Shown piece after piece: positions 1 through 64,000 of a DNA stretch of 64,000 nt. A program made the translations under genes and the position numbers. Source of the DNA: Maledivibacter sp. (GTDB lineage: Bacteria; Bacillota; Clostridia; Peptostreptococcales; Caminicellaceae); contig JAOASB010000052.1 in NCBI GenBank assembly GCA_025210375.1, positions 124,001 to 188,000 of the forward strand. Reading direction: 5' to 3'. Position 1 is the stretch's first letter. The number at the start of each line of letters is the position of its first letter. The notes below the pieces were generated by a model. That model did no database searches. It worked only from the letters and a program-made list of their open reading frames with translations, and was not told the origin of the DNA.

Positions 1-2
1 GC

Positions 3-572
3 TACAGTATTGTTAATAAAGTAAGGCAAAGGGATATAAAGGAAGGCATATTTGGTAGAAATGGCTTAAATGGATTGATATTTTACTTAAGCCTATTGGG
101 TCTTGTGGCCAATGTTGCACTTAAAAGAGAGATAATCCCATCCACTGTGCTTTACTTAATATTATTGATTTCCTTAGTCCTTATTGTGGTTAGGGAGCCA
201 ATGGCTAATCTAATACTTAAGAAAAGACCACTATATCACGAGGAGATATCTAGCTACTATATAGAAAGTGGCTTTGATATATTTGAAACTCTACTTAGCA
301 TGATGAGTAATACGATTTCCTTTATAAGGGTAGGAGCATTTGCCCTTAATCATGTTGGACTTTTCATAGCCTTTCAAACCATGGCAAAGCTCATGAACAA
401 TTTTGCGGGAAGCATAATCATTTTTCTAATAGGCAACATCATTATAATATTCCTTGAAGGCTTAATAGTATTTATTCAGGGGTTAAGGCTACAATACTAT
501 GAGCTTTTCAGTAAATATTATAAGGGTGAGGGAATAGAATTTGAGCCGGTGAAATTAGGGGCTAAATATTAA
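3..572 (+). CDS. ntpI: V/A-type ATPase subunit I, C-terminal part (5' end outside the window)
   Basis: The reading frame is open from the left edge, so about 189 C-terminal residues are visible. Subunit I (the a-like stator) forms the ion half-channels against the rotor ring in the membrane. The visible part has several hydrophobic helices and the family landmarks SFIRVGAFALNH, with its arginine in a membrane helix, and EGLIVFIQGLRLQYYELFSKYY near the end. It lies 15 bases before ntpK and belongs to the same operon. The N-terminal cytoplasmic arm cannot be seen. Identification is firm because motif, length of the tail and operon context agree. Confidence 0.95.
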   Translation, partial: YSIVNKVRQRDIKEGIFGRNGLNGLIFYLSLLGLVANVALKREIIPSTVLYLILLISLVLIVVREPMANLILKKRPLYHEEISSYYIESGFDIFETLLSMMSNTISFIRVGAFALNHVGLFIAFQTMAKLMNNFAGSIIIFLIGNIIIIFLEGLIVFIQGLRLQYYELFSKYYKGEGIEFEPVKLGAKY

Positions 573-587
573 CTGGGGGTAATAAAC

Positions 588-1010
588 ATGAAATACATAC
601 TAATTTCTTCAATAATCATTGTGATGTTAACAATAGGTTCTGGAATGATGATGGCATATATGAATTATGAGGGATCAAAGCCAAAGCTCAAAAAGGCACT
701 TAAGTTCAATTTATTTACCTTTATTCCAATGATGCTTATGGCTCTTATAATCCTAGTACCCGATATAGTTTTGGCTATACCCCAGGGGGGAGCAAATCCT
801 TCGGGCTTAGGATTTATCGCAGCGGCTCTTTGTACTGGTCTTGCAACCATAGGAGCAGGCTATGCAGTTGGAGCAGTTGGTTCTTCCGCATTAGGAGCGG
901 TATCGGAAGATCCAAAGATACTTGGAAAAACCTTGATATTTGTTGGCCTAGCCGAAGGTATAGCCATATATGGATTGATCATCTCCATATTGATACTTGG
1001 TAGATTATAG
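588..1010 (+). CDS. ntpK: V/A-type ATPase rotor subunit K (c-like proteolipid)
   Basis: This 140-residue protein has four predicted membrane helices. The last two (about residues 73-138) form the rotor hairpin, with the ion-binding glutamate E123 in GLAEGIAIYGL. The first two helices (about 3-25 and 40-65) are less conserved, so only one carboxylate is present per chain. The partner helix contains GLATIGAGYAVGAVG and lacks the glutamine used as a sodium ligand in sodium-type rings. Proton use is therefore possible, but this is only an inference. It sits between subunits I and F in the operon. Confidence 0.93.
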   Translation: MKYILISSIIIVMLTIGSGMMMAYMNYEGSKPKLKKALKFNLFTFIPMMLMALIILVPDIVLAIPQGGANPSGLGFIAAALCTGLATIGAGYAVGAVGSSALGAVSEDPKILGKTLIFVGLAEGIAIYGLIISILILGRL

Positions 1011-1019
1011 GGTTTTATC

Positions 1020-1325
1020 ATGAGATCCTATTTAATATGTGATGATAAGGATACCCTTATAGGAATGAGACTCGGTGGCATTGAAGGGGTTCTCGTTAAT
1101 ACCAGGAAGGATATATTAGATCAGCTCAAGAAAGTATTGTCCGATGATAGTGTGGGAATTGTAATCATTACGGAGAGTATATTATTGATGGCTGAAGATG
1201 AGATCATGAAAATAAAATTAGAAAGGGAATATCCATTGATTACGGCAATACCCGGTAGAGATGTGAAGAAAAGAGAAGATTATATATCTAAATATATAAG
1301 GGAGTCAATTGGAATCAAGATATGA
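1020..1325 (+). CDS. ntpF: V/A-type ATPase subunit F (central stalk)
   Basis: A 101-residue soluble protein with the compact alpha/beta fold pattern of subunit F: it starts MRSYLICDDKDTLIGMRLGG and later has VGIVIITESI and an acidic/basic tail. Subunit F binds subunit D in the central rotor stalk. It begins 9 bases after ntpK, and its stop codon overlaps the ribosome site of the next gene. In many clostridial operons F stands first or after C. Here it follows K directly, and no subunit C gene lies in the visible part. Confidence 0.92.
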   Translation: MRSYLICDDKDTLIGMRLGGIEGVLVNTRKDILDQLKKVLSDDSVGIVIITESILLMAEDEIMKIKLEREYPLITAIPGRDVKKREDYISKYIRESIGIKI

Positions 1326-1335
1326 GGTGGTAATT

Positions 1336-1962
1336 ATGATTACAGTGGAAGAGAAACTCGATGTATTCACAAAATTGGTGCTTGAAAAGGTACAAAGAGA
1401 ATATGAGGAAAAGAAAAAAGAAATAGATGAAAAAAATAATGAAATAATTCAGGGCCATAAATCGGAGATAAGTGAAAGGGCCCATAAATTAATTATAAAT
1501 ATAACTGGTAGGGGAGAAATACAAAAAAATCGTTTGATTTCAAGGGCAAAGGTTGAAGGTAAAAGGATTGTTTTAAGTAAGAAGGAAGAATTGTTGGAAA
1601 AGCTCATAGGAAATATAGAGGGAAAGGCCGTTCAATTTACATATGAAGACGACTACAAGGGTTATATTGTGAATAGTTTATGTGAAGCCCTTGAAAATTT
1701 AAAAAATAAAAAATCTATAATACTGTTTTTAACAGATAAGGACAGGGATAGATACAGGGAATTAATCATAAATACAGTAAGAGAGAATGGCTTTGACAGT
1801 GAAAACACACAGATTCAAAGCCTAGAACCTGGATTAATAGGGGGAGTAATAGCTATAGATAGGGAAAAAACAGTTAAAGTAGACTGCACCATAAAGACTA
1901 GGATAGAGGATAATAGAAATATGATTGGTAGGGTATTATATGATGCCCTGGATAGGAAATAG
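1336..1962 (+). CDS. ntpE: V/A-type ATPase subunit E (peripheral stalk)
   Basis: The likely start is the ATG at 1336, behind gaggtgg at 1324-1330. An in-frame ATG at 1309 would overlap ntpF and lacks a good ribosome site. The product is about 208 residues. The first 80 are a charged coiled coil rich in K and E (EKVQREYEEKKKEIDEKNN), followed by a globular C-terminal domain with EPGLIGGVIAIDREKTVKVDCTI, typical of subunit E. It forms the peripheral stalk, normally as a dimer with subunit G/H. No separate G gene is visible here. Confidence 0.92.
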   Translation: MITVEEKLDVFTKLVLEKVQREYEEKKKEIDEKNNEIIQGHKSEISERAHKLIINITGRGEIQKNRLISRAKVEGKRIVLSKKEELLEKLIGNIEGKAVQFTYEDDYKGYIVNSLCEALENLKNKKSIILFLTDKDRDRYRELIINTVRENGFDSENTQIQSLEPGLIGGVIAIDREKTVKVDCTIKTRIEDNRNMIGRVLYDALDRK

Positions 1963-2030
1963 TAGAGAGAGCGGTTTTTAAGCTTCAACCATAGGGGATG
2001 ACAAAAAAGACGGTAGCACGAGGTGATGGG

Positions 2031-3800
2031 ATGATTAGATCAGGAATCATAACTCTCATAAATGGTCCTGTTGTCAGAGCAAAAAAAATGTCTGATTTTA
2101 AGATGAGAGAAATGGTAATGGTAGGGAATAAGAAGCTCATAGGTGAAGTAATATCCATAGAAGGGGATGAAGGGACTATACAGGTCTATGAGGAAACCGA
2201 GGGATTAAGGCCCGGAGAAAGGGTCATATCAACGGGGAAGCCTTTATCTCTAAAGCTCGGACCGGGAATGTTAGGAAATATTTTTGATGGTATAGAAAGA
2301 CCTTTAAAAAAAATAAATGAAATTTCTGGAAGTTTTATAGCAGAAGGTATAGGACTCATATCCATCGATGAAGAGAAGAAATGGGATGTAAAGATTTTAG
2401 TAGGGGAAGGGGATAACTTAAGGGAAGGAACTATTTTTGGAAGGGTTCAGGAAACATCCCTTATAACCCATAGATTACTTGTACCTCCGGGAGTGAATGG
2501 AAGGGTAAAGTGGACTGTGGAGGATGGTAAATACAATATCGAAGAAAATTTGGTAGCCATAGAAGATGAAAAGGGAAATCAACATGATCTAAGGATGTAT
2601 CAGAAATGGTCTGTAAGAGAGCCGAGACCAGTCACAGAGAGACTTCCTATTGATATTCCCCTCATAACTGGGCAAAGGGTTTTGGATATGTTTTTTCCCA
2701 TAGCTAAGGGTGGAACTGCCGCCATACCTGGAGGCTTTGGAACTGGTAAAACCATGACCCAGCATCAGCTTGCAAAATGGTCCGATGCAGATATCATAGT
2801 TTATATAGGCTGTGGTGAGCGTGGAAACGAGATGACCGAGGTTTTAGAGGATTTTCCAAAGCTTATTGATCCTAAAACCGATAAACCAATAATGGAGAGA
2901 ACCATATTAATAGCTAATACCTCTAACATGCCCGTTGCCGCTAGAGAAGCCAGCATATACACGGGAATCACAATGGCGGAGTATTTTAGAGACATGGGAT
3001 ATCATGTCGCTGTTATGGCTGATTCCACCTCCAGATGGGCAGAGGCCCTAAGGGAGATATCGGGAAGACTTGAAGAAATGCCTGCGGAGGAAGGATATCC
3101 CGCTTATTTGCCCTCAAGACTTGCGGAGTTTTATGAAAGGGCAGGATATGTAACGACTTTGAATGAGGAAGAGGCATCGGTGACGATCATAGGTGCCGTT
3201 TCACCTGCCGGTGGAGATTTTTCTGAACCAGTAACTGAGAATACTAAAAGGTATGTGAACGCCTTTCTAGGTCTGGATAAGAGGCTTGCCTATGCCAGGC
3301 ATTATCCTGCAATCAACTGGCTTACAAGTTATAGCGGATATATAAAGATACTCCATCATTGGTATAGTGAAAATGTTGGCGAGGATGCCTTGGAGATTAG
3401 GAATAAATTCATGGAGATACTTCACAAGGAAAACAAGCTCCAGGAGATTGTGCAGCTTGTGGGTGAGGATGTACTTCCCGATGATCAAAGGCTTATACTT
3501 GAGATATCAAAGGTTATAAAAATAGGTTTTCTGCAGCAAAATGCCTTTCATAAGGTGGATACCTATGTGCCCATAAATAAACAGTATGAAATGTTAATGG
3601 TTATAGATTATTTATGTACAAGGGCCTTTGAAGGTATAAAGAAGGGCATACCTATATCTCAAATAAAGGATAAAAAAATCTTTAGTGATGTAACCAAGCT
3701 AAAATACACTATTCCCAATGACGATTTTAGGGGAATAGAGGCATTGAAAGAAGAAATAGATGAGTATTATGATAATCTTTTAGAGCGGTATGAAGGATAA
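2031..3800 (+). CDS. ntpA: V/A-type ATPase catalytic subunit A
   Basis: Start chosen at the ATG at 2031 ([19 protein letters not shown]), 5 bases after aggtg at 2021-2025. An ATG at 1998 would add 11 unconserved residues. The product is 589 residues, the usual length. The P-loop GGFGTGKT is at about residues 234-241, followed by [13 protein letters not shown] and the [31 protein letters not shown] segment split across the catalytic fold. The non-homologous region typical of A subunits lies at about 110-200. It hydrolyses or makes ATP at the A/B interface. Confidence 0.97.
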
Positions 3801-3835
3801 GAAGCACAGATCATTATATATTAGGACGTGATTTC

Positions 3836-5206
3836 ATGAAGAAGGAATACTTGAGATTGGATAAAATAGAAGGCCCATTGATAATGTTATCCGAGGTTGA
3901 GGATGCATCCTATGGTGAAATTATAGATATAGATATTGAGGATGGAAAAAGAAAGGGAAAGGTAATAAAGATAGAAGAGGACAAGGTGGTGGCCCAGGTT
4001 TTTGAAGGCACAGCTGGATTGTCCACAAGCAACACATCTGTGAGGTTTACGGCTAAGCCCTTTGAAATACCCCTTTCAAGGGAGATATTAGGTAGAACCT
4101 TTAATGGCATTGGATACCCCATTGATAATGGTGGAAAAATATACAGTGACAATAAATATAATGTCAATGGAAGACCTATAAATCCCGTGGCAAGGAAATA
4201 TCCAAGGAACTATATACAAACGGGAATTTCTTCAATAGATAGCCTAGCCACTTTGATAAGAGGGCAGAAGCTTCCCATATTTTCTGGAAGCGGTATGTCC
4301 CATAATGAATTGGCGGCTCAAATAGTTAAGCAGGCTAAGATCAGTTCAGACAGTGAGGAAGAATTTGGGATAGTGTTTGCAGCCATAGGGGTAAAGCATG
4401 ATGATGCGAACTATTTTAAAAGAAGCTTTGAGGAATCTGGAGCAATAGAAAGGGTTGCCATGTACCTAAATCTTGCCGATGATCCCATCGTTGAGAGAAC
4501 AATTACTCCTAGATGTGCTTTGACAGCCGCTGAATATCTTGCCTTTGAAGAGGGAATGCATATACTTGTAATAATGACTGATATAACCAGCTATTGTGAA
4601 GCCCTTAGGGAGATTTCTTCTGCTAGAGAAGAGGTTCCCAGCAGAAAGGGGTATCCGGGATATCTTTATTCAGACCTTGCAGCATTATACGAAAGAGCGG
4701 GAATGATGAAGGATAGCAAAGGGTCCATAACATTGTTGCCTATACTCACAATGCCCAATGATGATATAACCCATCCCGTTCCCGATTTGACAGGATATAT
4801 CACAGAGGGACAGATAGTTTTAGGAAGAGAACTTTATCAAAACAATATTTATCCCCCAGTAAATATATTGCCATCACTTTCTAGATTGATGAAGGATGGA
4901 ATAGGTAAGGGATATACAAGGGAGGATCACCCCGAAGTATCAAACCAGCTTTTTGCATCCTATTCTAGAGTCCAAGAGGTAAGAGCCTTGGCTCAAATAA
5001 TAGGTGAGGATGATTTATCGGATATGGATAAAAAGTATATGCAGTTTGGGAAAAATTTTGAGGGCAAATTTGTAACCCAAGACTTTGATGAAAATAGAAG
5101 CATAGAAGAAAGCCTTGACTTAGGGTGGAAAATACTAGGGATACTGCCCAAGGAAGAATTAGACAGATTGAGCCCAGAGATGATAGAGAGATATTATAGA
5201 GAATGA
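3836..5206 (+). CDS. ntpB: V/A-type ATPase regulatory subunit B
   Basis: A 456-residue protein paired with subunit A in the A3B3 head. It has the B-subunit features: no P-loop at the equivalent site (it reads [14 protein letters not shown]), then [20 protein letters not shown] and [20 protein letters not shown]. The start [15 protein letters not shown] is preceded by a weak site (aggacgtg) 36 bases after ntpA. Subunit B binds nucleotide but is not catalytic. Gene order A-B-D is standard. Confidence 0.97.
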
Positions 5207-5244
5207 GATATATTGAATGTTTTTTTTGAAGGGAATGACCAGAT

Positions 5245-5853
5245 ATGCAAAATATCACTCCAACTAAAGCAAACCTAATAAAAGCAAAGAGCCTTTTGGA
5301 TTTTTCTGAAAAGGGATATGAGCTTTTGGATAAGAAGAGGAGTGTTTTGGTAAGGGAAATGATGGGACTTATTCATAGGGTTAAGGACGTACAAAGGAGA
5401 ATAACTGCTACCTTTGAAGAGGCCTATAGAGCCCTTGAGGTAGTTAATGTGACCATGGGAGTAAATAATGTTGAAGAGGTTTCCATATCTATTCCCAAGG
5501 TTGAAGAATATGAAATACTTCTTAAAAGTATTATGGGAGTTGAGATTCCAACGGTAAAATTTGAGCAAAAAGTCCTAAGGCCCTACTATGGATTTTTTAG
5601 AACCAATCCAGCTATGGATATAGCTGTAACAAAATTTAGGGAGGTTAAGCATCTTATATATGAGTTGTCAGAGATAGAAAACTCAGTTTATAAGTTGGCT
5701 ATGGAAATTAAGAAGACCCAAAAAAGGGCAAATGCATTGGAAAAGATACAAATACCTAAATATAAAAATCAAGCTAAATTTATTTCTGAGGCTTTAGAGG
5801 AAAAAGAAAGGGAGGATTTTTTTAGACTAAAAAAAGTTAAAAAAAGGATGTAA
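5245..5853 (+). CDS. ntpD: V/A-type ATPase subunit D (central rotor shaft)
   Basis: A 202-residue, largely helical, basic protein starting MQNITPTKANLIKAKS, the usual N-terminus of subunit D. It ends with a lysine-rich tail. It forms the antiparallel coiled-coil shaft that turns inside A3B3. It is the last gene of the operon. The next gene is about 290 bases away, after a repeat fragment and an inverted repeat. Confidence 0.95.
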   Translation: MQNITPTKANLIKAKSLLDFSEKGYELLDKKRSVLVREMMGLIHRVKDVQRRITATFEEAYRALEVVNVTMGVNNVEEVSISIPKVEEYEILLKSIMGVEIPTVKFEQKVLRPYYGFFRTNPAMDIAVTKFREVKHLIYELSEIENSVYKLAMEIKKTQKRANALEKIQIPKYKNQAKFISEALEEKEREDFFRLKKVKKRM

Positions 5854-5893
5854 AGAAAATTGCATAAACACCTCAGAAATTGTATAATTTCCT
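5854..5893. repeat. Repeat B-like fragment after ntpD
   Basis: A short palindrome with aaaattgcataa on the left and ttgtataattt on the right. It resembles the ends of the repeat B family found complete at 16416-16574 and 42915-43073, with the centre deleted. It lies directly after the stop codon of the V-ATPase operon. It might also work as a weak transcript end, since a run of eight T follows about 20 bases later, but that is unproven. Confidence 0.5.
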
Positions 5894-6008
5894 TATATAG
5901 TAGAGGATTTCTTTTTTTTATATAGAATAATATATAAGATGTATGATTTACCCTATGTAGATTAAACTTTACAAGGGCATATGTACATATGACAAAATTA
6001 AAGTTATA

Positions 6009-6060
6009 CATTTTTTATTAACAAATCTATATCCATATCTCGGTTTGTTAATAAAAAATG
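6009..6060. repeat. Perfect 17-bp inverted repeat upstream of the S-layer gene
   Basis: The arms at 6009-6025 and 6044-6060 are perfect reverse complements around an 18-base spacer. The sequence is nearly all A/T and ends about 80 bases before the start of the SLH-domain gene. Likely roles are an operator, a leader stem-loop that stabilises an abundant mRNA, or a transcript end for the V-ATPase operon. Nothing in the sequence decides between these. Confidence 0.7.
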
Positions 6061-6141
6061 TGTGAAATATTGTGGAAAAGCATTTTTCTACAACTACATA
6101 ATATGGGAATCTTACTACAAACTACATAGGAGGTAAAGTGA

Positions 6142-8013
6142 ATGAAAAAGACAAACAAAATACTAGTTGTATTAGTAACCGTATCTGTATTACTTTTATC
6201 CAACACAATAGGAGTACTAGCACTTCAAAGTTTTACTGATGTCACAGATGGACATTGGGCAAAGGATTATGTAGAAAAGATGGCAAAGAAGGGAATAGTA
6301 ACGGGATATGATGATGCTACCTTTAGACCGTCGGTGAATGTTAGTAAGTTACAAACCATTGTTATGATATTTAGAGCAGTAAAGGCTGCGGATAAATTAG
6401 ATGGTGTGGATTTAGATAGCATGGTATTTAAAAATAGTATGGTTTTAACTCAATATAATATACCTTCATGGGCAAGACAGGCAGTGGCTTATGCCCTAGA
6501 AAACGATATAATCAAGTCATATGACCTTAGAAGCTTTTCAAAGTCCGATGGGACTTCAGAAAATGCTAAAAGAATTGAGGTATCTGTATATATAGGTAAG
6601 GCATTGAATAAATATTTAAAGGAAGACTTGAACCAGAACATTATATCCCTTGGATTTAAGGATAAAGCATTTATTTCAGTTGCGGATGCTAAATATGTGG
6701 ATTTATTAGTGAGAAAAGGCATTGTAGAGGGTGATGAAAATGGTAATTTTAATCCAAATAAGCCTATCATGCGGGCAGCTGCAGCAAAAATGCTTTCATT
6801 GAGCTACGATATACTAGATGATTTAGAAGTAAAGGTAGAGCCAGAAAAGGAATTGACAACTAAGGAAGGTAAAATAGTACTTGTAGTCGATGATAATGAT
6901 TCAATAGTAGTTGAGAATAGCAACGGGGATAAAAACATTTATAAATTCCACGAGGATGCAAATATAGTAATAGATGGGAAAAACTCTCGTTTTAGCAATC
7001 TTGAGGAAAAGGAAAATATAAAGGTATATCTTGATGAGGATGGAGTCGTAGTGAAGGCTGAAGTTGATATCACCTTATCGGACTCTGAAGGAGAAGTATA
7101 TAGTGTAGTTAAGATGGAGGGGTATTATCTATTAACCATCAGGGACAAAGAAAATACCAGTAGAAAAAGAACCTATAAGATTGATAGTGACACAGTTGTA
7201 AAGCTTAATGATATAACGGCAAAGCCTACGGAGCTTGAAAAGGGAGATTCAATATCTATCGTTGCTGAGGGTGATTTTATAAAGCAAATAAGTGCCCAAT
7301 CTAAGACGAGGGTATATGAAGGTATACTTGAAACAGGTATTTATTTCAGTGGAGTTCCTAAGATAAAGATAAAAGCTGCCACTCAAAAGATATATGAGCT
7401 TGAGGTAGATGAAGATGTAGAGGTTAGAAAAAACAATAGGAAGACAACCTTGATGAACTTAGTGAAGGGTGATATAGTAACTATAACCACTGAGCATGAT
7501 AAGGTGGTTAAGATAGTTTCTACTAGTATTGAAGAAGACGATGAGGGTGTAATAACTGAAATAATATTAGGTGCTGTAAACAAGATCACAATTCTAAATG
7601 ATGCTGGAGAAGAGAAAACATATGCCCTTTCCCCAGATGTAGACATAGATATTGATGATGATAGAAATGTCGAAATTAGTGAATTGAAGATTGATTATAG
7701 AGTTGAATTAGATATAGAGAGTGATGTGGTAACGGATATTGATGCAGAAAGGGTGGAAACTAGCAATTCACTGTCAGGGATAATAACAAAAGTACATGAT
7801 GATTTCGAGGCAATAACAATAAAGGTCACTGAAAATGGTGAGATAAAGAGTTATACGGTTTCCGTAGATGATGCACGTATAATGTCTAAAAATGGTAGTT
7901 CTAGAGATTTCAAAGACCTTGATGAAGATGATGAAGTATTTATTTATGGTGAAAATAAAAATGAGATTTTTGATTTTGTGGCAGATAGAATATTTATCAT
8001 GAAAGAGAATTAA
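6142..8013 (+). CDS. Exported S-layer-homology (SLH) domain protein with repeated acidic beta modules
   Basis: 623 residues. A signal peptide covers about residues 1-28 (KTNKILVVLVTVSVLLLS then VLALQ). Three SLH-type modules follow: FTDVTDGHWAKDYVEKMA (about 31-80), a diverged one near 113-165 and a third near 172-220 (KYVDLLVRKGIVEGDENGNF). These bind pyruvylated wall polymer. The rest, about 235-620, is very acidic and looks like four or five repeats of 70-80 residues, each with a run such as LEKGDSISIV or LVKGDIVTITTE. The function of that region is unknown; structural or cation-binding roles are guesses. A good ribosome site (aggaggt) precedes it. It is 30 bases upstream of kal. Confidence 0.88.
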   Translation: MKKTNKILVVLVTVSVLLLSNTIGVLALQSFTDVTDGHWAKDYVEKMAKKGIVTGYDDATFRPSVNVSKLQTIVMIFRAVKAADKLDGVDLDSMVFKNSMVLTQYNIPSWARQAVAYALENDIIKSYDLRSFSKSDGTSENAKRIEVSVYIGKALNKYLKEDLNQNIISLGFKDKAFISVADAKYVDLLVRKGIVEGDENGNFNPNKPIMRAAAAKMLSLSYDILDDLEVKVEPEKELTTKEGKIVLVVDDNDSIVVENSNGDKNIYKFHEDANIVIDGKNSRFSNLEEKENIKVYLDEDGVVVKAEVDITLSDSEGEVYSVVKMEGYYLLTIRDKENTSRKRTYKIDSDTVVKLNDITAKPTELEKGDSISIVAEGDFIKQISAQSKTRVYEGILETGIYFSGVPKIKIKAATQKIYELEVDEDVEVRKNNRKTTLMNLVKGDIVTITTEHDKVVKIVSTSIEEDDEGVITEIILGAVNKITILNDAGEEKTYALSPDVDIDIDDDRNVEISELKIDYRVELDIESDVVTDIDAERVETSNSLSGIITKVHDDFEAITIKVTENGEIKSYTVSVDDARIMSKNGSSRDFKDLDEDDEVFIYGENKNEIFDFVADRIFIMKEN

Positions 8014-8043
8014 GAATAAATTAATTTTTGGAGGTATGAATTT

Positions 8044-8427
8044 ATGGAAAAGGCAATGATAAGAATGAGAATGAGCATGCACGATGCTCACTATGGTGGA
8101 AATTTAGTTGATGGTGCAAAGATGCTTCAGCTATTTGGTGATGTGGCTACTGAATTATTGATCAGACAGGATGGTGACGAAGGTCTATTTGCAGGTTATG
8201 AGAGTGTAGAATTTAATGCACCTGTGTATGCAGGAGATTACATCGAAGCCGTTGGGGAAATAACCAAGGTTGGAAATTCTTCAAGAAAAATGAAGTTTGA
8301 AGCTAGAAAGGTAATAATTCCAAGACCAGATTTAAGCGATTCAGCATGTGATTTACTAGAGGAACCTATAGTGGTGTGTAGGGCAGTAGGGACTTGTGTA
8401 GTGCCTAAGGATAAGCAGAGGAAATAG
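8044..8427 (+). CDS. kal: 3-aminobutyryl-CoA ammonia-lyase (lysine fermentation)
   Basis: A 127-residue hot-dog-fold protein that matches the small lyase removing ammonia from L-3-aminobutyryl-CoA to give crotonyl-CoA in clostridial lysine fermentation. It starts [19 protein letters not shown] and has the thioesterase-like [19 protein letters not shown] and [19 protein letters not shown]. The ribosome site is ggaggt, 8 bases before ATG. The next gene is kce, its pathway partner. The other pathway genes (kamA, kamDE, kdd, atoDA) are not in the window. Its TAG stop overlaps the first unit of a heptamer repeat. Confidence 0.88.
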
Positions 8428-8470
8428 TTCTAAGTCCTAAGTGGAAAGTTCTAAGTTTTAGGGTCGACCT
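8426..8470 (+). repeat. Repeat A copy A1 (heptamer tract plus GGGTCGACC)
   Basis: A run of 7-base units of type AGTTCTA / AGTCCTA / AGTGGAA / AGTTTTA followed by gggtcgacc. It is the reverse-complement half of the family seen in full at 18405-18508. It fills half the gap between kal and kce, and it starts inside the kal stop codon. Confidence 0.7.
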
Positions 8471-8534
8471 TTTAGTATGCTTTATGATTTAGATACATAT
8501 TAGAATTTAGAATGAATGGGAGATGATGTTTCTT

Positions 8535-9353
8535 ATGGAAAAATTGATTATTACTGCTGCTTTAACTGGGGCAGAGGTAACTAAGGAAATACAGCCAAAT
8601 CTTCCGGTGACTCCTGATGAGATTGCTGAGGCCGCTTATGAATGCTACAAGGCAGGAGCTTCCATAGTACATGTTCATGCTAGGGATAACGAAGGCAGTC
8701 CTACTCAAGAATATGAGGTTTATAAGAAAATCAAGGAAAAGATCGAAGAAAAGTGTGATATAATAGTTCAGCCTTCCACTGGAGGAGCTGTATGGCATTC
8801 AGCCGATGAAAGGTTACAGCCCGTTGAGCTGGCTCCAGAAATGGCGACTCTTAGCTGTGGAACATGTAATTTTGGACCCGATGTGTTCATGAACTCCCAG
8901 GAGTATATTGAAAAGTTTGCTAAGAGAATGAAGGAGCTTGGAGTAAAGCCGGAGATAGAAGTATTTGAAAGAGGAATGATAAATAATGCCATAGGATTAG
9001 TTAAAAAGGGTTTTATTGATTCTCCCTTACACTTTGATTTTGTCCTTGGAGTACCGGGAGCTTGTCCAGGAACCCCAGAGGATTTGATGTATATGTTAAG
9101 AAGCATACCCGATGGTTCTACTTGGACGGTTGCGGGAATAGGCAAGGATGAGCTTCCCCTCGCCGTTATGGCTATTATCCTTGGTGGAAATGTAAGGGTC
9201 GGTTTTGAGGATAATGTTTATTATTCAAAGGGTATATTGGCTGAGTCGAATGCTCAGTTGGTAGAAAGAATAGTACGAATTGCTAAAGAAATGGGAAGAG
9301 AAGTAGCCACTCCTAATGAAGCAAGGGAGATATTGGGTATAAAGAAGAAATAG
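8535..9353 (+). CDS. kce: 3-keto-5-aminohexanoate cleavage enzyme (BKACE family)
   Basis: About 272 residues from the ATG at 8535 (MEKLIITAALTGAEVTKE, the usual N-terminus). Upstream ATGs at 8523 and 8526 are also in frame and one of them could be used, since ggag lies at 8519-8522. The enzyme condenses or cleaves 3-keto-5-aminohexanoate with acetyl-CoA to give acetoacetate and 3-aminobutyryl-CoA, the substrate of Kal encoded upstream. The zinc-binding histidine pair HVHARD is at about residue 46, and GVPGACPGTPEDL and EDNVYYSKG are present. Some BKACE members act on other beta-keto acids, but the kal neighbour supports the lysine route. Confidence 0.9.
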   Translation: MEKLIITAALTGAEVTKEIQPNLPVTPDEIAEAAYECYKAGASIVHVHARDNEGSPTQEYEVYKKIKEKIEEKCDIIVQPSTGGAVWHSADERLQPVELAPEMATLSCGTCNFGPDVFMNSQEYIEKFAKRMKELGVKPEIEVFERGMINNAIGLVKKGFIDSPLHFDFVLGVPGACPGTPEDLMYMLRSIPDGSTWTVAGIGKDELPLAVMAIILGGNVRVGFEDNVYYSKGILAESNAQLVERIVRIAKEMGREVATPNEAREILGIKKK

Positions 9354-9447
9354 GTGAATATACTATAGGGGTTAATCATATATGTCCTATTAAATTAGGG
9401 TTTTGTGTAGAGAAGCCACATATGTTTTCTCATCAAGGAGGTTTGAA

Positions 9448-10092
9448 ATGAAGCTTTTTATTGATACTGCAAATATTGATGAAATAAGGGAAATTAGTGA
9501 ATGGGGAGTATTGGCAGGGGCTACTACAAATCCATCCCTTATAGCTAAGGCAGGAAGAGATTTAAAGGAAGTAATAAATGAGATAGTTACCATAGTAGAT
9601 GGGCCAATAAGTGCAGAGGTAGTTGCAGAAAATGCGGAGGATATGATTCAAGATGGAGAAGCCTTGGCAAGTATGCATGAAAATATTGTTATAAAGATTC
9701 CTATGACGGAAGAGGGTCTGAAGGCTATAAAGGGTTTGAGTAAAAAAGGTATAAAGACAAATTGCACCTTGATATTTTCAGCAAATCAAGCTTTACTTGC
9801 GGCTAGGGCTGGGGCAAGCTTTGTAAGTCCTTTTGTGGGTAGAATGGATGATATAGGTAATGCCGGCATGACGCTTATTAGCGAAGTAGCACAGATTTTT
9901 GATATCCATGGAATAGACACAGAGATCATCGCTGCAAGCATAAGGCATCCAATGCATGTAACGGAGTCGGCCCTTCAGGGAGCGCATATATCAACGGTTC
10001 CATATAAAGTATTCAAACAAATGTTAAAGCATCCATTGACGGATATAGGTATAGAGAAATTTAATTCAGACTCGGAAAAATCAAATAAATAG
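9448..10092 (+). CDS. tal: Small transaldolase (fructose-6-phosphate aldolase-like family)
   Basis: Start at the ATG at 9448, 6 bases after aaggagg, giving 214 residues ([20 protein letters not shown]). This is the short decameric class with [12 protein letters not shown], the Schiff-base lysine in [16 protein letters not shown], and [11 protein letters not shown]. It moves a dihydroxyacetone unit between sugar phosphates in the non-oxidative pentose phosphate route. It may be transcribed with kce upstream (94-base gap). A strong hairpin follows. Confidence 0.92.
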
Positions 10093-10103
10093 AGTGAAAA
10101 TTA

Positions 10104-10139
10104 AAGGCTGTTGAGAAATTTGGGTTTCTCAACAGCCTT
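10104..10139. terminator. Bidirectional terminator between tal and the transglutaminase-like gene
   Basis: A perfect 15-bp stem (arms 10104-10118 and 10125-10139) with a 6-base loop. It lies between two convergent genes and could end both transcripts. The T-run after the plus-strand arm is short (gattttta). Confidence 0.8.
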
Positions 10140-10215
10140 CGATTTTTATTTAGATTTCATTATGTATTTTCAGCAAGTTTCTAAACTAGCCCTAGAGATC
10201 GACATAAATAGCTTT

Positions 10216-11985
10216 TTAATGCTCAAGTGTAGTTATGTCCGTAAATTTATTTTCATAAATAGTCTTATTTATATTAAAGTAATCTAGATTAAGTTTTTTG
10301 ATCATATTCTCATCATCTACATATCCGCTGCCCCAAGTGGGATCAGCGATAATCCATTTTCCATTGATCAATATCTCATTCCATGTATGATAAGCTTCCT
10401 GAAGCTTACCCTTTCTTATTTTAGTAGGAATATTTGATGCTCTAAGTAATGCAGCATATAAATAGGATATTTCTTCATTACTTCCCTTCTTATCGGTTAA
10501 TACCATTTTAGCGCTTCTAGGGGATTGGCTTACTGCTTCTGGTTCGTATTCTATATTTTCATATATCCATTCAAAGATTGCCTTTGCTTTATGGGAGTCA
10601 TTAAGATATTTTTTGTCTACGCCTTCACCAATTTCCTTAGCTAAAGCCACAATATCCACATCATCCTTTTCAACAAATAGACTTGGAATAATATATCTTA
10701 TATTCTGGGCGCTATAATTTAGCACACTAAATTGCATTATCCTATTATTATCATTGGATTCATTGGTCATTATATCTATATTGTGCTTACCTAGTTCAAA
10801 GGGAGTATACAGCTTTGAATTAAATTCGTTGTTCATAATAGGTATCTTGAATCGACAACTTTCAATTTTATTAGATTTATCATTTTTCTTAGATACAGTA
10901 ATAACAAAGTATTCTAAATCACTATCCTCTTTTATGGTGCCTTTAAAGTCAAATTCATTGTGAACCTCCATTGTTGGAGAAATCTCGGAGCTTAGGGTTA
11001 TACCATAATCGAAAAATGCATTATATTCTATATAATGTTCACCTTGAGTACTGATCACACCATTGACTTCAATTGTATTGATTATATTTGATATCATAGT
11101 TAAAAGCTGACTATCGTTGGATTTAGAGTGGTATGAAAAAGTTACACTATAACCATAGTTGGAAGAAATAAAGTAGTATACAACTTGATTTATTTCAGGA
11201 GTCACAGCAGAATTTTTCAAATAAACAATATTCACATCGATATTATTGATGGTCAACCTATCACTTCCAGTGAATACAACTTTATCCTTATAATTATCTA
11301 AAATTGCGGACTTATTTTCTTCGGTAAATTGGTCTAAGCCTTTAAGTGCTTCAAACTCTTCAATATTTACAAGCATTTGAATACTGTTTTCATCATCTTT
11401 ATATCCAAATTTATTAGAATCATCAGAGCTATCCCAATACTCAGGTATCATGACATTAACACCAGGGTCAAAGTACTTAGATATGTATGAGATATCATCT
11501 ATCAACTTAGGCTCTTTTACATTGTCATCATCGGAGCTTAACAATACAGTCCTATTTTTATCATCCCATTTAACGGCAAAGCCAAAGCTTTGAGAAATAA
11601 ATCTCACAGGAACCAAGGTTCTATCATCTCGTATAATTGGAGGAGAATCCAAGGTGAAGCTGTTTCCATTTCTATATGCTATCTTGTCTCCAATCTTAAG
11701 CTTTATGAACACATCTGAAATATCCTTATATCTTCTATATCCAGTAACTGTTTGTATTTCCTCATGCCAATCAACTTTTGCTCCAAGGTGTTCAAATATG
11801 GTTCTCATAGGAACCATAGTTCTATCATTTTCAATGATAGGGTCAGTATCAAATTCTAATGTTTTTCCATTTAACTTAACCTTTATCACCTGTGGTTCAT
11901 CATCAGGTGCAACTGCATATACATTTATATTTAGAAAACTTAAGAATATAAAGAGTGACATTAATATAGATAGTTTTCTTTTCAT
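10216..11985 (-). CDS. Exported protein with copper-amine-oxidase-N-like repeats and a transglutaminase-like domain lacking the catalytic Cys
   Basis: 589 residues. A signal peptide is at about 1-24 (LSILMSLFIFLSFLNINVYA). Two copies of the domain known as Copper_amine_oxidN follow at about 34-150, seen in NDRTMVPMRTIFEHLGAKVDW and DDRTLVPVRFISQSFGFAVKW; these are wall-associated modules common in Clostridia. A long middle region of unknown function comes next. The C-terminal transglutaminase-like fold (about 465-555) keeps H533 (AYHTWNE) and D548 (IADPTWGSG), but the nucleophile position reads KGSNEEISYLY, with N503 where Cys is expected. It is therefore probably not an active transglutaminase. 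Ribosome site ggggaggtg precedes the ATG. Confidence 0.82.
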   Translation of the reverse strand: MKRKLSILMSLFIFLSFLNINVYAVAPDDEPQVIKVKLNGKTLEFDTDPIIENDRTMVPMRTIFEHLGAKVDWHEEIQTVTGYRRYKDISDVFIKLKIGDKIAYRNGNSFTLDSPPIIRDDRTLVPVRFISQSFGFAVKWDDKNRTVLLSSDDDNVKEPKLIDDISYISKYFDPGVNVMIPEYWDSSDDSNKFGYKDDENSIQMLVNIEEFEALKGLDQFTEENKSAILDNYKDKVVFTGSDRLTINNIDVNIVYLKNSAVTPEINQVVYYFISSNYGYSVTFSYHSKSNDSQLLTMISNIINTIEVNGVISTQGEHYIEYNAFFDYGITLSSEISPTMEVHNEFDFKGTIKEDSDLEYFVITVSKKNDKSNKIESCRFKIPIMNNEFNSKLYTPFELGKHNIDIMTNESNDNNRIMQFSVLNYSAQNIRYIIPSLFVEKDDVDIVALAKEIGEGVDKKYLNDSHKAKAIFEWIYENIEYEPEAVSQSPRSAKMVLTDKKGSNEEISYLYAALLRASNIPTKIRKGKLQEAYHTWNEILINGKWIIADPTWGSGYVDDENMIKKLNLDYFNINKTIYENKFTDITTLEH

Positions 11986-12016
11986 AAAAGCACCTCCCCA
12001 AATTTCTTTTCATTAA

Positions 12017-12624
12017 GTTTAATGCTGCATAGTATTATAGGATAATATGGCAGTATACAAATAAAAGTAATTTTGTCCTATTTCTTCTTACTATAAATAT
12101 ATCATAACTACTTTAGTATATACCTTTTTACTCAAATATTTAAAAAAAATGTATAATATGTGTAATAAAACTGTAATAATTAGATATATAAGCAAATCCC
12201 ATGATATAGGGAGTTTTAATACAATAGGAATTTTAGATTGGTCGCATTTAATTATAAATTGTGTTATAATGGTTACGAATAAATCACAAGTCTCAAGACA
12301 ATGTGGGTTAAAATCCTTTCTATAGGTAAACGATACTAGACTTATAATCCTGAAGTTGTTTATTCAGATTAAATAAAAGTTATCTTCTTTTTATCATATT
12401 TCCCTAGATATTTAATAATAATTTGATATTATATAATAAGTATGTAAAGGTATGATAATTTTAAGGAAACATTTGTTATATACAACGCACTAATAGACCT
12501 ACATTTTGATTTTTCAAATAACCAATGATTTTGATAAGTCAAGATGCAAGGGATTTATTGCGATGAATATAGTTTGTTTTTATGACTACTATACTCTAAA
12601 TATATTGAGGAGGAAGATTATTTT
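12017..12624. other. Long non-coding stretch between divergent genes
   Basis: About 600 bases with no credible coding frame. It must carry the promoters for the minus-strand transglutaminase-like gene and for glpX. A TATAAT at 12265-12270 is a possible minus-10 box. Just after it, two sets of short arms can pair: GAATAAA with TTTATTC (about 12277 and 12365) and AGTCT with AGACT. This might be a small structured transcript or leader. I do not recognise a known riboswitch or 6S-like consensus. Confidence 0.4.
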
Positions 12625-13593
12625 ATGGATAGAAATTTGGCTATCAATCTTGTAAGGGTTACGGAAGCTGCTGCATTAGGAAGTGCAAAATATATGGGAC
12701 GCGGAGATAAAAATTTGGCGGATCAGGGTGCAGTAGATAATATGAGAAAAATGTTTGATACTATGGATATCGATGGAATTGTTGTTATAGGTGAAGGGGA
12801 ATTAGATGAAGCCCCTATGCTGTATATAGGAGAGCAAATCGGTGCATGTGGACCGGATTCTCCAAAGGTTGATATAGCAGTTGATCCATTGGATGGCACA
12901 AATTGTGTTGCCAAGGGTTTGGCAAATGCCGTATCCGTTGTTGCAATGGCTCCTAGAGGGTGTCTTTTAGAGGCTCCGGATACTTATATGTATAAGCTTG
13001 CTGTTGGACCAAAAGCAAAGGGTGTTATTGATTTAAATGCGTCAATAAAGGAGAATATGCTTAAAATAGCAAAGGCCCTTGATAAAGATATTACTGATCT
13101 TACAGTAACTATGCTTGATAGAGAAAGACACAATGATATAATGAAAGAGTGTAGAGAACTAGGCTGTAGAATACAATTATTTCAAGATGGTGATGTTGCC
13201 GCGGCCATTGCTACTTGTTTTGACCATACAGGGATAGATGTGCTAATCGGTAAAGGTGGTGCCCCAGAAGGAGTTATAGCTGCAGCAGCTTTAAAATGTT
13301 TAGGTGGGGAAATGCAGGGTATGTTGACACCAATGAGTGATGAAGAAATAGAGAGATGTAATAAAATGGAGGTTTCCCCTGGCAAGGTATTATTGTTAGA
13401 GGATTTAGCAAAGGGAAATGAAGTATACTTTGCAGCAACAGGTGTTTCCGATGGAGATCTGTTAAAGGGAGTTAAATATCTAGCCCATAATAAATGTATA
13501 ACTCATTCTGTGATAATGAGATCGGAAACAGGAACAATTAGGTTTATAGAAGCTATTCATGATATGGAAAAGAAACCTAAGTATGCAAAATAG
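12625..13593 (+). CDS. glpX: Fructose-1,6-bisphosphatase class II (GlpX)
   Basis: 322 residues starting MDRNLAINLVRVTEAAALGS. The metal-site signatures VIGEGELDEAPMLYIGE (about residues 54-70) and VDPLDGTN (about 89-96) are intact, as are IGKGGAPEGVIAAAALK and the C-terminal GTIRFIEAIH. It converts fructose-1,6-bisphosphate to fructose-6-phosphate in gluconeogenesis. Ribosome site gaggagg precedes the ATG. GlpX next to rho is a recurring order in Firmicutes. Confidence 0.95.
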   Translation: MDRNLAINLVRVTEAAALGSAKYMGRGDKNLADQGAVDNMRKMFDTMDIDGIVVIGEGELDEAPMLYIGEQIGACGPDSPKVDIAVDPLDGTNCVAKGLANAVSVVAMAPRGCLLEAPDTYMYKLAVGPKAKGVIDLNASIKENMLKIAKALDKDITDLTVTMLDRERHNDIMKECRELGCRIQLFQDGDVAAAIATCFDHTGIDVLIGKGGAPEGVIAAAALKCLGGEMQGMLTPMSDEEIERCNKMEVSPGKVLLLEDLAKGNEVYFAATGVSDGDLLKGVKYLAHNKCITHSVIMRSETGTIRFIEAIHDMEKKPKYAK

Positions 13594-13690
13594 ATTATAA
13601 GATTAAGATTTAAGATTGAATTGAGTATTGTAGTTGTATTTTAAGGTCTAAAAGGACTGAAGAGGTATGACTACATCTTCAATCTTAATC
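13594..13690. repeat. Inverted repeat between glpX and rho, possibly related to repeat A
   Basis: The left part has 7-base-spaced units (attaaga, tttaaga), and the right part at about 13674-13698 carries their reverse complement (cttcaatcttaatct). The 7-base period resembles repeat A, but the unit sequence differs, so membership is doubtful. It could form a long stem in a glpX-rho transcript. Confidence 0.45.
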
Positions 13691-13712
13691 TCAATAATGC
13701 GGAGGTGCAAAT

Positions 13713-15095
13713 TTGGACTTAGTACAATTGGAAAGTAAAAAGCTATCGGATCTAAGGGAAATTGCTAGAAAGCTAAATATTAAAGGCTATTCAAAATTTA
13801 AAAAGAATGAGCTTATGAATGTTATTTTAGAAAACTCAAAGGATAAGAAAACTGATAGTACAGATGATAAGGGAGCTAATGATAATCAATCTAATGACAA
13901 GCAAGCTAAGAAGATGGATAAAAATATTTCAAGGCAAAAGCTGCCGGAGAAGATTAATGATGAAATCAAGAGGAATAATGAAGCTGATGTAGTAGAAGGT
14001 GTTCTAGAGATAATGCCCGATGGTGGATTTGGATTTCTGAGATTTCACAATTTTTTATCAAGTGAATTAGATGTATATGTTTCTCCTTCTCAAATAAGAA
14101 AATTCAACTTAAAAACAGGTGATAAGGTATCGGGAATTACCCGACCAGCCAAAAGCAGTGAAAAATTTAGGGCTCTTCTCTATGTTCAGAAAGTAAACGG
14201 TGATGCCCCAGAAGTTGCTGCTAAAAGACCTAACTTTGAAAATCTTACCCCTATTTATCCAAATGAAAGAATAACTTTAGAAGCTAATTCATCGGATCTT
14301 TCAATGAGACTCATTGATTTTATAGCTCCTATTGGAAAAGGGCAAAGAGGTATAATAGTGGCTCCTCCAAAGGCAGGAAAAACTATTTTACTACAGAAAA
14401 TTGCCAAAAGCATATCTTTAAATTACCCTAAGGCTGAAATTATAGTTCTTTTAATCGATGAAAGACCAGAAGAAGTTACGGATATGAAACGTTCCATAGA
14501 TGCGGAGGTTATATACTCTACCTTTGATGAGCTTCCAAATCATCATATAAAGGTTGCAGAGATGGTATTAGACAGAGCCCAAAGACTTGTTGAACAGAAA
14601 AAAGATGTAGTTATTCTTTTGGATAGTATCACTAGGCTTGCAAGGGCCTACAACTTAACAATACCTGCTACTGGTAGAACTTTATCCGGTGGGCTTGATC
14701 CTGCGGCCCTTCATAAACCAAAGAGATTTTTTGGAGCTGCTAGAAACATAGAAGAAGGTGGAAGCTTAACTATATTAGCCACTGCATTAGTTGAGACAGG
14801 CAGTAGAATGGATGATGTAATCTTCGAGGAATTTAAGGGAACAGGAAATATGGAGCTGCATCTAGATAGAAAGCTATCGGAAAAGAGAATCTTCCCAGCT
14901 GTGGATATTAAAAAATCCGGTACTAGAAGAGAGGAATTACTTCTTAGTCAAAAAGAGCTTGGAACAATATGGAATATAAGAAGGGCTATGAGCAATAACC
15001 CTACATACGAAGTTACGGAGGCTATAATCAATCAACTAATAGCCACAAAAAATAATAATGAATTTATGGAAATAATGAGTAAGAAGATATTATAG
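13713..15095 (+). CDS. rho: Transcription termination factor Rho
   Basis: 460 residues from a TTG start ([20 protein letters not shown]) 5 bases after ggaggtg at 13701-13707. Domains are an N-terminal SAP-like helix bundle (1-45), a charged linker rich in D, K and N (about 48-90), the RNA-binding cold-shock fold with DGGFGFLRF, and the RecA-like motor with Walker [14 protein letters not shown] and the [18 protein letters not shown]-type Walker B region. Rho is a hexameric RNA helicase that ends transcription. The polar linker is a lineage-variable insertion. Confidence 0.96.
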
Positions 15096-15105
15096 GCTTA
15101 TACAC

Positions 15106-15134
15106 ATTCCAGTCAAAACTTTGATTTATACATC
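15106..15134 (+). repeat. Short motif D, copy 1
   Basis: A 29-base intergenic motif beginning ATTCCAGTCAAAACTTT. Its first 17 bases are identical to 51077-51093, and diverged copies lie at 39823-39849 and 42509-42537 in the other orientation. It sits just after the rho stop codon. Confidence 0.5.
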
Positions 15135-15190
15135 AAAATATGTTTAAACAAACCTTGAATAATCAAGATAAATATGCTAAAATATAATGG

Positions 15191-15219
15191 TTGACATTTG
15201 CATAAAATATTATTAATAT
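15191..15219 (+). promoter_or_regulatory. Probable sigma-A promoter for rpmE
   Basis: A perfect TTGACA at 15191-15196, then 17 bases, then TAATAT at 15214-15219 as minus-10. It starts about 35 bases before the rpmE start codon and gives rpmE-tdk its own transcript. Confidence 0.6.
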
Positions 15220-15252
15220 ATAGAGAGAAACTTAATGAAAGAGGTGAAACCC

Positions 15253-15453
15253 ATGAAGACAGGAATCCATCCAAAATACGACAAATGTACAGTAAGATGT
15301 GCTTGTGGTAATACATTTGAAACTAAATCAGTTAAGGATGAAATCAGATTAGAAATTTGTTCTGAATGCCATCCATTCTACACAGGAAATCAAAAAACTG
15401 TAGAGCGTGGCGGAAGAGCAGAGAAATTCAAGAAAAAATACGGCATGAAATAA
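15253..15453 (+). CDS. rpmE: 50S ribosomal protein L31
   Basis: Start at the ATG at 15253 ([20 protein letters not shown]), after gaggtg. An upstream ATG at 15235 lies ahead of the ribosome site. 66 residues. It is the cysteine-containing, zinc-binding type (CxC and [12 protein letters not shown]), with the basic C-terminus [11 protein letters not shown]. Position after rho is typical. Confidence 0.96.
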
Positions 15454-15477
15454 TAAAAATGTTCTAAGAAGATTTTG

Positions 15478-15506
15478 AGGTTAGAGATAAATTTCTCTAA
15501 CCTTAT
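15478..15506 (+). terminator. Terminator or attenuator after rpmE
   Basis: A 10-bp stem (15478-15487 with 15494-15503), 6-base loop, followed by tattttatatt. It lies 40 bases before tdk and may reduce read-through into that gene. Confidence 0.6.
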
Positions 15507-15545
15507 TTTATATTGTTAAAATGTGAAAAAGGGAGGACAAGTAAC

Positions 15546-16124
15546 ATGTATGGACCTAATCACCATGGATGGATAGAAGTTGTAGTAGGACCAATGTATA
15601 GTGGGAAGAGTGAAGAACTCATAAGAAGATTAAAACGAGCTGAGATTGCAAAACAGAATGTGATAGTATTCAAACACTCCATCGATGACAGATATTGTAA
15701 GAAAAATGTTGTGTCCCATAATGGGTCTAAGATAAACGCAATAAATATATGTGATCCACAGGATATATATAAATACATAGATGACGATACCCAGGTGGTT
15801 GGGGTAGATGAGGTTCAATTTTTTGATGAAGAAATAATAGATATAATAAAGGATTTAGCCGATAAAGGTAAAAGAGTAATAGCAGCAGGATTGGATATGG
15901 ACTTTCGTGGAGAACCCTTTGGACCAACACCAAAGCTTATGGCAATTGCAGAATTTGTAGACAAGCTGAGTGCTATATGTATGACATGTGGAAATCCAGC
16001 CCACAGAACCCAAAGACTAATAAATGGAAAACCGGCAAAATATTCTGATCCCATAGTTCTCGTAGGAGCTACAGAAAGCTATGAGGCTAGATGTAGATTG
16101 CACCATGAAGTACCTAGGGATTAG
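15546..16124 (+). CDS. tdk: Thymidine kinase
   Basis: Start at the ATG at 15546 ([20 protein letters not shown]), 9 bases after ggagg. An upstream in-frame TTG at 15513 has no ribosome site. 192 residues, class II. It has the P-loop [17 protein letters not shown], catalytic region [11 protein letters not shown], zinc cysteines in [13 protein letters not shown] and near YEARCRLHH. It phosphorylates thymidine for salvage. Confidence 0.95.
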
Positions 16125-16182
16125 GAGTAAAAAGTTATGGATACATAATTTTGATAGTTATTAATAATAACTAAATATATAT

Positions 16183-16222
16183 AGTACTATGACAATGTTG
16201 AAGCTTGTTATGGTACTTTTTT
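16183..16222 (+). terminator. Terminator after tdk
   Basis: Arms 16183-16195 and 16205-16217 form a 13-bp stem with two G-U pairs and a 9-base loop, followed by a T6 run. It ends the rpmE-tdk unit. Confidence 0.8.
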
Positions 16223-16229
16223 ATTTTCA

Positions 16230-16306
16230 AGACTTGAAAGAATGACCCTGGAACTTGCAACCTGCAACTTGGAACCTGTAACTTAAAACGCATCGTCACA
16301 CGCTTT
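16230..16306 (+). repeat. Repeat A copy A7
   Basis: Starts agacttgaaagaatgacc, then six 7-base units of pattern YTGSAAC / YTGTAAC at about 16248-16289, then a small imperfect hairpin around gcatcgtcacacgc. The same leader (agactt..aagaatgacc) and unit type recur at 60811-60870. Confidence 0.75.
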
Positions 16307-16415
16307 TGCCCCTCATTGATTAGAAACTAAAATTAATGTATAATGGAGTGATAGATTAATATAAACATAAACAACTTCAAAGTTTAATATATTTTAAGTC
16401 TTAATGTTGTTTATC

Positions 16416-16574
16416 AAGGAAATTGCATAACTCTTACTTGGCACAATTGCATATGCAAATATCATCCTTAATTTAATTACTTAAGATATAAGCATATTTG
16501 GTGGTATAGCTTTGAAGATCTTTAAACTACATGGAGTAGATTGTTTTTATAGAAAGTAATTATGCAATTTGCTC
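16416..16574 (+). repeat. Repeat B copy B1 (MITE-like, about 159 bp)
   Basis: Ends are inverted: aaggaaattgcataa on the left and ttatgcaatttgctc on the right. The interior, including a stretch at about 16461-16508, matches 42915-43073 read on the opposite strand with few changes. There is no coding capacity. It lies 33 bases upstream of the yqhQ-like gene and may carry its promoter. Confidence 0.85.
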
Positions 16575-16607
16575 TATCTATACTAAACCCTAAAAGAAGG
16601 AGAAAAT

Positions 16608-17552
16608 ATGGAATTGAAAGATAAAGCCAAAAGAATACAGCCCGGGGCTGTAGGTGGGCAGGCCTTGATTGAAGGTGTGATGATGAAGAGTCCCCATGGT
16701 ATTGCCATGGCTGTTAGAAAATCCGATGGTGAAATAGTAATAAAGAAAGAGCCCATAGGTAAAATAGAAAAATCTCCCCTTTATAAGGTGCCTATTATCA
16801 GAGGAATAATAGCCTTTTTTAATTCAATGGTAGTGGGGGTAAGGGCCATAACCTATTCGGCAGAAGTTTTTGAAGAAATAGATAGTGAAGTAGAAAAAGG
16901 TAAATTTGAGAAATGGCTTGAAGAAAAATTTGGAGATAAATCAGATGATATAATCACTTACTTTTCTGTGGCATTGGCTATAGCGATGGCTTTAGTAATC
17001 TTTATGTTTATACCTACCTTTCTAATCAATTTTTTAAAAACTAGATTCTCGAATCAAGTAGTACTCAGTGGATTTGAAGGAATTTTGAAAATTTTTATGT
17101 TCATTGGATATATTATACTTATATCTAGACTTAAGGAAATAAGAAGAGTTTTTGAATATCATGGTGCAGAACATAAAGTGATCTTCTGCTATGAGAGTGG
17201 AAAATCATTAACTCCAGAAAATGCTAGGGAGTTCACAACTCTTCATCCAAGGTGTGGGACTAGTTTCTTAGTTTTTGTAATGGTCATTAGCATAGTTTTG
17301 TTTTCCTTTATAGGATGGGAAAGTCCAGTGCAAAGAGTGCTTACTAAGCTGGTATTACTTCCTTTAGTTGCAGGGATTTCCTATGAAATCATAAAGATAG
17401 CAGGAAAGAGTAAGTCAAAGCTAGTGGGTATACTGAGCTACCCAGGGCTGATGCTCCAGAAGCTTACCACTAAGGAACCCGATGATAAACAGTTGGAGGT
17501 AGCTATTGAAGCTTTAAAAAATGTATTAGTAGATGGGGATTTGGACATATGA
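16608..17552 (+). CDS. yqhQ: DUF1385 membrane protein (YqhQ family)
   Basis: 314 residues. The N-terminus has the family signature GGQALIEGVMMKSP (about 17-30), and a second signature is YHGAEHKVIFCYESGK. Five or six hydrophobic segments lie between about 60 and 270. The precise biochemical role is not established; the family is widespread in Firmicutes and often sits beside prmC and prfA, as here. Its last four bases overlap the start of prmC (ATGA), so the two are translationally coupled. Confidence 0.9.
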   Translation: MELKDKAKRIQPGAVGGQALIEGVMMKSPHGIAMAVRKSDGEIVIKKEPIGKIEKSPLYKVPIIRGIIAFFNSMVVGVRAITYSAEVFEEIDSEVEKGKFEKWLEEKFGDKSDDIITYFSVALAIAMALVIFMFIPTFLINFLKTRFSNQVVLSGFEGILKIFMFIGYIILISRLKEIRRVFEYHGAEHKVIFCYESGKSLTPENAREFTTLHPRCGTSFLVFVMVISIVLFSFIGWESPVQRVLTKLVLLPLVAGISYEIIKIAGKSKSKLVGILSYPGLMLQKLTTKEPDDKQLEVAIEALKNVLVDGDLDI

Positions 17553-18412
17553 TAACTATTCATAAAGCTTTACAAGAAGCTAGCAAGAAATTGGAACACA
17601 AGGCAGGTACACCATTATTGGATGCCCAAGTTATACTTTGTCATGTGTTAAGGGTTGATAGATTATATCTTATAGTAAATAAAGAAAGAGTATTGACTAA
17701 TGAAGAGATATGTAAATATAATGGAATGATTGAGAAAAGGCTTTATGGAGTCCCGGTGCAATATATAATAGGCAGGCAAGAGTTTATGGGACTGGATTTT
17801 TATGTGGAGGAAGGAGTGCTGATTCCAAGACCAGATACTGAGATATTAATAGAGAAGGTCTTAGACAGCATAGACAAGGAATCCATATGCAGTATTGTGG
17901 ACATAGGGACCGGTAGTGGTGCCATAACTATTACCTTGGCAAAATATATTAGAAATTCCCATGTTTATTCAATAGATATATCTAAAAAGGCGTTAGACAT
18001 AGCTAGAAGAAACGCTGAAGAGCATGATATGTTGCCTAAAATAAGCTTTTTAAATGGAAGCTTGTTTGATCCATTAAGTAATATGGGCATAGAGGGTAGG
18101 ATAGATGTCTTAGTCTCAAATCCCCCCTATATACCTACCGATGATATAGAAAATCTTCAAATAGAAGTATCTAAGTTTGAACCTAGAATTGCATTAGATG
18201 GTGGAAAAGATGGATTAGATTTTTATAAAGAAATAATAAATAGGGCTCCAAAGTATTTGAGGCAGGGTGGATTTATGGCCTTGGAAGTTGGCCATGACCA
18301 AGCAAGAAGGGTTATGGAGCTAATGGAGGAGAAAAATAGATATATAGATATTGAAATAACTAAGGATTTAGCAGGAATTGAAAGAGTAGTAAGTGGGAAA
18401 ATAAAGTTCTAA
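17549..18412 (+). CDS. prmC: Release factor glutamine methyltransferase
   Basis: 287 residues. The SAM-binding motif VDIGTGSGAITITLAKY and the catalytic VSNPPYIP are both present. PrmC methylates the glutamine of the GGQ motif of release factors, including PrfA encoded next. The N-terminal helical domain (about 1-80) recognises the factor. Its TAA stop at 18410-18412 lies within the first unit of repeat A2, so the repeat may have set the present C-terminus. Confidence 0.95.
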   Translation: MITIHKALQEASKKLEHKAGTPLLDAQVILCHVLRVDRLYLIVNKERVLTNEEICKYNGMIEKRLYGVPVQYIIGRQEFMGLDFYVEEGVLIPRPDTEILIEKVLDSIDKESICSIVDIGTGSGAITITLAKYIRNSHVYSIDISKKALDIARRNAEEHDMLPKISFLNGSLFDPLSNMGIEGRIDVLVSNPPYIPTDDIENLQIEVSKFEPRIALDGGKDGLDFYKEIINRAPKYLRQGGFMALEVGHDQARRVMELMEEKNRYIDIEITKDLAGIERVVSGKIKF

Positions 18413-18508
18413 GTTTTAGAGTCGACCTAATTGGTTTTTGAAGCAAATGAAAAAAGATTGACCAGAATCCTAGAACTTGGAACTTAGAATTTGGAACCTA
18501 GAACTTTA
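18405..18508 (+). repeat. Repeat A copy A2, the most complete example
   Basis: The left arm has units AGTTCTA AGTTTTA and then gagtcgacc. The right arm begins at about 18457 with gattgacc, then units of type CTAGAAC / TTGGAAC / TTAGAAT with a strict 7-base period to about 18508. The two arms are roughly inverted and could pair. It spans the gap between prmC and prfA. Confidence 0.8.
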
Positions 18509-18523
18509 ATATGGGGTGATATT

Positions 18524-19591
18524 ATGTTTGATAAGTTGAATTTTATAGAAGAAAAATTTGAAGATTTGGGTAAAAAAATATCTGATCCAGAGATAATTAG
18601 TGATCAGCCAACATGGCAAAAGCTTATAAAGGAGCATGCTTCTCTCAAGCCTATAGTAGATAAATATAGGGAGTATAAGGAAGTTAAATCAGGCATCGAA
18701 GAAGCTAAGGGGATTTTAAAAGAAAGCAAGGATGAAGAATTAAGAGAAATGGCTAAAATGGAGCTTGAGGAATTAGAGGATAGAGTGGAGCCCCTAGAAG
18801 GTGAACTGAAAATACTTCTAATACCTAAGGACCCAAATGATGAAAAAAATGTTATTGTAGAAATAAGAGCAGGGGCTGGAGGAGACGAAGCTGGCTTATT
18901 TGCGGGAGAATTACTCCGATTATATTCAAGATATGCTGAGAAGAATCGTTGGAAAACAGAAATGATGAGCAGCAATGAAACTGGGGTAGGGGGAATCAAG
19001 GAAGTAATATTTATGATTAAGGGTAATGGAGCTTATTCAAGGCTCAAGTATGAGAGTGGTGTTCATAGGGTGCAAAGGATACCATCTACTGAGTCAGGGG
19101 GAAGAATCCATACATCTACAGCCACGGTTGCAGTTCTTCCAGAAGTCGATGATGTAGAAATAGAAATTAATCAAAATGATTTGAGGGTGGATGTATTTAG
19201 GTCTTCAGGTAATGGAGGACAAAGTGTTAATACTACGGATTCAGCCGTAAGGATTACCCATTTACCTACTAATACAGTTGTGACATGTCAGGATGAAAAA
19301 TCACAGCTTAAAAATAAAGAAAAAGCTATGAAGGTTTTAAAAGCAAGACTTTATGATACTATTATGGCGGAACAAAATGCAGAAATAGCAGAGGAAAGAA
19401 AGAGTCAGGTTGGTACAGGGGAAAGAAGTGAGAAGATCAGAACCTATAACTATCCTCAAAGCCGTGTAACTGATCATAGAATAAATCTGACCTTATATAA
19501 ACTTAGTCAGTTCTTAGAAGGTGAAATCGATGAAGTAGTAGATGCACTGATAACTACTGATCAAGCAGAAAAACTAAAGAAACTAAGCTAA
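18524..19591 (+). CDS. prfA: Peptide chain release factor 1
   Basis: Start at the ATG at 18524 ([20 protein letters not shown]), after ggggtg. A longer frame from 18491 would translate part of the repeat and is rejected. 355 residues. It carries the GGQ motif in [19 protein letters not shown] and [14 protein letters not shown], and recognises UAA/UAG. The codon-recognition loop reads [12 protein letters not shown], consistent with the PxT tripeptide class. Confidence 0.96.
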
Positions 19592-19599
19592 GGCAGATA

Positions 19600-19645
19600 A
19601 AAAAATAAACTAAATATCTTACTCATCCTTTTGATCATTTTTTCA
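19600..19645 (+). repeat. Repeat C fragment
   Basis: aaataaactaaatatcttactcatc and the following ttttgatcattttttc match the left end of repeat C (compare 39475-39515 and 47469-47509). The rest of the element is missing; a terminator follows directly. Confidence 0.5.
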
Positions 19646-19647
19646 AG

Positions 19648-19672
19648 AAGCGCCTTAATTTTTAGGCGCTTT
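19648..19672 (+). terminator. Terminator after prfA
   Basis: An 8-bp stem aagcgcct/aggcgctt (19648-19655 with 19664-19671) with an 8-base loop; only a short T-run follows. Confidence 0.7.
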
Positions 19673-19888
19673 CATTGTACATGAGTACCTGTGAATCCAA
19701 GTATAACAGTATAAATATTAGAAATTTTTTAAAAATTTATTGCAAAAAATAATTAAGAGGAGTATACTAAAAAAAATGAATGACTAAGGGAAAAGAAGGT
19801 GTGAAAATGCTGGATGTTAGTGTGACAAAAACATAACTACTCCTTTCTGATTAATTTAAATAAAATTAATTTGAAGGGAGTTTTTAAA

Positions 19889-21034
19889 GTGGAATCTAAA
19901 TTTGCATTTTTACTTCATATAGGGATAATACTACTAGCCGCTAATATCGGTGGTATTATAAGTAAAAGATTTAAACAACCCGCTGTCCTAGGGCAGATAT
20001 TGGCAGGATTAGTTTTAGGAATGGGAATTATAGAAAAAACCGATACCATTAGTCATTTAGCAGAAATTGGGGTTATATTCCTAATGTTCATTGCAGGACT
20101 TGAGACCGATGTTAATGAATTGAAGGCATCCGGCAAATCATCGTCCATGATAGCTCTCGGAGGAGTTGTCACCCCATTTTTACTTGTAGCTGGGGGTATA
20201 TACTTTGTCACAGGGAATATGTTATCGAGCATATTTATGGGAGTAATAGCCACAGCTACAAGTGTAAGTATATCTGTGCAAACACTAAGAGAGATAGGTA
20301 AAATGAGGAGTAAGCAAGGGATAGGGATATTAGGAGCGGCCATCATAGATGATGTTATTGGTATTGTTTTATTAACAGTAATCATTGGTTTAGTAAAGCC
20401 CGGAGCCAATAGTGGACTTTTTCTTGTTGTGGGTAAAATAGTAATTTTCTTTATTTTGACATTTATACTTGGATATATACTTATTAAGATACTGGCAAAA
20501 ATATCAAAGAGTATAAATATAGAGGATTCAATAGTCGTATATGCCATAATCTTTTGTTTTATACTGGCATATTTCTCTGAAGAACTAGGGGTTGCAGCCA
20601 TAACAGGGGCATATTTTGCCGGTGTAGTTTTCTCTATGACTTCACATAGACACAAGCTATCCCATGAAGTCAATAAAATATCTTCTGTAATGTTTACGCC
20701 TATATTTTTTGTAGCCATAGGACTAGGTGTAGACATTAAATCCGCAATAGGTGCCTTTAGTATAGGAATAATTCTTGTTGTATTAGGTGCATTGGGAAAG
20801 GTTATAGGCTGTGGGTTCGGAGCCAAGATATCAGGATTTGAGGGTAAAGAAGCACTACAAGTAGGTATTGGTATGGTTCCACGGGCGGAAGTGGCAATAA
20901 TCATAGCAAACCTAGGCGTAGCCATGGATGTAATAAGCAAGCAACAATTGGCAGCGGTAATAATGATGGTATTAATAACTACCCTCATTACACCATCTTT
21001 ACTTAAATGGAGCTTTTCTAGGGCAGAGGCTTAA
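19889..21034 (+). CDS. CPA2-family cation:proton antiporter (Na+/H+ or K+/H+ exchanger)
   Basis: 381 residues from a GTG at 19889 (MESKFAFLLHIGIILLAANI), 8 bases after aagggag. About 12 membrane helices fill the whole length. GQILAGLVLG, GLETDVNEL, GAAIIDDVIGIVLL (the acidic ion-binding pair) and GMVPRAEVAIIIANLG are hallmarks of the family. There is no C-terminal TrkA-N/RCK domain, so it is the short membrane-only type. Whether it moves sodium or potassium cannot be told. A near-perfect palindrome follows immediately. Confidence 0.92.
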   Translation: MESKFAFLLHIGIILLAANIGGIISKRFKQPAVLGQILAGLVLGMGIIEKTDTISHLAEIGVIFLMFIAGLETDVNELKASGKSSSMIALGGVVTPFLLVAGGIYFVTGNMLSSIFMGVIATATSVSISVQTLREIGKMRSKQGIGILGAAIIDDVIGIVLLTVIIGLVKPGANSGLFLVVGKIVIFFILTFILGYILIKILAKISKSINIEDSIVVYAIIFCFILAYFSEELGVAAITGAYFAGVVFSMTSHRHKLSHEVNKISSVMFTPIFFVAIGLGVDIKSAIGAFSIGIILVVLGALGKVIGCGFGAKISGFEGKEALQVGIGMVPRAEVAIIIANLGVAMDVISKQQLAAVIMMVLITTLITPSLLKWSFSRAEA

Positions 21035-21041
21035 ATCAGCT

Positions 21042-21108
21042 CAAACACAAGGGGACGGTTCTTCTGTGTCGTTTTTAACGACACAGAAGAACCGTCCCCT
21101 TGTGTTTG
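21042..21108. repeat. Palindrome F1: perfect 32-bp inverted repeat with 3-base loop
   Basis: Arms 21042-21073 and 21077-21108 are exact reverse complements around ttt. The arm contains ggggacggttcttctgtgtc. I recall similar GGGGACGGTTC palindromes as REP-like intergenic repeats in other clostridia. Degenerate relatives lie at 24966-25029 and 21931-21945. It starts 7 bases after the antiporter stop and may end that transcript. Confidence 0.9.
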
Positions 21109-21188
21109 GCATTAATATGCATTAGCTTTCCTCTTAATTCATATAAATTTATATAGCAAATAAATGAAGAGAAGGAATGGGGAAAGAT

Positions 21189-21920
21189 ATGAATAATATT
21201 TTGTATATAACGCTTATGGGCTTTGCTGTAGGAGTTATAGGGACTGGTATAGGAGGACTTTTTACACTTGGCTTGGGAAAGCCGGGAAATAGGTGCCTAA
21301 GCTTTATTTTAGGATTTTCAGCTGGGATAATGCTCGCCATAGTGTGCTTTGATCTTTTGCCTGAGGCCTTTGAAAAAGCTAATTTTCTAGTTGTTTTGAT
21401 AGGTATAATAATGGGTGTGCTAATGATTATGTTAATTGACGAAGGACTTCATAGTCATATAAGTAATAGCTTTAGTAATAATAAAAATTTTGTGAAAATG
21501 GGAACTTTAATAGGTTTAGGATTAGCTCTGCATAATTTTCCCGAGGGACTGGCCATAGGCTCTGGATTTATGGCAACAAAGGATTTAGGTATTGGAATAT
21601 CCATTGTGATAGCGTTACATAATATACCCGAGGGTATATCCATGGCTGCTCCAATGAGGGTTGGAGGGATATCGAAGCTCAAGGTAGTGCTATATACGTT
21701 TTTAGTTGGGTTGCCAATGGGAGTAGGAGCCCTTGCAGGAGCTTTTTTAGGTGAAATATCAGAGAAATTTATAGCATTTTGTTTAGCCTTTGCAGGAGGG
21801 ACGATGCTTTATATAACCTGTGGAGAACTCATACCCAATTCAAGTAAGTTGCATATTGGAAGGGCATCTAGTATTGGACTTATGGTTGGATTTATGGTTG
21901 GGCTGATTATTACAAAGTAA
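21189..21920 (+). CDS. ZIP-family divalent metal transporter
   Basis: About 243 residues from the ATG at 21189; an ATG 12 bases upstream (21177) is also possible. Eight hydrophobic helices. Metal-site signatures are HNFPEGLAIGSGF in helix 4 and HNIPEGISMAAPM in helix 5. It probably imports zinc, iron or manganese; some bacterial members work in other directions. It is unrelated in function to its neighbours as far as can be seen. Confidence 0.9.
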   Translation: MNNILYITLMGFAVGVIGTGIGGLFTLGLGKPGNRCLSFILGFSAGIMLAIVCFDLLPEAFEKANFLVVLIGIIMGVLMIMLIDEGLHSHISNSFSNNKNFVKMGTLIGLGLALHNFPEGLAIGSGFMATKDLGIGISIVIALHNIPEGISMAAPMRVGGISKLKVVLYTFLVGLPMGVGALAGAFLGEISEKFIAFCLAFAGGTMLYITCGELIPNSSKLHIGRASSIGLMVGFMVGLIITK

Positions 21921-22085
21921 AGTAACATAAGGGGACGCTTCTTCTAATTTACCCTTAACCTCTACCATAATTTTATGTATAATATATAGGAGTAATTGAA
22001 AAACTTGTGTTGAATTAGTTTTACTTAATTTCTTTGCTTATGGGTCAATTGCCATGGCTGGAAGTGAATAAAGGACTGATAACAA

Positions 22086-23141
22086 ATGATAAGAACTAAG
22101 ATAATTGATATTGATAAAGAAAATATAGACATAGTACAGTTAAAATATGGTGCTGAGATATTAAAAAGGGGAGGGACTGTTACCTTCCCCACTGAAACTG
22201 TCTATGGACTAGGGGCAAATGCTCTAGATGAAAGGGCTGTCAAAAAAATATTTGAGGCCAAGGGAAGACCATCGGATAACCCACTTATAATTCATATATC
22301 TAAAATCGAGGATATAAATGGGCTGGTAAAGGATTTTCCCAAGAAGGCATATAAGCTAATTGATGAATTTTGGCCTGGGCCATTGACGCTGATATTTAGG
22401 AAATCCTCCATAGTACCTAGGATTGTCACGGGTGGATTGGATACTGTGGCCATAAGAATGCCATCACATCCTATTGCTAAGCTCTTAATAGAATTGGCTC
22501 AAGTTCCAGTAGCTGCTCCAAGTGCCAATTTATCGGGGAAACCAAGTCCAACAAAGGAAGAACATGTCATAAAGGATTTAAAGGGTAGAGTGGATGCTAT
22601 AGTATGCGGTGGGGATACTGCTGTTGGGGTGGAGTCTACGGTGCTGGATATAACAACGGATATTCCTATGATTTTGCGCCCCGGGGGAGTAACTAAGGAA
22701 GAACTAGAAAGGGTTGTTGGAAGAGTAGATGTTGACCCAGCTTTACAAAAATCTGAAGATAGCCGGCTCATACCCAAAGCACCGGGTATGAAGTATACAC
22801 ACTATTCTCCAAATGCCGATGTTATACTGATAAGTGGGGATATGGATGATGTAATTTTCAATATAGAGAAAATGAGGAAAAATAATGAATGCAAAGGGCT
22901 TAAAGTTGGGATAATGGCTACCGATGAAACAAAGGATAAATATAAGGGGGGATTAATTCTTTCCCTTGGTAGTAGAGGTAAATTAGAATCTGTTGCATCG
23001 AATCTTTTTAAGACTTTGAGAGAATTTGATGAAAAAGATGTGGATATCATATTGTCAGAAACCTTTGATGAAAAGGACATAGGACAAGCAATAATGAACA
23101 GATTAATGAAAGCGGCAGGATATAATATGCTTAAGGTTTAG
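22086..23141 (+). CDS. sua5: Threonylcarbamoyl-AMP synthase (long Sua5 type)
   Basis: 351 residues. The N-terminal YrdC domain (about 1-210) has GGTVTFPTETVYGLGAN, KGRPSDNPLIIHI and PSANLSGKPSPT. The C-terminal Sua5 domain (about 235-350) is joined by the linker PGMKYTHYSPNADVILI. It makes threonylcarbamoyl-AMP from threonine, bicarbonate and ATP for tRNA t6A37. It heads a cluster with a YwlE-like phosphatase and rpiB, the same order as ywlC-ywlE-ywlF in Bacillus subtilis. Confidence 0.95.
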   Translation: MIRTKIIDIDKENIDIVQLKYGAEILKRGGTVTFPTETVYGLGANALDERAVKKIFEAKGRPSDNPLIIHISKIEDINGLVKDFPKKAYKLIDEFWPGPLTLIFRKSSIVPRIVTGGLDTVAIRMPSHPIAKLLIELAQVPVAAPSANLSGKPSPTKEEHVIKDLKGRVDAIVCGGDTAVGVESTVLDITTDIPMILRPGGVTKEELERVVGRVDVDPALQKSEDSRLIPKAPGMKYTHYSPNADVILISGDMDDVIFNIEKMRKNNECKGLKVGIMATDETKDKYKGGLILSLGSRGKLESVASNLFKTLREFDEKDVDIILSETFDEKDIGQAIMNRLMKAAGYNMLKV

Positions 23142-23258
23142 ATTTTTTAGCAGAGATATTTTGATCTAATCTTTGCTATTTTATATATCCTTTGGATTAG
23201 TGTGACATGGGGAGCAGTCTCTATATCATATATCCTTAGAGTAAAAGGAGGTATACCA

Positions 23259-23720
23259 ATGAAAACAATTCTATTTGTATGCACTGGCAATACCTGTAGA
23301 AGTAGTATGGCGGAGGCTATATTCAAGGAACTTATAAAAGAAATAGATGGTTATGGGGATATAAAGGTATTGTCAGGGGGAACTTATGCTGTACAAGGAC
23401 AAAAAGCTTCTAAAAATGCAGTAGATGCCTTAAAAGAAAAAAATATTGATTTAAGTAGTCATAGGTCTAAACCCCTTACTAAAGAAATGGTTGAAGAGGC
23501 TGATTTGATATTAACCATGACAAAAAATCATAAATTACAAATCATAAATGCCATGCCCCATGTAAAGGAAAGGGTACATACCTTGAAGGAATTTGCCCAT
23601 GGAAATATGGAGACCATTGATATATCCGATCCCTATGGGGGGAATATAGAAGTATATAAGTCATGCTTCCATGAAATAGAAAATGCATTAAAAGATGTAA
23701 TTGAAAAATATTATAAATAA
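23259..23720 (+). CDS. ywlE: Low-molecular-weight phosphatase, probably protein-arginine phosphatase YwlE
   Basis: Start at the ATG at 23259 (MKTILFVCTGNTCRSSMAEA), 7 bases after aaaggagg; 153 residues. The active-site loop is C8-T-G-N-T-C-R14, and the general acid lies in ISDPYGG. A threonine at the second T of CTGNT is the feature that fits phosphoarginine in YwlE; tyrosine phosphatases usually have isoleucine there. Its neighbours sua5 and rpiB match the ywl cluster. No McsB kinase gene is in the window. Confidence 0.88.
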   Translation: MKTILFVCTGNTCRSSMAEAIFKELIKEIDGYGDIKVLSGGTYAVQGQKASKNAVDALKEKNIDLSSHRSKPLTKEMVEEADLILTMTKNHKLQIINAMPHVKERVHTLKEFAHGNMETIDISDPYGGNIEVYKSCFHEIENALKDVIEKYYK

Positions 23721-23791
23721 AAAAAGGAATATGAAAAAAAGTGTAGAATATATAATAGGTTTATGCTTTTTTAGAAAAGGAGGTACGTAAA

Positions 23792-24241
23792 TTGAAGATA
23801 GCAATAGGAAGTGATCATGGTGGCTATAGCTTAAAGGAAGCCATTAAGAAGCATCTAGAGGAAAAGGGAATTGAATATAGAGATTATGGAACTAATACTG
23901 GAGAATCAGTTGACTATCCAGAGTTTGGAATGAAAGTAGCAGAGGCAGTTAAAACAGGGGAATGGGACCGGGGAATAGTATGTTGTGGTACCGGGATAGG
24001 TATATCAATATCGGCCAATAAGGTTCCAGGCATAAGATGTGCCGTTGTTTCAGATACTTTTTCAGCAGAGATGTCGAGGGCCCATAATAATGCAAATGTT
24101 TTAGCATTGGGAGAAAGGGTCATTGGTGTTGGACTAGCATTGAAAATTGTAGATGTATGGCTTGAAAAGGAATTTGAAGGTGGAAGACACGAAAGAAGAG
24201 TTGGAAAAATTGGAGATATAGAAATAAAATATTCTAAATAA
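23792..24241 (+). CDS. rpiB: Ribose-5-phosphate isomerase B
   Basis: 149 residues from a TTG start behind aaaaggaggt. It has MKIAIGSDHGGYSLKEAIKK, the CCGTGIGISISANK catalytic-cysteine loop and RCAVVSDTFSAEMSRAHNNANVLALG. It interconverts ribose-5-phosphate and ribulose-5-phosphate. It ends 19 bases before upp and is likely co-transcribed with it. Confidence 0.95.
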   Translation: MKIAIGSDHGGYSLKEAIKKHLEEKGIEYRDYGTNTGESVDYPEFGMKVAEAVKTGEWDRGIVCCGTGIGISISANKVPGIRCAVVSDTFSAEMSRAHNNANVLALGERVIGVGLALKIVDVWLEKEFEGGRHERRVGKIGDIEIKYSK

Positions 24242-24245
24242 TTGA

Positions 24246-24890
<645 letters not shown>

Positions 24891-24892
24891 TG

Positions 24893-24920
24893 AAAAATCC
24901 ACACTTCCGTGTGGATTTTT
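24893..24920 (+). terminator. Terminator after upp
   Basis: A 12-bp perfect stem (24893-24904 with 24909-24920) with the loop ttcc; the right arm ends in five T. Confidence 0.85.
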
Positions 24921-24965
24921 AGTTGCAATTTCTAAGTAACTAGGGTCAACGCTATTGGGGCCTAA

Positions 24966-25029
24966 GGGCAATCAGGGGGACAGTTTTTGTGGTACAGAAG
25001 CTAAAAACTTGAAAAACCACAAGAATCGT
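24966..25029. repeat. Degenerate palindrome F2
   Basis: ggggacagtttttgtggt on the left and accacaagaatcgtct on the right are imperfect inverted arms. They resemble the arms of F1 at 21042-21108 with many changes. Confidence 0.5.
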
Positions 25030-25228
25030 CTTGCTGGTTGCCTAGGGATCATCCCCAGGGGATAGTGAAAGCATGGCCTAAAACTTAGAACTTGCATCTA
25101 GAATAAAAAGGTACAAAATGGCAAGTACTATTTAGAAATATTCTAGAGGAAATGTGAATAATATGTAGAAGGTATTAATATATAGGTATTTATGGACTAT
25201 GCTTTTTAAGTAACATAGATTTTGTTTC

Positions 25229-25310
25229 TAAGACCCAAAAGATTAACCTTAAAACTTGGAGCTTATTACTTAGAACTTAGAACTCCAAAGGTGTCATCAG
25301 ACGTCTTTGG
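25229..25310 (+). repeat. Repeat A copy A3
   Basis: Leader ctaagacccaaaagattaacc, then 7-base units TTAAAAC / TTGGAGC / TTATTAC / TTAGAAC / TTAGAAC, then a hairpin ccaaag...ctttgg (25284-25310) around gtcatcagac. A shorter tract of the same type is at 25080-25096. The rest of 24921-25330 shows no gene. Confidence 0.75.
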
Positions 25311-25330
25311 ACTAGATTGGAGGAAACTAT

Positions 25331-25771
25331 ATGCGACCGGATTGGGACGATTATTTTATGGAAATGGCTGAGGTCGTAAAAACTAGGTCCACTTGCTTAA
25401 GGCGAAGGGTGGGTGCAGTTATAGTTAAGGATAAAAGAATACTTGCTACTGGATATAATGGAGCCCCAGCCAATACACCCCATTGCTTAGACATTGGTTG
25501 CTATAGAGAAAAGCTAAATATTCCTTCTGGTGAAAGAGCAGAGCTTTGTAGAGGAACCCATGCCGAGCAAAATGCAATGATCCAAGCTGCATACCATGGT
25601 GTAAGTATAAAGGGAGCTACCCTATATGTGACCCTGCAGCCATGTGTACTATGTGCGAAAATGGCAATAAATGCTGGTATAAAGGAGATATACTTTAAGG
25701 GGAATTATCCAGATAAGCTTTCACTTAAGATACTTGAAGAGGCTAATATCAAGCTTATAAAGTATGACTAA
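25331..25771 (+). CDS. Deoxycytidylate (dCMP) deaminase
   Basis: 146 residues, starting [20 protein letters not shown]. Zinc-site motifs are HAEQNAM (His and catalytic Glu) and PCVLCAKM. An insertion with [11 protein letters not shown] and ELCRGT contributes extra Cys/His as in the dCMP deaminase/ComEB group. It makes dUMP for thymidylate synthesis. Ribosome site ggagga precedes it. Confidence 0.93.
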
Positions 25772-25904
25772 AATCAGTTAAAAATCTGTTTCAAAAACAA
25801 AAACTTATTTACATTATAAGGAATTTGGTATAAAATTATTTTGACAAGATAGCTTGTATGCTTTATAAGAATTGACCCCAAAGTTATATCAAGGAGTGTG
25901 TATT

Positions 25905-26990
25905 ATGACCAAGTTTATTTTACCTGCAGCCCTTGGAGCTGTGGTGAGCTTCTTATCAACTCCTATAGTAAAAAAACTAGCTCATAAATTAGGAGCTATA
26001 GATATACCAAAGGATGATAGAAGAGTACATAAGAATCCTATACCAAGACTAGGTGGCTTGGCAATATTCTTAGGATTTATATTAACAATATTAGTGCTAG
26101 TAAAAATGGATTTATTAGAGATCAATAAGGAAATATTAGGAATGCTTTTAGGAGCGTCGATTATTGTTGGGATGGGATTTGTTGATGATATAAAACCATT
26201 ACCGGCTAAGGTAAAATTAGTAGTACAAATAATCGCTGCAAGTGTACTTGTTGGATTTGGAATCAGAATAGAATACATAACGAATTTCCTTAAATCCGAT
26301 ACGATTTCATTGCTCAATAAGGGAACTGTTGGTCTTGGTATTTTAAGTATACCGATAACTATATTTTGGATAGTAGGTATTACGAATACTGTAAATTTAA
26401 TTGATGGACTTGATGGATTAGCAGCGGGAATATCGGCTATTGCAGCATTGACTTTAGCCTATGTAGCCTATGCTAAGCCGGAATTATCTAATAGTCAAGA
26501 AACTCTAATGATGACCTTAGCGTTGGCTGGAAGCTGTATAGGGTTTTTACCCTTTAATTTTAATCCAGCTAAGATATTTATGGGAGATACGGGCTCCCTA
26601 TTCCTAGGTTTCATATTAGCAGCTATATCAATTAATGGATTTATCAAAGGTGCTACTGCCCTTGCTATGGTTGTTCCTATATTTGCATTAGGACTTCCTA
26701 TATTCGATACTACCTTTGCGATACTGAGAAGGGCATTTAATGGAAGACCTATCATGGAAGCAGACAAGGGACACTTACATCATAGACTTCTTTCAACTGG
26801 GATGGGACAAAAGAGAGCTGTATTGACCCTTTATATGATAAGTACTTTTTTAGGAGTGAGTGCAGCATTATTATTAAAACAAAAGTATGTAAATAGTGCC
26901 ATCGTATTAGTGATAACAGCAGCCATTGTGGCTGTTCCCATCAATCAAAGCTGGATGCAAAAAGAAAAAACTTCGAATAATAAAGAGTAA
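25905..26990 (+). CDS. tagO: Undecaprenyl-phosphate GlcNAc-1-phosphate transferase (WecA/TagO family)
   Basis: Start at the ATG at 25905 (MTKFILPAALGAVVSFLSTP), 8 bases after aaggag; 361 residues with about 10 membrane helices. It has KDDRRVHKNPIPRLGG, GFVDDIKPLPAKVKL, the catalytic NLIDGLDGLAAG and FMGDTGSLFLGF, and the HLHHRLL loop. It loads GlcNAc-1-P on undecaprenyl phosphate, the first step of teichoic acid or other wall polymer assembly. wecB downstream supports this. Confidence 0.93.
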   Translation: MTKFILPAALGAVVSFLSTPIVKKLAHKLGAIDIPKDDRRVHKNPIPRLGGLAIFLGFILTILVLVKMDLLEINKEILGMLLGASIIVGMGFVDDIKPLPAKVKLVVQIIAASVLVGFGIRIEYITNFLKSDTISLLNKGTVGLGILSIPITIFWIVGITNTVNLIDGLDGLAAGISAIAALTLAYVAYAKPELSNSQETLMMTLALAGSCIGFLPFNFNPAKIFMGDTGSLFLGFILAAISINGFIKGATALAMVVPIFALGLPIFDTTFAILRRAFNGRPIMEADKGHLHHRLLSTGMGQKRAVLTLYMISTFLGVSAALLLKQKYVNSAIVLVITAAIVAVPINQSWMQKEKTSNNKE

Positions 26991-27020
26991 AAAGGGGTTG
27001 TCTTTAAAGACAATCTCTTT
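26991..27020 (+). terminator. Hairpin after tagO
   Basis: About 15 paired bases from 26991-27005 with 27006-27020, with very little loop and one or two G-U pairs. The T-run is weak, so it may only reduce read-through to wecB. Confidence 0.55.
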
Positions 27021-27144
27021 AATTCAGCCCCGGGTGTTTCAGAATAAATGAAGTTTGAGGTTTTGAAATTCCCGATCGTGAGGCACTTTTTTATGATATC
27101 TGTAAGCTGTTTGCCAGTACATTAATCTGTAAAGGGTGAAGAAA

Positions 27145-28293
27145 TTGAAGGAAAATAACAAAGCTTCCGAGAAGTTAAAAATCATGTCAATCTTTGGAAC
27201 ACGACCAGAAGCGGTAAAGATGGCTCCCGTGGTTAAAAAATTAGAGGAAGCAGAGGGCATAGAGTCTATTGTATGTGTTACAGCCCAACATAGGGAGATG
27301 CTTGATCAAGTACTAGATCTCTTTGATATTTTACCACACTATGATTTGGATATAATGAAAGCTGGACAAACCTTGAGTGAGATAACCTGTAGAGCCCTTA
27401 TGGGATTAGAGGAGGTTATAAAAGCTGCAAAGCCTCATATGATATTAGTTCATGGAGATACTACCACTACCTTTGTAGGTGCTTTAGCAGCATTTTATGG
27501 CCAAGTGGAAATAGGACATGTTGAGGCAGGTCTGAGAAGCGGTAATATGTATTCCCCTTATCCCGAGGAAGCAAACAGGAGTCTTACAGGAAGGATTGCA
27601 AACCTTCATTTTGCACCGACAAAGGGAAATGAGGAAAATCTTCTAAATGAAGGAATAAGAAAAGATAAAATCATAGTAACTGGAAATACAGTAATTGATG
27701 CTTTAATAGATGTAATTGATGAAGACTATAAATTTGAAAATGATATCTTGAATGATATTGATTATAAAAATAAAAAGATTATTCTTCTTACTTGTCATAG
27801 GAGAGAAAATCTTGGGGAACCAATGAAAAACATATTTTCAGCAGTAAAAGAGATAGTACTAAAAAATGAAGATGTTCATGTGATTTTCCCAGTACATCTC
27901 AATCCAAAGGTTAGGGAAATAGCCTTTGGGATACTAGAAAATATACCTAGGGTACACCTTATAAACCCCCTTGATTATGAGCCCTTTGCAAATCTAATGG
28001 GTAAAGCTGATATAATTTTAACGGATTCAGGGGGCATACAAGAAGAAGCACCTGCTCTTGGTAAACCGGTTCTTGTTTTAAGAACAGAAACGGAAAGACC
28101 AGAAGCGGTATTAGCGGGAACTGCTAAGATAGCAGGAATAGAAAAGGATAACATAGTTAAACTAACAGATGAATTAATAAACAACAAAGAGGAATATGAC
28201 AAAATGGCAAATGCGGTCAATCCATATGGTGATGGAAAAGCAAGTGAGCGAATTGTCGATGCTATAAGGAAATATTTCAAAAATTCATGTTAA
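27145..28293 (+). CDS. wecB: UDP-N-acetylglucosamine 2-epimerase (non-hydrolysing)
   Basis: A TTG at 27145, 6 bases after aagggtg, is the best start (382 residues); the conserved core begins IMSIFGTRPEAVKMAPV. It has VTAQHREMLDQVLDLF, HGDTTTTFVGALAA, VEAGLRSG, PEEANRSLTG and TDSGGIQEEAPALGKPVL. It converts UDP-GlcNAc to UDP-ManNAc for teichoic acid linkage units or other polymers. It lies directly after the tagO-like gene. Confidence 0.94.
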   Translation: MKENNKASEKLKIMSIFGTRPEAVKMAPVVKKLEEAEGIESIVCVTAQHREMLDQVLDLFDILPHYDLDIMKAGQTLSEITCRALMGLEEVIKAAKPHMILVHGDTTTTFVGALAAFYGQVEIGHVEAGLRSGNMYSPYPEEANRSLTGRIANLHFAPTKGNEENLLNEGIRKDKIIVTGNTVIDALIDVIDEDYKFENDILNDIDYKNKKIILLTCHRRENLGEPMKNIFSAVKEIVLKNEDVHVIFPVHLNPKVREIAFGILENIPRVHLINPLDYEPFANLMGKADIILTDSGGIQEEAPALGKPVLVLRTETERPEAVLAGTAKIAGIEKDNIVKLTDELINNKEEYDKMANAVNPYGDGKASERIVDAIRKYFKNSC

Positions 28294-28308
28294 GGACATA
28301 TGTTTTGA

Positions 28309-28384
28309 GTAGAGAAAAGAGAGACTAATTCAAAATATGTAAAGGGGGACCAAAAGCATATTTTAAAAAGTCTCTCTTTTCTAC
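28309..28384. repeat. Stem-loop E1, upstream of the F-ATPase operon
   Basis: Outer arms 28309-28326 and 28369-28384 pair with one bulge. Inner arms aaaatatg (28332-28339) and catatttt (28357-28364) also pair, around a loop with aaagggggac. A related element with the same core in reverse orientation is at 37107-37185, beyond the other end of the atp operon. It may end wecB transcription. Confidence 0.75.
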
Positions 28385-28515
28385 GTATTACTAGTATTGA
28401 CTTTTTCTCTAAAAATATACATAAATTTTAAAAATTAAAATTAATCTAAAAAAGCAGGAAAATTTAAAAAAATGTCGAATATACTATTATAGAAATAGTA
28501 GATTTGTATGCGAAA

Positions 28516-28536
28516 CGTGATTAAATTTTAATCGCG
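28516..28536. promoter_or_regulatory. 21-bp palindrome, operator-like
   Basis: cgtgattaaa-t-tttaatcgcg is symmetrical with one mismatch. It lies about 14 bases before a TTAACA box and about 220 bases before atpZ. It looks like a site for a dimeric regulator; which one is unknown. Confidence 0.4.
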
Positions 28537-28549
28537 ATTAGAGAAAAAA

Positions 28550-28579
28550 TTAACAAACTTTTTTAAAAATTATTATAAT
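28550..28579 (+). promoter_or_regulatory. Candidate promoter of the F-ATPase operon
   Basis: TTAACA at 28550-28555, an 18-base spacer, and TATAAT at 28574-28579. The leader to atpZ would be about 150 bases. The region is extremely AT-rich, so chance matches are likely. Confidence 0.4.
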
Positions 28580-28738
28580 ACTTGTCTAAATATTCATTGT
28601 ATTATAAAATCTAATATGGAGTAATATTTCATAATTATTAATTACTAAAAATGCATATTATATATAGTATGTAAGGTTTGTATTAAAAAGGTTAAAACAG
28701 GAAAACAATGCAATTAAGCTTGGGAGATAATAGATAAT

Positions 28739-28963
28739 ATGAAAAATGGTAAATATAAAATGTATGAAAACTTAGTTTTCGTAACTCAAATTGGATTAAT
28801 GATGGCTTTACCTATAGTAATATGCGTAATTATCGGAAATTATATAGATGAAAAACTAGGTACAGGTAGTATTTTTTTATTGATATTTATAGCCTTAGGA
28901 GTTGCTTCTTCTTTTTTGAATTTGTATAAAATCACCATGAGGTTAATAAATAAAAGGAAGTGA
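28739..28963 (+). CDS. atpZ: F-ATPase-associated protein AtpZ (AtpI-type, short)
   Basis: 74 residues with two membrane helices (about 13-35 and 43-64), the form often found at the head of clostridial atp operons. It shows GNYIDEKLGTGSIFLLIFIA, typical of the AtpZ family. A role in magnesium or calcium transport or in c-ring assembly has been proposed for the family. It is followed 7 bases later by atpI. Confidence 0.85.
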   Translation: MKNGKYKMYENLVFVTQIGLMMALPIVICVIIGNYIDEKLGTGSIFLLIFIALGVASSFLNLYKITMRLINKRK

Positions 28964-28970
28964 TACATAA

Positions 28971-29381
28971 TTGATTGAAACCTATGAATTAGAAAAAAAG
29001 ATTATAAAGAGAGTGCTAATTATTCTCTCTATCTTGATTATAATAGCTTATTTTACTTCACAGAATCCAAAGGCTTGGGCTCTTGGATATGTTTTTGGAG
29101 GCTTGATAGGCATATTGAATTTTCTCCACTTAGGGAAGACTATTGAGAGAGCAGTTACAATGAACCCAGGGAAAGCACAGGGTTATACGTCTTCTAGATA
29201 CATGCTTAGATATCTTACCACTGGAGTTGTTATAGCAGTTTCGCTAAAGGCGGATTATCTAAATGGATTAGCCACGATTGCAGGTTTGCTTTTAGTGAAG
29301 TTTGCCATATATTCAACACATTTATTTGATAGTAAAGAATATTACAGAAGAATTTTTAAGAGAAGGGAGGACAACAGATGA
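28971..29381 (+). CDS. atpI: ATP synthase subunit I
   Basis: 136 residues from a TTG start (MIETYELEKKIIKRVLIILS), after ggaagtg. Four hydrophobic segments. Family AtpI helps c-ring assembly. The last four bases overlap atpB (ATGA). Confidence 0.85.
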   Translation: MIETYELEKKIIKRVLIILSILIIIAYFTSQNPKAWALGYVFGGLIGILNFLHLGKTIERAVTMNPGKAQGYTSSRYMLRYLTTGVVIAVSLKADYLNGLATIAGLLLVKFAIYSTHLFDSKEYYRRIFKRREDNR

Positions 29382-30076
29382 ATGGCGGTTTTGGACCTTA
29401 TAAAGTTATAGAACTACCAGGGGGCATAGTGATTAGTCAAACAGTGACTGTGACATGGTTTATAATGTTTTTGCTTACTGTTTTTGCCTATTTTGCTAGC
29501 AAGAAATTGGATAAGGTCCCTAGTACATTTCAGAATATAGTTGAAATTTTGGTAGAATCTATATACAATTTGACGAAGCAAACCATGGGGGAAGATAAGA
29601 TGAACTTTGCACCCTATATGGGAACTCTCTTACTTTTTATAGGAATAGCAAATATTTCTGGTTTGTTTGGATTAAGACCACCCACTGCCGATGTTAATAC
29701 GACATTGGGGCTTGCAATAATGACCTTTTTTATGGTTCATTATAATTCAATTAAGTCAAATGGAGTCAAAAGCTATATGAAGGGTTATTTAGAGCCTATG
29801 CCATTTTTATTACCCCTAAATATAATAGGAGAGCTTGCTAATCCGGTATCTTTGGCTTTCCGTTTGTTTGGTAATGTTGTTGGTGGAGTAATCATAATGG
29901 TTCTTTTGTATAATGCCCTTGGATTTTTAAGTGCCTCGTTAGGTATTGGAATACCAATACTCCAGGCGGGGATTCCTGCGGTGCTTCATATTTACTTTGA
30001 TTTATTTGCAGGATTACTTCAATCTTTTATTTTCACCATGTTAACTATGGTATTTATATCAATGGGTATGGATTAA
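29378..30076 (+). CDS. atpB: F-ATPase subunit a
   Basis: 232 residues with five or six membrane helices. The essential arginine is in VSLAFRLFGNVVGG, and the conserved last helix has HIYFDLFAGLLQSFIFTML. It forms the ion half-channels. A 117-base gap separates it from the first c-subunit gene. Confidence 0.95.
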   Translation: MNGGFGPYKVIELPGGIVISQTVTVTWFIMFLLTVFAYFASKKLDKVPSTFQNIVEILVESIYNLTKQTMGEDKMNFAPYMGTLLLFIGIANISGLFGLRPPTADVNTTLGLAIMTFFMVHYNSIKSNGVKSYMKGYLEPMPFLLPLNIIGELANPVSLAFRLFGNVVGGVIIMVLLYNALGFLSASLGIGIPILQAGIPAVLHIYFDLFAGLLQSFIFTMLTMVFISMGMD

Positions 30077-30169
30077 AAGCTTTGAAAACTTAAATGTTTT
30101 ATTTTAAATGCTTTGAGGTCGGATTTTGTAGTGTAAATTGGATTCTATAAAATTTCCTCAAAACAGTGA

Positions 30170-30742
<573 letters not shown>

Positions 30743-30825
30743 GAGAATTTTACAGTTTTGACTTGGCAAAATTACATAATGAATGTTATATTATACAAAT
30801 CTTTCAAGACTAAATTTAAAAGTGA

Positions 30826-31095
<270 letters not shown>

Positions 31096-31181
31096 AATGC
31101 TTTAGAATTTGGTGGAGATGGACAGCCATCTCCTATTTTGAGATACCCCGATTATTATGGGTTTGTAAAGGAGGCGTCTAA

Positions 31182-31694
31182 ATGGGATTGAAGCTTGGGT
31201 TAGTTGAAGTCAGTTGGAATTTCTGGTTTCAAATAGTTAATACAATTATACTTTTCCTTATTCTTAAAAAGCTTCTATTCAAACCGGTTTCAGAGTTTAT
31301 GGAAAGAAGAAAAGCTGAAATTGTAGGTTCTATAAAAGAAGCTGAGATGAAGAATGAAGAAGCTGAAAGCTATAAGGCAGAGTATATAGCTAAGATAGGT
31401 AGTTCAGAAGAAGAAGGTAGACAAATAATAAGGGATGCTGCTAAGAGGGCCGAGGAAAGGGCTAACGAAATAATTAAAGCAGCTCATAAGGAAGCAGAAG
31501 AAATAAAACAAAGAGCAAATCTTGAAATAGACAGAGAAAGAAAAAAGGCTATAAATTCCCTTAAGGATGAAATAGCATCTATTGCCATGCTTGCGGCTTC
31601 TAAAGTTGTTGAAGAAGACTTAAATGATAAAAAGCATAATAACCTTGTAAGAAAGTTTATAGATGAGGTAGGGGAAACAAGATGGCAAAATTAG
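31182..31694 (+). CDS. atpF: F-ATPase subunit b
   Basis: 170 residues. One N-terminal membrane helix (about 10-30, FQIVNTIILFLILKKLLF) and a long charged coiled coil. It forms the peripheral stalk with delta. Its last 13 bases overlap atpH. Confidence 0.95.
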   Translation: MGLKLGLVEVSWNFWFQIVNTIILFLILKKLLFKPVSEFMERRKAEIVGSIKEAEMKNEEAESYKAEYIAKIGSSEEEGRQIIRDAAKRAEERANEIIKAAHKEAEEIKQRANLEIDRERKKAINSLKDEIASIAMLAASKVVEEDLNDKKHNNLVRKFIDEVGETRWQN

Positions 31695-32224
31695 TATCTA
31701 GAACTTATTCAGAGGCTTTATTTGAAGTGGCTTTAGAGGAAAGCAAGGTAGATCAGTTTTTAGATGAAATAAGCTTTGTTACAAAGACCTTTAAAATGTA
31801 TCCAGAGTTTTTTGAACTTTTCAAAACCCCCCTTGTTAAAGGCGATGAAAAGAAAAAGATAATGGAAGATATATTTGGTGATAAATTGAGTAAAGAGATG
31901 AATAATTTCTTGAAAATAATCATTGATAAAAGAAGAGGTCATTTTATTGAGCAAATAAAATGTGAGTATGAAAGTATAGTAAATGAACATAAGGGCATAG
32001 TTAATGCAGTAGCAATTACTGCGGTTCCTTTAGCTGATAAAGAAAAGATTATGCTTAGGGAGAAATTATCCACAATAACAGGAAAGACCATCGAGCTTTC
32101 AAATGAGATCGATAAGGATGTTATAGGTGGAATTTTAGTTAAGATAGGCGATAAGATTATAGATGGAACGATAAAGAGTAGACTTGAAGAACTGAAGGAA
32201 AGTCTATCACAAATCATAGTGTAA
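31682..32224 (+). CDS. atpH: F-ATPase subunit delta
   Basis: 180 residues, starting MAKLVSRTYSEALFEVALEE, overlapping the end of atpF. The helical N-terminal domain is followed by ELSNEIDKDVIGGILVKIGD, the family signature. It links the stalk to the top of the alpha3beta3 head. Confidence 0.95.
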   Translation: MAKLVSRTYSEALFEVALEESKVDQFLDEISFVTKTFKMYPEFFELFKTPLVKGDEKKKIMEDIFGDKLSKEMNNFLKIIIDKRRGHFIEQIKCEYESIVNEHKGIVNAVAITAVPLADKEKIMLREKLSTITGKTIELSNEIDKDVIGGILVKIGDKIIDGTIKSRLEELKESLSQIIV

Positions 32225-32241
32225 GAGATAGGGGTGAATAG

Positions 32242-33771
<1,530 letters not shown>

Positions 33772-33832
33772 TATATGTTCAAATCTTCTAAGAATAATGG
33801 GCTGAGAAGTATAAAAAACAATGGTTTGTTAG

Positions 33833-33880
33833 GACCTTGGACTTAGGACTTTGAACAGCAAAATGCATTAGCATTTTGCT
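33833..33880 (+). repeat. Repeat A copy A6, in the atpA-atpG gap
   Basis: gacc leader, then 7-base units CTTGGAC / TTAGGAC / TTTGAAC, then a perfect 10-bp hairpin agcaaaatgc/gcattttgct (33857-33866 with 33871-33880) with loop atta. It would be transcribed within the atp mRNA. Confidence 0.75.
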
Positions 33881-33908
33881 AAACCCTTGCCGCAGGAGGT
33901 GAAGGTAT

Positions 33909-34772
33909 ATGGCAGGAATGGGAATGCGCGATATCAAGCGTAGGATAAAGAGTGTAAACAGTACTAAACAGATAACTAATGCCATGAAGCTTGTATCTAC
34001 TGCTAAGTTAAAGAGAACAAGAGACAGGTTTGAAAAAGTACAACCATATTCTGAAACAGTAAATAGAACTATACAAGGAATACTAGGGAGTGCTAATAAT
34101 ATTGAGCATAAATATATCAGTGAGCGTGAAATTAAAAAGAGTCTGTATATAGTTATTACGGCTGATAGAGGTTTATGCGGTGGATACAATATAAATGCTA
34201 TAAAAAAGGCATTAGAGGATATAGAAGATAAGGAAAAGGCTAGCTTCATAGTTATTGGACAAAGAGCTAAGGGTTATTTACAGAAGAGAAATTATGAGAT
34301 ATTAGGTGAATATTTACAGATTTCAGAAAAACCAGAGTATAGTCATGCTAAGGATATAGGAAGATTAGCCCTTAAGCTATACAAAGATGGCGAAATAGAT
34401 GAAATTAAGCTTATATATACTAGATTTGCAAGTACTATATCCCAAGTACCAGAATTGCTTAAGCTTTTACCAGCATCTAAACCAAATGAGGAGCAGTCTG
34501 GGGAAAAGGAATTTAAGTATGTTTCATATGAACCCTCTCCAGGGGCAGTGCTAGATTATCTGATTCCTAAATATGTTGAAAGTACAATATTTGGTGCATT
34601 AGTTGAATCGGCTGCCAGTGAACAGGCTGCTAGAAGAATGGCTATGGAAAATGCAACGGATAATGCTGAGGAAATGATTGGAAATCTTACATTGTCATTT
34701 AATCAGGCACGACAGGCTGCTATCACTCAAGAAATTACAGAAATCGTTGGAGGTGCAGAAGCACTGAAGTAG
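33909..34772 (+). CDS. atpG: F-ATPase subunit gamma
   Basis: 287 residues, starting MAGMGMRDIKRRIKSVNSTK. It has ITNAMKLVSTAKLKR and the C-terminal NATDNAEEMIGNLTLSFNQARQ split signature, plus ADRGLCGGYN. It is the rotating central shaft. Ribosome site ggaggtgaag. Confidence 0.96.
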   Translation: MAGMGMRDIKRRIKSVNSTKQITNAMKLVSTAKLKRTRDRFEKVQPYSETVNRTIQGILGSANNIEHKYISEREIKKSLYIVITADRGLCGGYNINAIKKALEDIEDKEKASFIVIGQRAKGYLQKRNYEILGEYLQISEKPEYSHAKDIGRLALKLYKDGEIDEIKLIYTRFASTISQVPELLKLLPASKPNEEQSGEKEFKYVSYEPSPGAVLDYLIPKYVESTIFGALVESAASEQAARRMAMENATDNAEEMIGNLTLSFNQARQAAITQEITEIVGGAEALK

Positions 34773-34776
34773 TTTA

Positions 34777-36268
<1,492 letters not shown>

Positions 36269-36282
36269 GGGTAAAGTGTTAG

Positions 36283-36362
36283 GGTCAAGTTCTAAGTTGC
36301 AAGTTCCAAGATTTAGACAAATAGAAGAACGATTAAAAACCTAGAACTTAGAACTTTGAACT
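36283..36362 (+). repeat. Repeat A copy A5, in the atpD-atpC gap
   Basis: Left units AGTTCTA AGTTGCA AGTTCCA, then about 30 spacer bases, then right units CTAGAAC TTAGAAC TTTGAAC. The arms are inverted and would form a stem in the atp mRNA just before the atpC ribosome site. Confidence 0.8.
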
Positions 36363-36379
36363 TTTTTGGAGGTGAGCAA

Positions 36380-36784
36380 ATGGCATCGACTTTCCAGCTT
36401 GAGATAGTTACTCCCGATAGAAAGTTTTTTGAAGGCGAGGTTGATATGGTTATTGCTAAGACCACGGAAGGATATACTGGTATTCTTCATGACCATGTTC
36501 CCATGGTATCACCTCTTTCTATAGGAGTAATTAAGATAAAAAAGGATAGTAAAATTATTAAGGCTACATGCTCTGGTGGCTTTATAAGCACTGATGAAGA
36601 TAAAGCTACTATTGTTACTGATTCAGCTGAATGGCCTGAGGAAATAGATGTTGTAAGGGCTGAGTCTGCTATGAAGAGAGCCGAAGAAAGAATTAAAATT
36701 AAGTCTGAAGAAACGGATATGTTAAGGGCTCAAATAGCACTTAATAAAGCATTAAATAGATTAAGACTTACAAAAGGTGAATAA
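36380..36784 (+). CDS. atpC: F-ATPase subunit epsilon
   Basis: Start at the ATG at 36380 (MASTFQLEIVTPDRKFFEGE), 6 bases after ggaggtg; 134 residues. An N-terminal beta sandwich with EGYTGILHDHVPMVSPLSIG and a C-terminal helical hairpin rich in E, R and A. It is an inhibitor and coupling subunit of the rotor. Confidence 0.95.
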   Translation: MASTFQLEIVTPDRKFFEGEVDMVIAKTTEGYTGILHDHVPMVSPLSIGVIKIKKDSKIIKATCSGGFISTDEDKATIVTDSAEWPEEIDVVRAESAMKRAEERIKIKSEETDMLRAQIALNKALNRLRLTKGE

Positions 36785-36789
36785 ACAAA

Positions 36790-36818
36790 AAAATCCCGAA
36801 GAATTCCTTCGGGATTTT
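36790..36818 (+). terminator. Terminator 1 of the atp operon
   Basis: A 12-bp stem aaaatcccgaag/cttcgggatttt (36790-36801 with 36807-36818), 5-base loop. A near-identical second terminator lies about 180 bases downstream. Confidence 0.85.
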
Positions 36819-36850
36819 CAGATTGTTGACAAAGTCAACAAGATGTCAGG

Positions 36851-36965
36851 CTGCCTAACAATCCGAAGTTCGAGGCGTGCTGAAACCGAGAGGCTGCAGC
36901 GTATATAGACATACGTAAGGGTTCTTGGTTGAAGCAACAACGAAGAAATTCGGGTTTTTAGGCAG
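36851..36965. repeat. Structured element G between two twin terminators
   Basis: About 115 bases that can fold into one long irregular stem: ctgcctaa (36851-36858) with ttaggcag (36958-36965), ccgaagttcg with cgaagaaattcgg, and gcgtat/atacgt around the apical loop atagac (36905-36910). A small hairpin gttgac-aaa-gtcaac precedes it at about 36826. Base composition is more GC than around it. It may be a mobile palindromic repeat or a small RNA; I recall similar sequences in other clostridial genomes. Confidence 0.7.
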
Positions 36966-36969
36966 AATG

Positions 36970-37001
36970 AAATCCCGAAGAATTGCTTCGGGATTTTTTT
37001 A
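36970..37001 (+). terminator. Terminator 2 after the atp operon
   Basis: An 11-bp stem aaatcccgaag/cttcgggattt (36970-36980 with 36986-36996) followed by a T-run. It differs from terminator 1 by little more than the loop. Confidence 0.8.
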
Positions 37002-37106
37002 GTGTAGTGTAAAATATTGCTTGTGATTCCTATGGTATGGTTAAAAATTAAAAAAATAATTTTTTTATTATGTATATAAGAAAACCTATGTGTCAATACT
37101 TTTAAT

Positions 37107-37185
37107 GAAAGAGGATAGAGTATAGCTCAAAATATGATTTTAAGTCCCCCTTTGCATATTTTGCTGCTGTATCTCTTCCTTTTAT
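37107..37185. repeat. Stem-loop E2, downstream of the F-ATPase operon
   Basis: Inner arms aaaatatg (37129-37136) and catatttt (37155-37162) enclose gtccccctttg, the reverse complement of the loop of E1. Outer arms (about 37113-37126 and 37166-37179) pair imperfectly. Orientation is opposite to E1. Confidence 0.7.
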
Positions 37186-37231
37186 CATTTTAGCCGGTGC
37201 AATGGCTAGTAATTGAGTAGGGTGAGGGCAA

Positions 37232-37969
37232 ATGTATAAGAAATTATTTATTTATATTTTTATTTTGACACTAAGTATATCCGTTGTATTTGGTAATTCC
37301 ATAGAGCCGTTAAAACCGGAATTAGCAGTAAAAACAGCTTTTGATGTATCAAAGGCCAAATTAGATCATATAAACATTAATAGCTATGTAAGAATTGACA
37401 ATAATTTTATAGCTATTGACAATGGAAGCAAAATATGTAATGATATTTCAGAAAAGCTTGGAATGAAAGAAATTAGTATTAAAAAAAAAATAGAAGAAAA
37501 TTCTTATGGCATTAGTGTTAAGGGGATTCTTTGTGGAGGAGTATACGCTACTATTATCCTACGGAGTTCAAAGTTGGAGAACCCTAATGAAAGTACTATA
37601 GTCATAGATATAATTGAGACCAAAGGACAGTATGCTTTAGAAAAACTATGTGATAAAATTAGAGATGTCCTATTAAGCTATGGAAAAGTGAATCTGAATG
37701 TTAATATTGTAGGATATTATAATGGATTTGTAGATAATAAGGAACTTAAGATAATAATCGACAGACTATTTGAAGCAGTTGGAGCAGAAGGGGTTGAAGG
37801 CATAGATGAAGATAATTTAATTAGCATAACAGGATATACCCCTAATATTAAAGAGCATATAAGCTATTGTGGAAAAAAGGCAAATATCAATATTGCTACA
37901 CGATTGAACAGCTATGAAAACAAAACGTATATATGGATAGGGACTCCATTGATCGTTGAGGAATATTAA
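37232..37969 (+). CDS. ywmB: YwmB-family exported protein
   Basis: 245 residues with an N-terminal hydrophobic signal or anchor (about 3-21, LFIYIFILTLSISVVFG). The remainder looks like the two-part TATA-box-like fold of the YwmB family. The role is unknown. Its position between atpC and murA is the same as in Bacillus subtilis, which supports the name. Ribosome site ggtgaggg is moderate. Confidence 0.8.
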   Translation: MYKKLFIYIFILTLSISVVFGNSIEPLKPELAVKTAFDVSKAKLDHININSYVRIDNNFIAIDNGSKICNDISEKLGMKEISIKKKIEENSYGISVKGILCGGVYATIILRSSKLENPNESTIVIDIIETKGQYALEKLCDKIRDVLLSYGKVNLNVNIVGYYNGFVDNKELKIIIDRLFEAVGAEGVEGIDEDNLISITGYTPNIKEHISYCGKKANINIATRLNSYENKTYIWIGTPLIVEEY

Positions 37970-38200
37970 TAGAGTATGTTATATGTATGTGGTCATAAAC
38001 TTTTATTGATCAATATTTATAAACTATCAGTACTTTATTTGGTAATTTAAGTAAATGGCATTTGTTTCGCAATACAAGCAGGAAAAAATAGATTGATGTA
38101 GAAATACTAAGATGGAGTATTTTTAAAATTATAACTTATATCAATAGATTTAAAATAGAAGCCTAAGAATTCGTAATATACAATAAAAGGAGGATCACCA

Positions 38201-39454
38201 TTGCCAAAGATAATTGTACAAAAAAGTGGACCGTTAATGGGTACGGTAAAAGTAAGTGGTGCGAAAAACTCTGTTTTAAAAATCATGGCTGCTTCAATAC
38301 TTTCAAAGGGTAAGGTTTTAATTGAAGATAGCCCTAATATAAAAGATGTTGAGTACATGGGAGAACTTTTAACTTCCCTCGGAGCAGATGTAAATAAAAA
38401 CAGTGATGGTATTATAGAAATTGATTGTTCATTATTAAATAATTGTGAGGCTCCATATGAATTAGTAAAAAAGATGAGAGCATCATTTCAAATTATTGGC
38501 CCATTATTAGCTAGAAATGGAAAGGCAAGAGTTTCTCAACCCGGTGGATGTGCTATTGGAACAAGACCCATAGATTTACATCTAAAAGGATTTAAAGCCA
38601 TGGGAGCCAAGATAGAATTGGGTCACGGTTACATTGAGGCTACAGCAGAAAAATTAGTAGGGGATAAAATATATCTGGATTTTCCAAGTGTCGGAGCTAC
38701 AGAAAATATAATGATGGCTGCTACAATGGCTGAAGGTCAGACTATAATACAGAATGCAGCAGAAGAACCTGAAATAGTGGATTTAGCAAACTTTTTGAAC
38801 AGTATGGGAGCTAATGTAAAGGGAGCAGGAACTGATACCATAAAGATACAGGGAGTAAAGGAATTAGGAGGGACAAGACACACTGTAATTCCTGATAGAA
38901 TTGAAGCGGGTACATATATGGTGGCAGCTGCTATAACCGGTGGAGATATCACAATAAAAAATGCATTGCCAGATCATTTAAAGCCGATGATAGCTAAACT
39001 TAAGGAATGCGGGGTTGAAGTTTATGAAAATGCTGATCAAATAAGGGTGTGCGCTACAAATGGCATCAATGCCATCGATGTAAAAACCCTTCCTTACCCA
39101 GGATTTCCAACGGATATGCAGTCACAATTCATGGCGCTTTTGAGTGTGGCGAAGGGTACTAGTGTGATTATTGAAACCGTATTTGAAAATAGATTTATGC
39201 ATGTTAGTGAACTAAATAGAATGGGTGCTAATATAAAGATAGAGGGACATAGTGCTGTAGTTCAAGGTGCTAAATCCCTTGAAGGAGCCCAAGTGAGGGC
39301 AACTGATCTTAGGGCTGGAGCGGCACTTATATTGGCAGGATTAGTTGCTGAAGGTAAAACGGAAATAAGTGATATACACCATATAGACAGAGGATATGTA
39401 GATATAGAGAGTAAATTAAGAAGCCTAGGGGCAAATATTGAAAGAGTAGATTAA
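38201..39454 (+). CDS. murA: UDP-N-acetylglucosamine 1-carboxyvinyltransferase
   Basis: 417 residues from a TTG start ([20 protein letters not shown]), after aggagg. The PEP-binding catalytic cysteine C117 is in [19 protein letters not shown], and K22/N23 are in [10 protein letters not shown]. It performs the first committed step of peptidoglycan synthesis in the cytoplasm. It belongs to the conserved ywmB-murA-spoIID order. Confidence 0.96.
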
Positions 39455-39474
39455 CATATACTTTAGGTAGATTC

Positions 39475-39627
39475 AAAAATAAGCTAGTCATCTTACTCGT
39501 CCTTTTGATTCTTTTCTTTGTTACTCAATCACTTACATACAGTGAGTATGCCCGTGACTGAGGGTATAGAAAATAATCAAAATTACTTCGTAACTTGACC
39601 AGCTTATTTTTTTCATATGCCCTATAA
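39475..39627 (+). repeat. Repeat C copy C1 (about 150 bp)
   Basis: Ends aaaaataagctagtca and ttgaccagcttattttt are inverted. The interior has gtcatcttactcgtcc, a segment with catacagtgagtatg, and aaaataatcaaaattacttcg. The tail catatgccctataata recurs in C3 and C4. No coding capacity. It follows murA. Confidence 0.85.
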
Positions 39628-39628
39628 T

Positions 39629-39671
39629 ACAAAAAAGTGTCAAAATTCATTAATGGATTTTGACATTTTTT
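39629..39671 (+). terminator. Hairpin with T-run after repeat C1
   Basis: gtgtcaaaat and attttgaca pair (about 39636-39666) and a T7 run follows. It probably ends the murA transcript. Confidence 0.65.
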
Positions 39672-39690
39672 TATTATGGCAAATAATAAT

Positions 39691-39716
39691 GTCATATTTC
39701 CCTGGAAATATGACAA
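39691..39716. repeat. Perfect short palindrome upstream of spoIID
   Basis: tgtcatatttcc-ct-ggaaatatgaca: 12-bp perfect arms with a 2-base centre. It could be a regulator site or a hairpin; function unknown. Confidence 0.6.
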
Positions 39717-39822
39717 AATAATTTTGAACTCAATCTAAAAATTCGACGAAGATATACAGAGCTTAGAATAAATCCTAATTTATACATATGGAAATATTCC
39801 ATGTTTCTGGGGAGTTTTAATA

Positions 39823-39849
39823 TACATAAATTAAAGTTTTGACTATAAT
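39823..39849 (-). repeat. Short motif D, copy 2
   Basis: Read on the minus strand, it gives tagtcaaaactttaattta, close to the motif at 15106-15134. Confidence 0.45.
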
Positions 39850-39914
39850 CTCTGTCGCGGTGTATTACTTACTAATTTTTCAAATCCCACATTTATAATA
39901 GTGTAGAATTTTAA

Positions 39915-39943
39915 TCATATTTTTTCCCTTAGCAACATAAAAT
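39915..39943 (+). promoter_or_regulatory. Candidate sigma-E promoter for spoIID
   Basis: TCATATT at 39915-39921, a 14-base spacer, CATAAAAT at 39936-39943. This agrees with the sigma-E pattern (KMATATT, 13-14 bases, CATACANT), and spoIID is a mother-cell gene. Confidence 0.55.
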
Positions 39944-39977
39944 GTAAGGAGTTTTATATGGACAAGGGGGAGAAGAC

Positions 39978-40961
39978 ATGAAGGGGATTCTATCTATAGT
40001 AATCGGGATAATACTAGTGACTATTTTATTGCCAATGGTTCTTATATATAGCTGTGATATAGCCCTACCTAATACGGAAAAGGAGAAACAAGAACATAGT
40101 ACGGAAGAATTGATGATAAAGGTTTATCTAAACGAATCACAGAGAATTGTAGAAATAGAATTAGAAGAATATGTGAAGGGTGTGGTTGCAGGGGAAATGC
40201 CCGCCGCATTTGAAATGGATGCTTTAAAATCCCAGGCAGTGGCGGCAAGAACCAAGGCTCTACATCAAAAAATAAAATATGGAGATAGGGGAAATCCTGC
40301 ACATCCCGGTGCAGAGGTATGTAATGGAGTACACTGTCAAGTATATAGAAGTAAGGAACAGCTAAGTAAAACAAAGGAAGAAAATTGGATGACAAATTAT
40401 TGGCCTAAAATAGAAAGGGCTGTAGAGGAAACCAAGGGTTTGGTAATAACCTATGAGGGCAAGTTGATTGATCCCTTATATCATTCTACCAGTGGGGGAA
40501 GAACGGAAAATTCAGAGGATGTGTTTTCATCAATGGCACCTTATCTAAGGAGTGTAGAAAGTCCCTATGAAGAAGCATCCAAGCATTTAGAGGATGAAGT
40601 AGTATTATCTACAAATGAATTTATTACTAAAATAAACAATTCATATAAAAAATGTAATTTGAACAAGAACAATATTGTAGATTCTATGAAGATATTGGCA
40701 AGAAGTGAAGGTGGAAGAGTAACTAAAATGAAGGTGGGAGATGGGATATTAACGGGAAGAAATATTAGGGAGCTTTTAGGTCTTAAATCTGCTGATTTTA
40801 AAATAACAATATCAGGGAAAAAAATGGTATTCAAGACTAAGGGATATGGTCATGGAGTTGGTATGAGTCAATACGGCGCAAACGGCATGGCTAAAAAAGG
40901 ATATAGTTTTGAGGATATATTGAAGCATTACTATAAAGGGGTAGGGATAGAAAAATATTAG
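39978..40961 (+). CDS. spoIID: Stage II sporulation protein D (engulfment lytic transglycosylase)
   Basis: 327 residues with an N-terminal membrane anchor (about 4-25). Signature VKGVVAGEMPAAFEMDALKS contains the catalytic glutamate. HSTSGGRTENSEDVF and KGYGHGVGMSQYGANGMA follow. It cleaves glycan strands in the septal wall so the mother cell can engulf the forespore. A sigma-E-like promoter lies upstream. Confidence 0.94.
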   Translation: MKGILSIVIGIILVTILLPMVLIYSCDIALPNTEKEKQEHSTEELMIKVYLNESQRIVEIELEEYVKGVVAGEMPAAFEMDALKSQAVAARTKALHQKIKYGDRGNPAHPGAEVCNGVHCQVYRSKEQLSKTKEENWMTNYWPKIERAVEETKGLVITYEGKLIDPLYHSTSGGRTENSEDVFSSMAPYLRSVESPYEEASKHLEDEVVLSTNEFITKINNSYKKCNLNKNNIVDSMKILARSEGGRVTKMKVGDGILTGRNIRELLGLKSADFKITISGKKMVFKTKGYGHGVGMSQYGANGMAKKGYSFEDILKHYYKGVGIEKY

Positions 40962-41024
40962 TAATATTCAAAAAATAAATAAGCAAGGTGATGAGTTTAT
41001 TTTTTCTACGTGCCTTAAAACCAT

Positions 41025-41054
41025 GTATCGTCCACCGACATTTTGGTAATAATA
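41025..41054 (+). promoter_or_regulatory. Candidate sigma-F promoter for the spoIIQ-like gene
   Basis: GTATC at 41025-41029, 15 bases, then GGTAATAATA at 41045-41054. The minus-10 agrees fully with GGNNANANT. Forespore expression of spoIIQ by sigma-F is established in relatives. Confidence 0.55.
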
Positions 41055-41073
41055 CAAAAGGGAGGTGGACTTT

Positions 41074-41961
41074 ATGAGTTTTAGAAAAAAAATGAAAAAA
41101 GAAAAAAATGAGAATAATGAGGGTAGAGAAAAAGGGTTTGCAAGATTACTGGACAAAGAAGGCTTTTATATTATTATGTTCTTATGTGTTTGTATTGTTG
41201 GAACTGTAGCGGTTTGGGTGGCAAAATCCAATGTGGATAGAATAGCGGAGGACAATACGCCTAGAAATGAAGAGATGAATATAACGGATTCAGAAATAGT
41301 AAATATGGCAGAGAATGAAATAGAAAAACAAACCAATGACATTATTATTATAGACCAAGAAAATGAAAGTGATGAATTTACCATAGCACAGGATGAAGGA
41401 ACTACAGAAAGCATAAATGAAGAAAATCCTGAATCAAGTGAAGACATGGAGAATAACCATGGGAAAATTCTTGTTGAAAATCAGAAACCAAAACTAAAAG
41501 TGACAACCGTAGAAAATAATCAAGCTGCAGAGGTCTCCAGTGAAAAAGCCATCACTATGATATGGCCTGTAAAAGGTGAGTTGGGAATGGGATATGCAGT
41601 TGAGACATTGACATATTCCAAGACCTTAGAGCATTATACTACCCACCACGGAATAGATATACTTGCGGAAGAGAACACACCAATAAAAGCTGTATTAGGT
41701 GGAGAAGTTGTAGAGGTATTAACCGATTCTAGATTAGGGATTACCATATCCATTGATCATGGGGAGGGTTTAATAACAAGATATAGTAATCTATGTACCG
41801 ATCTTATGGTTAATATCGGGGATAGTGTAACTCAAGGACAAACAGTAAGTGGAGTAGGAACTTCATCAATATTTGAATCCGCTGAAGGACCCCATCTTCA
41901 TTTTGAAGTATTGCTTAATGGTAAAAGTGTTGATCCTATGAAATATTTGGCTGAAGAATAA
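41074..41961 (+). CDS. spoIIQ: SpoIIQ-like M23 endopeptidase (forespore engulfment)
   Basis: Start at the ATG at 41074, 6 bases after ggaggtg; 295 residues. A short basic cytoplasmic tail, one membrane helix (about 30-52), an acidic, low-complexity spacer (about 60-150), then a LytM/M23 domain. The zinc residues are intact: H191-x3-D195 (HHGID) and H274/H276 (PHLHFE). Bacillus subtilis SpoIIQ has lost one of these; clostridial ones keep them. It interacts with SpoIIIAH across the septum in relatives. Location between spoIID and spoIIID supports the name. Confidence 0.88.
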   Translation: MSFRKKMKKEKNENNEGREKGFARLLDKEGFYIIMFLCVCIVGTVAVWVAKSNVDRIAEDNTPRNEEMNITDSEIVNMAENEIEKQTNDIIIIDQENESDEFTIAQDEGTTESINEENPESSEDMENNHGKILVENQKPKLKVTTVENNQAAEVSSEKAITMIWPVKGELGMGYAVETLTYSKTLEHYTTHHGIDILAEENTPIKAVLGGEVVEVLTDSRLGITISIDHGEGLITRYSNLCTDLMVNIGDSVTQGQTVSGVGTSSIFESAEGPHLHFEVLLNGKSVDPMKYLAEE

Positions 41962-41978
41962 AAGAATAGGAACTATGT

Positions 41979-42023
41979 CATATATATTATGCAACTTAGC
42001 CAAGTCAAAGTTATTCAATTCAA
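41979..42023. repeat. Repeat B-like fragment before spoIIID
   Basis: ttatgcaacttagccaagtc and the following ttattcaattc resemble one end of repeat B (compare 42467-42509), diverged. Confidence 0.4.
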
Positions 42024-42056
42024 TCAACTAAATAAATCGACTTATAAGTTTATTGT

Positions 42057-42084
42057 TCTATATAGTTATTTCACTGCATATTAT
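42057..42084 (+). promoter_or_regulatory. Possible sigma-E promoter for spoIIID
   Basis: TCTATAT at 42057-42063, 13 bases, CATATTAT at 42077-42084. It is a partial match to sigma-E, which drives spoIIID in relatives. Confidence 0.35.
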
Positions 42085-42117
42085 GTAACAAACCAAATTT
42101 TTAAAGGGGGTACATCA

Positions 42118-42372
42118 GTGAAGGACTATATAGAGGAAAGGGCTGTTGAAATAGCTGAGCATATAATCAGCAAACAAACTACAGTTAGACAAACAGCTAA
42201 AGTCTTTGGAGTAAGTAAAAGTACAGTACACAAGGATGTCACCGAACGACTCCCCAAGATAAACCCTCTTTTGGCTAAAAAAGTAAAAACAATACTTGAA
42301 AAAAATAAAGCTGAAAGACATATCAGAGGTGGCAAAGCAACTAAAATGAAATACACTGGTATTGCAAAATAG
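42118..42372 (+). CDS. spoIIID: Sporulation transcription factor SpoIIID
   Basis: 84 residues from a GTG at 42118 (MKDYIEERAVEIAEHIISKQ), 7 bases after aaaggggg; the upstream in-frame ATG lies in repeat sequence. The helix-turn-helix is TVRQTAKVFGVSKSTVHKDV. The basic C-terminus ERHIRGGKATKMKYTG is characteristic. It controls mother-cell genes after sigma-E. Confidence 0.96.
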   Translation: MKDYIEERAVEIAEHIISKQTTVRQTAKVFGVSKSTVHKDVTERLPKINPLLAKKVKTILEKNKAERHIRGGKATKMKYTGIAK

Positions 42373-42423
42373 CATAAAGCAACAATAAGATAAGAGCAGG
42401 GTTATGGCCCTGTTTTATTATGT

Positions 42424-42509
42424 GAGCAAATTGCATAATTACCTTCTACAAAAACTATCTACCATATGTATTATGCAATTCTGCCAAGTAAGAGTTATGC
42501 AATTTCCTC
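42424..42509 (-). repeat. Repeat B copy B3, 86-bp deletion form
   Basis: Ends gagcaaattgcataa and ttatgcaatttcctc are inverted. Compared with B1 and B2, the central section of about 70 bases is missing. Confidence 0.8.
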
Positions 42510-42537
42510 ATGTATAAATTGAAGTTTCAACTAGAAT
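42509..42537 (-). repeat. Short motif D, copy 3
   Basis: On the minus strand, attctagttgaaacttcaat, a diverged copy of the motif at 15106-15134, abutting repeat B3. Confidence 0.4.
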
Positions 42538-42539
42538 AT

Positions 42540-42687
42540 CTATAGTCATTTTATTCATGCTTTTCCTACCTTTCATTCTTGCTCAATCAATTATATACAG
42601 TGATTAAAGAAGGGATTGAGTGCCTAGAAAATAACCCAAATTACTTCGTCACTTGACTCCTTTGTTTTTTTATATGCCTTATTATAA
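42540..42687 (+). repeat. Repeat C copy C3
   Basis: Shares gctcaatcaattatatacag, gattgagtgcctagaaaata and ttacttcgtcacttgac with C1 and C2, and the tail tatatgccttattata. The left end is more diverged. Confidence 0.75.
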
Positions 42688-42914
42688 TTTACCATTGTAA
42701 ACGAACCTATATTATGTTATAAATAGGTATAGAATACAAAAACTAACTTGATAAACATAATGCTAAATTAATTGAAGGATATTTTAAAAAATATAGAGGA
42801 ATTTACATGAATATATAGAATCATATTTTTATGGACATAATTTAACATTTTTCAAGGAATTTTTAATTACATTATACGACGTAATTATTTTTTAGTTTAG
42901 ACAAATTGTTAATT
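42688..42914. other. AT-rich spacer between repeats
   Basis: No gene, hairpin or repeat could be assigned here. It is part of the 820-base non-coding stretch between spoIIID and mbl, the rest of which is made of repeats B3, D, C3 and B2. Confidence 0.5.
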
Positions 42915-43073
42915 GAGGAAATTGCATAATCACCTTCTATGAAAACTACCTACTATATATAATTTAAGGATTCCCCAAACTATACCATCAAATATGCTTA
43001 TATCTTAAGCAATTAAATTAAGGATGATATTCGCATATTAGGCTTAGCCAAGACAGAGTTATACAATTTCCTC
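42915..43073 (-). repeat. Repeat B copy B2 (full length, 159 bp)
   Basis: gaggaaattgcataa at the left and ttatacaatttcctc at the right; the inverted ends extend outward through attaatt. On the minus strand the interior aligns with B1 (16416-16574) along its whole length. Confidence 0.88.
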
Positions 43074-43196
43074 AATTAATATACAATACAAATGAATAAA
43101 TCTATTGGACAAGCTTTTAATAGTCTATGGACTGGCATGCAGTAATATTAGAAAGCAAGTATACAATAGTGATATATAGACGAAAGGTGTGGAGAA

Positions 43197-44225
43197 ATGT
43201 TTGGAACAGAGATAGGTATAGATTTAGGAACTGCCAGCGTATTAGTTTATATCAAAGGCAAAGGAATAGTTCTTCAAGAGCCGTCGGTGGTAGCCATAGA
43301 TAGAAATACCGATGAAATTCTTGCCGTGGGTTCAGAGGCCAGACAGATGCTTGGAAGAACTCCTGGAAATATAGTAGCTATAAGACCTCTTAGGGACGGA
43401 GTTATTTCAGATTATGAGGTTACTGAAAGGATGCTTAGATATTTTATAAATAAGACCTGTGGAAGGAAATTTTTTATTAAGCCTAAAATTATAGTTTGTG
43501 TTCCGAGCGGAGTTACAGAAGTTGAAAAAAGAGCGGTTATAGATGCTACCACTGAAGCTGGGGGAGGAAAAACCTATCTTATTGAAGAACCCATTGCAGC
43601 TGCTGTAGGAGCGGGCCTCGATATAACTAAGCCTGATGGTAATATGGTCTTAGACATAGGAGGAGGAACATCTGACATAGCCGTAATATCACTGGGTGGT
43701 ATAGTTGTTAGTGAGTCAATAAAAGTAGCCGGGGATAAGTTTGATGAAGCTATTATTAAATATATGAGAAAGACTAAAAACATTCTTATAGGTGAGAGAA
43801 CTGCTGAGGATTTAAAGATAAATATCGGTACTGCTTATCCAAAAACCAAACCAATAAAAATGGATTGTAGAGGTAGGGATTTGATAACAGGACTTCCTAG
43901 AACAATTACTGTCACTACTGAAGATATGCTTGAAGCTCTTCATGAGCCGGTGAATTCAATAGCAGATGCAGTTCATTCTGTTCTTGAAAGAACGCCTCCT
44001 GAGCTATCATCGGATATTAGTACAAGGGGTATAGTAATGACCGGTGGAGGAGCATTATTAAACGGACTCAATAAGTTGATTGAGCATAGAACAGGTATTC
44101 CAACATATATAGCAGAAGATCCAGTATCCTGTGTGGCAACTGGAACGGGAATGTCATTAAATCACCTAGATGTTTTAGAAAAAAGTATGATGACAAATAG
44201 AAGAAATAAAAGGCCGAGAAGATAA
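43197..44225 (+). CDS. mbl: MreB-like rod-shape protein (Mbl)
   Basis: 342 residues, actin fold. Phosphate-binding loops GIDLGTASVLVYIKGKG and LDIGGGTSDIAVISLGG, plus PSGVTEVEKRAVIDA and the C-terminal TGGGALLNGLNKLI. It forms filaments that direct lateral wall synthesis. Its place after spoIIID matches Bacillus subtilis mbl. Ribosome site aaaggtgtgg. Confidence 0.94.
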   Translation: MFGTEIGIDLGTASVLVYIKGKGIVLQEPSVVAIDRNTDEILAVGSEARQMLGRTPGNIVAIRPLRDGVISDYEVTERMLRYFINKTCGRKFFIKPKIIVCVPSGVTEVEKRAVIDATTEAGGGKTYLIEEPIAAAVGAGLDITKPDGNMVLDIGGGTSDIAVISLGGIVVSESIKVAGDKFDEAIIKYMRKTKNILIGERTAEDLKINIGTAYPKTKPIKMDCRGRDLITGLPRTITVTTEDMLEALHEPVNSIADAVHSVLERTPPELSSDISTRGIVMTGGGALLNGLNKLIEHRTGIPTYIAEDPVSCVATGTGMSLNHLDVLEKSMMTNRRNKRPRR

Positions 44226-44230
44226 ATATC

Positions 44231-44266
44231 AAAAGCTACTAATCCTTTGAATTAGTGGCTTTTTCA
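44231..44266 (+). terminator. Terminator after mbl
   Basis: A 13-bp stem (44231-44243 with 44251-44263) with a 7-base loop and T-run. Confidence 0.8.
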
Positions 44267-44473
44267 TTTAAGCCGTATTTATATCCTAGGCATTTGTATA
44301 ATTATAGCTTAATAATCCAATAAAAAATCTAGTGAAAGTTAAAGAAATAAGTAGAATTTGCCGATAAATCATTAGGAATGTTATACCTTAGTTGTTAAGC
44401 TGTTAACCTAAGGATTTGCTATATAGATAAGATATTTAGATTTGTACATTTTTACGAGGAGGTAGTTTTCAAT

Positions 44474-45547
44474 ATGTTTCGTGGACTATACATGGCATCA
44501 TCATCCCTTATTACTAATAATAGAAAAATAGATGTGGTAAGTAATAATATGGCCAATGTTAATACGACAGGATTTAAAAAGGATCTAGTTCTTATAGAAT
44601 CCTTTGAAGATGCACTAATTAGTAAGATGGATGGGACTATAAACCCTAACAATTTAAGAAAACTACATAAAGTAGATGTTCAAGATAAAAATGGTAGTTT
44701 TGAAGTGAGTTCAAATACAGGATATATGAGGGTCAAAACACCTACGGGAATAAGTTTTCATAACAAAGCAAGATTTACTGTGGGAGACGATGGTTTTTTG
44801 AGAACCTTTTATAAGGATAGAGAAGGCAAAATAGAGAGTGGATATGGATACGAGATACTGGGGAATAAGGGCTTGATCTATGTTGGGGATGGTCAGCTGA
44901 ATATAGATGAAGGTGGAAGGGTATTTGTTGACGGAGAATTGGTTGATAGTTTAATAACCTTTGCACATCCATCTGTAATAGGAACCATGAACTCAGGAGT
45001 TAAGCTTGAAAGAATAGAAACAAATTTTGAACAAGGACAGCTGATTAGGACGGATAATCCACTGGATTTTGCCATAAAGGGAAACGGCTTTTTTGTGGTT
45101 GAAACTGAAGAGGGTACTAGATATACTAGGGATGGTTCCTTTAAACTTAATGAATATAAGGAATTGATTACCTCCGAGGGGCATAAGGTCCAAGGATCAT
45201 ATGGTGATATCGTCTTAGATGGAGAAAATATGGCATTGACACCAAATGGAGAGCTTATGGTGGATGGAGAAATAGTAGACAAACTACAGCTTGTTAATGT
45301 AAAAAATATTAGGGATTTGAGGAAAACCGAGACGGGGCTTTATAAAGTAGAGGATGGAATACAGGTAGAAGAAGAAGGCTTTAATGGCCAGGTTTTACAA
45401 GGTCAGCTTGAAAAATCAAATGTGGATCCAATAAAAGAAATGATAGAAATGATGACTTTGTACAGGGGATATGAATCTAGTCAAAAGATGATAAAAGCCT
45501 ACGATGAGACTATAGGAAAAGCGGTAAATGAAATAGGTAAAGTTTAG
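44474..45547 (+). CDS. flhO: Flagellar basal-body rod protein (FlhO/FlgF-like)
   Basis: 357 residues. The N-terminus MFRGLYMASSSLITNNRKID with VVSNNMANVNTTGFKKDLVL is the rod/hook signature, and the C-terminal part ends with EMIEMMTLYRGYESSQKMIKAYD. GNGFFVVETEEGTRYTRDG marks the central domain. It is longer than FlhP (263) because of an insertion at about 80-150. It is exported by the flagellar type III system. Confidence 0.9.
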   Translation: MFRGLYMASSSLITNNRKIDVVSNNMANVNTTGFKKDLVLIESFEDALISKMDGTINPNNLRKLHKVDVQDKNGSFEVSSNTGYMRVKTPTGISFHNKARFTVGDDGFLRTFYKDREGKIESGYGYEILGNKGLIYVGDGQLNIDEGGRVFVDGELVDSLITFAHPSVIGTMNSGVKLERIETNFEQGQLIRTDNPLDFAIKGNGFFVVETEEGTRYTRDGSFKLNEYKELITSEGHKVQGSYGDIVLDGENMALTPNGELMVDGEIVDKLQLVNVKNIRDLRKTETGLYKVEDGIQVEEEGFNGQVLQGQLEKSNVDPIKEMIEMMTLYRGYESSQKMIKAYDETIGKAVNEIGKV

Positions 45548-45631
45548 AGTGGGTATGGGAATTTAATAACACTTTCTGAAGAAATTAAATTATATTAATT
45601 TGGATAATAAATGATATGGGAGGAATAGGAA

Positions 45632-46423
45632 ATGCGTGCACTTTGGACTGCGGCATCGGGTATGAAAGCTCAACAATTAAACATTGATACTATCTCAAAT
45701 AACCTTTCAAATGTAAATACAACAGGGTATAAGAAGCAGAGGATAGAGTTTAAAGATCTTATGTATGAGAAGCTAAGAAGAACTGATTATAACGAAGGGC
45801 AAGGGAAACCTGTTAATTTGGAGGTAGGACATGGTGTAATGCCCGCTGCTACAGTACGTTCATTTACACAGGGAAGCTTTGAGCAAACAAATAATGATCT
45901 TGATTTTGCTGTGAATGGGCAGGGGTTTTTTGTTGTAAGGGATACTAATGACAACCTATTTTATACTAAGGATGGCAGTTTTAAGCTTAGTATAGAAGAT
46001 GGAGAAGCAAGAATATCTACTTCAGATGGATATTATGTTCAATCAGATATAGGGGATGTGGAGCTTGGTAGAGATATATCAGATATATTTGTCAGTCAAG
46101 ATGGAGTAGTAAGTGTAAAAAGAACGGATTCTGAAGAAATAGAAGAGGTGGCAAATCTTTTACTGGTCAAATTCTCTAATCCAGCGGGACTTGAGAGCGT
46201 AGGTAAAAACCTATTAAAGCAAACAACTGCTTCTGGAGAATCTGTGGAATCCTTCCAAGGCGATGCCGGTGAAGTACTGCAAGGTTTTTTAGAAACATCA
46301 AACGTACAGGTTGTAGAAGAAATGATAAAACTGATTACAGCCCAAAGAGCCTATGAAGTTAATTCAAAATCTATTCAAACATCCGATGATATGCTACAAA
46401 TGGCAAATAATCTTAGAAGATAA
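45632..46423 (+). CDS. flhP: Flagellar basal-body rod protein (FlhP/FlgG-like)
   Basis: 263 residues starting MRALWTAASGMKAQQLNIDT, with ISNNLSNVNTTGYKKQRIEF, NGQGFFVVRDTNDNLFYTKDGSF and the end SNVQVVEEMIKLITAQRAYE. It is a distal rod component. It is 84 bases after flhO. Confidence 0.92.
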   Translation: MRALWTAASGMKAQQLNIDTISNNLSNVNTTGYKKQRIEFKDLMYEKLRRTDYNEGQGKPVNLEVGHGVMPAATVRSFTQGSFEQTNNDLDFAVNGQGFFVVRDTNDNLFYTKDGSFKLSIEDGEARISTSDGYYVQSDIGDVELGRDISDIFVSQDGVVSVKRTDSEEIEEVANLLLVKFSNPAGLESVGKNLLKQTTASGESVESFQGDAGEVLQGFLETSNVQVVEEMIKLITAQRAYEVNSKSIQTSDDMLQMANNLRR

Positions 46424-46466
46424 AGCATTTTACAGCTTATAGCTGATAAATAAGGAGGTCGCCCTT

Positions 46467-46829
46467 ATGAAAATATCAAACGACGTAATGACTGGTAATA
46501 TCAATCAAATAAAAACTAAGAGTGCTAAGAGCAATACCGAGGACTTTAAAAAAATCTTAGAAGAGGCTAAAAATTCTAATGATAAGGAAAAGCTAGAAGC
46601 TACCTGCAAACAGTTTGAGTCCATATATATTAACATCCTTATGCAAAATATGCGTAAAACGATAGGGGATAGTGGACTAATTGAAAAAAGCCACGCTAGA
46701 AAAATGTTTGAAGGAATGCTTGATGAAGAAATCTCAAAGGAAGTATCTAAGGGTCAAGGAATGGGGCTAGCTCAAATAATGTATCAACAGCTATCACAAA
46801 AAAATGGCATTGACGAAGATGATAAATAG
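46467..46829 (+). CDS. Rod-binding protein (FlgJ N-terminal domain only)
   Basis: 120 residues with KLEATCKQFESIYINILMQNM and the rod-binding signature GDSGLIEKSHARKMFEGMLD; the muramidase domain of enterobacterial FlgJ is absent. It probably caps the growing rod. Ribosome site aaggagg. It completes a three-gene flagellar rod cluster. Confidence 0.88.
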   Translation: MKISNDVMTGNINQIKTKSAKSNTEDFKKILEEAKNSNDKEKLEATCKQFESIYINILMQNMRKTIGDSGLIEKSHARKMFEGMLDEEISKEVSKGQGMGLAQIMYQQLSQKNGIDEDDK

Positions 46830-46988
46830 AATCTTGTGTAATATAATGTATAGAGTTAATACCAAAATAAGGTAGTTAACTCTATTTTTATTGATATAAT
46901 GCCATGGGTAGGTTAAAATAAATTATATGCATAGATTAAAGTCTCTACTTAAATTCCTATAGTTCAAATAAAACAAGGAGTGATTATA

Positions 46989-47420
46989 ATGCTAAATAAT
47001 ATACAGATTCAAGAAATCATACCCCATAGATATCCATTCCTCTTGGTAGATAAAATTGTAGAAATGGAACCGGGAAAAAAGGCTGTAGGGATCAAGAATG
47101 TAACTGCAAATGAACCCTTTTTCCAAGGCCATTTTCCAGGAAATCCAATAATGCCCGGTGTGCTTCAAGTAGAGGCCATGGCTCAGGTGGGGGCAGTAGC
47201 AGTACTTTCAATGGAAGAATATAAGGGTAAGCTTGCTTTGTTTACTGGTATGGATAATGTTAAATTTAGAGAACAGGTTGTGCCTGGGGATACACTGAGA
47301 ATGGAAGTGGAAATGGTAAGTATTAGAAGAGGCATAGGAAAAGGTGAAGCTGTGGCCTATGTAGGAGACAAAGTGGCATGTAAAGCCACAATCAAGTTTG
47401 CATTAGTGGATCAAGAATAA
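46989..47420 (+). CDS. fabZ: 3-hydroxyacyl-ACP dehydratase FabZ
   Basis: Start at the ATG at 46989, 8 bases after aaggag; 143 residues, single hot-dog. It has [20 protein letters not shown], the catalytic histidine in [20 protein letters not shown] and the glutamate of VEAMAQ. It dehydrates 3-hydroxyacyl-ACP in fatty acid elongation. The position after flhP corresponds to ywpB. Confidence 0.96.
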
Positions 47421-47468
47421 GTACTACATGTTTTCTAGAAAAATCTGATTAAAAGCTTAGGTATATTT

Positions 47469-47610
47469 AAAAATAAACTAGTCATCTTGCTCGTCCTTTT
47501 GATTTTTTTCGTTGCCAATTGGCTGCTTACATATAGTGAGTATGTCCTTGATTGAGTGCCCAAAAAATAATCAAAATCACTTCGTGACCTGACCTGTTTA
47601 TTTTTTTTAT
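47469..47610 (+). repeat. Repeat C copy C2, tail replaced by repeat B end
   Basis: Begins aaaaataaactagtca and continues as in C1 to gacctgtttatttttt. The usual tail (catatgccctataa) is missing; instead the sequence continues as the right end of repeat B. Confidence 0.8.
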
Positions 47611-47631
47611 AGAAAGTAATTATGCAATTTG
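47602..47631 (+). repeat. Repeat B half-copy B4
   Basis: tttatagaaagtaattatgc and the following aatttg are identical to the right end of B1 (about 16545-16571). It is joined directly to C2. Confidence 0.7.
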
Positions 47632-47715
47632 TTTAATCAACAACTGCTAGTAATGAATAGAATGGATAATAAGGAACTATTTAATCCATGGTCAGTAGTA
47701 AAGGGAGGTGAATTC

Positions 47716-48936
47716 ATGTACGGTCTAGTATTGGAAGGTGGAGGGGCAAAGGGTGCATTTCAGATAGGAGCTTGGAAGGCGTTAAAGGAGCTAGGAGTAG
47801 ATATACAAGGAATATCAGGGACATCGGTAGGGGCCTTAAATGGAGCTATAATTGCCCAGGATGAATTTGAAAGATGCTATGACATATGGTACAATATGTC
47901 GCCTTCCAAGGTGATAAATATAGATGACAAGCTTTTAGAAAGACTTCTTAAGTTTGATATAACCCCCGATAGTATTAATTATATTATGGGACAGTTAAAG
48001 ACTTTGTTGAATGAAAGAGGCTTGGATATAACCCCCTTAAGAAATCTACTAAAGGGATTTATTAATGAGGATGTTATCAGAAGCTCCAAAAAAGATTTTG
48101 GAATGGTCACAGTTTCCTTAACGGACTTAAGACCACTTGAGCTATATATAGAAGATATTCCAAAGGGGAAGCTTATAGAATATCTCATTGCCAGTGCATA
48201 TCTTCCCGTATTCAAAATGGAAAAAATAGGTGGTAAGTTGTATCTGGATGGTGGATTTTATGACAATTTACCCATAAGGATGCTCCTTGGCAAGGGATAT
48301 AGGGATTTGATAGCCATTAGACTCCATGCCATTGGTAGAACCAGAAGAGTTAGGAAAACTGGTTTAAATATTACCTATATAAATCCTTCAGATGATCTGG
48401 GTATGACCTTAGATTTTACAACGGAAAGGGCACGAAGAAATCTAGAACTTGGATATTTTGACACCTTAAAGACGTTTAATAAGTTAAAGGGAAGCAAATA
48501 CTATATTCAGCCTAAAGCCGATGAGGATTACTTTGTACAATATTTCTTAAACCTTTCAGAAGAAAAGGTATTATTGATAGGAAAAATTTTGGGTATAGAA
48601 TATATGCCCTATAGAAGAATGCTCTTTGAATATATAATTCCAAAGCTTGGGGAACTTTTGGGTATAGGCAGGGAAGAGGGCTATGAAGATATTATCTTAG
48701 CGATGTATGAAAGGGTAGCGGAAAAACGCAGAATCGAGAAATTTAAATTATATAGTTTTGAAAGCTTTGAAGATGAAGTTTTAAGTAAGTTTCAGCCTTC
48801 AAGGGGCAGTGTATCGAAGATGATCCCCAATCTTCTAAAACAAAGTGATTTATTGATGAAAACCGTTAAGGGCGATATATTGGATGAGATTAGCGATGTA
48901 CTATTTAGGAATTTAGCTGCAAAGGAAAGCTTGTAG
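47716..48936 (+). CDS. Patatin-like phospholipase
   Basis: Start at the ATG at 47716 (MYGLVLEGGGAKGAFQIGAW), 5 bases after ggaggtg; 406 residues. The oxyanion loop GGGAKG (8-13), nucleophile S37 in GTSVG, and dyad aspartate D178 in DGGFYDN are intact. The N-terminal 270 residues form the hydrolase domain; the C-terminal 130 are helical with no recognised domain. A lipid acyl hydrolase of the RssA/YqhO group; substrate unknown. Confidence 0.9.
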   Translation: MYGLVLEGGGAKGAFQIGAWKALKELGVDIQGISGTSVGALNGAIIAQDEFERCYDIWYNMSPSKVINIDDKLLERLLKFDITPDSINYIMGQLKTLLNERGLDITPLRNLLKGFINEDVIRSSKKDFGMVTVSLTDLRPLELYIEDIPKGKLIEYLIASAYLPVFKMEKIGGKLYLDGGFYDNLPIRMLLGKGYRDLIAIRLHAIGRTRRVRKTGLNITYINPSDDLGMTLDFTTERARRNLELGYFDTLKTFNKLKGSKYYIQPKADEDYFVQYFLNLSEEKVLLIGKILGIEYMPYRRMLFEYIIPKLGELLGIGREEGYEDIILAMYERVAEKRRIEKFKLYSFESFEDEVLSKFQPSRGSVSKMIPNLLKQSDLLMKTVKGDILDEISDVLFRNLAAKESL

Positions 48937-49128
48937 TACTATAAACCTACAAATTGCACAAATTTTGTCGTTAAATTTATGAGAATATACAAAAATTTAG
49001 AATCTAAGGGATATTTCATATATTTTTAATCATAATTATTAAAATTTATTATATCATATACATGTAGGCTTATTTTACAAAAAGCTTTATCGGATAAAAT
49101 TATGAAGGAAGCTTAAGGGGGAACAGAT

Positions 49129-50853
49129 ATGGACTACATGGAGAAATATAGGGAGTGGCTTGATAATCCATATTTTGATGGTGAAACAAAAAAAGAGCTG
49201 CTTAGTATAAAGAATGATAAAAAAGAGATAGAAGAAAGATTCTATAGGGAATTGGAATTTGGTACGGGTGGACTTAGAGGCATCATTGGGGCAGGTACAA
49301 ATAGGATCAATAGGTATATTGTGAGAAAGGTTACTCAAGGACTGGCTAATTATATATTGCAACAAGTAGATAATGCGAAGGAAAAGGGAGTAGTTATTGC
49401 ATTTGACTGCAGACATAAATCTCCTGAATTTGCGAAGGAAGCTGCCCTTGTATTAGCGGGGAATGGAATAAAGGCATATGTTTTTGAGTCCCTAAGGACT
49501 ACTCCGGAGCTTTCCTTTTCCGTTAGGGAACTGGGAGCAGCGGGGGGAATAGTTATTACTGCAAGTCATAATCCAGCAAATTATAATGGATACAAGGTAT
49601 ATGGAGAAGATGGGGGGCAGCTTGTTCCCCGATATGCAAATAAAGTCATAGAAGAAATTGGAAAGATCCAAGACTTTAGTAGGGTAAGTTATATAGATGA
49701 AGAAGAGGCCCTAGAAAGGGGCCTACTTCATATCATCGGAGAAGAAATAGATAAAAAATACATAGATATGGTTAAAGACCTATCCCTAAGAAAAGATATC
49801 ATAGAAAAAATGAAGGATTACAAAGTAGTATATACCCCTTTGCATGGTACCGGAGCAATGGCTGTAAAAAGAGTATTTACTGAAATAGGTTTTGAAAAAT
49901 TTTATCCTGTAAAAGAGCAGGAGGTACCAGACAGCAACTTTTCAACAGTTGAATCTCCCAATCCTGAGGAACATAAGGCCTTTGATATGGCCATCAATCT
50001 GGCGGAAAAAGTTGGGGGAGAGATTATCATAGGTACTGATCCAGATTGCGATAGGGTTGGAGCAGTGGTTAAAAATAGTGAAGGGAAGTACCAAGTATTA
50101 ACTGGAAATCAAACGGGAGCATTGCTCATTGATTATATATTATCCTCCATGAAGAATATTCCAAGTAATGGTGTCATAATAAAGACCATAGTTACTTCTG
50201 AGCTTGGCAGTAAAATAGCTAAAAGCTATGGAGTTGGCACCATTAATACCCTTACGGGCTTCAAATTTATTGGTGAGAAGATCAAGGAATTTGAAGGTAG
50301 GGAAGATAAGATATTTTTATTTGGATATGAAGAAAGCTATGGATACCTTAAAGGAACTGAAGTACGGGATAAGGATGCAGTGGTTTCATCCCTATTGATA
50401 GCTGAGATGGCCGCATACTATAAGTCAAAGGGTATGACATTATTGGATGCACTAGAGGAATTATTTAAGAAATTTGGGTATCATAGAGAGGCTTTAAAAT
50501 CCATTGTTCTTAAGGGGAAGGATGGAGCTCAAAAGATTGGCAGAATAATGGATAGCTTTAGAAGTAATTCGCCCCTGGAAATAGCAGGAATTAGGACTGA
50601 GGTAGTAAGAGATTATTTAAAGGGAAAAGCTAAGTTTATATTCGAGGATAGAGAAGAGGTTCTTGATTTACCAGAATCAAATGTTTTACATCTCACCTTG
50701 GAGGATGGATCATGGATTGCCATCAGGCCTTCAGGCACTGAACCTAAAGTAAAGATATATGTCTCAGTTGTAGGAGCTAGAAAGGAAGAGGCTGAGGAAA
50801 AGCTGAATACCATTGGAGATTACATACTAAAGTTGATAGACGGAATAGAGTAG
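49129..50853 (+). CDS. pgcA: Phosphoglucomutase / phosphomannomutase (PgcA-like)
   Basis: 574 residues. The phosphoserine S146 is in TASHNPANYNGYKVYG, the metal loop is GTDPDCDRVG, the sugar-binding loop is GYEESYG, and the phosphate loop is RPSGTEPKVKIY. It interconverts glucose-6-phosphate and glucose-1-phosphate, feeding UDP-glucose for wall and lipid glycosylation. It is a single gene with its own ribosome site (agggggaa). Confidence 0.94.
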   Translation: MDYMEKYREWLDNPYFDGETKKELLSIKNDKKEIEERFYRELEFGTGGLRGIIGAGTNRINRYIVRKVTQGLANYILQQVDNAKEKGVVIAFDCRHKSPEFAKEAALVLAGNGIKAYVFESLRTTPELSFSVRELGAAGGIVITASHNPANYNGYKVYGEDGGQLVPRYANKVIEEIGKIQDFSRVSYIDEEEALERGLLHIIGEEIDKKYIDMVKDLSLRKDIIEKMKDYKVVYTPLHGTGAMAVKRVFTEIGFEKFYPVKEQEVPDSNFSTVESPNPEEHKAFDMAINLAEKVGGEIIIGTDPDCDRVGAVVKNSEGKYQVLTGNQTGALLIDYILSSMKNIPSNGVIIKTIVTSELGSKIAKSYGVGTINTLTGFKFIGEKIKEFEGREDKIFLFGYEESYGYLKGTEVRDKDAVVSSLLIAEMAAYYKSKGMTLLDALEELFKKFGYHREALKSIVLKGKDGAQKIGRIMDSFRSNSPLEIAGIRTEVVRDYLKGKAKFIFEDREEVLDLPESNVLHLTLEDGSWIAIRPSGTEPKVKIYVSVVGARKEEAEEKLNTIGDYILKLIDGIE

Positions 50854-50872
50854 AAGAAAGGGTATAGGATTT

Positions 50873-50955
50873 AGAAAATATGACGTGGGGGCTGTCCTAT
50901 CTGACACACATGCTTTTTAGTGGGTCTGGGGGACTGTCCCCACATTATATTTTCA
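50873..50955. repeat. Stem-loop F3 after pgcA
   Basis: Left arm aaaatatgacgtgggg...ctgtcc and right arm ggggactgtccccac...atatttt pair imperfectly around about 30 bases. The gggga(c/g) core is reminiscent of the F palindromes, and the AAAATAT edge of E. It lies 20 bases after the pgcA stop and could end transcription. The rest of the gap to 51175 contains motif D and nothing else seen. Confidence 0.6.
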
Positions 50956-51076
50956 AAGCTTATAACTTGAAATGTTCTAGGTAGGGTATTTGATTTATAT
51001 TTATGGAAAACTTCCTAAAAAATGAAATATTTGTCCATGTATAAGTTAAGTTATATTATGAGAATCCTACATAGGG

Positions 51077-51099
51077 ATTCCAGTCAAAACTTTAACCTA
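51077..51099 (+). repeat. Short motif D, copy 4
   Basis: Starts with the same 17 bases (ATTCCAGTCAAAACTTT) as 15106-15122, about 75 bases before the next gene. Confidence 0.5.
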
Positions 51100-51174
51100 A
51101 ACTATATATATATTCCCTAAAATATATGTTAGAATATAATGAAGTAGAGAATGAAAAAAATGAGGAGTAATTTA

Positions 51175-52347
51175 ATGAAAAAGGAAAAATTTAAGGTTAT
51201 AAAGGGAGGCGGGGGAAAAACCGTCAAGCCTAAATATAAATTTAAAAAGAGCTTTGTTACAAATACTAGACTTATGGGTGTAGTAGGAATGAAAATTTAT
51301 TGGGAAATGGAAGATGGAAAAGAATATATTCAATTTTTTCATCTGGACTTCGAGGAATATGGTATTGATGGGTTTGAGAGTCTTGTGGATGGAACCAAGG
51401 AAGATATAGACTTCATTACATCAAAGATGATGGGTGGTCTTGGTGGAAAATTTGTGAGAATTACTAAAAAAGAAAGTATGTATATATTAAATGAGAGTTT
51501 TAAAGTAAATATTAGAAATGGTGAGTCTTTGTGTCAAGATGTAGAAGAGTATGAATTTTTATTGAAGCCTACAACCATAGATAAAGCTGGGGAGTTAAAA
51601 CTATGGTATAAGATATGCGAGATCATTGAAACCGATTATCAGCTAGTAAACTATTTTATCATGAGGGCAGTTGGATTTGATAAAAAGGGACAGAATCTTT
51701 TATGCATAGATGGTAAGGTAAGTGGGTTTGATCCAACTGACAAATCATTTACATTAATTAAGAATACAATAAGACCTTCCCATACTAAGAATGGAATCAA
51801 CTACTATAATGTAGAATCCTTAATAGATTTAGACAAGGGATATCAGTTAATAATATCCACTATTGGGGTACAACCAACTCAATATGGGCTTAGGGTTGCC
51901 TATGGATCCATAGAGAATATGATGAAAATATCTTCTATAGAAGCAGCTTTTCAACTTAAAAAGTCCGAGTATATATTAGTATACTCCACGGAGGAACTTA
52001 TAAAGCTTGTAGAGATTTTGGATAAGGAGAAGCCCAATGCCATGCAAAATATTCACCAAACCGGTTTTCTATATACCGAATTTAATCCAAACAATGATCA
52101 TGTGAAAAGGCCAGTATACTATCTAAATGGAGATATATTTGCTGTGTATTTTATAACCACTGAAAATCAATTGGCTGTGAGTACTTTTTCAAAGGAGAAT
52201 TTATTGGAGCTGAGAAAATACTTTGGCGGCGCGTCTTTTCAGGATTTACTTGAATTAGAAGGTGAGTTTAAGACTGATACTCCACTTTTATATGAATTTG
52301 TCCATAGTGGTTATGAAGATTTTTTTGACTTTTTAAATAATGAATAG
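51175..52347 (+). CDS. Conserved-looking protein of unknown function
   Basis: Start at the ATG at 51175, 7 bases after gaggag; an ATG at 51151 lies ahead of that site. 390 residues, soluble, no signal peptide. The first 30 residues are very basic (KEKFKVIKGGGGKTVKPKYK). The rest is mixed alpha/beta with many aromatic residues and no motif I recognise. It may form a two-gene unit with the AEC transporter 23 bases downstream. Codon use resembles the neighbours, so it is not obviously foreign. Confidence 0.75.
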   Translation: MKKEKFKVIKGGGGKTVKPKYKFKKSFVTNTRLMGVVGMKIYWEMEDGKEYIQFFHLDFEEYGIDGFESLVDGTKEDIDFITSKMMGGLGGKFVRITKKESMYILNESFKVNIRNGESLCQDVEEYEFLLKPTTIDKAGELKLWYKICEIIETDYQLVNYFIMRAVGFDKKGQNLLCIDGKVSGFDPTDKSFTLIKNTIRPSHTKNGINYYNVESLIDLDKGYQLIISTIGVQPTQYGLRVAYGSIENMMKISSIEAAFQLKKSEYILVYSTEELIKLVEILDKEKPNAMQNIHQTGFLYTEFNPNNDHVKRPVYYLNGDIFAVYFITTENQLAVSTFSKENLLELRKYFGGASFQDLLELEGEFKTDTPLLYEFVHSGYEDFFDFLNNE

Positions 52348-52370
52348 ACCTCTTACAAAGGAGATGAAAA

Positions 52371-53309
52371 ATGGCTGTACTTGAGCAAGTAATTATATTA
52401 TTTTTGTTGATTATAATAGGATATATAATAAAAAAGTTAAAGATAATATCTAATGATATGAATAGGGATGTAAGTAATTTAGTGATGAATGTAGCTTTAC
52501 CTGCTTTTATTATTACGGCCATGAATTTTTCCTTCTCCCCCGATGTTTTGGTTAAAAGTGGTAAATTGATTATTGTTTCAATATCCATATATACATTTGT
52601 TATAGGGATTTCTTTTTTTATAACTAAAATCATGGGAGTCAAAGGGGAAACTAGGGATATATTTCAATATTCTATAGTTTTTTCTAATGTTGGCTATATG
52701 GGATATCCTGTGATTAAAGCTTTAATGGGAGATATAGGAGTATTTTATGGGGCACTTTACAATCTGCCCTTTAATATTCTAGTTTGGACATTTGGAGTAT
52801 ATCTTTTAACTAGAAATGATATGAAGACCCATAAAGAAAAGCTAAATAATAAAAACAGTATAAGTATCAAAAAATTTATAAATCCAGGAATAGTTGCGAT
52901 TATAACGGGATTTATCCTATTCTTGTTTTCGATAGAATTGCCCTATTCAATATATAGAACCTTGGAGCTTTTGGGTAGTTTGACAACCCCCTTAGCTATG
53001 ATATTTATTGGTTCCATATTGGCTGATGTAAAGACATCAGAAATATTTACTGATAAAAGAGTTTTTATATTATGTGTCATTAGATTAGCTATATTACCTG
53101 TTTTGGTAATGTTTATACTGAGAACAATAGGATTTAGTGACTATTTGGTAGCCATACCTGTAATAATGACTGCCATGCCTATAGCTGCTAATGCAGCAAT
53201 AATGGCATCAAGGTTTAATAATGATTACCACCTAGCATCAAAGACAGTATTCTTATCAACTCTATTTTCAGTACTTACTATACCCTTGATAGTGATTATG
53301 TTGAAATAG
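52371..53309 (+). CDS. AEC-family transporter (auxin efflux carrier-like)
   Basis: 312 residues with ten hydrophobic helices in two five-helix halves. Features include NLVMNVALPAFIITAMNF in the first half and PLAMIFIGSILAD and AMPIAANAAIMASRFNNDY in the second. Bacterial members export or import organic acids such as malate or malonate; the substrate here is unknown. Its 3' end overlaps the yyaC-like gene on the other strand by 14 bases. Confidence 0.88.
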   Translation: MAVLEQVIILFLLIIIGYIIKKLKIISNDMNRDVSNLVMNVALPAFIITAMNFSFSPDVLVKSGKLIIVSISIYTFVIGISFFITKIMGVKGETRDIFQYSIVFSNVGYMGYPVIKALMGDIGVFYGALYNLPFNILVWTFGVYLLTRNDMKTHKEKLNNKNSISIKKFINPGIVAIITGFILFLFSIELPYSIYRTLELLGSLTTPLAMIFIGSILADVKTSEIFTDKRVFILCVIRLAILPVLVMFILRTIGFSDYLVAIPVIMTAMPIAANAAIMASRFNNDYHLASKTVFLSTLFSVLTIPLIVIMLK

Positions 53310-53835
53310 CTCCTATTAAACTTTTTGCTATAACTTCTGCCATTTCTATTACTAAGCTTAGTCTGATATTATGAATTGGAAAGAAATCATCGGTGGTAAA
53401 TTTATCAACTATGCCAACTATGGAAATATTTCCAACGGAGGGAAGGTTTTTACCTACTCCCTTTCCGGGTAAAATGGGACTGTGCCTTATTTGTATATTG
53501 CCTATATATTTTTGATCACCGAGGCAAGCATCCACGGCGATTATATTCGGATTTTTATGTATATCCCTGATTTTTTTTACTTTTTCCTTGAGATTGATTG
53601 CATGTATTGGATTTTTCAATGTTCCATAAACGGGATATTTGAAATTCGCCCTTATAAGCAGTGTGCCAACTAGTGGGCCTAGGGCATCGCCGATACATCT
53701 ATCGGTACCAATACATATTATTATTGTATTGGGTTTGAATTTCTTGGATAAATTTTCTGATAGGAGACTGACCCCATATTTGTCTTGAAAGTGAATTTTA
53801 ATTTCATGTATTGAATCTTTTTTTTTCATGACCAA
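53296..53835 (-). CDS. yyaC: YyaC-family sporulation protein
   Basis: About 179 residues from a TTG at 53835, 9 bases after gggggtg; a GTG at 53847 and an ATG at 53829 are alternatives. It has TIIICIGTDRCIGDALGPLVG and NIIAVDACLGDQKYIGNIQI, typical of the YyaC/DUF1256 family, which is related in fold to the spore protease GPR. It is expressed in sporulation in relatives. Convergent with the AEC gene. Confidence 0.85.
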   Translation of the reverse strand: MVMKKKDSIHEIKIHFQDKYGVSLLSENLSKKFKPNTIIICIGTDRCIGDALGPLVGTLLIRANFKYPVYGTLKNPIHAINLKEKVKKIRDIHKNPNIIAVDACLGDQKYIGNIQIRHSPILPGKGVGKNLPSVGNISIVGIVDKFTTDDFFPIHNIRLSLVIEMAEVIAKSLIGAIST

Positions 53836-53946
53836 AAGAAAAAACACCCCCTCATATGATATATATGAAGGGGTTATATTTTTAATTAATATTTTTTATA
53901 TAGGAACCCTAATGTTTAATGAAAATTATTAACCAACAAAGGGGAT

Positions 53947-54120
53947 TTAGTCCTCTTTGTTGGTTGTTCGTCTGTAATATTCAACGATTAATTTATTGAG
54001 TTCATTACTTTGATCAACAAGCTCATCCATAGACATATCATGTAAATTATTATCTAATGTAGATGATAATTCTTTTCTAAGTTTTTCAATTTTAATACTT
54101 AAGCTATTTATATTATTCAT
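53947..54120 (-). CDS. Spo0E-like protein with altered catalytic motif
   Basis: 57 residues from the ATG at 54120, 7 bases after agagg. Two helices form the small hairpin of Spo0E-type aspartyl-phosphate phosphatases. The family signature SQELDxLI reads S38-N-E-L-N42-K-L-I followed by VEYYRR. The aspartate needed for dephosphorylating Spo0A is asparagine here, so activity is doubtful. It lies about 110 bases upstream of the yyaC-like gene on the same strand. Confidence 0.8.
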   Translation of the reverse strand: MNNINSLSIKIEKLRKELSSTLDNNLHDMSMDELVDQSNELNKLIVEYYRRTTNKED

Positions 54121-54282
54121 AATAAAACCTCTTTTCATAGGTATCTAATAATTTCTAAAAAATCATATCAACTAAATTATATGACAATATATCATGTATT
54201 TCAATAACATTAGGGATAAGTTCATTGTTTTTTTACCCAGATTGATCATGGAATGCTTAAAAAAGTGGAAATAGTTCTGATT

Positions 54283-54430
54283 TATAGGGCATATGAAAAA
54301 AATAAATAAGTTAGGTTACGAAGTAATTTTAATTATTTTCTAGAAATTTAGTAACGGGTATAATCAATGTACTTAAGTGATTGAGGAACGACGAAAAGAA
54401 TTGAAGGGAATAGGAAGAAGCATTTTTGTT
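54283..54430 (-). repeat. Repeat C copy C4 (minus orientation)
   Basis: Begins ttatagggcatatgaaaaaa (the reverse of the C tail), then ttacgaagtaattttaatta and, further on, gtgattgagg. It lies between the Spo0E-like gene and the exported protein gene. Confidence 0.8.
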
Positions 54431-54497
54431 AAGAATATCAAATATGTATGAATTATGTGGAATTATATATTTGATCGACATATCTGGAGGTGGGATT

Positions 54498-54926
54498 ATG
54501 AAAAGAAAAATATATCTTATATCAATGATCGTATTGACTTTTATTACGACATCGACAATAATGTGTTTTCATCCATATGTTAGTGGTAGGCTTTCGGAGG
54601 GAAAAAATAATCAGTTGGTTAGCCTCATAAGTCAAATGAAGGAAGGTGATTTAAATGTAACCGACGGGGATATTCATATAATAAACGATGAAGTATTAGG
54701 GATTTTTGTTAAGTTTTATAGTGACAAAGGGATTGAAGACCTAGAAATACACCAAAAGGAAGAAATAAGATACATACTGGAGAGTATGGGAGACTATAAT
54801 ACAAGTAAACTTAAGAATTTTCTTAATCATGATCCTTCCCGCAAGGAAGGGGAAATCTATAGGATTTTAAGTGAAAATTTATTCGATGAGCAGCTTATGT
54901 TTCTCGATGAAATGTTGGGTGATTAG
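54498..54926 (+). CDS. Small exported or membrane-anchored protein of unknown function
   Basis: Start at the ATG at 54498, 5 bases after ggaggtg; 142 residues. One N-terminal hydrophobic segment (about 5-24, YLISMIVLTFITTSTIMC) acts as signal or anchor; there is no proper lipobox. The remaining acidic helical part has FVKFYSDKGIEDLEIHQKE and no recognised motif. Its stop codon lies within the following terminator stem. Confidence 0.7.
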   Translation: MKRKIYLISMIVLTFITTSTIMCFHPYVSGRLSEGKNNQLVSLISQMKEGDLNVTDGDIHIINDEVLGIFVKFYSDKGIEDLEIHQKEEIRYILESMGDYNTSKLKNFLNHDPSRKEGEIYRILSENLFDEQLMFLDEMLGD

Positions 54927-54954
54927 GGTTATAGCTTTAGAGCCATAACCCTAA
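54923..54954. terminator. Bidirectional terminator
   Basis: A 13-base stem with one mismatch (54923-54935 with 54942-54954), loop tttaga, between two convergent genes; it overlaps the stop codon at 54924. Confidence 0.75.
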
Positions 54955-54970
54955 TCCCTTTGTTTATTTC

Positions 54971-57799
54971 CTATCTATCTTTTTTAAACATATTTTTTAT
55001 CTCATAGGTCACGTATCCGTCATTTACAGTGAATACCATGTATTTTAGGTCTTTCTCGGGGTCAATCTCATCATAGGTAGGGAAGGATTTCAACTTGACT
55101 AATCCTATACCCTTTATGGTTTCAATTTCAAAATCTTTATTGTTGCCACCGGATAATATCCATATATCCATATTTTTTTCTTTTCTTAGCTTTCCAAGGG
55201 TATCGAAGAATAATTTCTCCTCAAGTTTATCTATAAAGCTCAATGGCTTTGGTAAAACAACGAAGAGACTGTCGGATTCTAGATTCTTAACTTTATCTAG
55301 GAACCAAATCCATTGATTGTAATCCGTAGCCCTAAGACCCCTTTCACTATTGTCCAGCCTAATGAATGAGCTGTTTTTGAATTGAGTATGGGAATATCCA
55401 GAGGCTCCCACTAAATAATTATCCAGCAGCTGATCCTCTAGTTTGCCGTCAATGTGGTTTGTAAAAAGGTTCAAATCCATAGTTTCAGTAATGTCTGCAA
55501 GCTCATTTACAAACCATGTATCTAGCATCGTATCTATATCTCCGATGCTTCCGTGGGCCAAGAATCTAAAGGAATCTTCGTTTTTAAGCTCACTAGAGAT
55601 ATTCCTTTTATCTATGTAGACGGTTGTGTCCTTTGGAATTTCTTTATCAAAACTAGGCTTGTAAAATGCTGTTATGTCATCTACATAAATATATCCAGAG
55701 TCCATGAAAAGGGGCTCTGTTTCAACTAAGTATATTCTTTCGAGTTTTATTGGGGCTATTGCTCTATCGGGTATGATGGCTTCAACAAATTTCCATCCCT
55801 CCCAGTCAACGTTTCTTTCAAAGGTCATATTATAGGAATTTTCAGAGGCATCGGTTATTTTCCCTCTGAGCCAATGACCGTTTCCCTTATTTCCATATAC
55901 CCATAGACCTAGTTTTTCGGGCTTTTCCTTGAGTTGGAGACCATCGTCATTAAAAACAATATATGCAGCCTTAGAAGCATTGACATCAGTGAAATCATAG
56001 CTTAACTTACCGGAGCTTTGACCATTTTTAGGGCTAGGTGAAAGCTCAAAGTTGCCTACAACTTCCTTGGGATATGGTAAAAAGCCTGCATTTAGTCTTT
56101 CAAAATCATCAAAAATAACCTTAAGGTAGTTTGTTGACACTTGAATATAGGCATCAATATTGTTTAAGGAGGCCTTTATTATATCGTTGCTTACTTCCTT
56201 GGAAGATATAAAAGTATTGTTTTCTATGTCACCGATTTTGTTTGGAATAGACCAAATTAAATCATCTGAGTTTATCTTCGCCTTAAAGCCTTCGTCATTT
56301 ACGGCTTCTATATATAAAGGGACTTCCCTTTCTGCCTCTGCAAATATCTTTGAGGGAGAAATATGAAGCTTGTTAGGGTGTTCTAGAACCTGAATATCTA
56401 TGGAAGCAGTTTTATTTTTAAAGGACACCTCAATAGTTCCTTCGCCGGTAGTAGTAGGAATGAACTTATCTTCCATAAAATCACCCTCTATACCATTTAC
56501 CCTCCATCTAACATCGTCTAAATCCACATGGGTAGGGTTGTAATTTCCATCGTAGGCCTTTACCCTAAATTTCCTTGATGTTCCTAAAAATATGTTTGTA
56601 TCGTCACATTCTATCTTTATATCCTTTAGTTGCGATTTAGGACTGTTATTAAGTACTGCAAGTCCGTTCATAATTTTTCTTTCGAAGCCCCCCGATGGAT
56701 TATTGACTATTGTAACAGTTTCATCACCCAAAGGCTTTACGACCATTTCAGTAGATCCTCCACCATCAAGGTTGATTCCATCGTAGGCACCGAGTTCTAT
56801 TAGGATCTCAGCAAGTTCCCTTTGAGTGGTCCCCGTATAGGAAGAAGTTCTACCATCAATTGTCACCATAATAATTTCATCCTTATCCTTACTTATACCG
56901 AGTCCAGTTCTTGGATGATTGCCAGAGATTTTAAGGGAGAAATCATCGGGGATAATTCCGTCTTTAAGTATTATAGAGCCTCCCCCCATGGCTAAGGAAA
57001 GCTCCTCAAAGTTTGGCTTCCCTGTCATATTAAGCAAAACCCTATCATTTTGAGAAAAATTATTCAAAATATGGGCTTTAACTTCACCCGTGGCAGCGAT
57101 TATAAAACCGTTATCGGGAATCTCTATGGCCTCTAAATTATCACGTATTTCTTGAACCCTATTATCTACTATGACCATTTCCACTATATCATCGTGCATT
57201 TCATTACCAAAGGAAAGCTCCCCCCAGTTGCTATCTAGAAGAATACCTCCAGTATTTATGTAGGGCTTATTTTTATAGGCTATATTGAGTACAGAGCTAT
57301 TTTCACCATTTATCAGTCTAATGCTACCTTCCTGCCAATAGTCTATAAAGGGCTTGTTTTCATCATCAATGTTGAAGGTTGCAAAGTCAGGGTGACTTTT
57401 TGATGATGTTATAAGCTCGCCATCTTTAACTACAGGGCCTATAGTTGCAAAGGCCCGAGTATCATAGAAATCACCATTTATGGCTCCCACGATCTTATGG
57501 GCATTTTCACTTTCGGAAGCAAGATTAGTTAATGGGTCCCTATTGGAGATACCATTTTTACTTGTAAGTACTTCCAAAGAAGTATAATTATCATCGGTAT
57601 CTATTCTAAGAACATTTATATTTAGCCATCCCTTATGGGTAAATCTCAATATTTTCTCGTGAACTACTCCTCCGGATAGATTTTCAGAGGACTCTTCTCC
57701 ATAGATATCAATAAACTCAGCAGAAGAGAATGTAATGAAAGTATTAAAGGCCAACAGGGCAGTCAATAGTCCTGCGGTAAATCTTTTCTTATTCAGCAT
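54971..57799 (-). CDS. Large exported phosphodiester-glycosidase (NAGPA/DUF2233) protein with a phosphoesterase-like C-terminus
   Basis: 942 residues. Signal peptide about 1-27. The NAGPA domain (about 90-385) has GAINGDFYDTRAFATIGPVV, HPRTGLGISKDKDEIIMVTI, GTTQRELAEILIELGAYDG and NLDGGGSTEMVV; in bacteria it removes sugars from phosphodiester-linked glycans. Ig-like or Big-type segments follow (about 390-560), then a jelly-roll-like region (about 570-715). The last 210 residues resemble a calcineurin-type phosphoesterase (LDNSERGLRATDYNQWIWFL), but metal ligands are not seen. Codes 18 bases after the ttcA-like gene. Confidence 0.85.
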   Translation of the reverse strand: MLNKKRFTAGLLTALLAFNTFITFSSAEFIDIYGEESSENLSGGVVHEKILRFTHKGWLNINVLRIDTDDNYTSLEVLTSKNGISNRDPLTNLASESENAHKIVGAINGDFYDTRAFATIGPVVKDGELITSSKSHPDFATFNIDDENKPFIDYWQEGSIRLINGENSSVLNIAYKNKPYINTGGILLDSNWGELSFGNEMHDDIVEMVIVDNRVQEIRDNLEAIEIPDNGFIIAATGEVKAHILNNFSQNDRVLLNMTGKPNFEELSLAMGGGSIILKDGIIPDDFSLKISGNHPRTGLGISKDKDEIIMVTIDGRTSSYTGTTQRELAEILIELGAYDGINLDGGGSTEMVVKPLGDETVTIVNNPSGGFERKIMNGLAVLNNSPKSQLKDIKIECDDTNIFLGTSRKFRVKAYDGNYNPTHVDLDDVRWRVNGIEGDFMEDKFIPTTTGEGTIEVSFKNKTASIDIQVLEHPNKLHISPSKIFAEAEREVPLYIEAVNDEGFKAKINSDDLIWSIPNKIGDIENNTFISSKEVSNDIIKASLNNIDAYIQVSTNYLKVIFDDFERLNAGFLPYPKEVVGNFELSPSPKNGQSSGKLSYDFTDVNASKAAYIVFNDDGLQLKEKPEKLGLWVYGNKGNGHWLRGKITDASENSYNMTFERNVDWEGWKFVEAIIPDRAIAPIKLERIYLVETEPLFMDSGYIYVDDITAFYKPSFDKEIPKDTTVYIDKRNISSELKNEDSFRFLAHGSIGDIDTMLDTWFVNELADITETMDLNLFTNHIDGKLEDQLLDNYLVGASGYSHTQFKNSSFIRLDNSERGLRATDYNQWIWFLDKVKNLESDSLFVVLPKPLSFIDKLEEKLFFDTLGKLRKEKNMDIWILSGGNNKDFEIETIKGIGLVKLKSFPTYDEIDPEKDLKYMVFTVNDGYVTYEIKNMFKKDR

Positions 57800-57817
57800 A
57801 TTTATCCTCCAATCCTA

Positions 57818-58540
57818 TTATTTTTTATTCATTCCCCATATATTTAGCTGCTCAGTATTCATCAAGGCATTCAAAAGGGCCTTTTTGGAATGAGGTATAT
57901 CCTTATAAAATCTTAATAGGGATTGCTTCATATATTCCCTTTTTGTGTTTCCATCGGCAGGGCAAGAACTTTTGACCACAGGAAGATTCTGTCTTTTAAC
58001 TGCACCTGCTATCTCCCGTTCTTCAGCATAGATCATAGGTCTAATCATAGTTAAATCCTTTCTACTAAGATAGGTTACGGGGTCAAAGGTATTGATCCTT
58101 CCCTCATAGAACATACTTAAAAATAGGGTTTCAATACCGTCATCCCTGTGATGACCTAGAGCCAGCTTTGTTACTGAGTTTTCCTTACAAAGATCGTGAA
58201 GAGCAGCTCTTTTGAATCTAGCACATAATGAACATGGATTTTTTTCATTTCTTTCTTCAAAAACTATTTTGGCAATTTGAGTTGGTTTAATTATATATTC
58301 CACACCTATTTCATCACATAAGCTTTGTATAGGGGATAAATCAAAGTTATCAAAACCAAGGGTTAAGGATAGGGCTTTAAGTTCATATTTAATCGGCGAA
58401 AAGTTTTGAAAGAGTCTTAGACCATATAAAAGTGCCACACTGTCCTTTCCCCCTGAAACTCCAACGCCTACTATATCTCCATCCTGTATCATATCAAAAT
58501 CTTCTACGGCTTTTCTAATGTATCCAATAATTTTTTTCAA
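57818..58540 (-). CDS. ttcA: TtcA-like tRNA 2-thiocytidine synthetase (PP-loop ATPase)
   Basis: 240 residues from a TTG at 58540, 7 bases after gaggaggga. PP-loop V28-S-G-G-K-D-S34, the CSLC cysteines (about 102-105), LGHHRDDGIETLFLSMFYEG, and SSCPADGNTKREYMKQSLL with the third cysteine. These fit the TtcA group that adds sulfur to C32 of tRNA through an iron-sulfur cluster. It precedes the large glycosidase gene on the same strand; a functional link is not evident. Confidence 0.85.
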   Translation of the reverse strand: MKKIIGYIRKAVEDFDMIQDGDIVGVGVSGGKDSVALLYGLRLFQNFSPIKYELKALSLTLGFDNFDLSPIQSLCDEIGVEYIIKPTQIAKIVFEERNEKNPCSLCARFKRAALHDLCKENSVTKLALGHHRDDGIETLFLSMFYEGRINTFDPVTYLSRKDLTMIRPMIYAEEREIAGAVKRQNLPVVKSSCPADGNTKREYMKQSLLRFYKDIPHSKKALLNALMNTEQLNIWGMNKK

Positions 58541-58832
58541 GCTATATCCCTCCTCTCCTAATTATACTTTATTGGCAATACTATTGTAATTAAAAAAGTA
58601 TTACAAAAAGTGACCATTAGACCCAGTGTATATGCAAATAATTGCATAAAGAAATCAATTGACAAATTTTGGATGAAAATATATACTTTAATTGCATCGC
58701 CAGTCATAGAATATAGCAATATAATGTTGAAAGTATAAATTTTAGGGAATAAAACGATACTGTAAAGTATATTATCTAAGTAGTATTCTGTATTTCATCA
58801 ATATAAATATATTAACTAGTGGGTGAGTAATA

Positions 58833-59300
58833 ATGGGCTTAGTTGATTTCTTATCAAGGGAGCTTAGAGTTTTTTTACTTTCAACTTTACCGATAATAGA
58901 GTTAAGGGGGGCTATTCCCTATGGTATCGCAGTGGGGATGAACCCCATCCATGCAGCTTTTTTATGTATAGTAGGCAGTATGGTACCTGTCCCATTTCTA
59001 CTGTTCCTTTTAAAGCCTTTTTTTACAAAGCTAAGAAGGATTTATATGATAAGAGAATTTGAAATATGGCTAATAGATAGGACGGAGCGAAGGGCAGGAA
59101 ATATAAAGAAATACAGCATACTTGGACTGGTATTATTTGTAGCTATTCCACTGCCTTCGACGGGAGTTTGGACGGGAGCCATAGCAGCAGCGATATTTAA
59201 TTTAAGGAGTGATCATGCATTTTTTGCAATACTTTTAGGTAATATTATAGCTGCAATTTTATTAACTATATTAAGCCGGCTTGCAATATTAAATTTATAA
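58833..59300 (+). CDS. Small multidrug export-like membrane protein (PF06695 type)
   Basis: 155 residues with four membrane helices. IELRGAIPYGIAVGMNPIHA and IPLPSTGVWTGAIAAAIFNL are typical of the COG2426/Sm_multidrug_ex family. Its real substrate is unknown; the name comes from weak similarity. The preceding 290 bases show no gene. An isolated attgcataa lies at 58648. Confidence 0.82.
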   Translation: MGLVDFLSRELRVFLLSTLPIIELRGAIPYGIAVGMNPIHAAFLCIVGSMVPVPFLLFLLKPFFTKLRRIYMIREFEIWLIDRTERRAGNIKKYSILGLVLFVAIPLPSTGVWTGAIAAAIFNLRSDHAFFAILLGNIIAAILLTILSRLAILNL

Positions 59301-59364
59301 AATATATTGACTGCAACATATTTATATGTTAATATTTTTATGTTGAATTTAATAATTAGCTTCA

Positions 59365-59466
59365 CCTTATCATGAGTGACGGAGGGATAGGCCCTATGAA
59401 GTCCAGCAACCGGTACAGGGTATACGGTGCTAAGTCCTACAGAGTATTTTATTCTGGAAGATGAGG
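59365..59466 (+). promoter_or_regulatory. SAM-I riboswitch (S-box) upstream of metK
   Basis: P1 pairs ccttatc (59365-59371) with gatgagg (59460-59466). Conserved elements follow in order: gagggataggccctatgaag, gcaaccggt, ggtgctaagtcct. It binds S-adenosylmethionine and lowers metK expression when SAM is plentiful. It fits the gene it controls. Confidence 0.96.
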
Positions 59467-59478
59467 AATTAAGATTAT

Positions 59479-59505
59479 AACCTCTTCTTTTAGAAGGGGT
59501 TTTTT
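59479..59505 (+). terminator. Riboswitch-controlled terminator of metK
   Basis: A 10-bp stem (59479-59488 with 59492-59501, one G-U pair), 3-base loop and T-run. It is the expression platform of the SAM riboswitch. Confidence 0.9.
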
Positions 59506-59582
59506 ATATGTTTATTTCATGTAAAAAAATAGATTAAGGGCATAATAATCAATAGAATTGTACAATAAAGGAGGAAATAGAA

Positions 59583-60770
59583 TTGAAAAGACTTTTTACT
59601 TCGGAATCTGTTACGGAGGGGCATCCAGATAAGATATGTGATCAAGTTTCAGATGCTATTTTAGACGCAATATTTGATAAGGACCCCCATGCTCGTGTTG
59701 CTTGTGAGACTTCTGTTACTACGGGGTTAGTATTAGTTGCGGGGGAAATCTCCACTAAGTGCTATGTGGATATACCTAAGGTGGTTAGAAAAACTATTGA
59801 AGAAATAGGATATACTAGAGCAAAATATGGATTTGATTGTGCTACATGTGCGGTACTTACTTCTATAGATGAGCAGTCTCCAGATATAGCCATGGGAGTG
59901 GATGAAGCATTAGAAAGTAAAGAAGGAGATATGGGAGATGAAATAGAAGCCATAGGTGCAGGTGACCAAGGGATAATGTTTGGATTTGCTTGTAATGAAA
60001 CCGAGGAGCTAATGCCATTACCAATTTCTTTAGCCCATAAGCTTGCTAAAAGGCTCTCAGAGACAAGAAAAAATGGAACACTATCCTATCTTAGACCCGA
60101 TGGCAAAACCCAGGTTACAGTAGAATATGAGGATGATAAACCCGTAAGAATTGATACCATAGTTATATCCACTCAGCATGGCCCGGAAATTAGCCGTGAA
60201 CAAATAGAAAAGGATATGATTGAACATGTAATAAACAAAATAGTGCCCCAGAATCTGTTAGATGAAAAAACCAGATACTTAATAAATCCTACTGGTAGAT
60301 TTGTTATAGGTGGACCACAAGGGGATGCAGGTTTAACGGGAAGAAAAATCATAGTTGATACATATGGTGGATATTCAAGACATGGTGGTGGAGCTTTTTC
60401 AGGAAAAGACCCAACAAAGGTAGATAGATCAGCTGCATATGCTGCAAGATATGTGGCTAAAAACATAGTTGCCGCAGGGCTTGCCGATAAATGTGAGTTA
60501 GAGCTTGCTTATGCTATTGGAGTGGCTGAGCCAGTTTCTATATTAGTTGAAACCTTTGGAACGGGAAAAGTATCTGAGGGAAAATTAGTAGAGCTTGTTA
60601 AAAAGCATTTTGATCTAAGACCGGCGGCCATAATAAGAGATTTAGACTTAAGAAGACCTATCTTTAGACAAACAGCTGCATATGGGCACTTTGGAAGAAC
60701 TGATATAGAGCTACCTTGGGAAAAAACAGATAGAGCTGAAATTCTTAGAAAAGAAGGACTAGGAGAATAA
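59583..60770 (+). CDS. metK: S-adenosylmethionine synthetase
   Basis: 395 residues from a TTG start after aaggagg. It has [30 protein letters not shown], the P-loop [18 protein letters not shown] and the C-terminal [15 protein letters not shown]. It makes SAM from methionine and ATP. Controlled by the riboswitch just upstream. Confidence 0.97.
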
Positions 60771-60780
60771 GAATACAAAT

Positions 60781-60806
60781 AAAGACGACACTGATCGTCT
60801 TTATCT
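60781..60806 (+). terminator. Terminator after metK
   Basis: An 8-bp stem (60781-60788 with 60795-60802), loop cactga, followed by atcttttc. Confidence 0.7.
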
Positions 60807-60810
60807 TTTC

Positions 60811-60870
60811 AGACTTATAAGAATGACCTCAAAACTTGCAACTAAAAAAGCAGCATCTGCTGCTTTTTTA
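60811..60870 (+). repeat. Repeat A copy A9 with perfect hairpin
   Basis: The leader agacttataagaatgacc is nearly the same as in A7, then two heptamer units (CAAAACT TGCAACT), then a perfect 12-bp hairpin (60844-60855 with 60858-60869) around tc. The hairpin reads as a terminator for the minus-strand DUF378 gene. Confidence 0.8.
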
Positions 60871-61086
60871 GTCCCTAACTTCTCTATTTCTAAAGAGAAA
60901 GCTTACTGCATAGGCACCTGCTATACCTACTAAAGCATAAACTACTCTGCTGATTCCAGATGCTTGACCAGCAGATATAGCTCCTGAACCACCTAATAAT
61001 GCTGCTACTAAGTCATAACCAAAAAGTCCAACTAATAACCAGTTAAGAGCGCCTATTATAACTAATACAAGAGCTATTCTATCCAT
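60868..61086 (-). CDS. DUF378 membrane protein
   Basis: 72 residues, two membrane helices (about 4-24 and 45-66). The start MDRIALVLVIIGALNWLLVG is typical of the DUF378 family. Function unknown. Ribosome site aaagggtga precedes the ATG. Confidence 0.88.
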   Translation of the reverse strand: MDRIALVLVIIGALNWLLVGLFGYDLVAALLGGSGAISAGQASGISRVVYALVGIAGAYAVSFLFRNREVRD

Positions 61087-61331
61087 AAAATCACCCTTTC
61101 TTTTTCTTGTTTCAAGTATTATTATTCCAATTTCAAATATAAAAAAACATATATAAATATGGTTGTATATGAATAAAATGGTAATTATTTTTGTTGTAGA
61201 ACCTTTGATCTATTGATGTAGCTATTGGTTATATGGGTTTTGATTTATGTTATAATTAAATAGAATGATTAGCGTCATATCTTCTAAGTGAGGGAGATAA
61301 GAAAAAGGTAGAAGGAAAAAGGTGTTAGGGT

Positions 61332-63557
61332 ATGTCTAAGGAAATTAAAGGTGTTGTGAGGGAAATTATATTTCAAAATGAAGATAATGGCTATGTAGTG
61401 GCTGAGATAAATACTGGACAAGAGGATGCAGTTGTAGTAGGCTACATACCTATCATAAATGTAGGTGAAACTATGTCCTTTGAGGGAAATATAATTGTTC
61501 ATCCTATATATGGGGAGCAATTACAGGTGGTAAGCAGTAAACAGATTGCACCATCAAGTATTGAAGGTATCACAAAATATTTGTCATCGGGACTTTTAAA
61601 GGGTATAGGGCCTAAGATGGCAGAAAGGATTGTAGAGAAGTTTGGTAAGGATTCCCTTGACATTATTCAGTACAATCCTGATCGCTTAACGGAGGTCAGT
61701 GGTATAGGTCCCAAAAAAGCTAAGGATATTGCTGAGGCCTATGAAGAACAAAGAGAGATAAAGGAAGTAATGATCTTTTTGAGTCAGTTTGGTGTGTCCA
61801 CTGCCTATGCGGTTAAAATATTTAGAAAATATGGTGATAAAACCGTTGAGTATTTAAGTGAAAATCCCTATAGACTAGCTGATGACATAGTAGGTATTGG
61901 ATTTAAGATGGCGGATACCATTGCAAAAAAAATGGGAATAGATCCTAAGTCTCCATATAGGATAATGTGTGGTATAAAATATTCCTTGACTCAATACAAT
62001 TTAGAGGGTCATACCTATGCCATTAAGGAGGAGCTTATTCAAAGGACTTCTAAGATGTTAGGTGTGGATAGTTCTATGGTTGAGGATGGAATTATTAATT
62101 TAACAATAAATGGTGATTTGCATCAGGAGAAGATTAATGATAATACAGCTGTTTTTCCTATGTCCTTTTTCTATGCAGAAACAGGAGTGTGTAAGAACCT
62201 TATAGGGTTATCTGGTACAAGCTTTAATGACTCCAACTTAGACATAAAAGAAGAAATAGAGAAAATCGAAAACGACGAAGAAATTTGTCTTGCTGAAAAA
62301 CAAAAAAAGGCTATTGAAGAAGCCTTCAGAAATGGTGTTACAGTCATAACTGGAGGGCCGGGAACTGGGAAAACGACGATTGTTAATAGTATAATAAAAT
62401 TATTTGAAGGGCAAAGCCTTAAGATAGGTCTAGCGGCTCCTACGGGAAGGGCTGCGAAGAGACTTACTGAAACCACTGGTAGAGAGGCAAAGACCATTCA
62501 CAGACTTTTGGAATATTCCTTTTCCGATGATGGTAGCGGAATGGCTTTTATGAAGAATGGAGAAGACCCTCTGAGCTTTGATGTAATAATTATTGATGAG
62601 GTGTCAATGGTGGATATTCTTTTAATGTATCATCTACTCAAGTCAATTATGCCAGGTACTAGACTTATATTAGTTGGCGATGTGGATCAGCTGCCATCGG
62701 TAGGGCCGGGAAACGTATTACACGATATAATAGGAAGCGGACTTGTAAAGGTTGTTAGATTAACTGAGATATTTAGACAGGCTAGGGAAAGTATGATAGT
62801 CGTTAATGCCCATAGAATAAATCAAGGATTAAAGCCCCAGGTTAATATAAAGGATAAAGACTTTTTCTTTTTGCCAAAGAGAAATCAAGATGACATACTC
62901 CACACCATAAAGGAGCTTTGCATTAGAAGACTTCCAAAGTTTAATAATTATGATCCCAGTAAGGATATTCAAGTGTTAACCCCCATGAAAAATAGCAAGG
63001 TTGGAACAATAAATATGAACAAGGAACTGCAAAGTATACTTAACCCCGAAGCTAAGGAGAAGAAGGAAAAAACCATTGGAGATAAGGTTTTTAGAGTTGG
63101 TGATAAGATAATGCAGATAAAAAATAACTACAATATAAAATGGAAGAGTGAGAATGGTCTTAGAAAAGGGGAAGGGGTATTTAATGGAGATATAGGATAT
63201 ATTACAGCCATAGATGAAGAAGCAAAGCTTCTATCGGCTTGCTTTGATGATGAAAAATATGTGGACTATGATTTTTCAGGCCTTGACGAGATAGAGCTTG
63301 CTTATTCCATTACAATACATAAGAGTCAGGGAAGTGAATTCCCAGTAGTTGTTATGCCTCTTTGTTGGGGGCCACCAATGCTTTTGAATAAAAACCTATT
63401 GTATACAGGAGTAACCCGTGCTAAGGAGTTAGTAGTTTTAGTGGGTATGGAGAAGTATTTATATATGATGATAAGGAATGAAAGAAATTCAAATAGAAAT
63501 TCGGGACTTGGATTTAGGCTTAAGAGGATTAAAGATGAAGAATTATTAAGTTTTTAG
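61332..63557 (+). CDS. recD2: RecD2-type 5'-3' DNA helicase
   Basis: 741 residues. The N-terminal OB-like domain (1-75) and helix-hairpin-helix segments (about 80-190, with GIGPKMAERIVEKFG and GIGPKKAKDIAEAYE) mark RecD2 rather than RecD. Walker A GGPGTGKT is at about residue 340, then FDVIIIDEVSMVDILLMYHL, GDVDQLPSVGPGNVLHD and, near the end, YSITIHKSQGSEFPVVVMPL and LLYTGVTRAKEL. It unwinds DNA in repair without RecBC. comFC follows 19 bases later. Confidence 0.96.
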   Translation: MSKEIKGVVREIIFQNEDNGYVVAEINTGQEDAVVVGYIPIINVGETMSFEGNIIVHPIYGEQLQVVSSKQIAPSSIEGITKYLSSGLLKGIGPKMAERIVEKFGKDSLDIIQYNPDRLTEVSGIGPKKAKDIAEAYEEQREIKEVMIFLSQFGVSTAYAVKIFRKYGDKTVEYLSENPYRLADDIVGIGFKMADTIAKKMGIDPKSPYRIMCGIKYSLTQYNLEGHTYAIKEELIQRTSKMLGVDSSMVEDGIINLTINGDLHQEKINDNTAVFPMSFFYAETGVCKNLIGLSGTSFNDSNLDIKEEIEKIENDEEICLAEKQKKAIEEAFRNGVTVITGGPGTGKTTIVNSIIKLFEGQSLKIGLAAPTGRAAKRLTETTGREAKTIHRLLEYSFSDDGSGMAFMKNGEDPLSFDVIIIDEVSMVDILLMYHLLKSIMPGTRLILVGDVDQLPSVGPGNVLHDIIGSGLVKVVRLTEIFRQARESMIVVNAHRINQGLKPQVNIKDKDFFFLPKRNQDDILHTIKELCIRRLPKFNNYDPSKDIQVLTPMKNSKVGTINMNKELQSILNPEAKEKKEKTIGDKVFRVGDKIMQIKNNYNIKWKSENGLRKGEGVFNGDIGYITAIDEEAKLLSACFDDEKYVDYDFSGLDEIELAYSITIHKSQGSEFPVVVMPLCWGPPMLLNKNLLYTGVTRAKELVVLVGMEKYLYMMIRNERNSNRNSGLGFRLKRIKDEELLSF

Positions 63558-63576
63558 TATACATTAAGGAGTTGTT

Positions 63577-64000
63577 ATGAATTATATAAAGCTATTATAT
63601 GAATATATTGATACCCTTTTAAACTTCATATATCCTAGAAATATCTACTGTATATCATGCAATAGTCCAATAAATAGGGATGAGGAGTATTCGATTTGCA
63701 GTGGATGCAGAGAAAAATTAAAGCTCATATATGGAAAAACATGTTCAAAATGTGGAAAGCCCTTAGATGATTTATATATTCTAGATATATGTCATGATTG
63801 TATGACTAGCTCCCATTTTTTTAATAGAGCAATTTCGTGTTTGGAGTATGATGAATTAGCTAAGAAAATTATTTATGATTTGAAGTATCATAAAAAAAGA
63901 TATATTTCATATCATATAGCTGAAATCATGTATGATAGACTTAAAATAGAGGATATGGATGGCTTTGATATGATTATACCTGTACCACTTCATGGCCTTA
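63577..64000 (+). CDS. comFC: ComFC-like phosphoribosyltransferase, 5' part (runs off the window)
   Basis: At least 141 residues from the ATG at 63577 after aaggag. The N-terminal zinc ribbon has CISCNSPI, CSGC, CSKCGKPL and CHDC, then LEYDELAKKIIYDLKYHKKR and the start of a PRT-fold segment DMIIPVPLHGL. It is needed for DNA uptake in competent relatives. The C-terminal PRPP loop is outside the window. Confidence 0.92.
   Translation, partial: MNYIKLLYEYIDTLLNFIYPRNIYCISCNSPINRDEEYSICSGCREKLKLIYGKTCSKCGKPLDDLYILDICHDCMTSSHFFNRAISCLEYDELAKKIIYDLKYHKKRYISYHIAEIMYDRLKIEDMDGFDMIIPVPLHGL

Follow-up and report, generated by a model that had tools for sequence, protein, structure and literature searches.

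Several bacterial mobile sequences are known that are short and structured or that leave unusual marks at their target sites. MITEs are moved by a partner insertion sequence (IS), and bcr1, ERIC and NEMIS are examples of bacterial MITEs and structured repeats. Long, variable target duplications are listed for IS1182 in ISfinder, and long target duplications are also known for the IS1202 family. SPRITE, BOX and RUP are further structured repeats of bacteria (PMC10969869), and the IS1202 family is described as targeting dif/pdif sites (PMC10132070). The closest described systems are IS1272 and TnSha1, members of the IS1182 family from Staphylococcus. According to the two reports, these insert without a sequence consensus into hairpins that are often terminators, several of them confirmed as such by RNA-seq according to the authors; the target hairpin is lost wholly or in part, with no duplication (PMC5678879, PMC4923244). 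Duplication of a whole stem-loop is drawn as a model only (pathway b; PMC5678879). No earlier description of the duplication of a whole terminator by a MITE was found in the parts of the literature that were searched, including passages of PMC5678879, PMC4923244, PMC3196728 and PMC10969869. Here, we describe a 151-nt element downstream of atpC in Maledivibacter sp., which in our assessment is quite probably a non-autonomous transposable element (MITE) whose transposase recognizes stem-loops, here intrinsic terminators, by their shape and not by their sequence. Like IS1272 and TnSha1 it targets stem-loops by structure, and their transposases belong to the broad family of the partner proposed below. 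Whereas these systems delete the hairpin in whole or in part, the present element, which is 151 nt long and carries no transposase gene, is found with its target hairpin completely duplicated.

The window, i.e., the whole stretch of 64,000 nt that was analyzed, contains a gene that by its sequence is named atpC (F1 epsilon subunit; 36380-36784, + strand; ORF listed from an in-frame TTG at 36356), and this is the gene whose terminator was the insertion target. It is followed by two 28-nt stem-loops, the left one at 36791-36818 and the right one at 36970-36997 (both + strand; the right one placed by sequence comparison and terminator scan). Each has a perfect stem with arms of 12 and 11 nt and a loop of 5, their starts are 179 nt apart and they are equal at 27/28 positions, which bears out the two terminators with the same stem that had been reported in the initial annotation. 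An outward A-tract, read from the sequence, lies at the left hairpin (36787-36793, + strand) and would be a U-tract for transcripts coming from the right. The T-tract of the right hairpin (36994-37000, + strand; sequence and terminator scan) is presumably the functional terminator end for atpC transcripts. Between the two stem-loops, a foldable element of 115 bases had been proposed. A stable fold is indeed present, with -66.9 kcal/mol for 36814-36975 against -35.0 +/- 3.7 for shuffled sequences (z -8.6, 0/200), and includes the apical GCGTAT/ATACGT hairpin as it had been recognized. The inserted unit is not 115 but 151 nt long (36819-36969, + strand), with boundaries based on about 80 copies in the same genome and on those in relatives. 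It comprises two hairpins. The left-end one is short, CAGATTGTTGAC-AAA-GTCAACAAGATG (36819-36845, + strand; helix 1, with compensated pairs), and the other is long and imperfect (36847-36969, + strand), is bounded by CAGGCTGCCTAA...TTAGGCAG and has conserved internal loops and the apical GCGTATA...ATACGT. The final bases of the copy in the window are GAATG, where the element usually ends with GCCTG. The ORFs overlapping the element are all short (43 aa on the + strand, and 92 aa on the - strand, the latter extending beyond the element).

Four further genomes of the family were searched for atpC, and all four contain an orthologue; in the 330 nt read after it, each has a single terminator and lacks the element. 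The lone terminator in one of these genomes (G002) has the same stem, AAATCCCGAA...TTCGGGATTT, with a different loop, and is, judged by this stem, the empty site. In another (G003), the DNA past the terminator is recognizably the same as that around 37060-37200 of the window. At atpC, a single terminator would in this way have become terminator-element-terminator. The adjacent region between atpC and a DUF1779 gene has a feature of its own: a conserved hairpin at 37100-37200 (+ strand) with the loop motif GATTTT(A/C)AGTCCCCCTTTGCATAT, the core of which is present in 5/5 same-family genomes including this one, while its stems change. It folds at z -5.1, has no Rfam match at gathering score and is possibly an undescribed RNA motif. 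Elsewhere in the window, a SAM riboswitch is located at 59364-59467 (+ strand; RF00162, 86 bits).

The element is highly repeated in the 4.56-Mb genome. Its internal motif occurs at 81 places, its left-end motif at 80 and its right-part motif at 79, each with at most 3 mismatches and with 0 places for the reversed-pattern control; a DNA search of the same genome gave at least 48 matches, with 40 of 109 candidates scored. The initial annotation had asked for a genome search, taking the lack of further copies as evidence against its reading, and this is contradicted by about 80 dispersed copies. For comparison of the copies, 78 fetched regions holding copies were combined with the window. BLAST on this set gave 86 matches longer than 60 nt and none for the remnant L088; after removal of four self-complementary matches and one of a second subfamily, 81 were kept, 74 of them full length. 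The full-length copies are 84.8-99.3% identical to the consensus, with a median of 92.2%. Being short (151 nt), free of a transposase gene and dispersed over 81 places, the element has the general properties of a MITE. Phage and plasmid collections gave no match to it at E 1e-5.

Several variants accompany the main group of copies. The second subfamily in the same genome (L125, L130, L103, minus strand) has the same ends with other stem sequences (CTTGCTT...GCAAG), and its loci L125 and L130 also lie between duplicated hairpins. Two deletion derivatives were seen, one around position 976 of L127, in which the long hairpin is gone and the duplicated terminator kept, and one around 1928 of L124 (minus strand), in which the left-end hairpin is fused to the right flank. 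In L015 and L114 of this genome and in L073 of Alkaliphilus peptidifermentans, elements stand in tandem, separated by copies of one hairpin, which suggests that the duplicated hairpin was a target for renewed insertion or a site of recombination.

Many copies demonstrate the insertion pattern. A stem-loop specific to the locus is present on both sides of 70 of the 74 full-length copies, as judged by a local score of at least 12 between the flanks, while left and right flanks taken from different copies matched in 10/5402 cases. Among the other four, L105 has a visibly diverged pair and three have no matching left hairpin. The duplications of the 70 copies are 14-34 bp long (median 23); the paired hairpins are identical in 31/70 and differ by at most one base in 57/70. 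When the empty site was modeled by rejoining the flanks, a hairpin across the center of the duplication was obtained in 70/70, with its dyad at most 1 nt from the center in 60/70 and at most 2 nt in 67/70. A stricter palindromy score, in which pairs are counted inward from both ends of the duplication, gave at least 5 unbroken pairs in 26/70; because of mutated or one-base-shifted ends this score is too strict, and the dyad test was used. The feet of the stems often lie outside the cut sites, with A/T pairing continuing further out, and the length of the duplication does not correlate with the measured length of the stem-loop (r = 0.10, 70 copies). A cut exactly at the foot of the stem was considered and is unsupported by these two observations, which leave centering as the supported property: the two cuts are placed symmetrically around the hairpin. 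One of the two readings first offered for the locus, that the terminator was duplicated upon insertion, is strongly supported by the dispersed copies, the locus-specific duplicated hairpins and the empty site in a relative. The element resembles the IS1202 family in having long target duplications and differs from it in its terminator targets and in lengths that vary from 14 to 34 bp; duplications of the IS1202 type were set aside as an explanation, as those seen here vary in length and are centered on a dyad.

The sequences next to the duplications indicate what kind of hairpin is targeted. Outside the duplications of the 70 copies, an average of 4.0 out of 7 bases are T on the right side and 4.6 out of 7 are A on the left side, and by this composition the targets look like transcription terminators. 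As neither tract is enclosed by the hairpin pair, the outward T-tract of each hairpin is retained and only the inward one is lost, and termination is probably preserved from both directions. Transcripts from either side would read through the first hairpin and the element and would end at the second hairpin. With each hairpin keeping its outward T-tract the insertion would be nearly neutral, which would explain the high copy number. In a rough open-frame test of the 74 copies, 26 are placed between convergent genes, 17 and 19 have a gene directed at them solely from the left and solely from the right, respectively, and 12 have no gene reading in from either side, with no orientation bias toward upstream genes. 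This null result bears on the idea that the element was once mobile and is now kept in the 3'-UTR as a domesticated RNA hairpin that shields the 3' ends of upstream messages or takes part in their processing. The conservation of the core with compensatory changes across several families and the matches of a core model in further families of the class (see below) agree with such a role, whereas the lack of orientation bias in this rough test and the absence of the element after atpC in the four relatives argue against it, and we consider it very unlikely.

Relatives of the element occur in other Clostridia. A match was found in 13/98 genomes, this one included, and 9 of the 97 others carry clear relatives, a count that leaves out G054, G063 and G089 with matches of only 26-49 bp; by eye, the match in G063 appears to lie inside a murA-like coding sequence. 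A pattern scan of named genomes yielded at least 109 stretches, in Alkaliphilus peptidifermentans, A. pronyensis, A. serpentinus, A. transvaalensis, Natronincola peptidivorans and Anaerovirgula multivorans and in two MAGs, one labeled Tepidibacillus decaturensis and the other PL23a_bin.55. These 109 listed stretches and 10 loci of G095, G011, G022, G073 and G062 served as input for a profile search, which gave at least 139 matches; 70 of these were full copies, and the other 69, being incomplete or too close to the end of a contig, were excluded. Among the matches listed, a duplicated hairpin is present in 61/70 full copies, against 7/4830 for mispaired flanks, so that the target-site duplication that marks a MITE is found here as well as at 70/74 copies in the genome under study. 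The duplications in relatives, again among the matches listed, measure 13-41 bp and are more loosely centered, with the dyad within 1 nt in 42/61. Nine of the 70 listed full copies have no matching pair; several of these have two different hairpins, as is expected after recombination between copies. In L224 and L054 of Anaerovirgula multivorans, three cores are repeated in tandem every 125 nt, and terminator hairpins apparently are missing from between them, which apparently is a different mode of amplification.

The core of the element is conserved as a structure. As had been proposed in the initial annotation, covariation was analyzed, using an alignment of 25 divergent elements (24 representatives with less than 87% identity from 138, and the copy in the window). 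The core covaries strongly: the consensus structure has 33 pairs, 21 of which are changed on both sides, and the covariation score is 0.389 versus 0.162 +/- 0.012 for shuffles, and does not exceed 0.136 when the partners are shifted by 1-3 columns, a score that is favored by the derivation of the structure from the same alignment, with shuffles that ignore relatedness. Covariation would fit a hairpin of RNA or of DNA alike. This matters for the second reading first offered for the locus, a small RNA gene that has its own terminator and is transcribed, starting from a promoter close to the left hairpin, into a separate regulatory RNA. The very stable fold, the strong covariation and the terminator downstream are as such a gene would have them. 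Covariation, however, also fits a DNA hairpin, about 80 copies lie at different loci, and the flanking terminators are locus-specific target duplications that belong to the insertion sites. On the + strand, no sigma-70-like promoter site is found in 36500-37376, no Rfam 15 family reaches gathering score in the region, and the 12 sub-threshold Rfam matches all overlap a terminator hairpin. With the stable fold as the one point left in its favor, a small RNA gene is very unlikely; a transcript of the element may exist.

A covariance model of the core matches 6/291 genomes of the class, this one included, under stricter filters. At nine loci of distant matches no matched hairpin pair is found, and the matches in G253 look like another element. 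Five loci of G006 and G015 (L334, L336, L340, L341 and L344) have the core hairpin with different ends, partly in tandem, and a left-end hairpin is not clearly present in them. More than one type of transposon may carry the core.

The genome itself offers no obvious source of the transposase. The IS1182-type transposase domains PF05598 and PF13751 have 0 matches each, and the sole PF01609 match has no such ends and no duplicated hairpin. In 40 of the 110 contig ends, which were read, matching terminal repeats occur only as two copies of the element and one weak match. The mobilizing enzyme may be lost from this genome, unassembled or different. Among ten element-bearing genomes searched, PF13751 is present in six and absent from this genome (G000), G095, G011 and G073. 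The most informative host is A. peptidifermentans, with 13 PF13751 matches. Ten of these are part of an IS whose right terminus, GAGGTTGATTACAAACCACC, adjoins a stem-loop or palindrome in 10/10 places; the other three are another IS, the visible end of which, by eye, has no adjoining hairpin. The 27-bp hairpin at one of the ten right termini, AGGAATCCTATCTATAATAGGATTCCT, occurs in exactly two places of that genome, one at each of two IS ends that lie on separate contigs and have different termini, and one of which carries the IS1182-type PF13751 domain. From the shared hairpin, we infer that both termini probably belong to one IS. The second terminus, GAGACTGTTGACAAAGTC, matches the first 18 nt of the left-end hairpin of the element described here, CAGATTGTTGACAAAGTC, at 16/18 positions, and in some copies, e.g., L039, the right end of the element is by eye CAGGCTGTTGACAAAC read inwards. 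Among the loci examined, the left end of the IS adjoins a stem-loop in 2/2 places seen, the second of them at a terminator. Terminal inverted repeats shared with an autonomous partner, as expected of a MITE, are therefore present, with the partner in another genus and each of its ends on a contig of its own.

It appears that this type of duplication is also produced by an IS with an IS1182-type domain, which in addition shares terminal sequence with the element, and the element is probably moved by a transposase of this type. Such a transposase would insert the MITE by a structure-directed route, presumably with cruciform extrusion of the target hairpin, and thereby duplicate the whole terminator. 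The A. peptidifermentans IS is similar to the element in the type of target, in the duplication of the hairpin (27 bp, one case with both sides) and in the left end (16/18). It differs from the 151-nt element in carrying a transposase and in visible ends without the long-hairpin core; because the core is absent from these ends, the element is not a plain internal-deletion derivative of the IS. Nine PF13751 loci from elsewhere (L138, L139, L142, L143, L144, L146, L149, L151 and L153), which were scanned for direct repeats 1200-2600 nt apart, have no duplicated hairpin; their sole direct-repeat pair, in L144, is 17 nt long and without a hairpin, and L143 has a 12-nt duplication that by eye apparently lies inside a gene. 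Hence not every PF13751 IS behaves like that of A. peptidifermentans. Of the two features that would place the element in an IS1182 system, targeting of palindromes or stem-loops is seen in the dyad-centered duplications (60/70), while a DDE transposase of the PF13751/PF05598 type is not found in the host genome. The element works like an IS1182-driven MITE, and membership is not claimed for this genome.

The mobile element may instead be driven by a different enzyme, such as an HUH enzyme, a Cas1-like integrase or a reverse transcriptase, in which case the link to IS1182 would be a coincidence of ends. DDE enzymes, which cut with a fixed stagger, do not usually leave duplications of variable length, and CRISPR adaptation also duplicates a palindromic repeat. 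Both points count for such an enzyme, as does the lack of PF13751/PF05598 in this genome and of PF13751 in three other host genomes. Against it stands the PF13751 IS of A. peptidifermentans, which shows the same duplication and shares 16/18 terminal bases at its other end, and we regard a different enzyme as unlikely. A movement by an IS1182-type transposase is retained here as the preferred reading. Going further, the core may be a self-standing conserved unit with a target duplication set by shape, in which the whole extruded terminator hairpin, of any length, is duplicated. Its internal loops would then be a protein's specific ligand or a working RNA, maintained throughout Clostridia without dependence on a particular insertion sequence, and terminators would be a reusable safe harbor for mobile DNA. 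This extension is tentative, and we lean somewhat against it.

In being short, non-coding, structured, present in high copy number and mostly intergenic, the element is like the bacterial MITEs and structured repeats. Unlike in other bacterial MITEs, the target duplication comprises a whole terminator, varies in length and is centered on the hairpin dyad, and conservation of the core extends across genera. At least 131 natural examples (70 here and 61 elsewhere) are now available in which a whole stem-loop is duplicated instead of deleted, and these offer a direct test of structure-dependent DNA transposition. For genome annotation, paired identical terminators around a stable hairpin are a reason to consider a MITE before a small RNA. 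For the bacteria that carry it, such a repeat could fill the genome without disturbing transcription, as it would preserve the terminator in both directions.
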